Of a DNA stretch of 37,116 nt, positions 1 through 37,116 are shown piece by piece. Position 1 is the first letter of the stretch, and each line of letters starts with the position of its first letter. The notes beneath the pieces are model-generated. The model made no database searches, was not told where the DNA came from, and was given only the letters and a program-made list of their open reading frames with translations. Made by a program: the position numbers and the translations under genes. The stretch spans positions 1-37,116 of the forward strand of contig CADBUF010000073.1 of NCBI GenBank assembly GCA_902797795.1, given 5' to 3'. This DNA comes from an uncultured Erysipelotrichaceae bacterium. Its GTDB lineage: Bacteria > Bacillota_I > Bacilli_A > RFN20 > CAG-826.

Positions 1-88
1 GTCCACATACCCATTGGCCACAGTTTACCTGCGTATGGTCGACTTTGCTATTAGCTAGTTCATAGCGCCCGTGGTCTAAATATATGAG

Positions 89-101
89 CAAATATATTAT
101 A
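89..101 (-). promoter_or_regulatory. Possible promoter facing the window edge
   Basis: The minus strand carries a perfect TATAAT at 101-96. A start about seven bases further on would give a transcript running into the GC-rich foldable segment 1-80. No good -35 hexamer is seen (TTAATG at 16 bp spacing is the best). The product is unknown: either a stable RNA or a reading frame opening with TTG. Confidence 0.3.
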
Positions 102-284
102 GCTTAATAAGCTAATTCATTAAGCAAAATTTATTTTTTAAGAAAGACTTTTTACTCATATTTTGCTGATATACTCTTCCCATAGGTATCAACTACCATT
201 TCCATAGGTAAAGTGTATCCCTCACCATGTGTATTAAACTTCTCTCAAAATTCAGCCTTTAGAATCAAGTGAACTAAAAATAGT

Positions 285-311
285 AAAAAATGAGCTTTTA
301 AGCCCATTTTT
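285..311. terminator. Bidirectional hairpin terminator
   Basis: An 11-bp stem (AAAAATGAGCT / AGCCCATTTTT, one G-T pair on the RNA) closes a four-base loop, with U-runs on either strand. It lies downstream of the HMA-domain gene on the minus strand and is the first strong terminator for that transcript, about 200 bp after its stop. Confidence 0.6.
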
Positions 312-515
312 GCGGTTTTTTGCATATTTAACTTTGTATCAAAGTATGATCACGATTATGAATCACTTGTCCATTTTTAACACAATGCAAGTGGATTAGT
401 AAATTTATGAGTAAATTCGCAGGTGAAATTTCTTTTTTACGGATAAAGAAAATATATTATGCCCCTAAAGTCGTGCATAGAATATCAAATAATAAACATA
501 TTTTTTCCATTTAAC

Positions 516-764
516 TCACTTCCATCCAAATAATCTTTTTGTTGCTTCAACTTTGCTAAATGAAGTGATGCGATATCCGGTAGGATCTAAAATTTCATGA
601 AACTTCTCTTCGGATACATCTATATCAGTAATGATAATAGCTTGATTTTTCAAATGAGAAGCTTTTACTGATTTAGCATTTAATTTCTTTCTAATTTCAT
701 TTTGGACATGTGCTTCACACTCCCCACACATCATACCATCAATTCCTAATATATATTTATTCAT
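516..764 (-). CDS. Small heavy-metal-associated (HMA) domain protein
   Basis: An 82-residue cytoplasmic protein with the CopZ/HMA fold signature: an N-terminal beta strand followed by GMMCGECEAHV at about residues 10-20, where the two cysteines of CxxC would bind Cu(I) or another soft metal. The spacing to the helix and the closing strand fit one complete HMA domain. Free-standing HMA proteins act as metallochaperones for P-type ATPases, but no ATPase or CsoR/CopY regulator is in this window, so the partner is unknown. There is no clear Shine-Dalgarno. The short predicted leader is almost entirely an inverted repeat (769-784). The gene ends in TGG-AAG-TGA, showing that TGA is a stop here. Domain call is firm; metal specificity is inference. 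Confidence 0.8.
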   Translation of the reverse strand: MNKYILGIDGMMCGECEAHVQNEIRKKLNAKSVKASHLKNQAIIITDIDVSEEKFHEILDPTGYRITSFSKVEATKRLFGWK

Positions 765-768
765 AATT

Positions 769-794
769 GTTAGTCACCACTAACCAATATATTA
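769..794 (-). promoter_or_regulatory. Candidate promoter and operator of the HMA gene
   Basis: A perfect 6-bp inverted repeat GTTAGT-CACC-ACTAAC occupies 769-784, directly before the start codon. A TAATAT hexamer on the minus strand at 794-789 would place the transcription start inside the repeat. The repeat could be a repressor site or a 5' hairpin. The -35 match is poor. Confidence 0.35.
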
Positions 795-825
795 CAATGT
801 CTAAAAAAAGACAATTATTACAATA

Positions 826-861
826 AAAAGCAGGAACAACTATGAATTCCTGCCTGCTTTT
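826..861 (-). terminator. Strong hairpin terminator between tRNA-Arg and the HMA gene
   Basis: Nine-base arms AAAAGCAGG and CCTGCTTTT are perfectly complementary, with an alternative inner pairing CAGGAA/TTCCTG. T-runs flank both sides, so it can act in either direction. The nearest source of a minus-strand transcript is the 862-1084 segment. Its minus-strand 5' arm contains CAGGCAGGA, which is complementary to a copy 190 bases upstream (1048-1056). Confidence 0.6.
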
Positions 862-1082
862 TAAGAATATATTTTTTATTCACTCCAAATATGATGACAT
901 TTTTTGCATTTATATGAATATGTTGGTTCATAAAGTATGTTTTTTTGTTAAAAGCGTTTTATATTCAGTCGTTCAATATAGTGGACAATCTCTCGAAAGT
1001 GCTACAACCACCGCTAATAGCAGTTAATTGTTCATCGCTATGTAGGTCAGGCAGGAGTTTGTGTTGCCTTTACGGGATATCC
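862..1082. other. Leader-like intergenic segment, no gene recognised
   Basis: About 220 bp between the terminator of tRNA-Arg and the next terminator. No credible coding frame is present. The half near the tRNA (about 970-1080) is richer in G+C than ordinary spacers here. It holds TGTAGGTCAGGC (1041-1052), an inverted copy of tRNA-Arg positions 41-52, and overlapping CAGGCAGGA (1048-1056), complementary to an arm of the 826-861 terminator. I do not recognise a known RNA family (no SRP, 6S, tmRNA or T-box signature). Confidence 0.35.
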
Positions 1083-1108
1083 AAACAAAAACCACTCAAA
1101 GAGTGGTT
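1083..1108 (-). terminator. Terminator of the mutS2-uvrC-tRNA-Arg unit
   Basis: An 8-bp perfect stem (AACCACTC / GAGTGGTT) with a 3-base loop is followed on the minus strand by a T-rich tail. It lies about 10 bases after the tRNA CCA end. Confidence 0.8.
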
Positions 1109-1119
1109 AATGATTTGTT

Positions 1120-1196
1120 TGGTACCCTCAAGGCGACTCGAACGCCTGACCTACAGCTTAGAAGGCGGTTGCTCTATCCAACTGAGCTATGAGGGC
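1120..1196 (-). tRNA. tRNA-Arg (anticodon TCT), CCA encoded
   Basis: A 77-base cloverleaf on the minus strand. The acceptor stem GCCCTCA pairs with TGAGGGT (first pair G-U), the D stem is GCTC/GAGC, the anticodon loop is CTTCTAA with anticodon TCT, the variable loop is AGGTC, the T stem is AGGCG/CGCCT with loop TTCGAGT, the discriminator is A, and CCA is encoded. It reads AGA/AGG codons. The anticodon stem ACCGC/GCTGT has an internal C29-U41 mismatch where GCGGT would pair perfectly. It lies just after uvrC with its own promoter in between and a terminator after it. Confidence 0.95.
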
Positions 1197-1229
1197 ATCT
1201 CATGCGAATGTTATAGACAACGCCTTTAT

Positions 1230-1258
1230 ATTATCCATAAAGAGATTTCTTTTTTCAA
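1230..1258 (-). promoter_or_regulatory. Promoter of tRNA-Arg
   Basis: Between the uvrC stop and the tRNA, the minus strand has TTGAAA (1258-1253) and GATAAT (1235-1230) with a 17-bp spacer. Each is close to the sigma-A consensus. The tRNA can therefore be transcribed alone as well as by read-through from uvrC. Confidence 0.6.
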
Positions 1259-1261
1259 GAA

Positions 1262-3013
1262 TTAATTGTGCAACTTATTATATAAATCTTCACTGACGTC
1301 TTTTGGTAAGATTTGTGATAGCTCCTCTTTAGTCGCGTTCTTAAGAGAATTAATATCTGGATAAAATTTATTTAAAATTTCTCTTCTTTTATTTCCAAGT
1401 CCTTTGACTTCATCAAAGATAGAAACTGTCATCGCTTTATTTCTTTTTTCTTTGTGGAAGGATATCGCGAATCGATGGACCTCGTCTTGCATACGAGTTA
1501 ATAGGAAGAAAAGCTTCTTATTTTCTAATGGGTATATGTCTCCATTTACATCAATTATTCCACTTGTGGAATGTTTATCATTTTTGTATAGACCAAATAC
1601 TGGAATATCAACATCGATTTCTTTTAATGCTTTAGAAGCACTTTCAACTTGAGGTAAACCTCCATCAACAAGAATTAAATCAGGATATTTTTTGTTTTCG
1701 TTTTTAAGTCTAGAGTAATGACGAGTAATCACTTCATTCATACTCTTAAAATCATCACGTGATTCTTCGTGTTCAATTTTAAATTTACGATATAAATTTT
1801 TCGCGGGTTCACCGTTGATATAAGCCACCATCGCACCTACTGGAGAAGAACCTTGTAAATGAGAATTATCAAATAGTTCGATATGATATGGAGTTTTGAT
1901 TTTGAGTAGTTTTCCAAGTTCTTCAATAAGTTCCACTTTATCTGTGTCTAATTTTGAAGATAAGAAATATTCATCTAAGGCGTTATCCGCGTTACTTTTC
2001 GCCGACATTACTAAATCATATAAATTACCCTTAGAAACACTATAGACTGAGGCATCTAAATAAGAGGAGAGCTCATTTACCACATTTTCATCATTAATGA
2101 TGACTTCTAAAGGAAGCGGACATCTTTCATATAATTGAGTGATGAGATCGGTGACTTGTTCCTCTTCTAAACCAAAGGCTTCTACAACATGACTTTCTTT
2201 ACCGAGTAACATCCCGTTTCGGTAGATAAGAAAAGCAATGGATAGATAACCATTTCTACTAGAATAAGCAAATATATCACGATCAGTTTTGTCTTTAGAT
2301 TCAACAGTCATTGAGGTATTGATGTGCTCAATTGAATCGATTAATTCTTTATACTCTTTCGCTAATTCAAATTCTAAATTATTTGAGGCTTCATTCATTT
2401 TGTTTTTCAATTCTTTGATGACGTCAGAATTATTGCCTCTTAAAAAGTTTTTAATCTTATCACAAAGTTCATCATATACTTTATCGTCGATTTTATTGAC
2501 GCATGGCGCTAAACATTGGCCTAAATGGTAATATAAACAAACTTGAGATGGGATAGAATGGCATTTCCTAATAGGATAGACTTTATTGATGAGATCCACC
2601 ATTTTGTAAGCAGCGCTGCTATTAGGAAAAGGACCAAAATATTCATATCCTTTATCCCTATTATTTCTTTTTATAGATAAAGTAACATCTCCCTTCTTTT
2701 TTAAGGCAATATAAGGATAATGACTTCCGTCTTTAAGGAGGATGTTATATCGAGGGTAGTATTGATGGATGAGATTCATTTCTAAGACGAGTGCTTCTTT
2801 TTCATTTTGGACGATGATTGTTTCAAAATAATCGACATTTTGCACCATCTTAAAAACTTTCCCTGATTGGGGTCTAAGGAAATATTGAGACACTCTTTTT
2901 TGCAAATCTTTTGCTTTACCAACGTAGATGACATTGCCCTCTTTATCGTGCATCAAATAAACACCGGGAGAGTGCTTAAGATTAGCGATTAAAACTTTTA
3001 GTTTCTCAGTCAT
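1262..3013 (-). CDS. uvrC: UvrABC system protein C (excinuclease subunit)
   Basis: A 583-residue UvrC, normal length. It makes both incisions around bulky lesions bound by UvrAB. The N-terminal GIY-YIG nuclease domain shows PGVYLM and VIYVGKAKDLQKRV (about residues 15-45). A cysteine cluster CHSIPSQVC...GQCLAPC (about 155-180) matches the Fe-S ligand pattern of UvrC. A UVR motif follows near 200-235. The RNase H-like second nuclease begins at ELFDNSHLQGSSPVGAMV, and the C terminus has helix-hairpin-helix residues (KGLGNKRREIL). I chose the ATG at 3013, where MTEKL aligns with the family. It overlaps the mutS2 stop by 8 bases (ATGACTGA), implying translational coupling. An in-frame start further upstream would add 12 atypical residues inside mutS2. 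Confidence 0.96.
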   Translation of the reverse strand: MTEKLKVLIANLKHSPGVYLMHDKEGNVIYVGKAKDLQKRVSQYFLRPQSGKVFKMVQNVDYFETIIVQNEKEALVLEMNLIHQYYPRYNILLKDGSHYPYIALKKKGDVTLSIKRNNRDKGYEYFGPFPNSSAAYKMVDLINKVYPIRKCHSIPSQVCLYYHLGQCLAPCVNKIDDKVYDELCDKIKNFLRGNNSDVIKELKNKMNEASNNLEFELAKEYKELIDSIEHINTSMTVESKDKTDRDIFAYSSRNGYLSIAFLIYRNGMLLGKESHVVEAFGLEEEQVTDLITQLYERCPLPLEVIINDENVVNELSSYLDASVYSVSKGNLYDLVMSAKSNADNALDEYFLSSKLDTDKVELIEELGKLLKIKTPYHIELFDNSHLQGSSPVGAMVAYINGEPAKNLYRKFKIEHEESRDDFKSMNEVITRHYSRLKNENKKYPDLILVDGGLPQVESASKALKEIDVDIPVFGLYKNDKHSTSGIIDVNGDIYPLENKKLFFLLTRMQDEVHRFAISFHKEKRNKAMTVSIFDEVKGLGNKRREILNKFYPDINSLKNATKEELSQILPKDVSEDLYNKLHN

Positions 3014-5312
3014 GAAGAATAACGACGGTCGCTCCGCCTCCTCCTTCATTTATATCTCCCAAGCGATATTTAACACCTTTAAGAGTTTTAAGATATTCAT
3101 GCACCATTTTACGGAGAACCCCATTACCAAAGCCGTGAATAATCCTCACCTGTTTGATGTTTTTGATTTTGCAGTTATCAAGATATTTTTCCAAAGCTTC
3201 TCGAGCTTCATCTTTATGCATGCCGATGATATTAAGTTCTAATCCAACATTAGTATTGATTTTGTTTTCATAATTGTAATTAGACTTTTTAACTTTGTTA
3301 TTAATAGGAGTTTCAATCTTGTGAAGCTTGTTTAATGAGATATCAATCCCCATTCCTTCGTTAGTGAGAATATGACCTTTATTGCCACTTATTCTAATAA
3401 CTCTTCCTTCAATACCTAAAGAAGGAATAGAAACATAATCATTTTCTTTGATATGTTCATCATAGATGATCACTACTTCTTCGTCTTTTAAATCTTCAAC
3501 TTTCTTTTTTAGATTAATCACTTCATGAAGCTTGAGTTCACCACTACTAAGTTCTTTAATAACTTCATCGATTTGAGAGTTAACATCAGCGAGGATTTGT
3601 TCTTTTTCTCTTTTTACTTCTTCTAAAAGATTATCTTTTTGCTTCTTTAAAGCATTTTGGCTATTTATAAGCGCATTTTTTTCTTTCTCGAGATTTTGTT
3701 TCACAATTAAATTTTCGCGTCTTAAACGCTCATTTTCTTCAATCTGTTTTTGAAGGTTATCTAGAAGATTTTCAAAGTCATTCTTTTCACCTTTAAAATA
3801 TTCATTTTTCGTTTCTTCAATTGCGTCTTTATTAATCCCATAACGAATCGCGACTTCCACCCCATAAGATTTACCTGGAGTTTGATATTTATAAATATAA
3901 GTTGGGGCTAATTTATCTTCATCAAAAAGCATGCAACTATTTTCAACGTTATTAGATATAAAAGCGTATTCTTTGACCTTGCTATAATGCGAAGAAATCA
4001 TCGCCAAAGAATGACGTTTTTCTAACTCTTTTACAATGGTAAGAGCGATAACTTCTCCTTCTTTAGGATCAGTACCAGTACCTAGCTCATCAAGTAGCAC
4101 TAAATCTTTTGCTTTTGAAACGTCTAAAATCTCAGAAATATGTTTCATATGTCCTGAGAAAGTAGAAAGATTATCACTAATTGATTGGTTATCACCAATA
4201 TCAAGGTATATATGATTGAAAACACCAATTTTACCTTCTTCAATTGGTAAAGCTAAACCGCATTGATTCATCATTGATAATAATCCAACGGTTTTTAAAG
4301 AAACTGTTTTTCCTCCCGCATTAGGTCCAGAAATCACGACAATTCTTTTTTCTTCATCTAAATGGTAATCGTTACTAATTACACTTCTTTCATCTAGTAA
4401 AGGATGTCTCGCCCTTTTAACATGAAATTCTTGTTTATCACTAATAGAGGCAATGACGTGATTATTATTTAAGGCATACGTTGCTTTAGCATTTAAAAAG
4501 TCGAGATAGCCAATAACTTTGTTATTATGGATAACCTCACTTTCTTGAAGTAAGACTAAAGAAGTCAACTCTTTTAAGATTTTTCTAACCTCTTCATTCT
4601 CCATAATCTTCTTAGTAGCGATGTCATTATTTAGCTGCACTAATTCAAGAGGTTCAATAAAAGTCGTGTTGCCACTATCACTGATATCATAGATAATTCC
4701 TAAGACCTTATTTTTATAGGCAGTTTTAACCGGCAAAACGAAATGGCCATCTCTTATTGTGACGTTATTATCGCTAAGATAATCAGAATAATGATAGGCT
4801 AGAGTTGATACTTTAGAATTTAAACTTGCCTCTAAAGATTTAATCTTTGATCTAATTTCTTTTAGTTCTAAAGAAGCGTTATCACTAACGGTTAAAGAAG
4901 GAGTAATAACTCTTTTAATTGCCTTTTCTAAGCTAGAAAGGTCTTTCATCGACTCGATTCTTTCTTTTATAAGAGGGAAATCAGCAGAAATATTGTTAAA
5001 TGTTTCAATGATTTTGTTACTAATTACGATATCGTTTTGGACGTGATATAAATCATCTGGAGTTAATAAAGCGGTCTTTTTTGCTAATTCAATTAAACGC
5101 AAAATATGAACACTACTGCTAATAGGAAGAGAAGAATATCGAGAAACAAGAGTCATCATTTCATCAAGTTCCTTTAAGGAGGAGACGACTATTTCTCTAT
5201 CAGTGCTCATCTTTAAATTAGAGATAAGTTCTTTTCCTAATTCGGTTTTTGAATATTCTAAAATCTTCTCTTGGATGAGAGGAAATTGAAGGACACTATA
5301 CGCGTTTAACAT
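3006..5312 (-). CDS. mutS2: MutS2 ATPase / Smr-domain protein
   Basis: A 768-residue MutS2, which in Bacillota acts on branched DNA or collided ribosomes rather than in classical mismatch repair. The MutS core and clamp are followed by Walker A GPNAGGKT, then Walker B with signature LLDELGTGTDPKEGEV. A long charged coiled coil precedes a KOW-like strand region and a C-terminal Smr domain ending in IIHGFGNGVLR. In the Smr domain the usual LDLRG-type motif reads LELNIIGMHKDEA, so the acidic/basic catalytic motif is not conserved. I start it at the ATG giving MLNAYSVLQF, which aligns with family N termini; 25 extra in-frame codons upstream overlap a likely promoter (TATACT at 5344-5339). No Shine-Dalgarno is seen. 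Confidence 0.95.
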   Translation of the reverse strand: MLNAYSVLQFPLIQEKILEYSKTELGKELISNLKMSTDREIVVSSLKELDEMMTLVSRYSSLPISSSVHILRLIELAKKTALLTPDDLYHVQNDIVISNKIIETFNNISADFPLIKERIESMKDLSSLEKAIKRVITPSLTVSDNASLELKEIRSKIKSLEASLNSKVSTLAYHYSDYLSDNNVTIRDGHFVLPVKTAYKNKVLGIIYDISDSGNTTFIEPLELVQLNNDIATKKIMENEEVRKILKELTSLVLLQESEVIHNNKVIGYLDFLNAKATYALNNNHVIASISDKQEFHVKRARHPLLDERSVISNDYHLDEEKRIVVISGPNAGGKTVSLKTVGLLSMMNQCGLALPIEEGKIGVFNHIYLDIGDNQSISDNLSTFSGHMKHISEILDVSKAKDLVLLDELGTGTDPKEGEVIALTIVKELEKRHSLAMISSHYSKVKEYAFISNNVENSCMLFDEDKLAPTYIYKYQTPGKSYGVEVAIRYGINKDAIEETKNEYFKGEKNDFENLLDNLQKQIEENERLRRENLIVKQNLEKEKNALINSQNALKKQKDNLLEEVKREKEQILADVNSQIDEVIKELSSGELKLHEVINLKKKVEDLKDEEVVIIYDEHIKENDYVSIPSLGIEGRVIRISGNKGHILTNEGMGIDISLNKLHKIETPINNKVKKSNYNYENKINTNVGLELNIIGMHKDEAREALEKYLDNCKIKNIKQVRIIHGFGNGVLRKMVHEYLKTLKGVKYRLGDINEGGGGATVVILHD

Positions 5313-5414
5313 GATAATTTTATTCGCTTTCAATACATAGTATACCTTATTAATAGCAAAACTCATAATCTTTAGCATTGTAAACAAGTGCTTTAATATT
5401 GTTCGATAAACAAG

Positions 5415-5428
5415 TAGACTATTTTATA
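5415..5428 (+). promoter_or_regulatory. -10 element of rnhC, predicting a leaderless mRNA
   Basis: TAGACT ends 7 bases before the rnhC ATG, so transcription should begin at or next to the start codon. There is no Shine-Dalgarno and only a weak -35. Confidence 0.4.
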
Positions 5429-6333
5429 TGAGTGAAAAAAGCATCACAATCAAAGTTGATTTAGAAACTTTTAATAAAATTAAAGAAGCATATTCTTCCT
5501 TTATGATTCCTAGTAGCGGTGACTATGTTGATTTTGTTAGTGAATATAACGGAACTAGAATTACTGGATATTCATCAACTAAAAGTAAAAGAAGTGTTAT
5601 CTTTAAAGGCAAGACCGCTAAAGAGGAAGCAGAAAAATGGAGTGTAACTCTATTAGATAATTCCAAGAGCAAAAAAGAAGAACTCCACTATGTGGATATT
5701 GACGAACAAATCGGAAGTGATGAAGTTGGGGTTGGAGATTATCTTCTCCCAATGATTGTGGTTGCTGCTTATCTTCCAAAATTCAAATTTTCACGCTTAC
5801 ATGAATTAGGGGTTACTGACAGTAAGAAATTAACAGATAAAAAAATCTTAGAAATTGCTCCTCTACTCATCAAAGAGTTTGAATATTCAAAATTAACGCT
5901 TCCAAATAGCAAATATAACGAGATGATTCTTAAGGGAGAGAACTTAAATAGCCTGAAGGCTAAAATGCATAATCGTGCCTTATATAATCTTCACAAAAAA
6001 TATATAGACGTGATTGCTATTTACGTTGATCAATTCGTTAGTGAAGATAAGTATTATTCTTATCTAAACGATAAAAATGAACCAGTTGTTAAGGGCATTT
6101 CCTTTAAAACAAAAGGAGAATCAAGATTCCCAAGTGTCGCTCTTGCTAGTTGTATTGCTAGATACTTTTTTCTGTTAGAAAAGAAAGCTCTAGAAGAAAA
6201 ATATGGTCTTGAATTCCCTAGTGGAGCTGGTAAAAAAGTCGATGAATTTAAAAAAGTCCTCCTTAAGAAAGTTGGACAAGAAGAATACGATAAATTGGTG
6301 AAGAAGAATTTTAAGAATTATTCCTCTAAATGA
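5428..6333 (+). CDS. rnhC: Ribonuclease HIII
   Basis: A 301-residue type-2 RNase H of the HIII class, which removes RNA from RNA-DNA hybrids such as R-loops and primers. The N-terminal roughly 80 residues form the TBP-like substrate-binding domain typical of HIII and absent from HII. The catalytic part opens with IGSDEVGVGDYLLP (family DEVGxGD, first catalytic Asp and Glu), followed by VTDSKKLTD and a later YVDQF. It is divergent from mutS2, a common neighbour in Bacillota. It lacks a ribosome binding site and appears leaderless. Its last 16 bases overlap the convergent rluD. It ends in TGA. Confidence 0.95.
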   Translation: MSEKSITIKVDLETFNKIKEAYSSFMIPSSGDYVDFVSEYNGTRITGYSSTKSKRSVIFKGKTAKEEAEKWSVTLLDNSKSKKEELHYVDIDEQIGSDEVGVGDYLLPMIVVAAYLPKFKFSRLHELGVTDSKKLTDKKILEIAPLLIKEFEYSKLTLPNSKYNEMILKGENLNSLKAKMHNRALYNLHKKYIDVIAIYVDQFVSEDKYYSYLNDKNEPVVKGISFKTKGESRFPSVALASCIARYFFLLEKKALEEKYGLEFPSGAGKKVDEFKKVLLKKVGQEEYDKLVKKNFKNYSSK

Positions 6334-7226
6334 TTGAGTACTTCTTTGAAGTAGTCTGGTAAATCAATATTAAATTCCATCTCTATATGAGTAGTTGGAT
6401 GAATAAGTTTTAAAGAGGTCGCTACTAAAAGCTGACCTTTTTTATATAGCGAATCATATTTCTTACCAGCGTAAAGTGGATCACCTTCAACTGGATAGCC
6501 AATATAAGATAGATGAACTCTTATTTGATGAGTTCTTCCAGTTTTTAAACGGCACTCAATAAGAGTGTGCTCTTTGTATCTTTTTAGGACTTTAAAATAG
6601 GTAATTGCTTCTTTGCTATTAGAACGAGTAACACCCATTTTTTGTCGATTTGCTGGGTCTCTACCAATTGGGAGATTAATTTCTCCACTATTTTCTTGAA
6701 TGACACCTCTAACTAAAGCGGTATAAGTTCTACTCATTGTGTGGTCTTTAAGTTGCTCGGCTAAAAATAGGTGAGCAGTGTCATTTTTAGCAACACATAT
6801 TAACCCACTTGTGTCTTTATCAATACGATGCACAATACCAGGGCGAATAACTCCGTTGATCCCACTAAGATCGCCGCAATGATATAATATCGCATTCACT
6901 AAAGTATGTTCATAATGTCCATTAGAAGGATGGACCACCATTCCTTGAGGTTTATTAATAATTAAAATGTCTTTATCTTCATAAACAATATCTAAAGGAA
7001 TGTCTTCTTTTTCAATGTTTAATTCTTTTACTTCAGGGACTTCGATATTAACTTCATCGCCCTCTTTTAATTTTAATGATGCTTTAGCGGTTTTGCCGTT
7101 AACTTTAACATTACCTTCATCAATAATTTTACTAATATGAGTTCTTGAGAGTTCGTTTAAAACATTAGATAAAAATTTATCTAATCTAAGTCCTATGTTA
7201 GAAGAATCAACGATAAATTTATTCAT
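6318..7226 (-). CDS. rluD: RluD-family ribosomal large subunit pseudouridine synthase
   Basis: A 302-residue RsuA/RluA-type pseudouridine synthase. An N-terminal S4 RNA-binding domain (RLDKFLSNVLNELSRTHISK) precedes the catalytic domain with GIVHRIDKDTSGL, whose HRID aspartate is the nucleophile, and a later GRTHQIRVHL. B. subtilis has several paralogues, so the exact rRNA target is not certain. The chosen start is ATG 7226 (MNKFIVDS), nested in the end of lspA (GATGAATAA). An alternative TTG 12 bases upstream is less likely. It is the last gene of ileS-lspA-rluD and overlaps rnhC convergently by 16 bp with no obvious terminator. Confidence 0.93.
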   Translation of the reverse strand: MNKFIVDSSNIGLRLDKFLSNVLNELSRTHISKIIDEGNVKVNGKTAKASLKLKEGDEVNIEVPEVKELNIEKEDIPLDIVYEDKDILIINKPQGMVVHPSNGHYEHTLVNAILYHCGDLSGINGVIRPGIVHRIDKDTSGLICVAKNDTAHLFLAEQLKDHTMSRTYTALVRGVIQENSGEINLPIGRDPANRQKMGVTRSNSKEAITYFKVLKRYKEHTLIECRLKTGRTHQIRVHLSYIGYPVEGDPLYAGKKYDSLYKKGQLLVATSLKLIHPTTHIEMEFNIDLPDYFKEVLNHLEE

Positions 7227-7872
7227 CTTTTTTCTCAATGAATTCGTTCTTTTTCTTTTCGGTTTTAGAAAGGACTTTACCCTTTTCTTCTTTTTTCTCT
7301 ATAGTCTTAGGTTTATCTTTATTTTCTTTAAGGTAAGCGACTAATTCGATAACGATAATATAAATAACTAACATGATTGCAGCGATTACTACCGCACAGT
7401 CAGCAATATTGAAATTGAACTTCCAAACACCATAGAAATCAATCCAGTCAACGACACCGTTAACTGGGTTTCCTAAAAATTCTGGAGAATAAAATAAGCG
7501 GTCAATAACATTACCTAAAGCACCAGCAATTATCATCATAAAACAAGCTTTAAACATCTTGTCAGTTTTATCCCACTTTTTCACGAGATAAATAATGATA
7601 CCTGTACATATCGCTAAGGCTAAAACACAGAAGACAATGCGGTTTGCATTATTACTTCCAGCGAAATCAATTCCAAACACCATCTTATTATTAATTACAT
7701 AATTAATTCGTAAGAAATTGTTGATTAGGACTATTCCACCTTGAGAACGGATATAGTCTTTATTCATCACAACCGCTAACTTAGAAATTAAATCCAAAGT
7801 TAAAACTAATATCCCAAGCCAAATAAAGGATTTTAAAAACCAAAGACTATATTTTTTAAATTTTTCTTTCAT
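7219..7872 (-). CDS. lspA: Lipoprotein signal peptidase (signal peptidase II)
   Basis: A membrane aspartyl protease that cleaves prolipoprotein signal peptides after lipid attachment. About four transmembrane helices are visible, starting at residues 13-33. The two catalytic aspartates lie in GALGNVIDR and FNIADCAVV, the classical LspA motifs. At 217 residues it is longer than the usual 150-170; the excess is a C-terminal tail of about 45 residues rich in Lys and Glu that should be cytoplasmic. The ATG shares one base with the ileS stop (TAATG), so translation is coupled. Its presence implies that the organism makes lipoproteins. Confidence 0.94.
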   Translation of the reverse strand: MKEKFKKYSLWFLKSFIWLGILVLTLDLISKLAVVMNKDYIRSQGGIVLINNFLRINYVINNKMVFGIDFAGSNNANRIVFCVLALAICTGIIIYLVKKWDKTDKMFKACFMMIIAGALGNVIDRLFYSPEFLGNPVNGVVDWIDFYGVWKFNFNIADCAVVIAAIMLVIYIIVIELVAYLKENKDKPKTIEKKEEKGKVLSKTEKKKNEFIEKKDE

Positions 7873-10616
7873 TATTTATGAATCACTTTCTGACATCTTG
7901 GGCATAAATAGGTGCCATCTTCTTGAATAAGAGCGAGTTTAGAATAATTCCAACATCTTGAGCAGAAATTGCCGTTGTGATGTTTAATTAAAACTTTACT
8001 TACTTCATATTGAGTAGAATCTAAATTAGATTCTATAGACACTTCGCTAACAACAAATAAGGTTGCTAATTCTTCTTTAGAGAATTTATTAATGACTTCT
8101 TTTACTTCTTTATCAGTGATTTCAATAGAAACGAATGCTTCTTGAGCAGAACCGATAATCTTGTTATTTCTACTTTCCTCTAACGCTTTTAAAACATCCT
8201 TGCGTAGAGAGATAACTTTTTCATATTCATTAAATAAAATAGAATCATCGCGATCTATATAACTTGGATAATCAAGCAATTGCACATTTTTCTTTCTTTC
8301 ACCAGGAAGATTTAGATTGAATTCATCCATGGTGAATGGAAGAATTGGGTTTAAAACTCTTAAAAGAGTTTCTCCGACTTTATATAAGACAGTTTGAATT
8401 TGATTACGTCTAAGAGAGTCTTTACTATCGCAATATAAACTGTCTTTAGAAATATCTAAATAGAAGGCACTTAATTCTGAAGAACAGAAGTTAAGGATTT
8501 CCATGGTGGCGCTACTAAAATCATATCTATCAAAGCTATTTTTAGTAATTTTTACTAAACGATTGAGTTTCGCTAAGATGTATTGATCCACTAAAGAGAA
8601 TTCTTTAGCAGGTTTATTCACATCATAATCCACTAAATTCCAAGAGATAAATTTAAGAGTGTTTCTAATTTTACGATATTGCTCCGCTACTTGCTTGATG
8701 AGGTTTTCACCAATACGGACATCTTGTTGATAATCAATAGAAGCAGTCCAAAGTCGAAGGATATCTGCTCCATAGATATTAGCGATTTTTACAGGATCAA
8801 CACCATTGCCTTTAGATTTATGCATCTGTTCGCCATGTTCATCTAAAACCCAGCCGTGACTGGTAACCGCTTTAAAAGGAGCGACGTGATTACAGGCAAC
8901 AGAAACAATTAAGGAAGCATTGAACCAACCACGATATTGATCGCTACCTTCAAGATATAAATCACTTGGATATTTAATTCCTCGATCCACTAATACTCCA
9001 TTCCAAGAAGAACCACTATCAAACCAAACATCCATGATGTCGTTTTCTTTAGTGAATTCTCCATTAGGAGAATGAGGATTACTATATCCTTCTAGAAGTA
9101 ATTCTTTAGCACTTTTTTCATACCAAATGTTACTACCATGTTTTCTAAATAATTCTTCGACGTGCTTGAAGATTTTTTCATCAATTATTGGCGAACCATC
9201 TTCATTATAGAAGATTGGAATTGGTACACCCCACGCTCTTTGACGAGAAATACACCAATCAGCGCGGTCTTTAATCATATTAACCATACGATTTTCACCC
9301 CAAGCAGGGTACCATTTGGTTTCATGAATAATTTTGATTAATTCATCTCTAATTGGCTCAATTGAACAGAACCATTGGGAAGTTGCTCTAAAGATTAATG
9401 GTTTACCAGTTCTCCAATCGTGAGGATAGGAGTGGGTGAAAGTTGTGTGTTTAAGCAAGCTACCATTGTCTTTGATAATTGCTAAAACTGCATCATTAGC
9501 CTTTTCATAGAAAAGACCTTCAATTCCTTCACCAGTTCCAGGCATCATAAATCCTTTTTCATCAACAGGACAATATGGTTCTAAGCCACGTCCAGGATAT
9601 TTTAAACAGACTTGATAGTCTTCTACACCGTGTCCTGGAGCGGTATGAACTAATCCCGTACCAGCGTCATTAGTGACATGAGTTCCATTTATCACTAAAG
9701 AATCACGATCATAGAAAGGATGTTTACAAACCACGAATTCGAGTTCGCTACCTTTGACTTCTTTTAACAATTTGACATCTTCTAAACCTAATTCTTTACT
9801 TAAAGATTCTTCAAATTCTTTTAAGAAAACGAGTTTACCTCTGTTAGAGGTAGAATAAACGCCGTATATAAAATCAGGATGGGCACTAATAGCTAAATTA
9901 GCAGGTAAAGTCCATGGAGTTGTTGTCCAAATGACTAAGCGAGCATCGTTATCAATGACACCTTTGCCGTCTTTAACAGGGAAAGCAACATAAATTGAAT
10001 GAGATAAGACATCAGCATATTCAATTTCCGCTTCTGCTAGAGCAGATTCAGAGCTTGGAGACCAATAAACAGGTTTTAATCCTTTATAAATAAGGCCACG
10101 CAACGCCATTTTGGAGAAGGCGTTAATTTGCATTGCCTCATATTCTTTTTTTAAAGTGATATATGGATTATCAAAATCACCAACTAAACCAAGTCGACGA
10201 ATTTGTTCTTTTTGTCTTTCAACTTGTTTAAGAGCATATTCTTCACATTTCTTTCTGAATTCTACGATCGGTGTGGTTTTACGATTAACGCCACTCTTTG
10301 TAACTTGATTTTCAATTGGTAGACCATGTGTATCCCAGCCAAAGACAAAAGGAGTTTTAAATCCATTCATATTTTTATAACGAATAACAAAATCCTTTAG
10401 GATTCTATTGAGCATATGTCCGCAGTGCATATCCCCGTTTGCATAAGGTGGACCATCATGAAGAACGAATTCTATTGCGTCTTTACGATTTAAATTCATC
10501 TCTTCATAAAGTTTATCTTCTTTCCATTTTGAAACTAATAAAGGTTCTTTTTGATTAAGATTACCTCGCATCTCAAAGTTGGATTTATTCATTAGTAACG
10601 TATCTTTATAATCCAT
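7872..10616 (-). CDS. ileS: Isoleucyl-tRNA synthetase
   Basis: A 914-residue class I synthetase that charges tRNA-Ile. The HIGH-type motif is in PPYANGDMHCGHMLN, the KMSKS-type loop reads EQMHKSKGNGVDP with its second lysine kept, and the CP1 editing domain includes IWTTTPWTLPANLAI. The C terminus ends in a zinc ribbon CSRCW...CPRCQ. The ATG at 10616 has an AAAGGAA site 8 bases upstream; the TTG two codons earlier is less likely. No T-box leader fits in the short upstream region. It is first gene of ileS-lspA-rluD. Confidence 0.96.
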   Translation of the reverse strand: MDYKDTLLMNKSNFEMRGNLNQKEPLLVSKWKEDKLYEEMNLNRKDAIEFVLHDGPPYANGDMHCGHMLNRILKDFVIRYKNMNGFKTPFVFGWDTHGLPIENQVTKSGVNRKTTPIVEFRKKCEEYALKQVERQKEQIRRLGLVGDFDNPYITLKKEYEAMQINAFSKMALRGLIYKGLKPVYWSPSSESALAEAEIEYADVLSHSIYVAFPVKDGKGVIDNDARLVIWTTTPWTLPANLAISAHPDFIYGVYSTSNRGKLVFLKEFEESLSKELGLEDVKLLKEVKGSELEFVVCKHPFYDRDSLVINGTHVTNDAGTGLVHTAPGHGVEDYQVCLKYPGRGLEPYCPVDEKGFMMPGTGEGIEGLFYEKANDAVLAIIKDNGSLLKHTTFTHSYPHDWRTGKPLIFRATSQWFCSIEPIRDELIKIIHETKWYPAWGENRMVNMIKDRADWCISRQRAWGVPIPIFYNEDGSPIIDEKIFKHVEELFRKHGSNIWYEKSAKELLLEGYSNPHSPNGEFTKENDIMDVWFDSGSSWNGVLVDRGIKYPSDLYLEGSDQYRGWFNASLIVSVACNHVAPFKAVTSHGWVLDEHGEQMHKSKGNGVDPVKIANIYGADILRLWTASIDYQQDVRIGENLIKQVAEQYRKIRNTLKFISWNLVDYDVNKPAKEFSLVDQYILAKLNRLVKITKNSFDRYDFSSATMEILNFCSSELSAFYLDISKDSLYCDSKDSLRRNQIQTVLYKVGETLLRVLNPILPFTMDEFNLNLPGERKKNVQLLDYPSYIDRDDSILFNEYEKVISLRKDVLKALEESRNNKIIGSAQEAFVSIEITDKEVKEVINKFSKEELATLFVVSEVSIESNLDSTQYEVSKVLIKHHNGNFCSRCWNYSKLALIQEDGTYLCPRCQKVIHK

Positions 10617-10644
10617 AGGCAATTTCCTTTCTTAGGTTATTGAT

Positions 10645-10673
10645 TTGATATTAAAAATAATCGTTTAATACAA
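10645..10673 (-). promoter_or_regulatory. Weak promoter candidate for ileS
   Basis: The minus strand carries TTGTAT (10673-10668) and TATCAA (10650-10645) 17 bp apart, after the ftsZ terminator and before the ileS ribosome binding site. Confidence 0.35.
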
Positions 10674-10705
10674 TATCTTAGATATTATTGCATACATGCG
10701 AGCAC

Positions 10706-10731
10706 AAAAAAAGAGCGAAGTCGCTCTTTTT
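10706..10731 (-). terminator. Terminator after ftsZ
   Basis: A 10-bp stem AAAAAGAGCG / CGCTCTTTTT with loop AAGT lies 16 bases after the ftsZ stop on the minus strand, with a T-run. It closes the ftsA-ftsZ unit and separates it from ileS. Confidence 0.85.
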
Positions 10732-10746
10732 CATTAATTTTTATTT

Positions 10747-11850
10747 CTATTTTTCTTTCAAGAAATTTGGGATGATTGAATCTTCTTCAAGATATCTTTC
10801 GTGTTCGCGTTTTGCGGTTTCTTCAAGCTCATTAACTTCTTGATCTTCTTTTTCGACTTGGAGAGGAGAAGTGAACGTTTGAGCAGTAAAATCAACATCG
10901 TTTTCAAAGTCACTAGCGATTACACTCACTAAAATTTCATCAGTTAATTGGTCATTAATTGTGATGCCAAATTTAACATCAATGTTGTTACCTGCTGCAT
11001 CAATGAGTAGGTTAACACATTCTTGTGCTTCAAATAGGTTTACTTGTGTGCCACAGGTAATCGCAACAATCGCTCTACGAGCACCTCCGATAGAGGCTTC
11101 TAATAATGGAGAAGAGACCGCGTTAGTTGCAGCTTCTTTAGCTCTATTTGGTCCGCTTCCAGTTCCAAAACCAATTAAACCAACACCACTATCTTTTAAG
11201 GTGTTTCTGACATCAGCAAAATCAAGATTGATAATCGCAGGAAGCAAAATAAGATCAACAACAGTCTTCACACTTCTTGCTAAAACTTTATCACTTTGGT
11301 TAAAGGCTTCGCTAATTGGAGTATTGCCATTGGTGATTAAGAGTTTGTCGTTACTAACGACAATAAGTGAATCAACACAAGTCTTAAGTTTATTTAATCC
11401 ATCAATCGAATTAACAGTTCTTTTCTTTCCTTCAAAGGAGAAAGGACGTGTGACAATAGCAACAACAAGGGCGCCTGCTTCTTTAGCAATTCGAGCAACA
11501 ACTGGAGCTCCTCCAGTACCAGTTCCTCCACCCATACCAGCGGCAATAAAGACCATATTTGCATCTTTAACAATTTCGCGGATATCATCAGCACTCGCTT
11601 CGGCAGCTTGTTCACCCATTTCTGGTTCTCCACCAGCGCCTAACCCACCAGTAAGAGATTCGCCTAAGATTACTCGATTCTTACTTTTGCTACTAGCAAG
11701 AGCTTGTTTATCTGTATTAGCAACATAGAATTCAACATTACTAATTTCTTCATCGATCATGCGATTGACAGCGTTATTACCGGCGCCACCAACACCGATA
11801 ACAACAATCCTTGCTGCTGGTTCAAAATTATCTAAATCATAATTTTCCAT
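10747..11850 (-). CDS. ftsZ: Cell division GTPase FtsZ
   Basis: A 367-residue tubulin homologue that forms the division ring. The GTP-binding signature GMGGGTGTGGAPV is at about residues 104-116, preceded by the Rossmann start VVIGVGGAGNNAVNRM, and the T7 loop region includes NLDFADV. A short acidic linker leads to the conserved C-terminal peptide IIPNFLKEK, which binds FtsA. AGGAG lies 9 bases before the ATG. It follows ftsA by 11 bases, so both are cotranscribed. The intact C-terminal peptide with FtsA present argues that the FtsZ-FtsA interaction is functional. Confidence 0.97.
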   Translation of the reverse strand: MENYDLDNFEPAARIVVIGVGGAGNNAVNRMIDEEISNVEFYVANTDKQALASSKSKNRVILGESLTGGLGAGGEPEMGEQAAEASADDIREIVKDANMVFIAAGMGGGTGTGGAPVVARIAKEAGALVVAIVTRPFSFEGKKRTVNSIDGLNKLKTCVDSLIVVSNDKLLITNGNTPISEAFNQSDKVLARSVKTVVDLILLPAIINLDFADVRNTLKDSGVGLIGFGTGSGPNRAKEAATNAVSSPLLEASIGGARRAIVAITCGTQVNLFEAQECVNLLIDAAGNNIDVKFGITINDQLTDEILVSVIASDFENDVDFTAQTFTSPLQVEKEDQEVNELEETAKREHERYLEEDSIIPNFLKEK

Positions 11851-11861
11851 TGTCTGTTCTC

Positions 11862-13058
11862 CTACTCTTCCCTAGAAACGTTAACAGTGTTTACTTTATC
11901 TACGCTTTTCGTATTTGGATATTTATTTGTAATATAGATTGCCCCGATTAAGGCAAATAAGCTTGGATCACGGCCACCGATAGTTTTAGGAGAAACGGCC
12001 ATGATATTTGTGAAATGTTCCTTATTTAATAAATAAGGAATAAGTCCGTTTAATTTGCTTCCTCCACCTATAAGATAAATTGGCATGGATAAATAATCAG
12101 AGACATTATATGCTTTGGCGAGTTCTTCAACTGCAACCATAAGCATCTTATAAAATTCTTCTAATTCAATTTCAATGATGGAATTGAGTTCTTCCACAAA
12201 GTGGATATTTTTACCTTCTTCAGTTTCAAAATCACAGACTGGATATTTAAATTTGAGTTGACGCTTATCTAACCCAAATAAGATTTTGATTTTTTCAGCT
12301 TCCATTTCATTGATGTTGAAGCTTGAAACGATACGGTCAGTGATATTATCTCCACCCCAAGAGAAACTTCGAGATGCTAACAATGTCTTTTTTCCTATTA
12401 AGGAAACAGAAGTAGAAGCACTACCGATATCAATTAAGAAATAATTACTTGGTGTGTCACTATAAGTGGCAAGTAATTCACTACTCGCAAAAGAAGAAAC
12501 AATCTTTCGATTAATTTGAATATTTGCACCTTTTAAGATTTCGCTATATTCTTGGTTGATTCTTTTTGGAACAGTGTAGACTTTTGTGTACGCGGTAATA
12601 GCGCTACTAGTTTTACCTATTGGTGCTTGTGCATACATATTGCCATTGTCAATAGAGAAAGCTTCGGGAATGATATCGATTAATTCATTATCTACTGGAA
12701 GTTTTTTATTCCTAATAATCGAGTAGATATTTTTAATATCTAATTCATTAATAACTTTCTCACTAGAAATGACTGAAGTCATCTGGTGAGTTTGATAAAC
12801 TTCTAAGCCATATGGAGGAAGAATCAAAGAAACATTATTAATTAATTGGTTAACCAAAAACTCTTGATCAACAACTGGGTTGATTCTACTAAGTTCATTT
12901 ATTAAAGCATTTTTCTCTTTAATAACGCCATTTTCAATCAGATGGTTAATTGGTATTTTTTTCGCAAATTGGAGAAAAACTTTGTCATCTTGAACAAAGC
13001 CAGACGCCACTTTGATATATTTATGTGATATCTCTAAAGCAATTGTGTTCTTTTTCAT
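11862..13058 (-). CDS. ftsA: Cell division protein FtsA
   Basis: A 398-residue actin-like ATPase that anchors FtsZ to the membrane. The N terminus KKNTIALEISHKYIKVASG and the phosphate-2 region FLIDIGSASTSVSLI, then YLIGGGSKLNGLIPYLL, match the actin/Hsp70 fold. Sequence identity to well-known FtsA looks low, but position directly before ftsZ supports the call. It has its own promoter region with a palindrome, and no Shine-Dalgarno is seen before the ATG. The last residues do not show an obvious amphipathic membrane helix, so the mode of membrane attachment is unclear. Confidence 0.88.
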   Translation of the reverse strand: MKKNTIALEISHKYIKVASGFVQDDKVFLQFAKKIPINHLIENGVIKEKNALINELSRINPVVDQEFLVNQLINNVSLILPPYGLEVYQTHQMTSVISSEKVINELDIKNIYSIIRNKKLPVDNELIDIIPEAFSIDNGNMYAQAPIGKTSSAITAYTKVYTVPKRINQEYSEILKGANIQINRKIVSSFASSELLATYSDTPSNYFLIDIGSASTSVSLIGKKTLLASRSFSWGGDNITDRIVSSFNINEMEAEKIKILFGLDKRQLKFKYPVCDFETEEGKNIHFVEELNSIIEIELEEFYKMLMVAVEELAKAYNVSDYLSMPIYLIGGGSKLNGLIPYLLNKEHFTNIMAVSPKTIGGRDPSLFALIGAIYITNKYPNTKSVDKVNTVNVSREE

Positions 13059-13074
13059 ACTGGATTTATTCTAC

Positions 13075-13108
13075 ATTATATGGGTTTCATTAACAACATA
13101 TTGTTAAT
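13075..13108 (-). promoter_or_regulatory. ftsA-ftsZ promoter with overlapping palindrome
   Basis: A perfect TATAAT lies on the minus strand at 13080-13075, 16 bases before the ftsA ATG. The expected -35 position (13103-13098) is not consensus and instead lies in the centre of a perfect 8-bp inverted repeat ATTAACAA-CATA-TTGTTAAT (13089-13108). This arrangement fits an operator or activator site. Confidence 0.5.
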
Positions 13109-13116
13109 TGATGACA

Positions 13117-13143
13117 ATAAAAAAGTCTAGGCGAACCTAGACT
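13117..13143 (-). terminator. Terminator after mraZ-rsmH-FtsL-like unit
   Basis: A perfect 8-bp stem AGTCTAGG / CCTAGACT with CGAA loop is followed on the minus strand by a T-run. It separates the mraZ unit from ftsA-ftsZ. Confidence 0.85.
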
Positions 13144-13171
13144 AAAACCTGAGGGGGATCAAGTTTTAAAC

Positions 13172-13417
13172 TTAGTTAATAGTGAGTAGCTTTTCCTCTT
13201 CTAGAGTGGCTTTTTCTTCATCAACATCTTTCACTTCTTTCTCGACTACGTTTAATTCATTAGCCTTGGTTTCACTGATACGAGAAGCGTTAATGTAGGT
13301 TGGAATTGCTACTATCGCTGCAATAGCGACTAAGCCCGAAAAAAGAATGGAGAAATTACGGAACACTAAAACCGCTTTACTCTTATGATGTTTGTAGAGC
13401 TTGTTTTTAGCGATCAT
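13172..13417 (-). CDS. Small membrane protein in the ftsL position
   Basis: An 81-residue protein that I do not recognise by sequence. A basic N terminus (KNKLYKHHKSK) precedes one transmembrane helix (about residues 21-42), then an acidic helical tail (EVKDVDEEKATLEEEK) that could form a short coiled coil. Topology, size and location between rsmH and the division genes match FtsL, a bitopic divisome protein, but the tail is shorter than usual and no conserved FtsL residues can be claimed. GGAGG lies 9 bases before the ATG, so it is well translated. An FtsL-like role is inference from context. Confidence 0.7.
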   Translation of the reverse strand: MIAKNKLYKHHKSKAVLVFRNFSILFSGLVAIAAIVAIPTYINASRISETKANELNVVEKEVKDVDEEKATLEEEKLLTIN

Positions 13418-13432
13418 AATTTGTGCCTCCTT

Positions 13433-14362
13433 TTAAATCTTTTCGATAATTCTTAATACGCTACTAGTTGAGCGGTGATTATTTTTAATCTCCTCTTCAC
13501 TAGGTTTAATTCCTTTTTTAGTGATGAGTAGATAGTCAACTTTTTTACTTTCAATTGGTAAATCGTATCGATTACCTTCAACGACTGTTAAGTCTTTAAA
13601 TAATTTTTTTACAATTTTGTCTTCGCCAGAATGGAAGGTGATGACTGCAAGTCTTCCGTTATGATTTAAGTGATTCAATGCTTTTATTAATGTTTTTTTG
13701 AGAACATTAATTTCATCATTCACTTCAATTCTTAAGGCTTGGAAGATTTGCTTAGCAGGATGACCAACTTTATTTAATTCTTTCATCGGCTTACTGCGCT
13801 TAATGATGTCAACTAATTCAAATGTTGTATTTATTGGATGAATTTCTCTTTCACTTACAATCCTTTTAGCGATTGAATATGAATATTTTTCTTCTCCATA
13901 TTCGTTAAATATTCTCACTAATTCTTCTAGAGGATATTCATTAACAACTTTTTTAGCGGTTAATTCTTTCCTTTTATCCATTCTCATGTCGAGCTCGCTA
14001 TCATATCGATAGGAGAATCCACGACTTTGATCATCAAATTGAGGAGAGCTAACACCGAGATCCATTAATATTCCATCAACTTTATCAATCTTCAGATTGC
14101 TTAAGATAGAATCAATATTGACGAAATTGTCTCTTACTAGAATGAAGTTATCTCTAATTTCACTTAAGCGGACTCTACTTTTTTCAATCGCTTCATCATC
14201 TTGATCGACTCCAATTAATAGTCCTTTATCAATTCGCTTAAGTATTTCACTACTATGACCCGCTCTTCCTAGAGTGAGATCTAAGTAAGTTCCATCTTTT
14301 TTGATGTTAAGTCCATCTATAACTTCATTTAGAAGTACTGGGATGTGTTCATTATTCATCAT
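13433..14362 (-). CDS. rsmH: 16S rRNA m4C1402 methyltransferase RsmH (MraW)
   Basis: A 309-residue SAM-dependent enzyme that methylates N4 of C1402 in the ribosomal P site. The family N terminus HIPVLLNEVIDGL, the SAM-binding LDLTLGRAGHS, GILMDLGVSSPQFDDQSRGFSY and the C-terminal ITFHSGEDKIVK with NHRSTSSVLRI are all present. Two adjacent ATG codons overlap the end of mraZ, so translation is coupled. It is the standard second gene of the dcw cluster. Confidence 0.97.
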   Translation of the reverse strand: MMNNEHIPVLLNEVIDGLNIKKDGTYLDLTLGRAGHSSEILKRIDKGLLIGVDQDDEAIEKSRVRLSEIRDNFILVRDNFVNIDSILSNLKIDKVDGILMDLGVSSPQFDDQSRGFSYRYDSELDMRMDKRKELTAKKVVNEYPLEELVRIFNEYGEEKYSYSIAKRIVSEREIHPINTTFELVDIIKRSKPMKELNKVGHPAKQIFQALRIEVNDEINVLKKTLIKALNHLNHNGRLAVITFHSGEDKIVKKLFKDLTVVEGNRYDLPIESKKVDYLLITKKGIKPSEEEIKNNHRSTSSVLRIIEKI

Positions 14363-14789
14363 TTTTGTCTAATGATTCTGCAATCTCTTCGAAGTGTTCA
14401 TTAGCCTCAGTTTGATAATCGTTGAATTTATTCAAATCCCAGATTTCGAAGTGATCTCCCACTCCGATAATGGTCACTTGTTTACCAATTTGATATTTAT
14501 TTAATATTTGAGTAGGTAATTGAATTCTTCCAATCTTATCAACATTAAGTTCAACTACAGAAGAGAGAACTAAACGGAGATAAGTACGAGAATTCTTTTT
14601 ATTGAAAGAAATGGATTCACATTCTTTGGTGAGTTTGACGAATTCTTCTTTTCCATAAACTGACAAGCAGCCTTCAAAACCCTTTAAGATGTATAAAAAT
14701 GATGAATCAATTAAACCTTCCTTAATTTTCTTAGGAAGGAGAAGTCGACCTTTGTCATCAAGAGTGTGTTCGTAACTACCAAAGAACAT
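14352..14789 (-). CDS. mraZ: Transcriptional regulator MraZ
   Basis: A 145-residue protein with two AbrB-like swapped-hairpin repeats: FFGSYEHTLDDKGRLLLPKK near the N terminus and VELNVDKIGRIQLP near residue 80. MraZ forms a ring and binds direct repeats upstream of its own operon. The ATG at 14789 (MFFGSYEH) is the family start; a GTG two codons upstream is unlikely because the repeats and the ribosome site lie there. Three AGTGG repeats at exact 10-bp intervals sit directly upstream, so autoregulation is expected. It heads mraZ-rsmH-FtsL-like. Confidence 0.97.
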   Translation of the reverse strand: MFFGSYEHTLDDKGRLLLPKKIKEGLIDSSFLYILKGFEGCLSVYGKEEFVKLTKECESISFNKKNSRTYLRLVLSSVVELNVDKIGRIQLPTQILNKYQIGKQVTIIGVGDHFEIWDLNKFNDYQTEANEHFEEIAESLDKNDE

Positions 14790-14791
14790 TA

Positions 14792-14816
14792 CCACTTTCT
14801 CCCACTTTTTACCACT
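14792..14816 (-). promoter_or_regulatory. Three MraZ-box repeats
   Basis: The minus strand has AGTGG at 14816-14812, 14806-14802 and 14796-14792, exactly 10 bp apart. MraZ is known to bind tandem GTGG-type repeats with this helical spacing. The middle repeat runs into the GGGAG ribosome binding site of mraZ, so bound protein would cover both the early transcribed region and the Shine-Dalgarno. Confidence 0.8.
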
Positions 14817-14823
14817 TGACTAT

Positions 14824-14852
14824 ATTTTATTCGATTTGTTTCTTATATGCAA
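14824..14852 (-). promoter_or_regulatory. mraZ promoter
   Basis: TTGCAT (14852-14847) and TAAAAT (14829-14824) on the minus strand are separated by 17 bp. The predicted start is about seven bases further on, immediately ahead of the MraZ boxes. Confidence 0.65.
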
Positions 14853-14875
14853 TATAGAAATTAAATTATTTTTCA

Positions 14876-14903
14876 ATAAAAAATCGCCCAGTTATAGGAC
14901 GAT
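14876..14903 (-). terminator. Terminator after the DUF177 gene
   Basis: On the minus strand ATCGTCC pairs with GGGCGAT (7 bp including one G-U) and is followed by a T-run. It closes pheS-pheT-DUF177. Confidence 0.75.
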
Positions 14904-14934
14904 AATTTTAAGTCTTAATTGCAAAGCAATTATT

Positions 14935-15414
14935 TTATAAATCTATGTCGTCTAGCTTCGCCCAACGACTATCAACTTTATTTTCTTGCTCTTTTTTATA
15001 TTCGTCTTCACTTAAAACACGATAATCTTTCCCACTACTTGGTAATTTCGCTCCTTTTTTTACTAATGTTAAAGGTACTTCAGAGATGATCAAATCAAGT
15101 AGATATGGGTCTAGTTCAAATATCGGACCATCAATTTGAATAACGTCTTCCTCTTCTTCGTAAGAGAAAGATAAAGCGGTTTTAAGATGAACCTTGTAGG
15201 GGAGATCTTCTAATGTATATGAACAAACAGAAGTCACATTTGCATCTAGCTCGATATTCAAGATTAAGTAGTCTTCATAATCAAAGCCACTCACTTTTAC
15301 ATGAGCGGAATTGATTTTACGAATATGAGTAGGATCTAATGTAACGTCTGAAAAGTCTAAATCTTCTTCAATCACATAATCCTTATTATTAAATAAGAGG
15401 CGATTGATTTTCAT
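14935..15414 (-). CDS. DUF177 / YceD-family protein
   Basis: A 159-residue acidic protein with the DUF177 hallmarks: a central cysteine in NVTSVCSYTLEDLPY (one of the usual pair), a Glu/Asp-rich stretch (SYEEEEDVIQIDG), ELDPYLLDLIISEVPL, and the C-terminal signature DSRWAKLDDI. The family is linked to 23S rRNA/large-subunit accumulation and normally precedes rpmF (L32). Here the gene is followed at once by a terminator and mraZ, with no L32 frame. It starts 2 bases after the pheT stop, so it is the last gene of the pheS-pheT unit. Confidence 0.88.
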   Translation of the reverse strand: MKINRLLFNNKDYVIEEDLDFSDVTLDPTHIRKINSAHVKVSGFDYEDYLILNIELDANVTSVCSYTLEDLPYKVHLKTALSFSYEEEEDVIQIDGPIFELDPYLLDLIISEVPLTLVKKGAKLPSSGKDYRVLSEDEYKKEQENKVDSRWAKLDDIDL

Positions 15415-15415
15415 A

Positions 15416-17803
15416 TTACATTCTTAGTTGTGCGTTATAGACTTTTCCTAATTCAAATTTAATCTTATCAAGGGTGTCATTAATCTCTTTGTCAGTTAAA
15501 GTACCTTCTTTACTTAAAGAGATAGAAATAGCGACACTCTTAAAGCCTTTAAAGATGTTTTCGCCTTCATAAACGTCAAAGATTTTAACATCCTTAACAA
15601 GGCTATTACCGTTTTTCTTCACGAGTTTAATGATGTCACTTGCCGCTACATCTTTATTAATAATAAAGGCAAGGTCACGATTAACGCTTGGGAATTTAGA
15701 AATAGGACTCATTTTACTGATGGTAACTTTACTATTTAAAAGTGGATCTAAATTCATTTCTAAAACAATCACGTTACCTTTTAATCCCAAGGATTTTAAG
15801 GCTACTGGATGGAGTTCGCCAAAGACACCAACACATTCATTTTGGAAGATGATTTTCGCGCTCTTACCTGGATGGAGTTCGTCTTTGTCGCTACTATAAC
15901 GTTCAAATCTATATCGAGATTGTTCAATTCCAAGAAGGGTAAATATGTCTTCAACAATTCCTTTCATGTGATAGAAATCATATGGTTCTTTTTCCATTAA
16001 TTCACGTTTTAAATAATTGCCGCATAAAACAATCGCGAGGTGTTCGCTTCTACTAGAAAGAGACACCATATTAGAAGTCTCAAATAAGGCTAAATCTTTG
16101 TTTTGACGGTTGAAATTATAACTAGCGGATTCAAGCAAAGCATAAAGGATGTGTGTCCTAAATACTTCTCTTTCATCGGTTAATGGATTAAGAAGTTCAT
16201 AATGTTCTTCATCATTTAATAAATTAAATTTTTTACTATTTTCTTTAGAAAGGAGTGAATAGGTTAAGCATTCATCAAGGCCAATTCCTCTTAATGATTC
16301 ACGAATCTGTCTTAAGCGATATTGCTGAGTAGTAAGTCCACCAACTCTCACATCTAAAGTAGGTAAAACACTCTTCACGTGATCAAATCCTAATAAACGA
16401 ATTATTTCTTCAGAAATATCAGCTTCATTAAAGACATCTAATCTAAATGAAGGAACCTTAACCAAAAATTCATCACTAGAAGAATCTTTAACATCAAAAT
16501 GAAGCTTGTTAAGAACACTCATCATTTCTTCTTTAGAGAACTCAGTTCCTAAACGATTATTAATGCGTTTAGTGGAACATTTTATTTCTCTCACTACTTC
16601 TGGTTTATCTAAATAATTGACGATATTAGAGAATTTTTTGCCTTCACAATATTCTTTAATCAAATAAGAGGCAAAGTTAATAACATCAAGGGCTTGATAA
16701 CGATTTGTCCCTTTTACAAAACGAGAAGATGATTCACTACTAAGTCCTAAGCGAGATGAAGTGTGACGAATTGAAGCTCCATCAAAGAAAGCAGATTCGA
16801 TATAGATATTTTTAGTCTTATCATCTACCGCGCATTCTTTAGAGCCCATTACTCCACCTAAACACATCGCTTTGTTATTACAAGTAATAACAATATCACC
16901 AGGAATTACTTCGTATGTTTTTTCATCAAGAGCAACAAAATTAACACTTAAATCATCTTTAGCGATTAATTCATGTTTATCAAGTTTATCTTTATCATAC
17001 ATGTGTAATGGTTGACCAGTTAAAAGCATGACATAGTTACCAATATCAACAATGTTATTGATACTTCTAATACCCATCGCTCTTAATGCTTCTTTCATGA
17101 ATTTAGGAGAATCTTTAATAACAATGTCATTTATTTCGCGACCAGCGAATTGTAAACATTTGTCTGTTTTTGATCCAACCACTAAATCAGTTTTAAAATT
17201 ATCATCAACTTTAAAAGTTGGAATATTAACTTTTCTATTAAAAATGGCTCCAACTTCTTTAGCAACATTATATAAGGATAATAAGTCTGGACGATTGGCT
17301 AAAATCTTTAAATTTAAGACTTCATCATCTAGGCCTAAATAACCTAAAACATCTTTCTCTCCAATAGGAGCAGACTCTGGTAATTCTTCAATTCCCGATG
17401 TTTGTTTTTCGCTTAAATATTTACTATCGACACCAAGTTCAAGAAGGGAACAGCACATTCCGTTTGATTCCACTCCTCTAATAGAAGAAGCTTTAATTTC
17501 TCCTCCAGGGAGTTTGGCGCCGACACGAGCAACAATGACTTTTAATCCCTTTCTAGCATTAGGAGCGCCACATACGATTTGTTCTACCTTATCTCCTAAA
17601 TCAACTTTTAAAACATGGAGATGATCACTATCTGGATGCTTTTCACATTCGAGAATGTGTCCAATAACTAGATTAGTTCCACTAGCAAGCTTACTAACTT
17701 CTTCGACTTCAATACCCGCAAAAGTTAAACCGTTAGCGATTTCTTCACTAGTTAAATCATTTAAATCAACGTATTTTTTGAGTTCTTTAACACTAACTAA
17801 CAT
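15416..17803 (-). CDS. pheT: Phenylalanyl-tRNA synthetase beta subunit
   Basis: A 795-residue beta chain of the (alpha-beta)2 PheRS. The N-terminal EMAP/tRNA-binding OB domain (LVIGHILECEKHPDSDHL) is present, followed by the B3/4 editing module (AGREINDIVIKDSP...GIRSINNIVDIGNYVM), the B5 domain and a C-terminal FDX-ACB domain (ISKFPSVNRDLAFI). Full length, so editing of Tyr-tRNA(Phe) is likely retained. GGAGG lies 7 bases before the ATG. It follows pheS directly. Confidence 0.97.
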   Translation of the reverse strand: MLVSVKELKKYVDLNDLTSEEIANGLTFAGIEVEEVSKLASGTNLVIGHILECEKHPDSDHLHVLKVDLGDKVEQIVCGAPNARKGLKVIVARVGAKLPGGEIKASSIRGVESNGMCCSLLELGVDSKYLSEKQTSGIEELPESAPIGEKDVLGYLGLDDEVLNLKILANRPDLLSLYNVAKEVGAIFNRKVNIPTFKVDDNFKTDLVVGSKTDKCLQFAGREINDIVIKDSPKFMKEALRAMGIRSINNIVDIGNYVMLLTGQPLHMYDKDKLDKHELIAKDDLSVNFVALDEKTYEVIPGDIVITCNNKAMCLGGVMGSKECAVDDKTKNIYIESAFFDGASIRHTSSRLGLSSESSSRFVKGTNRYQALDVINFASYLIKEYCEGKKFSNIVNYLDKPEVVREIKCSTKRINNRLGTEFSKEEMMSVLNKLHFDVKDSSSDEFLVKVPSFRLDVFNEADISEEIIRLLGFDHVKSVLPTLDVRVGGLTTQQYRLRQIRESLRGIGLDECLTYSLLSKENSKKFNLLNDEEHYELLNPLTDEREVFRTHILYALLESASYNFNRQNKDLALFETSNMVSLSSRSEHLAIVLCGNYLKRELMEKEPYDFYHMKGIVEDIFTLLGIEQSRYRFERYSSDKDELHPGKSAKIIFQNECVGVFGELHPVALKSLGLKGNVIVLEMNLDPLLNSKVTISKMSPISKFPSVNRDLAFIINKDVAASDIIKLVKKNGNSLVKDVKIFDVYEGENIFKGFKSVAISISLSKEGTLTDKEINDTLDKIKFELGKVYNAQLRM

Positions 17804-17816
17804 GATGATACCTCCA

Positions 17817-18854
17817 TTAAGCCTTTCGACGATATTGATGTAAGAATCTTACATCGTTTTGATAAAATCTGCGGATATCATCGATACCAAATCTAAGGAT
17901 AGCCACTCTTTCAATACCAATGCCAAAGGCAAAACCGCTATATTCATCAGGATCATAACCATTCATCTTTAAAACATTTGGATGGACCATTCCACCACCA
18001 AGAATTTCAATATAGCCAGTTCCTTTACACATTGAGCAACCTTTTCCACCACAATTAGCACAGGTGATGTCAACTTCAACACTAGGTTCAGTAAATGGGA
18101 AATATGAAGGTCTAAGACGAATTTCACGTTTCTCACCAAACATCTTTTTGGCAAATAATTCTAACGTGGCTTTAAGATGGCCAATATTTATATTTTTATC
18201 AATTACAAGTCCCTCGATTTGAGCAAATTGATGACTATGAGTCGCATCATCATCATCGCGACGATAAGTTTTACCAGGACAAATAATTCTAATTGGTTTA
18301 CCATTTGCTTCTTGCATGACATGTGCTTGAACAGGAGAGGTATGTGTTCTTAAGAGAACATTATCGGAAATATAAAAGGTGTCTTGCATGTCTCTAGCAG
18401 GATGGTCTTTTGGAATATTTAAGAGTTCAAAGTTAAACAAATCAGTTTCCACTTCTGGACCATCAGCTACTTCAAATCCCATGTTGAGGAAGATGTCTGT
18501 AATTTCATCTTTGACCACATAAAATGGATTTTGACCACCTAGTTCTACTTTTCTACTAGGAAGAGTGATATCGATAGTTTCACTTTTAAGTTTTTTATCA
18601 AGTTCGTTTTTACGAAGTTCGGCTTCTTTTTTTGCGAGTTCTTCACTGATGCGATTCCTGACATCATTTAAATTTTTACCAAATTCTTTTCTTTCTTCTG
18701 GTGGTAAATTTGCTAGCTCACTCATCAAGGAAGAAAGGACACTTTTCTTAGCAAGGAATTTAATTTTCAACTCTTGAAGCTTGTTGGTGTCTTCTGATTG
18801 CTGAATTTCATTCATTGCTAGAGAATAAATTTCATTAATATTTTTGTTTTCCAT
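17817..18854 (-). CDS. pheS: Phenylalanyl-tRNA synthetase alpha subunit
   Basis: A 345-residue catalytic subunit. An N-terminal coiled coil is followed by class II motifs: the motif 2 region RIICPGKTYRRDDDDATHSHQF, the cysteine loop CANCGGKGCSMCKGTGYIE, and motif 3 FAFGIGIERVAILRFGI. The ATG at 18854 (MENKNINEI) has AAAGGTG 9 bases upstream; an in-frame ATG 13 codons earlier overlaps a TATACT promoter hexamer (18889-18884). There is no room for a T-box leader between the preceding terminator and the start. Confidence 0.97.
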   Translation of the reverse strand: MENKNINEIYSLAMNEIQQSEDTNKLQELKIKFLAKKSVLSSLMSELANLPPEERKEFGKNLNDVRNRISEELAKKEAELRKNELDKKLKSETIDITLPSRKVELGGQNPFYVVKDEITDIFLNMGFEVADGPEVETDLFNFELLNIPKDHPARDMQDTFYISDNVLLRTHTSPVQAHVMQEANGKPIRIICPGKTYRRDDDDATHSHQFAQIEGLVIDKNINIGHLKATLELFAKKMFGEKREIRLRPSYFPFTEPSVEVDITCANCGGKGCSMCKGTGYIEILGGGMVHPNVLKMNGYDPDEYSGFAFGIGIERVAILRFGIDDIRRFYQNDVRFLHQYRRKA

Positions 18855-18892
18855 AACTCTATGCACCTTTATATCAGTTAAAAAGTATATCA

Positions 18893-18928
18893 CAAAAAAA
18901 GGGTTTTGAAATGTTATTTCATTTCCCC
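18893..18928 (-). terminator. Terminator after the SpoU methyltransferase gene
   Basis: The minus strand can fold GAAATG against CATTTC, extended by GGG against CCC across a small internal loop, followed by seven T. It lies about 40 bases after the methyltransferase stop and abuts the pheS promoter. Confidence 0.6.
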
Positions 18929-18968
18929 TTTTATATTAATACTTAACTAAGGATAGAAGATAGATGTA

Positions 18969-19685
18969 TTAATGAATTTTATTCATTAAGATTCCACCGG
19001 CGACCGAAACATTGAGGGAATCAATGTTACTAATTGGAATAATCACAGAATTAGTCGCTAGTTTTTTGCTATCTTTAGAAACACCATGAGATTCATTACC
19101 AAGGACGAGTACGAAACGTTTCTCAAGCTTTAAATTATTAAAATCAATCGCATCTTTAGATAAATCGCTAACAATGATTTGATGCGTATTTTTATAATCA
19201 CTTAATTTACCTTTTCTAACTGGGATAGCAAATATCGCACCTTTAGAAGAGTTAATAACTTTATCATTATAAACGGAGACACAGTTTTCACTAGTAAGCA
19301 CTAAGTCATAATTAAAAGCTAAAGCAGTTCTAATTAATGTGCCCATATTACCTGGGTCACTAATTTCATCAAGATAAAGAATTTTGTTTGGTTCTTTAAC
19401 CTCTTTATCATCCATTTTGGCAATGAAGACAACGCCCTCAGGATTAACATTACTACTAAGCTTTTTTAATATATCTTCACTCACCAAATTCAAAGGGATA
19501 TTTTCTGGTAAATCAATATATTCACTAGCGAAAACTTCCACTACGAGATTTTGAGCTAACGCCATTTCAAGAGACTTCAAAGTCTCGGCTAAAAACATTT
19601 TATGAATTTTACGGTATTTGTTTTCTTTGAGTGAGTATGCAAATTTCACTCTAGGATTGTCTTTAGAAGTAATTGCTTTAATCAT
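18969..19685 (-). CDS. SpoU/TrmH-family RNA 2'-O-methyltransferase (YsgA-like)
   Basis: A 238-residue SPOUT enzyme. An N-terminal substrate-binding domain (ITSKDNPRVK, MFLAETLKSLEMAL) precedes the trefoil-knot SAM-binding motifs: DEISDPGNMGTLIRTA (motif 1), VLGNESHGVS (motif 2) and IPISNIDSLNVSVAGGILM (motif 3). B. subtilis ysgA, of the same family, also lies just upstream of pheS. The RNA target (probably 23S rRNA) is not shown by sequence. The ATG overlaps the upstream gene's TGA by four bases (ATGA), implying coupling. Confidence 0.92.
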   Translation of the reverse strand: MIKAITSKDNPRVKFAYSLKENKYRKIHKMFLAETLKSLEMALAQNLVVEVFASEYIDLPENIPLNLVSEDILKKLSSNVNPEGVVFIAKMDDKEVKEPNKILYLDEISDPGNMGTLIRTALAFNYDLVLTSENCVSVYNDKVINSSKGAIFAIPVRKGKLSDYKNTHQIIVSDLSKDAIDFNNLKLEKRFVLVLGNESHGVSKDSKKLATNSVIIPISNIDSLNVSVAGGILMNKIH

Positions 19686-20317
19686 TTGAATACTCCTTTT
19701 CTAAGTTTGGTGTGACATGAGTCGTAATCTGGATAATATTTATATACTACATCATAAAATTTCTTTGAATGGTTAAACACTAGGATATGTGCTAATTCAT
19801 GAACTACCACTGAATCAATAATTGCAAATGAATAATGGATGAGAGTGAAAGCAAAGTTGATGTTTTTACTATATTTCGAATTGCTTCCATATCGAGAAGT
19901 CATATTTCTAACATTGATCGTATAAGAAGGAACATTCATTAGTCCTTCATAATATCTAACTCTTTGAGTGATGATGTCTTTAAAGATAGGTTTTAATTTC
20001 TTTAATAAATCATCATGGTCTTTATAATTAATTTCTTTATAGCCAGATAATGACAATTTGCCACTTGTATTAATGATATATTTTTCACCAAATAGATAGA
20101 TATAATTATCTCCGATTGGTTTTTCCTTGCTGGAACGCTTGATGAGACCTTCTCCAAATTGATTTAGACCATTAATAAGAGTGTGCCTACCAACGAATGG
20201 ATGACAAGAAATATAGAACTTATCATCTTTAAATCGATAATGAATGTTCTTAATTCTTTTATGAGTGACGATCACTTCATATTCTTTGTCATTTACTTTG
20301 TAAAAGAAATTCTTCAT
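19682..20317 (-). CDS. YgjP-type (DUF45) zinc metallopeptidase
   Basis: A 211-residue cytoplasmic protein. The zinc site is VVHELAHILVFNHSKKFYDVV, i.e. HExxH with a third His downstream and the KF(Y/W) that marks the YgjP/SprT-like family. RNMTSRYGSNSK matches the family's arginine/tryptophan-type segment before it. The function of the family is poorly known. I chose the ATG at 20317 (MKNFFYKV) because the ATG at 20329 lies within the -10 hexamer. No Shine-Dalgarno; the transcript is predicted to begin 1-4 bases before this ATG. It is cotranscribed with the methyltransferase. Confidence 0.85.
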   Translation of the reverse strand: MKNFFYKVNDKEYEVIVTHKRIKNIHYRFKDDKFYISCHPFVGRHTLINGLNQFGEGLIKRSSKEKPIGDNYIYLFGEKYIINTSGKLSLSGYKEINYKDHDDLLKKLKPIFKDIITQRVRYYEGLMNVPSYTINVRNMTSRYGSNSKYSKNINFAFTLIHYSFAIIDSVVVHELAHILVFNHSKKFYDVVYKYYPDYDSCHTKLRKGVFK

Positions 20318-20327
20318 ACCAAAAAAC

Positions 20328-20364
20328 ATTATATATTGAATAGCATTTCTAACAAATATAAAAT
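20328..20364. promoter_or_regulatory. Interleaved divergent promoters of YgjP and DUF523 genes
   Basis: Plus strand: TTGAAT (20336-20341), 17 bp, TAAAAT (20359-20364) for the DUF523 gene. Minus strand: TTGTTA (20355-20350), 16 bp, TATAAT (20333-20328) for the YgjP gene. The two promoters occupy the same bases, so polymerase can use only one at a time. Both predict starts within about 10 bases of an ATG without a ribosome binding site. Confidence 0.6.
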
Positions 20365-20374
20365 AACTAAGGTT

Positions 20375-20806
20375 ATGGAAAAAATACTTATAAGTGCCTG
20401 TTTAGTTGGTGACAAGGTGAGATACGATGGGAAAAGCCAATATAATCCTTTAATTAAAGAATTACTCGAAAAATATGAGCTTGTCCCTTTTTGTCCTGAA
20501 GTTGAAGGAGGGTTAAAAACCCCACGCACACCTAGTGAAATTGTCAAAGACAAAGTCATTAATAAAGATGGACAAGACGTCAGCAAACAATATAAGGAAG
20601 GCGCTCTTTTAGCGCTCAACATTTGTAAATATCTCCACATTGAAAAAGCAATTCTTAAAGATGCTTCTCCTAGCTGTGGGGTAAACGAGATTCATAATGG
20701 CAAATTTGATGGAAAGCTCATCAAAGGAAAAGGAATTACCACTAGATTACTAGAGGCTAATGGAATTACTGTTTATAGTGATTCTCAAATTGAGAAATTG
20801 TTATAA
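20375..20806 (+). CDS. DUF523 family protein
   Basis: A 143-residue protein of the DUF523 (YbbK) family, function unknown. Family motifs are ILISACLVGDKVRYDG at the N terminus, FCPEVEGGLKTPRTPSEI in the middle and LKDASPSCGV, with conserved cysteines that suggest a metal or thiol role. The ATG at 20375 starts the conserved domain; longer in-frame extensions overlap the divergent gene. Only a weak AAGG precedes it, and the mRNA should be nearly leaderless. Confidence 0.9.
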   Translation: MEKILISACLVGDKVRYDGKSQYNPLIKELLEKYELVPFCPEVEGGLKTPRTPSEIVKDKVINKDGQDVSKQYKEGALLALNICKYLHIEKAILKDASPSCGVNEIHNGKFDGKLIKGKGITTRLLEANGITVYSDSQIEKLL

Positions 20807-20830
20807 AAAACAACCTTTAGGTTGTTCTTA
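20805..20830. terminator. Bidirectional terminator between convergent genes
   Basis: AACAACC / GGTTGTT forms a 7-bp stem with loop TTTA. A- and T-rich flanks serve both strands. It fills the 21-bp gap between the DUF523 gene and the convergent phosphatase gene. Confidence 0.75.
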
Positions 20831-21607
20831 TTCTAAATATAATCTTCTAAGACGATTAACATCCACTTCCAGGATGTTTTTTATATAATTAAGAACACTT
20901 CCGCAATGTCTTTCAACTTCTTCAATCGCGTGGTTAAGATATTCAATTCTAGCAGAGAACACATCAATCAACGCTTGTTCATAATCAACATTATAATAAG
21001 GTTTGTCTTTAAGCATCTGTTTATACGTAATGATTTTGCCTTCCATCGCTTCATTAGTTAAAAGATAATCAGTTTTCGTATCTTCTAAAGAAACACCTAA
21101 GGCAGTTTCAAGCAAAAATGACGCTAATCCAGCGCGATCTTTTCCTTGAGAACAATGAAAATAGACGACTCTATTATCATTTAGTAAAACTTTAAAAAAG
21201 TTTTTATATGCTTCTATTCCTTTTGGAGTCAATAGTAACTCGGGATAAATTCGATGCATGTGGCCAAAGCCATCAACTGATTCACCTAAAAACCATAATA
21301 AATTGCTATCATCAAAATCATTTTTGGTTTTAAGATTATCGTCATTGGATTCATCAAGAGCGGGGAAATTATGATATTTCACACCCATAAAGACATAATC
21401 AGGACGAGAAAGATATTCAACACTACTACGAAAATCAACAATATCCGTAAGTCGAAGTGAGTTAATTAATTTGATGTCATTATCGCTAACACGGCCAAGA
21501 AAACCACCTCGATATAGCCTACCAAATTTAACCTTCTTTCCGTTAAATCCGACTAATCCACCGAGATCTCTAACGTTCTTTTGATAAGATAAATCAATTT
21601 TCTTCAT
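20828..21607 (-). CDS. Tyrosine-protein phosphatase (Y_phosphatase3/LipA type)
   Basis: A 259-residue protein with the cysteine-phosphatase loop HCSQGKDRAG (CX5R) at about residues 152-161 and the N-terminal NVRDLGG and YRGGFLGRVS motifs of the family that hydrolyses phosphotyrosine or phosphoinositides. The DFRSSVEYLSRPD segment also fits. No signal peptide, so it is cytoplasmic. It is transcribed alone, and the ATG is only 6 bases from a TATAGT hexamer with no Shine-Dalgarno. Substrate unknown. Confidence 0.88.
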   Translation of the reverse strand: MKKIDLSYQKNVRDLGGLVGFNGKKVKFGRLYRGGFLGRVSDNDIKLINSLRLTDIVDFRSSVEYLSRPDYVFMGVKYHNFPALDESNDDNLKTKNDFDDSNLLWFLGESVDGFGHMHRIYPELLLTPKGIEAYKNFFKVLLNDNRVVYFHCSQGKDRAGLASFLLETALGVSLEDTKTDYLLTNEAMEGKIITYKQMLKDKPYYNVDYEQALIDVFSARIEYLNHAIEEVERHCGSVLNYIKNILEVDVNRLRRLYLE

Positions 21608-21613
21608 ACATTA

Positions 21614-21619
21614 ACTATA
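21614..21619 (-). promoter_or_regulatory. -10 element of the phosphatase gene
   Basis: TATAGT on the minus strand ends 6 bases before the ATG, predicting a leaderless mRNA. No -35 match is visible. Confidence 0.4.
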
Positions 21620-21659
21620 TCAATATTTACGATAAATATCTTTTCTTTTTAACTTTCAA

Positions 21660-21665
21660 TATAAT
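21660..21665 (+). promoter_or_regulatory. -10 element of ackA
   Basis: A perfect TATAAT lies 42 bases before the ackA ATG, leaving a leader of about 35 bases that contains AAGGAG. The -35 is weak. Confidence 0.4.
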
Positions 21666-21707
21666 TGAAGTTGTGAGATAATTTTTACGGTACATAAGGA
21701 GTTTAAT

Positions 21708-22904
21708 ATGGCAAAAGTATTAACAATCAATTCAGGAAGTTCCTCATTAAAATTTAAACTTTATGAGATGCCAGAAGAAAAAGTTCTTTGCTCTGGTAAT
21801 TGTGAAAAAATTGGTTTAGATTCAGGAATTTTCACAATTAAATATGATGGCAAAAAAGAAGTTAGTGAACCATGCTTTCCTAATCATAAAGTTGCTGCTC
21901 AAAAAGTTGTTGATGAATTATTAGCAAAAAACATCATTTCTAGTTATGACGAAATTAAAGCTGCTGGACATAGAATTGTCCAGGGTGGTAAATATTTCTC
22001 ACATAGCGCTCTATTTGATAGTGACACTGAAGCAAAAATTGAATCTTTGATTCCTCTTGCTCCACTTCATAACGCTGCTCACTTAACATGTTTTAGAGCC
22101 TTTAAAGCGGTCTTACCTAATTGCCCAATGGTGGCGGTTTTTGATACTGCATATCATCAAAGTATGGAACCACAAGACTATGTCTTCCCTATTCCATATG
22201 AATTAAGTGAAAAATATGACATTAGACGTTATGGAGCGCACGGCACCTCTCACAATTATTTAGCCCTCGAAGGTGAAAAATATTTAAAAGATACCAAAGG
22301 AAAGAGAATTATCTCTTGCCATATTGGTTCAGGAGCGTCTATCACCGCAATTAATAACGGTAAATGTGTGGCGACATCTATGGGTTTAACACCATTAGGT
22401 GGAATCATGATGGGCACAAGAACTGGAGACATGGATCCAAGTGTCTTCAACTATGTTGTCAAAGTCACTGGAAAAAGCGCTGAAGAAGTATATCAAATGT
22501 TCAATAAAGAAAGTGGCTTCAAAGGAATGTCCACGGTTGGTCCAGATAGTAGAGACGTTTTAAAAGCAGTTGACGAAGGAAATGAACACGCGATTCTTAC
22601 AAATAAGTTATTTATAAGAAGAATTGCTGATTTCATCGGCCAATATTATGTCCGTTTAGGCGGTGCTGATCTCATTATCTTCTCTGCTGGTATTGGTGAA
22701 AATGAACCAAGAACTAGAAAAGAAGTTGTTGATCAAATTAAAGGTGCATTAGGAGTAGAAATTGACGAAGAATTAAATAGCACAATTCATGGTAAAGAGT
22801 GTCTTATTTCAACTCCAAATAGCAAAATCAAAGTCGCAGTTATTCCAACTGATGAAGAAGTAATGATTGCTAGAGACGCCTACCACATGACCATAGGTAA
22901 ATAA
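21708..22904 (+). CDS. ackA: Acetate kinase
   Basis: A 398-residue ASKHA-fold kinase that interconverts acetyl phosphate plus ADP and acetate plus ATP. Signatures are VLTINSGSSSLKFKLYE at the N terminus and FDTAYHQSM, followed by RRYGAHGTSHNYLA and GLTPLGGIMMGTRTGDMDPS, with the C-terminal FSAGIGENEPRTRKEV. Full length. AAGGAG lies 7 bases before the ATG. The phosphotransacetylase partner is not in the window. It is followed by a DHH phosphoesterase after 2 bases. Confidence 0.98.
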   Translation: MAKVLTINSGSSSLKFKLYEMPEEKVLCSGNCEKIGLDSGIFTIKYDGKKEVSEPCFPNHKVAAQKVVDELLAKNIISSYDEIKAAGHRIVQGGKYFSHSALFDSDTEAKIESLIPLAPLHNAAHLTCFRAFKAVLPNCPMVAVFDTAYHQSMEPQDYVFPIPYELSEKYDIRRYGAHGTSHNYLALEGEKYLKDTKGKRIISCHIGSGASITAINNGKCVATSMGLTPLGGIMMGTRTGDMDPSVFNYVVKVTGKSAEEVYQMFNKESGFKGMSTVGPDSRDVLKAVDEGNEHAILTNKLFIRRIADFIGQYYVRLGGADLIIFSAGIGENEPRTRKEVVDQIKGALGVEIDEELNSTIHGKECLISTPNSKIKVAVIPTDEEVMIARDAYHMTIGK

Positions 22905-22906
22905 CA

Positions 22907-23905
22907 ATGAAAAAAGAATTAGAAATTTTAGAAGTCGGAAAAAGATTCAAATCCGAATTCAAAGAAGTAGAAAAGCTGATTCGTGAATATGATAGAATCG
23001 CAATTTTTAGACATATCATGCCTGATTATGATGCCCTAGGCACACAACTAGGTTTATATCACTTTATCAAAGATAACTTCCCAGAAAAGGAAGTAAAAGT
23101 TTTTGGTGATAATCATGTTACTTTTACTCCACGACTCTTCCAAGAAATGGATAAAGAAAGCGATAGCTGGTTTAATAAAAAATTCCTTTCCATCATCGTT
23201 GACGTTGGTAACATTTCGCGTATTGCTGATCCTCGCTTCCAAAAGGGTGAAAAAATGATCGTTATTGATCACCACCCAAAAACTGAAGACTTTGCTGATG
23301 TTCATATCGTTGACACTTCAAAAGCTGCTGCTAGTGAATTAGTGGTCTCGATGATTTTAAACTTCAAACATAAATATGCTGTCAAAGAAGAAAGCGCTAA
23401 AAATTTCTATATTGCTCTAGTTGGTGATTCTGGTAGGTTCCAATATTCAAGTACCAGCTCACACACATTTAAGATTGCTTCTTTCCTTATAGGATGTGGT
23501 ATCAATCTTAACGAAATATACGGAAATATGTACTTAAAGAATATCGATGACTTACAAGTCACAGCCCATATTCTCAATAACTATAAAATTTCTCCAAAAG
23601 GTGTTGCCTATTACGTTCTTGATGAAAAGATTCAAAAGGATTTGAAGATTACCACTGAAAGAGGAAAAGAAAACGTTAACCTATTTTCTAACATTTCCGG
23701 AATTAACATTTGGTGCTCAATTACTGAGGACACCGATCCAAAAGAACCATGTTGGAGAATATCCATCCGTTCACGTGATTATGTGATTAATGGGGTCGCT
23801 GCTGAATTTGGTGGAGGCGGTCATAAACAAGCAAGTGGAGCAAAAATTGCCACCCTTGATGAACTTCCAAAATTCATTGCAGCCTTAGATGCTTTAATCA
23901 AATAA
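22907..23905 (+). CDS. DHH-DHHA1 phosphoesterase (NrnA-like)
   Basis: A 332-residue protein. DHH motifs are RHIMPDYDALGTQLG (motif I), IIVDVGNISRI (motif II), VIDHHPKTEDF (motif III, the DHH itself) and the DHHA1 C-terminal GGGHKQASGAKI. The family degrades oligoribonucleotides (nanoRNA) and dephosphorylates pAp, using two Mn ions. VDVGN where VDT is more usual is a small departure. It starts 2 bases after ackA without a clear ribosome site, so coupled translation is likely, and a strong terminator follows. Linear dinucleotide hydrolysis (GdpP-like) is possible, but no GdpP membrane or GGDEF part is present. Confidence 0.92.
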   Translation: MKKELEILEVGKRFKSEFKEVEKLIREYDRIAIFRHIMPDYDALGTQLGLYHFIKDNFPEKEVKVFGDNHVTFTPRLFQEMDKESDSWFNKKFLSIIVDVGNISRIADPRFQKGEKMIVIDHHPKTEDFADVHIVDTSKAAASELVVSMILNFKHKYAVKEESAKNFYIALVGDSGRFQYSSTSSHTFKIASFLIGCGINLNEIYGNMYLKNIDDLQVTAHILNNYKISPKGVAYYVLDEKIQKDLKITTERGKENVNLFSNISGINIWCSITEDTDPKEPCWRISIRSRDYVINGVAAEFGGGGHKQASGAKIATLDELPKFIAALDALIK

Positions 23906-23910
23906 CAAAT

Positions 23911-23935
23911 GAGTCGCTTAAATGCGGCTCTTTTT
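23911..23935 (+). terminator. Terminator after ackA and DHH phosphoesterase
   Basis: GAGTCGC / GCGGCTC forms a 7-bp stem (one G-U) with loop TTAAAT, followed by five T. Confidence 0.85.
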
Positions 23936-24008
23936 AATAAGTCGACTTATTGATTTTTTTACTTGTAAATTTTACTAATAGGTAGTTTTATTCATGCTAT
24001 AAAAAGAC

Positions 24009-24021
24009 TATACTATAAGTA
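24009..24021 (+). promoter_or_regulatory. -10 element of dnaE, predicting a leaderless mRNA
   Basis: TATACT (24009-24014) ends 6 bases before the dnaE ATG, with no ribosome binding site between. The -35 match is weak (TTTTAT at 17 bp). Confidence 0.45.
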
Positions 24022-27000
24022 TGTTTGCACCTTTAAGAATAATTAGCGAATATTCGTTTCTAAAAAGTGGCCTTACTATGGATAAGATTGCTTCTTCTAT
24101 AGAAAAGGGTGCTTTTTATGGCGCCGCTATTAGTGATTTAAATGTTCTTTACGGGGTTCCTAGCTTTGTTAAAAGCATGGATAAGATCAATAAGAAATAC
24201 CTTTTAGGTATGGAGGTTGTTATTGATGACACTCATCTTGTTATTTACGCGGTTAGTGAAGAAGGATATTTAAATCTCATCAGACTGTCTTTAAAAGCAA
24301 GCAAAGTAAATATAACTTTAGATGACTTAAAAGAGCATAAAGGGTTAATTGGAATTATTGAAGCAAGTCACGATAAATTTAAGGAACTGTTTAATCCAGA
24401 AAACGAAGAATTCCTAAAATATCTTGTCTCATTTTATAAAAGTGTTGATTCGTTCTATTTAGGTTTAGACATCAATAATAGAGATGAATTCGACTACGCT
24501 CAAAAAGTGAGAAAGTTTGCTAAAGAGTATAAATATCAAACCATCGCCTTCCCTCGTATCAAATACCAAAATAAAGAAGACGCGATTATTCTCACCATTG
24601 TTGATGCAATTGATAAAGATGAAAAATTAGAAATCAAAAAAGAAAATGGGGAAAAATATTTCCATCCATTAGAATATTATTCTAAGATTTACACAAAAGC
24701 TGAACTAAAATTAACAAAAGACTTAATTGATTCATCAACTTTTGATTATCACAAAAAAAGAGGAGAAATCATTCCTTACCCTGTTATAGACTCCATCCAA
24801 GCATTACAAAAAAATGTTTTTGATGGGTTAAAAAGAATTGGCATTGATGATAAAAAACATTGTGAGCGCGCTAAAAATGAACTCGAAGTCATCATCTCTA
24901 TGGGATATGCAGATTATTTTCTCATTGTTAGCGATTATGTCAATTACGCAAGAAACAATGGCATTTTGGTTGGCCCAGGAAGAGGTAGCGCCGCTGGTTC
25001 ACTTGTCTCATATGCTTTAGGAATCACTGAAGTAGATCCTCTTAAATTCGACTTACAATTTGAAAGATTTTTGAATAAAGCTCGTAAAAGTATGCCTGAT
25101 ATTGATATCGACTTCATGGATACTGCTAGAGATAAAATGGTCGACTATATGAGAAATAAATATGGCAATGAACATGTTGCTAATATCGCTACTTTTCAAA
25201 CCATTCAAGCAAAGCAAGCCTTACGTGATATAGGAAGAATTTATAACATTCCTTCTCGACATATAGATTTACTTAGTAAATCAATAACTGATAAATTAAC
25301 ACTTAGAGAAGCATATAAAAAACTTCCAGCGTTTAAGAAATTAATCGACAGCGATAAATATTTTTTAGAGATTGTTTCTCTAGCTTCTAAAATCGAAGGA
25401 CTTTCTCGACAAGCTGGTTTACATGCAGCAGGAATTATCATCAATAAAGATCCTTTGTTTAACGTTTTACCAGTCACAATTGATTTAGATGACCATTACA
25501 CTTCTCAATATGAGAAAGATTATTTAGAAGAACAAGGATTCCTAAAAATGGACTTCTTGTCTTTAACTAACTTGTCCACTATTGATTATTGCCTTAGACT
25601 CATCAAAGATAATAAAGGTGTTGATTTATCATTTTATGAAATACCTTATGAAGACGAAAATAGCATTTCTTTAATTAGAAGCGGACAGACTATTGGCCTA
25701 TTCCAAATCGAAAGTTCTGGAATGAGAAATGCGATTAAAATTTTAAAGCCAAAAGAATTCAACGATATTGTTACTCTTTTATCTATTTTTAGACCTGGTC
25801 CAATGGATAATATCAAAGACTACGCGAATAAAAAAGAAGGTAAAATCGTTGTTAAATATATGAGCGAATCTCTAAAAGAGATTTTATCACCAACATATGG
25901 GGTATTAATCTATCAAGAGCAAGTCAATAAAATCGCTCAAGTGATGGCGGGATTTACTCCTGAACACGCTGACTTATTTAGAAGAGCAATCTCTAAAAAA
26001 GATAAAGATGTTCTAGCTTCTTCTAAAGTCGATTTTATTAATGGTTCCATTAAAAATGGATATAATCAAAAACAAGCCGAGAAAATGTTTAGTGATATCT
26101 TAAAATTTGCGGATTATGGATTTAATAAATCACACGCCGTTGTTTATGCGATTATCGCTTGCCGTATGGCATATTTGAAATATCATTATCCGCTTGAATT
26201 TTATGCCTCAATCCTTACGATAAGTGGAGGAACAACTGATCATAAATTCACAGATTATCTAGCAGAGCTTAAATCTAGAGGATATGAAATATATCCACCA
26301 AATATCAATAAGAGCACTAAAAGATTTATAACAATTGAAAATGGACTACTTTGTCCTTTAAACATGATTAAAGGAATGACAGAATTAATCATCAACAAAG
26401 TTATTGATGAAAGAATATTAAATGGTGAATATCTCGACTTCTTTAATTTTGTCACAAGAATGTATAACTTAGGAGTTAGTGAAACTAACATTAATAAATT
26501 TATCGATTCTGGTTCTTTAGATTCTTTATATAACTCTAGAGCTAGCATGAGAAACACTCTCCACTACGCCTATCAACTTGCAGAATTATCTTATGATAAA
26601 AATGGACAATTGATATTAGATGCAACTTTAGAAAATCAAAAACAATTCTTCAAAGATGTCGATATTCCATTAGTAAACCTAAATTTAGAATATGAGGCAC
26701 TTGGAATAATGCTAAGTGATAACCCGCTTAAATATAAGAGAGATCTACTTAAAGCAAATCAAGTTGTCCCACTAAACGAAGCTAGAGAAACAAATAAGAC
26801 GATCAACATTTGTGGAATTATTACAAATGTGAAAACCATCAAAGTTAGAAAGAATAACACCACCATGGCGTTTATTAAAATCTTTGATGAAACTGATGAA
26901 ATGGAAGTCACCATTTTCTCTAGAGTTTACGAAGAATCTTTCCTCCTTTTGAATAAAAATGAAATTGTTCTTGTCAAAGGACATTATGAACAAAAAGACG

Positions 27001-27047
27001 AAAAAGAATCATTCGTAGCTGATAGCATCAAAAAATTAGAGGAGTAA
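24021..27047 (+). CDS. dnaE: DNA polymerase III subunit alpha, DnaE type
   Basis: A 1008-residue C-family polymerase, shorter than the roughly 1100 residues of Bacillus DnaE. In Bacilli it works with PolC, extending primers. The polymerase core has GPGRGSAAGSLVSYALGI, PDIDIDF with the catalytic aspartates, the later YQEQVNKIAQVMAGF, and a C-terminal OB domain (INICGIITNVKTIKV). The N-terminal PHP domain is degenerate: the usual HxH region reads APLRIISEYS and the following DDH reads SDLN, so metal binding and any proofreading are unlikely. The ATG has no Shine-Dalgarno. polA follows after 4 bases. Confidence 0.96.
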   Translation: MFAPLRIISEYSFLKSGLTMDKIASSIEKGAFYGAAISDLNVLYGVPSFVKSMDKINKKYLLGMEVVIDDTHLVIYAVSEEGYLNLIRLSLKASKVNITLDDLKEHKGLIGIIEASHDKFKELFNPENEEFLKYLVSFYKSVDSFYLGLDINNRDEFDYAQKVRKFAKEYKYQTIAFPRIKYQNKEDAIILTIVDAIDKDEKLEIKKENGEKYFHPLEYYSKIYTKAELKLTKDLIDSSTFDYHKKRGEIIPYPVIDSIQALQKNVFDGLKRIGIDDKKHCERAKNELEVIISMGYADYFLIVSDYVNYARNNGILVGPGRGSAAGSLVSYALGITEVDPLKFDLQFERFLNKARKSMPDIDIDFMDTARDKMVDYMRNKYGNEHVANIATFQTIQAKQALRDIGRIYNIPSRHIDLLSKSITDKLTLREAYKKLPAFKKLIDSDKYFLEIVSLASKIEGLSRQAGLHAAGIIINKDPLFNVLPVTIDLDDHYTSQYEKDYLEEQGFLKMDFLSLTNLSTIDYCLRLIKDNKGVDLSFYEIPYEDENSISLIRSGQTIGLFQIESSGMRNAIKILKPKEFNDIVTLLSIFRPGPMDNIKDYANKKEGKIVVKYMSESLKEILSPTYGVLIYQEQVNKIAQVMAGFTPEHADLFRRAISKKDKDVLASSKVDFINGSIKNGYNQKQAEKMFSDILKFADYGFNKSHAVVYAIIACRMAYLKYHYPLEFYASILTISGGTTDHKFTDYLAELKSRGYEIYPPNINKSTKRFITIENGLLCPLNMIKGMTELIINKVIDERILNGEYLDFFNFVTRMYNLGVSETNINKFIDSGSLDSLYNSRASMRNTLHYAYQLAELSYDKNGQLILDATLENQKQFFKDVDIPLVNLNLEYEALGIMLSDNPLKYKRDLLKANQVVPLNEARETNKTINICGIITNVKTIKVRKNNTTMAFIKIFDETDEMEVTIFSRVYEESFLLLNKNEIVLVKGHYEQKDEKESFVADSIKKLEE

Positions 27048-27051
27048 GAGC

Positions 27052-29658
27052 ATGGCAAAATTAACAATTATCGATGGAAACTCTTTATTATTTAGAGCCT
27101 ATTATGCAACCGCGTATGCTGGTCAAGAAATAATGAGAAATCAAGACGGCGTACCAACAAACGCAATTTTTGCCTTTAGCAATATGATCAATAAAATTGT
27201 TTCTTCTTTAAAAGAAGGAGAAGGAATAATAGTTGCTTTTGATGCGGCTAAACATAACTTTAGACATGACGCTCTTGAAACCTACAAAGCCAATCGTAAG
27301 CCTGCTCCGGAAGATCTAGTTAAGCAATTTCCAATTGCTAGAGAATTCCTTAATGCCTTTGGTGTTTTCCAATTTGAAGAAGAAGGTTTTGAAGGAGATG
27401 ATATCGCTGGAAGCGTTGCTAAGCTCGCAGAAAAAGAAGGTTATGAAATCTCAATTTACACCTCAGACCGCGACTTCTTACAATTAGTGAGTGATAAAAC
27501 AACAGTCCAAATTATTAAAAAGGGATTATCAGATATTCTTCCTATGACTCCAGAGTTAGTTGAAGAAACTTATGGCTTTAAACCAATGCAAATCATTGAT
27601 TATAAAGGCCTTAGAGGAGATAGTTCGGATAACCTACCTGGAATTCCAGGCGTCGGAGAAAAAACCGCTGTTAAACTCATTCAAGAATATCAATCGTTTG
27701 ATAATATTATTGCCCACGCTGATGAGATAAAAGGTAAGTTAGGAGAAACAATCAAAGAGAATAGTGAAATAGGTCGTATTTCTCGTGATTTAGCCATTAT
27801 CAAGACTGATGTTGAACTGCCATTTTCTTTACAAGATACAGCTTATCACGGCTATTCGTTTAAACTCATTAATGAATTCTGCCAAAAATATGGCTTAAAG
27901 CAATTGATGAATAAGCTATCACCAAAATGGAAACTAGCAAGCGAAGAAAGGTCATCAATAGAAGCTGAGAAAGTTATTTCTTTCGATAATATCGAATTAC
28001 CAGATTCAATTGGTTTATCATTAGATTTTGAAGATGAGGATGATTATTTCAATTCCGAGATTTTTGGACTTGCTATTTCAACTAAAAATAACCACTATTA
28101 CATCCTCTTAGAAGATGCTTTAAAAGATAAAAAACTACTACAAATATTAGCGGATAAAAATATCAAAAAATACTGTTATGACTATAAAGCAATTAAAGTC
28201 GCTTTATCTAACTTAAATATTGAACTAAACGGTTTAGAATTTGATATTTTAATCGCTACTTATCTAATAGATACCACAATTAAAAACAAGGTTGAATCTG
28301 TTTTAAATGTCTATGGTGTTGATATTGAAGATAACAAAGGCGAAGAACTCTCATTGTTCACTAATGAAAACCCAAATAAAACTGCTAAAGTTGCATTTTA
28401 TGCAATTGAATTAGCAGGAAAGATTAAAGCCGAATTAGTTAAAATCAACGCTCTTGATTTATATAATAATCTCGAACTACCTTTAGTAGATGTTTTAGCT
28501 AATTTAGAAATTGAAGGTTTTCCACTAGATGTTAAAGTGCTCGACGAAATGGGAGAAGTTTGGAAAAAGGATGTTAAACAATTAGAACAAGAAATATTCT
28601 CTTTAGCGGGCGTTGAATTCAATATCTCTTCTCCAAAACAACTAGGAGAAATCTTATATGATAAACTCGCCATTATTGATAAAAAGAGTCGTTCAACTTC
28701 TTTTGAAACTTTAAAAGAATATATAGATAAGCATCCAATCATTGCTAAAATCATCGAATATCGTAAATATACAAAACTCTTATCAACTTATGTTGAAGGG
28801 TTAAAAAGTCATGTCTATAAAGACGGAAAAATCCACGCTAATTTTAATCAAGCGCAAACTCAAACGGGAAGATTAAGTTCATCTAATCCAAATTTACAAA
28901 ACATCTCTATAAGAGATGAAGAAGGTAAAATGATTAGAAAAGCCTTCTATTATGAAGATGATAATTATGAGATTTTGTCCCTAGATTATTCGCAAATTGA
29001 ATTAAGAATTTTAGCCCATTTATCTAACTGTGAGAATCTTAAGAAAATCTTTGAAGATCCTAATATAGATATCCACTCTGCAACTGCTCAAAAAATCTTC
29101 CATATTGATGGAGAACCAACTCCACTTCAAAGAAGAAAAGCCAAAGCTGTTAATTTTGGAATCATCTATGGCATCTCTGATTGGGGTTTAGCGGATCAGA
29201 TTGAATGTTCAGTCAAAGAAAGTCGAGAAATCATTAATTCTTTCTATCGAGAATTCCCTGAAGTTAACGATTTCTTTAGAAATATTATCGATAACGCTCT
29301 TAAGGATGGCTATGTATCTACTATGCTTGGTAGAAGAAGATATCTTAGAGAACTTCATGATTCTAATTATCAAGTTCGAGAATTTGCTAAACGAGCAGCA
29401 ATGAACGCTCCAATTCAAGGAAGCGCTGCTGATTTAATCAAAATGGCGATGATCAAAGTTGAAAAGGCCTTAAGAGATAACAACCTTAAAACTAAAATGG
29501 TTTTACAAATACATGATGAGCTTATTTTTAAAGTTCCAGTAGAAGAAAAGGAGATCGCTTATAAGATTATCCAAGAAAAGATGACTAAAGCATTATCTTT
29601 GTCTATTCCTCTCGTAGTTGATGGAGGATATGGAAAATCTTGGTACGATTGTAAATAG
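27052..29658 (+). CDS. polA: DNA polymerase I
   Basis: An 868-residue three-domain Pol I for Okazaki fragment processing and gap repair. The N-terminal 5'-3' exonuclease is intact (IIDGNSLLFRAYY, YTSDRDFLQL, GDSSDNLPGIPGVGEKTA). The 3'-5' exonuclease domain is partly degenerate: LDFEDE resembles DxE, but the last YxxxD motif reads YAIELAG. The polymerase motifs A (LSLDYSQIELRILAHL), B (RRKAKAVNFGIIYGIS) and C (LQIHDELIFKVP) are complete. GAGGAG lies 9 bases before the ATG inside the end of dnaE. It is the middle gene of dnaE-polA-mutM/coaE. Confidence 0.98.
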   Translation: MAKLTIIDGNSLLFRAYYATAYAGQEIMRNQDGVPTNAIFAFSNMINKIVSSLKEGEGIIVAFDAAKHNFRHDALETYKANRKPAPEDLVKQFPIAREFLNAFGVFQFEEEGFEGDDIAGSVAKLAEKEGYEISIYTSDRDFLQLVSDKTTVQIIKKGLSDILPMTPELVEETYGFKPMQIIDYKGLRGDSSDNLPGIPGVGEKTAVKLIQEYQSFDNIIAHADEIKGKLGETIKENSEIGRISRDLAIIKTDVELPFSLQDTAYHGYSFKLINEFCQKYGLKQLMNKLSPKWKLASEERSSIEAEKVISFDNIELPDSIGLSLDFEDEDDYFNSEIFGLAISTKNNHYYILLEDALKDKKLLQILADKNIKKYCYDYKAIKVALSNLNIELNGLEFDILIATYLIDTTIKNKVESVLNVYGVDIEDNKGEELSLFTNENPNKTAKVAFYAIELAGKIKAELVKINALDLYNNLELPLVDVLANLEIEGFPLDVKVLDEMGEVWKKDVKQLEQEIFSLAGVEFNISSPKQLGEILYDKLAIIDKKSRSTSFETLKEYIDKHPIIAKIIEYRKYTKLLSTYVEGLKSHVYKDGKIHANFNQAQTQTGRLSSSNPNLQNISIRDEEGKMIRKAFYYEDDNYEILSLDYSQIELRILAHLSNCENLKKIFEDPNIDIHSATAQKIFHIDGEPTPLQRRKAKAVNFGIIYGISDWGLADQIECSVKESREIINSFYREFPEVNDFFRNIIDNALKDGYVSTMLGRRRYLRELHDSNYQVREFAKRAAMNAPIQGSAADLIKMAMIKVEKALRDNNLKTKMVLQIHDELIFKVPVEEKEIAYKIIQEKMTKALSLSIPLVVDGGYGKSWYDCK

Positions 29659-29660
29659 TT

Positions 29661-31070
29661 ATGCCCGAATTACCAGAAGTAGAGACAGTTAAAAATGTTC
29701 TCAATAAAATCGTGACAAATAAAACGATTAAAAGTATCGATGTCTATCGTGATTTAACGATTGAAGGAGACAAAAATGAATTCGTATCTTCATTAACTGG
29801 AGAAACATTTTTAAATGTATCCAGAATTGGAAAATATCTTATTTTCCACCTCACTAATGACAAAGTCATTATTTCTCATCTCAGAATGGAAGGGAAATAT
29901 TATGAATATCAAGAAAGTGAAAGAGATAGTAAATACGCAAAGGTGGTCTTCCATTTTATAGATAAGACGAAACTTTGTTATGACGATAGTCGCGCTTTTG
30001 GGTTGATGAAATTATCTACTGAAAGTGAATATCAAAAAGAGGAAATGATTAAAAAATTAGGTCCAGAACCATTTGATATTAACGATGTCTCATCGATAAT
30101 TAAAAAAGTAAAAAAGAGTAACAAACCAATCAAGACTACACTACTTGATCAAACTCTAATCACTGGACTAGGCAACATATATGTTGATGAAACTTTATAT
30201 GCTAGTAAAATTCATCCATTAACTCCTGCTAATAAAATTAATAAAGATGAGTGGGAATCAATAATCAATAATGCGAAAGAAATCCTTTCAATTGCCATTG
30301 AAATGGGTGGTTCCACAATTAAAAGTTATCATCCAGGAAAAGATATTGATGGAAATTTCCAAACTAGAATTAAGGTCTATGGACGAAGCGGGGAAATTTG
30401 TCCTACATGTGGACATACATTCCGCTTTATAAAAGTAGGTGGAAGAGGAACAACATTCTGTCCGCTTTGTCAACTTAAAAAGGGAGCACCAATTAATATC
30501 GGCTTAACCGGAAAAATTGCTTCTGGAAAAAGTGTAGCCTTAAACATTTTTAAAGAATTGGGAGCGGCCACTATTAGTAGTGATGAAATCGTTAAGGATT
30601 TATATCAAAAGAAAGAAATCGCCTCTTTAATTGAAAAAAATCTTCATCTAAAATTCAAAGGTAATGTTGTTGATAAAGAGCAATTAAGAAATCACCTTTT
30701 AATTAATATTAAAGATAAGAAGAAATTAGAAAAATTGATTCATCCACTAGTGGAAGAAGAAATTAAAAATTTCTTATCTAAAGAAGCCAATCCAATTAGA
30801 GTGGTTGAAGTTCCTTTGCTTTTTGAATCAAAAGTAGACCACTATTTTGACACAATTGTAGTTATTGATATCGATCAAAAGATACAAAAAGAACGCCTTA
30901 AAAAACGTAATCCGCAAAGTGCTATTTATCTAGAAGAAATTAATAAAACAAATAAAATTGACGAAAATAAAAATAAGGCCACTTACCTTATTAATAATGA
31001 TAATGATCTTGCTTCGTTTAAAAAGGAAATCAAAAGTATTTTTACTGAAGCGAAGGATCGAATATCGTAA
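29661..31070 (+). CDS. mutM-coaE: Fused MutM (Fpg) DNA glycosylase and CoaE dephospho-CoA kinase
   Basis: One open frame of 469 residues. Residues 1-272 are a complete Fpg glycosylase/AP lyase removing 8-oxoguanine: PELPEVETV with the catalytic Pro2 and Glu3, the conserved Lys near residue 57, GLGNIYVDE, and a zinc finger CPTCG...CPLCQ. From about residue 276 it continues without a break as CoaE, which phosphorylates dephospho-CoA to CoA: P-loop GLTGKIASGKS, then SSDEIVKDLY, HPLVEEEI and VVEVPLLFE. Only a few residues separate the finger from the P-loop strand. In Bacilli mutM and coaE are separate neighbours after polA, so loss of the stop between them is the simple origin. It starts 2 bases after polA with no ribosome site of its own. 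The 3' end overlaps dnaI by 29 bp. Confidence 0.93.
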   Translation: MPELPEVETVKNVLNKIVTNKTIKSIDVYRDLTIEGDKNEFVSSLTGETFLNVSRIGKYLIFHLTNDKVIISHLRMEGKYYEYQESERDSKYAKVVFHFIDKTKLCYDDSRAFGLMKLSTESEYQKEEMIKKLGPEPFDINDVSSIIKKVKKSNKPIKTTLLDQTLITGLGNIYVDETLYASKIHPLTPANKINKDEWESIINNAKEILSIAIEMGGSTIKSYHPGKDIDGNFQTRIKVYGRSGEICPTCGHTFRFIKVGGRGTTFCPLCQLKKGAPINIGLTGKIASGKSVALNIFKELGAATISSDEIVKDLYQKKEIASLIEKNLHLKFKGNVVDKEQLRNHLLINIKDKKKLEKLIHPLVEEEIKNFLSKEANPIRVVEVPLLFESKVDHYFDTIVVIDIDQKIQKERLKKRNPQSAIYLEEINKTNKIDENKNKATYLINNDNDLASFKKEIKSIFTEAKDRIS

Positions 31071-31944
31071 TTTCTTTCTTACAACTTAAATTGAGCAATT
31101 GTCGAATTTGCTCAATTTTTGGTTTGGAAGCATTGCTTGTTTGGTACATAGATGCACAATCATCTATAGAATAATTACTAGTAATTATTGTAAATAATTT
31201 ATTTCTGACTCGATAAGAAAGAATCGGGAAAAGAATATTGTCTCTAACAAAATCACTCTTAAATTCATTTCCAAAGTCATCCAAAACTAAGAAATCAGCG
31301 TTTTGGATTATTTCAATTTCTAAAGAAAAGTTAGGATTTTTAGTGAACGCTAAGTCGCTAAGTTCTTTAAATTTATTGGGGACATTCATGAAGAAAATGT
31401 GCTCAAACGCACCATTTCTAGCAGCATCTACACAAAGTGTAGCAGCGTAAAAGGATTTTCCACTAGCAATATCACCTTTAATATAAATCCAACGGCTACT
31501 TTCTTTTTTACTAGCTTTCGCGTACAAAGAAAGAATTTCCACCTTTGCCTTACTTTTCATATTAGAAACACTGGTGTTAATTTTGTTATCAAGCCATTCT
31601 TCAGGAAAATCAAAATAGGTGAATCTCTTTTTGAAGTTTGCGTATTCCAAATATTTTTTACATGGAACAATGTTTCGGTCAACAACATCGTTTTTAAATG
31701 TTACTGAGCTAACCAAATGTTTTGGCTCTTTATTACAATATTGAAGTCCTTTACATCCTTTGCAGTTATTCATATCTACTGCAAAATCAAAGATTTTGTC
31801 GATGTGCTTTTTTATTAGTTCATCAGTTAAACCAAGGCTATGTAAATACTTGACCGCTTTTGGATTAGAAAAAACTTCATCCACCATTAATTGAACAGTC
31901 GCGGAATCAGGTTCTAAGTTTTGATTAGTTCTAAATCTTTCCAT
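31042..31944 (-). CDS. dnaI: Primosomal protein DnaI (helicase loader)
   Basis: A 300-residue AAA+ ATPase that loads the replicative helicase. The N-terminal zinc-binding region has CKGCKGLQYC with a later His and Cys, as in Bacillus DnaI. The AAA+ domain has Walker A KGDIASGKS, Walker B FLVLDDFGNE and sensor-1 TIITSNYS. The ATG shares one base with the dnaB stop (TAATG). The last part of the gene also contains the terminator of the opposite-strand polA operon (31088-31120), and its stop lies inside mutM-coaE. Confidence 0.96.
   Translation of the reverse strand: MERFRTNQNLEPDSATVQLMVDEVFSNPKAVKYLHSLGLTDELIKKHIDKIFDFAVDMNNCKGCKGLQYCNKEPKHLVSSVTFKNDVVDRNIVPCKKYLEYANFKKRFTYFDFPEEWLDNKINTSVSNMKSKAKVEILSLYAKASKKESSRWIYIKGDIASGKSFYAATLCVDAARNGAFEHIFFMNVPNKFKELSDLAFTKNPNFSLEIEIIQNADFLVLDDFGNEFKSDFVRDNILFPILSYRVRNKLFTIITSNYSIDDCASMYQTSNASKPKIEQIRQLLNLSCKKEITIFDPSLQ
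31088..31120 (+). terminator. Terminator of dnaE-polA-mutM/coaE, inside dnaI
   Basis: AAATTGAGCAA (31088-31098) pairs perfectly with TTGCTCAATTT (31108-31118), followed by TTTTT on the plus strand. It begins 18 bases after the mutM-coaE stop. The minus-strand tail is poorer in T, so it should stop plus-strand transcription mainly. Confidence 0.75.
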
Positions 31945-33215
31945 TAACGATCTTTAAATTCTTCTAAGAGCTCTGCCATTTCTTCTTCACTTAAGATATC
32001 ACTTTGCTCTTCTTTTTGCTTGTTATTATTTATCTTTTTGTTCTCGGATTTGCTCTTTATAGTCTTTTTATTACTACTCGCATAGTTGTTATTTAGATAT
32101 TGCATGGCATCCACTGCAGTTTCAATACCTTCTCTTGAAAGAGAAGAGGCTAATTTTTCTACGGAATATTTTGATAAGACGTTGTTATTCATCGTTAAAA
32201 CGAAGTCAATGAGAACATTAATCACTCCGTTTGGTAGATGATAATCTTCAGAAAGTGAACGAACGATATTGAGATCCGCCATCGCAGGTTTGGTCCCGTT
32301 TTGTAAAGCGGTTAATACACTCTTAGGATTACTTGTCTCAAAAAATTTGATTTTAGCGGCCAACCCTTCTTCGCCGATAACAATGTTTTTGGTCTTGCTT
32401 CTTTTTATAGAACGGACTCCATAATCAACTTCGTTCTTTAAATCTTTGTCTAGTTGTTTAAAATCAATTCTACTTCCTTTAGGAAGATTGGTAGAAAATG
32501 CATTAGCGACTTTTTCTGCAGTGATTTCTTCGTTAACTCCGTATAAGGCCGCAATTCGCTCAACTTCTTTCATTTCATATTTAGTAATAGATTTTTCACT
32601 TATTTGACTGATTTCACCTAAATATTTAAAGAATTTTTCATATGAGAATTCAGTATCGATCTTGCTCTTTTTTCTTCCTAGAGTATTATTAACTTTACTT
32701 GATGCCTTTATAAAGGCAGCATCTTCATAATTAGGATGGAAAACATCATTAAAAGAACTAGAAATATCTTCACCTTGTTCATTAATTCCACTTATCTCAT
32801 AGACTCTTTTTAGTCTATTCGCGTCATTCTCGCCAAGGTTTTGGATGAGCAAACCATATAGCAGTGTGTCATTAAAGAATTTAGAAGGGGTTTTAGGTGC
32901 GAATAATTCGTAGTGATAAATAGACATCCCATTCATCTTTTCTAAACGAGTTTTAACAAGTCCCACTGCTTCTAATATTTTCCTAGCTTCAATAAATTCA
33001 CCAGTCGCCATTTTCATTCTTAAAAGAAGTTGCTCGTGGCTACTCATTGAAGTTACCTTTTGATTTTTAGCTTCACTCCAGAAAGTAAAATAAACTGCTA
33101 AAGCGGTAAATCCGATAATTGGTTGATATAGATTCGTGATTGTTTCACGATCATAATCTGCTAAAAGAGAGGAAACTTTGATATCAAATATGTCTGATGT
33201 TGATAAAATAACCAT
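31944..33215 (-). CDS. dnaB: Replication initiation protein DnaB (Bacilli type, helicase co-loader)
   Basis: A 423-residue member of the Bacilli DnaB/DnaD superfamily, not the hexameric helicase that carries this name in E. coli. The N-terminal winged-helix DDBH1 region includes YDRETITNLYQPIIGFTALAVYFTF, and a later DDBH2 helical module (about 285-365) carries the FFETSNPKSVLTAL and PNGVINVLIDFVL segments. It remodels oriC-bound complexes with DnaD and DnaI. A very strong ribosome site (GGGGGAGG) precedes the ATG. It forms an operon with dnaI. The promoter lies next to DnaA boxes. Confidence 0.93.
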   Translation of the reverse strand: MVILSTSDIFDIKVSSLLADYDRETITNLYQPIIGFTALAVYFTFWSEAKNQKVTSMSSHEQLLLRMKMATGEFIEARKILEAVGLVKTRLEKMNGMSIYHYELFAPKTPSKFFNDTLLYGLLIQNLGENDANRLKRVYEISGINEQGEDISSSFNDVFHPNYEDAAFIKASSKVNNTLGRKKSKIDTEFSYEKFFKYLGEISQISEKSITKYEMKEVERIAALYGVNEEITAEKVANAFSTNLPKGSRIDFKQLDKDLKNEVDYGVRSIKRSKTKNIVIGEEGLAAKIKFFETSNPKSVLTALQNGTKPAMADLNIVRSLSEDYHLPNGVINVLIDFVLTMNNNVLSKYSVEKLASSLSREGIETAVDAMQYLNNNYASSNKKTIKSKSENKKINNNKQKEEQSDILSEEEMAELLEEFKDR

Positions 33216-33242
33216 CTACTTCCTCCCCCTATGTTGTGATAA

Positions 33243-33271
33243 ATTATGCCTTAATTAATTGACCTATTCAA
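33243..33271 (-). promoter_or_regulatory. dnaB-dnaI promoter
   Basis: TTGAAT (33271-33266) and CATAAT (33248-33243) on the minus strand are spaced by 17 bp. The first DnaA box begins 34 bases upstream of the -35. Confidence 0.65.
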
Positions 33272-33304
33272 CAGCAAAAATATTCATTTTTTATGTGCAA
33301 AAAG

Positions 33305-33313
33305 TTATCCACA
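33305..33313 (+). promoter_or_regulatory. DnaA box 1
   Basis: TTATCCACA, a perfect consensus DnaA box, lies upstream of the dnaB promoter. Confidence 0.75.
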
Positions 33314-33376
33314 TTCGATATATATAAGATTTATACTATGTATAAATCATTAACGTAGGTTATAGAATACCCATAG

Positions 33377-33385
33377 TTATCCACA
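33377..33385 (+). promoter_or_regulatory. DnaA box 2
   Basis: A second perfect TTATCCACA in the same orientation, 72 bp from the first and about 60 bp upstream of the pfkA -10. Confidence 0.75.
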
Positions 33386-33393
33386 TTTCATTT

Positions 33394-33402
33394 TGTGGAA
33401 AA
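33394..33402 (-). promoter_or_regulatory. DnaA box 3 (one mismatch)
   Basis: TTTTCCACA on the minus strand differs from the consensus at one base and faces box 2 across 8 bp. Confidence 0.5.
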
Positions 33403-33446
33403 CTCTTGTTTCAAAAAATATTTAATCTACAAAATGTGAGTGCTAT

Positions 33447-33452
33447 TATAAT
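33447..33452 (+). promoter_or_regulatory. -10 element of pfkA
   Basis: A perfect TATAAT lies 19 bases before the pfkA ATG, leaving a short leader with AAAGGA. The -35 is weak. Confidence 0.5.
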
Positions 33453-33471
33453 AGCAAAGGAAATTTTAAGT

Positions 33472-34431
33472 ATGGTTAGAAGAATTGCAGTATTAACGAG
33501 TGGCGGAGATTCCCCAGGAATGAACGCTGCTGTCCGCGCTGTCATCAGAGCGGGTTTATATCAAGGAATTGAAATGTTCGTCATATTTGATGGCTATAAG
33601 GGCCTAGTTGAAGGTGATATCCGTCAAGTCACAAAAGAATTTACACAAGACATCATCAATCGAGGCGGAACAATCTTAAGAAGTTCTCGTTTACCAGAAT
33701 TTAAAGATGAAGAAGTCCAATTAAAGGCTATCGAAAGGTTAAGAGACTTAGATATTGATGCTTTAATCGGTATTGGAGGAGATGGTACTTATCGTGGCTT
33801 ACTTGATATTGCTAGACATGGTTACCCTGTCATCGGTATTCCAGGAAGTATTGATAATGACGTTGCTTCTACTGATTACACGATTGGTTTTATGACCGCT
33901 CTTAACACAATCTGTGATTGTGTCGATAAAATCAAAGATACATCATCGTCGCATCAACGTTGTTCCTTAATTGAAGTTATGGGACGTCACTGCGGCGATT
34001 TAGCGGTCTATTCATCTATTGCTGAAGCTGCAGAATTAACCATTACTTATGATCACCCTTATGATGAAGAACACATCTTCAAGAAATTAAGAAAATTAAA
34101 AGCTCAAAAGAAGAGCCATGCGATTGTTATCGTTTCTGAAAACTTACTCAACTGTCATGACTTAGCTAAAAAGATTGAAGACAAAACAGGTTTTGACACC
34201 AATGTAGAAATCTTAGGTCACCTCCAAAGAGGTGGAGCACCATGCGCATTTGATAGAATTCTCGCCAGTAGAATGGGCGCAAAAGCTGTCGAATGTTTAA
34301 TTAATGGAGAGTACGGCAAAGTCATCGGCTCTATCAAAGAAGAAATTGTTGCTATTGATATCGAAGAAGCTTTAGCAATGAAACGTGACATTCACGAAAA
34401 ACTATTATCACTTATTAATATGTTACAGTAG
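33472..34431 (+). CDS. pfkA: ATP-dependent 6-phosphofructokinase
   Basis: A 319-residue PfkA that phosphorylates fructose 6-phosphate in glycolysis. Signatures: RRIAVLTSGGDSPGMNAAVRAV, the ATP loop IGIGGDGTYRG, the catalytic IPGSIDNDVASTDYTIGF, VMGRHCGDLA and the C-terminal LGHLQRGGAP. Length is typical. The ATG at 33472 is preceded by AAAGGA at 9 bases; a longer in-frame extension upstream covers the promoter and is not coding. It is divergent from dnaB and cotranscribed with thrS, since no terminator lies in the 50-bp gap. Confidence 0.98.
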   Translation: MVRRIAVLTSGGDSPGMNAAVRAVIRAGLYQGIEMFVIFDGYKGLVEGDIRQVTKEFTQDIINRGGTILRSSRLPEFKDEEVQLKAIERLRDLDIDALIGIGGDGTYRGLLDIARHGYPVIGIPGSIDNDVASTDYTIGFMTALNTICDCVDKIKDTSSSHQRCSLIEVMGRHCGDLAVYSSIAEAAELTITYDHPYDEEHIFKKLRKLKAQKKSHAIVIVSENLLNCHDLAKKIEDKTGFDTNVEILGHLQRGGAPCAFDRILASRMGAKAVECLINGEYGKVIGSIKEEIVAIDIEEALAMKRDIHEKLLSLINMLQ

Positions 34432-34481
34432 TAACATTCTAAAATTTTTAGCCCACTATTGTATTGTGGAGGAAGGTAATT

Positions 34482-36248
34482 ATGAAAATACAACAACATG
34501 ACGGTTCAATCGTCGAAATTGAAAAAAGTAGTAAAGAGGCATTTGAAGTACTAAATCACAGTACAAGCCACCTATTAGCAGAAGCAATCCAGGAATTGTA
34601 CCCTGACGCTTTGTTCGGATTTGGTCCCGCTATTGAAGAAGGATTTTATTATGATATCGATTTCAAAGAACCAATAGTCGAAGCAGACTTAGCAAAAATT
34701 GAAAAGAAAATGCACGAACTAGCATCCAAAGACGAAAGGATTGTTAGAGAGGTACTTTCTAAAGAAGAAGCCTTAGAAAGATTTAAAAATAATCCATATA
34801 AGGTGGAATTAATTAAAGATATTAATGAAGATATTACTATCTTCACACAAGGTAAATTTACTGATTTATGCCGTGGACCACATCTACTTGCCACTGGCCA
34901 AATTAAATATTTCAAATTATTAAATCTAGCAGGCGCATATTGGAGAGGAAATTCTAATAATAAGATGCTTGTTAGAATTTATGGTACAAGTTGGTACTCT
35001 GCAAGTGAACTTGATGCGCATTTAAAAGCGCTTGAAGAAAGAAAAAAGAGAGACCATCGTATTTTAGGTCGTCAACTTGGTTTATTTATGCTTTCTGAAT
35101 ATGGACCAGGATTCCCATTCTGGCTTCCAAATGGCATGATTATGCTTGAAGAACTTAAGAAATATTGGAGAGAAGTCCATACTCGTTATGGCTATCAATT
35201 CATTAATACTCCAATCATTCTTTCTAGAGAACTCTGGGAAACTTCAGGCCACTGGGATCATTACCAAGAAAACATGTATACCACTAAAATCGACGACAAA
35301 GATTTTGCAATTAAACCAATGAACTGTCCTGGAAGTATTCTTGTTTACAAGAATCAACTCCATTCTTATAAAGATCTACCAATTAGATTAGCAGAACTTG
35401 GACTTGTTCATCGTCACGAAGCAAGTGGTGCTCTTAATGGACTATTCCGTGTCCGTTCATTCACTCAAGATGACGCACATACATTTGTTAGAGAAGATCA
35501 AATCGAAGATGAAATTGTCTCTATCTTGAAACTCTATGATGAGATTTATAATGTCTTTGGTTTAGACTACCGCATTGAATTATCAACCAGACCAGAAGAA
35601 GGTTATATTGGTGACATCAATGTTTGGAATAAATCCGAAGCCATTTTAGCCGAAGTATGTCAAAGAAGTGGCAAAGAATTTAAGATTAATCCAGGAGATG
35701 GAGCGTTCTATGGTCCAAAACTTGATTTCAAACTTAAAGACTCCATGGGACGTACATGGCAATGTGGCACAGTTCAATTAGATATGAATCTACCTAGTAG
35801 ATTCGAATGCTTCTATATTGATAAAGACGGAGAAAAGAAAACTCCAATTATGATCCACAGAGCGTGCCTTGGTTCAATCGAACGTTTCACTGGAATGATT
35901 ATTGAAAATTATGCGGGTGCTTTCCCAATGTGGCTCGCTCCTGTTCAAGTCATTCTTTTACCTGTAAATAATGAATTCCATCTCGAATACACTGATAAGC
36001 TTTATAGGTTAATGCTAGAACGTGGAATTCGTGTTGAAAAAGATGACGCGAACGAAAAGCTTGGATATCGACTTAGAAATACCCAAGTTCGTAAAATCCC
36101 TTACACCATTGTTATTGGGGATAATGAAAGAGATAATAATACTGTCACTTACCGTAAATACGGTAAACAAGAACAAGTCACTGTCTCTGTTGACGAATTC
36201 TTAAAGCTCATTGATGAAGAAATTAAAAGTAAAGCAAGGCTCAATTAA
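34482..36248 (+). CDS. thrS: Threonyl-tRNA synthetase lacking the TGS domain
   Basis: A 588-residue ThrRS. The usual N-terminal TGS domain (about 60 residues) is reduced to some 25 residues before the editing domain. The editing domain is intact: HSTSHLLAEA (HxxxH) and CRGPHL (CxxxH). The class II catalytic core has MNCPGSILVYK, RLAELGLVHRHEASG, RVRSFTQDDAH and HRACLGSIERF, followed by an anticodon-binding domain (VILLPVNNEFHLEY). The ATG at 34482 has GGAGG 9 bases upstream. No T-box leader is present, unlike many Bacillota thrS genes. Confidence 0.96.
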   Translation: MKIQQHDGSIVEIEKSSKEAFEVLNHSTSHLLAEAIQELYPDALFGFGPAIEEGFYYDIDFKEPIVEADLAKIEKKMHELASKDERIVREVLSKEEALERFKNNPYKVELIKDINEDITIFTQGKFTDLCRGPHLLATGQIKYFKLLNLAGAYWRGNSNNKMLVRIYGTSWYSASELDAHLKALEERKKRDHRILGRQLGLFMLSEYGPGFPFWLPNGMIMLEELKKYWREVHTRYGYQFINTPIILSRELWETSGHWDHYQENMYTTKIDDKDFAIKPMNCPGSILVYKNQLHSYKDLPIRLAELGLVHRHEASGALNGLFRVRSFTQDDAHTFVREDQIEDEIVSILKLYDEIYNVFGLDYRIELSTRPEEGYIGDINVWNKSEAILAEVCQRSGKEFKINPGDGAFYGPKLDFKLKDSMGRTWQCGTVQLDMNLPSRFECFYIDKDGEKKTPIMIHRACLGSIERFTGMIIENYAGAFPMWLAPVQVILLPVNNEFHLEYTDKLYRLMLERGIRVEKDDANEKLGYRLRNTQVRKIPYTIVIGDNERDNNTVTYRKYGKQEQVTVSVDEFLKLIDEEIKSKARLN

Positions 36249-36266
36249 ATTTTGTTAATTATTCTC

Positions 36267-36295
36267 TTTACTCCATTAGTGAACTAATGTATTAT
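36267..36295 (+). promoter_or_regulatory. infC-rpmI promoter with palindromic spacer
   Basis: TTTACT (36267-36272) and TATTAT (36290-36295) are 17 bp apart. The spacer is almost exactly filled by CATTAGT-GA-ACTAATG (36274-36289), a perfect 7-bp inverted repeat. It could be an operator or a weak thrS terminator. Confidence 0.5.
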
Positions 36296-36301
36296 TGTTA
36301 T

Positions 36302-36451
36302 CGCAAATAAATAGGTAGAAAGTAGAGGCACCCGCTTCTCGCCAGATTGATTAATATATTGATTGGCTCATTACTACAAATCTAGGGGTTAAGATTAGTA
36401 CGGGTGCAATTCGCTTGCATCCGTTTTTTTTGACAAAAGGAGATGATATTT
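36302..36451 (+). ncRNA. infC leader, probable L20-type autoregulatory attenuator
   Basis: About 150 bases of untranslated leader end in a strong terminator (36400-36431) directly before the infC ribosome site. GCACCCG (36328-36334) is perfectly complementary to CGGGTGC (36401-36407), the 5' arm of that terminator, so an antiterminator fold is available. In Bacillota the infC-rpmI-rplT leader is controlled this way by ribosomal protein L20, whose gene normally follows rpmI. The exact L20 binding elements were not modelled. Confidence 0.7.
36400..36431 (+). terminator. Attenuator terminator in the infC leader
   Basis: A 10-bp stem (ACGGGTGCAA / TTGCATCCGT, one G-U pair) with loop TTCGC is followed by eight T, only 11 bases before the infC start region. 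Confidence 0.9.
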
Positions 36452-36994
36452 ATCCAAGACCAAAATTTTGGCAAAAAGCCAAACCAACAAAAAGAGTTAA
36501 TTAATGAGCTCATCAGATTCCCACAAGTTAGACTTATTGGTCCGGATGGGGAACAATTAGGCGTCATGTCTTCTAGAGAAGCACAATTAAAAGCAAACGA
36601 ATTAAATCTTGATTTGTTCTGTATTGCTCCAACTGCTACTCCACCAGTTTGTAAGATTCTCAATTACGGTAAATACCGTTATGAGCAACAAAAGAAAGCC
36701 AAAGAAAATCGTAAGAACCAAGTGAAGATCGAAGTTAAAGAAATTCAACTCACTCCTCAAATTGGCGCTCACGATATGGAAACAAAAGCTCGTGCTGCTC
36801 TAAAATTTTTAGAGCAAGGCAACAAAATCAAAGTCGGTGTGAGATTTAGAGGAAGACAAATGACTCACCTAGAAGTTGGTGAAGAGGCCTTGAATAAATT
36901 CATCGAATTATTAGGCGACAAAGCGCAGATTGAAAAACCTGCGCAAATGGAAGGTCGCTGGTTACTCGCTATATTAGCACCAAAAAGAAAGTAG
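36452..36994 (+). CDS. infC: Translation initiation factor IF-3
   Basis: IF3 keeps 30S subunits apart from 50S and rejects non-AUG or wrong initiator pairing. N domain: FPQVRLIGPDGEQLG, APTATPPVCKILNYGKYRYEQ. C domain: VKEIQLTPQIGAHDMETKARAALKFLEQGNKIKVGVRFRGRQMTH, ending GRWLLAILAPKRK. About 180 residues. The only nearby ATG (36443) overlaps an extended Shine-Dalgarno AAGGAGATGAT, which matches the anti-SD complement at 10 of 11 bases, so it is too close to be used. I place the start at ATC 36452, 9 bases after GGAG. Rare non-AUG starts are typical of infC and underlie its autoregulation. Starting at ATG 36443 would add three residues. Confidence 0.93.
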   Translation: MQDQNFGKKPNQQKELINELIRFPQVRLIGPDGEQLGVMSSREAQLKANELNLDLFCIAPTATPPVCKILNYGKYRYEQQKKAKENRKNQVKIEVKEIQLTPQIGAHDMETKARAALKFLEQGNKIKVGVRFRGRQMTHLEVGEEALNKFIELLGDKAQIEKPAQMEGRWLLAILAPKRK

Positions 36995-37006
36995 GAGGAA
37001 ATTCAC

Positions 37007-37116
37007 ATGCCAAAAATGAAAAGTAAACGTGCTTTAATGAAAAGAATTAAAGTCACAGGCAGCGGAAAAGTCACAAGACATCACGCTTACACATCACATT
37101 TAGCCCCACACAAAAC
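37007..37116 (+). CDS. rpmI: 50S ribosomal protein L35 (partial, cut by window end)
   Basis: The first 36 residues are visible: [20 protein letters not shown] and then [16 protein letters not shown], the basic L35 N terminus. GGAGG, directly after the infC stop, precedes the ATG by 8 bases. rplT is expected next, outside the window. Confidence 0.95.

Follow-up and report, generated by a model that had tools for sequence, protein, structure and literature searches.

A lineage-wide MutM-CoaE protein in uncultured Erysipelotrichaceae, most likely a by-product of tight gene packing

The DNA glycosylase MutM (Fpg) and dephospho-CoA kinase (CoaE) both belong to textbook families, and a protein joining the two has hardly been described in the literature searched. 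The domain pair is probably listed in domain-architecture databases. CoaE has been reported with other partners: a HAD-DPCK fusion is present in some mycoplasmas (PMC8721197), and in M. tuberculosis CoaE is joined to UPF0157 (PMC2765170). No explicit description of a MutM-CoaE fusion was found in the literature searched, the nearest being a remark in a 2011 review of phytoplasmas, according to which CoaE, annotated as Fpg (formamidopyrimidine-DNA glycosylase), is encoded in all four genomes (PMC3322544).

Here, we have analysed a mutM-coaE fusion gene of an uncultured Erysipelotrichaceae bacterium (Table 1). The window, that is the whole stretch of DNA analysed (37,116 nt), is one 37-kb contig from a draft genome of 1.17 Mb, which consists of 78 contigs and is about 86% complete. 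An earlier note, made from the letters alone, had read one uninterrupted frame at this locus; the frame is indeed unbroken from ATG to stop, neither a stop nor a frameshift is present near position 30480, and the fused reading stands. At its 3′ end the gene overlaps by about 29 nt with a convergent gene, which we take to resemble the helicase loader DnaI. Searching the whole window genome returned a single CoaE locus and a single Fapy locus, both of them within the fusion frame; no second mutM was found, nor the stand-alone second coaE that the earlier note had proposed to look for.

Table 1. Features of the mutM-coaE locus in window coordinates.
Feature	Position	Strand	Remarks
polA	27052..29658	+	directly upstream; stops 2 nt before fusion gene; conserved neighbour
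mutM-coaE fusion gene	29661..31070	+	469 aa plus stop; sole CoaE and sole Fapy match genome-wide
MutM (Fpg) module, residues 1-271: N-terminal glycosylase domain, H2TH domain, zinc finger	29661..30473	+	Pfam/NCBIfam; PDB sequence match 1tdz; model compared with 3jr5
zf-FPG zinc finger with Cys247, Cys250, Cys267, Cys270 and finger Arg262	30390..30473	+	all invariant in 66 fused proteins
Junction LKKGAPIN, 8 residues	30474..30497	+	without ATG; without conserved internal start
CoaE (dephospho-CoA kinase) module, residues 280-451	30498..31013	+	Pfam/NCBIfam; PDB sequence matches 8dv0, 1jjv
P-loop GLTGKIASGKS of CoaE module	30501..30533	+	Gly284, Gly289, Lys290 invariant in 66-row alignment

Both modules are as complete as they had first been taken to be. 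The glycosylase comprises three Pfam domains above their curated cut-offs, Fapy_DNA_glyco (residues 1-115, 2.8e-31), H2TH (residues 133-222, 5.5e-28) and zf-FPG_IleRS (residues 244-271, 2.7e-8), and scores 295 bits with TIGR00577 (fpg), above the cut-off; with PF01149, PF06831 and PF06827 all above gathering score it belongs to the Fpg/MutM family, and the MPELPE and CPTCG...CPLCQ motifs are present. The kinase, with its P-loop, matches PF01121 nearly full-length (residues 280-451, profile positions 3-179 of 180, 3.5e-28, 99 bits against a cut-off of 27) and TIGR00152 at 108 bits against a cut-off of 65.6. The claim of almost no linker agrees with the eight residues lying between the zinc finger and the first CoaE strand. 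The MutM half carries the Pro-Glu nucleophile, the beta-hairpin Lys, the H2TH Asn, the finger Arg and the four zinc Cys of Fpg/MutM enzymes; among 66 aligned fused proteins Lys58, Asn172, Arg262, Cys247, Cys250, Cys267 and Cys270 are invariant, and Pro2/Glu3 are found at 90% or more. An AlphaFold2 model of the whole protein has a mean pLDDT of 90.2, a pTM of 0.83 and a pLDDT of about 91 at the junction, the lid region having the lowest confidence within the CoaE half. The MutM part, whose PDB sequence match is 1tdz (1.5e-57), aligns in the model with DNA-bound MutM 3jr5 at a TM-score of 0.94 by target. All structure matches listed fall in the MutM part, and the CoaE fold is assigned from sequence matches to solved CoaE (8dv0, 5.5e-18; 1jjv, 6e-18).

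The earlier note had left a choice between a recent stop-codon loss and a lineage-wide enzyme; the latter held and the former did not, the fused frame being fixed in the window's family (f1) and in its sister families f2 and f3. Close relatives are thus fused and do not all carry two separate genes. Family f1 is represented by 146 genomes from 35 genera, 134 of which have a CoaE match, and the count was of CoaE matches inside an open frame of 400 aa or more; 131 of the 134 have one. Three genomes depart from this: G120, with 339 aa at the end of a contig, G087, with 363 aa, and G145, where MutM is intact and is followed, out of frame, by a CoaE half that has no P-loop region (G145:C39:2190-3516; L147/L158). 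The disruption in G145 may be a real loss or an assembly fault, and CoaE is perhaps dispensable there. Five further genomes of the family (G024, G052, G059, G068 and G097) have neither a CoaE nor a MutM match, hence mutM-coaE behaves as one unit. All 11 f2 genomes tested and the f3 genomes listed are fused, contig-edge fragments excepted. In the order-level sample f8 is fused as well, mutM and coaE are separate and adjacent in f4 and f6, and they lie at unlinked sites in f5. Further fused cases of the class occur in f12, f16, f25, f26 and f28, several of them among separate-gene relatives. Open-frame length alone was rejected as a sign of fusion, failing at G285, where a frame of 501 aa was found and mutM and coaE are in different frames; the fusions entering the trees were verified by domain position. 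In f22, genus g152 (G474, G477, G433, G440), CoaE matches share frames of 270-397 aa with a partner; these may be the HAD-DPCK fusion known from mycoplasmas.

On a joint MutM and CoaE tree (123 rows) the fused or separate state changes at least 10 times, six of these changes being forced by well-supported (starred) branches, with 11 changes (4 forced) on the MutM-only tree and 13 (5 forced) on the CoaE-only tree; all trees are quick searches, and their counts carry no direction, so that some changes may be splits. Separate genes are clearly seen in G373, which nests within f28, and in a group of G339, G353, G359 and G315 in f16. It seems that the same merger occurred several times in related bacteria. 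When more members of f2 are included in a tree of the order, f1, f2 and f3 group on the fused side, and a starred branch parts them from f4, f6, f8 and the rest, a grouping consistent with one old fusion for the window's lineage.

The gene neighbourhood is conserved. Of the 70 fused loci tested, 69 have polA immediately before the fusion gene and in the same orientation, and across the class separate mutM and coaE genes are mostly side by side, as the earlier note had supposed to be usual. Often the start of coaE lies inside mutM, by 4 nt (ATGA) in f25 and f28 and by about 20-35 nt in f15 and f16, or within about 20 nt behind it; other separate-gene families have gaps of 50-100 nt. In f16 (L117-L120, L087, L090, L094) the separate coaE seems to start inside the zinc-finger codons of mutM, in another frame, with an overlap of about 20-35 nt. 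The mutM stop of f6 falls within the ribosome site of coaE (TAGGAGG), and in the f4 genome G188 the two genes share one frame with a single TAA between them. With such tight or overlapping spacing, one small mutation can join both genes. The resulting junctions are 3-10 residues long across the fused proteins and share no sequence, and it is therefore probable that the modules fold and act independently. Since an ATG is found within the junction in only 3 of 70 fused loci, a separately initiated CoaE product is unlikely. In the window, AAAAAGGGAG near 30478-30487 resembles a ribosome site; it was rejected as a signal for internal re-initiation, as the rest of the junction offers no ATG, GTG or TTG after it and relatives do not preserve it.

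Purifying selection acts on both halves, CoaE being less constrained than MutM, with dN/dS of 0.02-0.13 for MutM and 0.09-0.30 for CoaE among close fused pairs. The P-loop Lys (GK[ST]) and the second Asp of the DAD motif are found in 70 of 70 fused CoaE domains and the Pro of PLL in 69 of 70; most of these domains also have the HP and PLL(F)E motifs. Two other positions, typical for the CoaE family and not strictly defining, differ between the two states: among 70 fused proteins, 42 have Ser for the first DAD Asp and 17 retain the lid Gln, and among 60 separate CoaE proteins 56 have that Asp and 59 that Gln. The window protein has Ser at the first of these positions and Thr at the second, and still scores above the cut-offs of the curated models along the entire domain. 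Given these substitutions, the activity of the CoaE half could be altered.

In an order-level sample of 26 genomes, CoaD was matched in 25, 22 of them above the cut-off including the window genome, and CoaBC reached the cut-off in none of the 26; it was found in control genomes. CoaD and CoaE without CoaBC point to salvage of a phosphopantetheine-like precursor that would be completed by these two enzymes, and the predicted CoaE probably serves as the functional final step of that route. A search with PF00485 for a type I pantothenate kinase gave matches in frames of about 210 and 550 aa that resemble uridine kinases. One such PRK kinase domain, at G000:C74:10219-10809, lies in the frame of about 550 aa that recurs in relatives and may join a uridine kinase to a further domain. 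Most sampled f17 genomes (e.g. L143-L145, L148-L153; 94-99% complete) have a stand-alone MutM and no CoaE match; CoA may be imported there, or another kinase may be in use.

Taken together, we consider it highly probable that the protein is a fixed two-module enzyme that arose as two closely packed genes were joined repeatedly, with modules that fold independently and are both predicted to be active. The ancestral order would have been polA-mutM-coaE, with mutM and coaE adjacent and tightly spaced or overlapping, and an indel at the junction or loss of the stop would have joined them. A glycosylase and a dephospho-CoA kinase would then be translated as one chain with a very short linker, the MutM half excising 8-oxoguanine and Fapy lesions and the CoaE half phosphorylating the dephospho-CoA that CoaD supplies, in a pathway of the salvage type without CoaBC. 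The merger would be old in f1, f2 and f3, with independent mergers elsewhere in the class. Both activities are likely retained, judging from residue conservation, dN/dS and the folding model. Most likely, the fusion is a nearly neutral by-product of tight packing that gives 1:1 co-production, rather than a device coupling repair to CoA. We infer the neutral origin from the variable linkers and the repeated occurrence, and likewise infer both catalytic activities.

Other explanations have to be weighed against this neutral origin. The fragmentation of the draft into 78 contigs might suggest a sequencing or assembly error, or else a private stop-codon loss of recent date in one genome. Yet the same frame is found in well above 100 genomes from several families and in independent assemblies. 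The records of relatives at 66-81% protein identity come from independently assembled metagenome genomes, labelled uncultured Erysipelotrichaceae and bearing RUG isolate names, and the arrangement recurs in them, as it does among the 66 different proteins of the alignment, which rules out both chance and faulty assembly. We put the probability of a recent stop loss or an artefact of assembly at practically nil; the MutM-CoaE protein is a lineage-wide two-enzyme protein. It is very unlikely that the CoaE half is degenerating or repurposed, still folding and binding nucleotide and making no CoA, with the cell obtaining CoA otherwise. Such decay would fit the weaker constraint on CoaE, the first DAD Asp and lid Gln lost from the fused clade at order level, Pfam matches that break off around profile position 145 in many genomes of f1, and the missing P-loop region of G145. 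However, dN/dS stays well under 1, the P-loop Lys, the second Asp and the Pro of PLL are kept almost throughout, and retaining CoaD in a genome that has no other CoaE would make no sense if the final step were missing.

Selection may also have coupled repair to CoA. The tether itself would then serve a function, for example by placing CoaE at the nucleoid, by making oxidative base repair responsive to CoA or dephospho-CoA, or by providing MutM with the P-loop domain of CoaE as an additional DNA-binding or regulatory part. Many genera share the fused state as a fixed trait, f1-f3 show hardly any reversal, fusions recur, and the model is confident through the junction. Nonetheless, the short linkers vary in length and have no sequence in common, tight adjacency by itself predicts repeated fusion, and fixation needs no selection, since splitting the gene again requires a new start and a ribosome site. 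We thus hold a tether selected for function to be very improbable, and find it just as hard to credit that the activity of the partner responds to DNA binding or to the state of CoA or dephospho-CoA, with a link between oxidative DNA repair and CoA supply selected repeatedly in the class.

In many genera of small-genome gut bacteria, a housekeeping repair enzyme has been stably merged with a kinase for a central cofactor, the two having no obvious connection in metabolism. Repeated mergers from one conserved neighbourhood offer a natural experiment on fusion as function versus mere tight packing, and caution against deducing function from fusion links. Moreover, automatic annotation may name only one half of such a protein (cf. 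PMC3322544), and reconstructions of the CoA pathway may therefore miss CoaE.

When compared with known systems, the MutM half resembles Fpg/MutM enzymes (TIGR00577; Lactococcus lactis Fpg 1tdz, MutM 1l1t/1r2y) in its full domain set, N-terminal Pro-Glu and zinc finger, and DNA-bound MutM structures align with the fusion model at TM-scores of 0.92-0.95 by target; unlike them, its chain continues past the zinc finger into CoaE. The CoaE half of the window protein shares with CoaE (TIGR00152; Haemophilus influenzae 1jjv, 8dv0) the P-loop, the second DAD Asp, the LR, HP and PLL(F)E motifs and the lid Arg416, but it is fused to MutM, has Ser for the first DAD Asp and has its lid Gln replaced. The CoaE annotated as Fpg in phytoplasmas suggests the same fused protein, left unremarked, a likeness drawn from the wording of the review, which does not call it a fusion (PMC3322544). 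Human COASY (PPAT-DPCK) likewise holds a dephospho-CoA kinase in one chain with another domain, its partner differing from MutM, and the HAD-DPCK protein of mycoplasmas has another partner too, with CoaE placed C-terminally there as in MutM-CoaE (PMC8721197).
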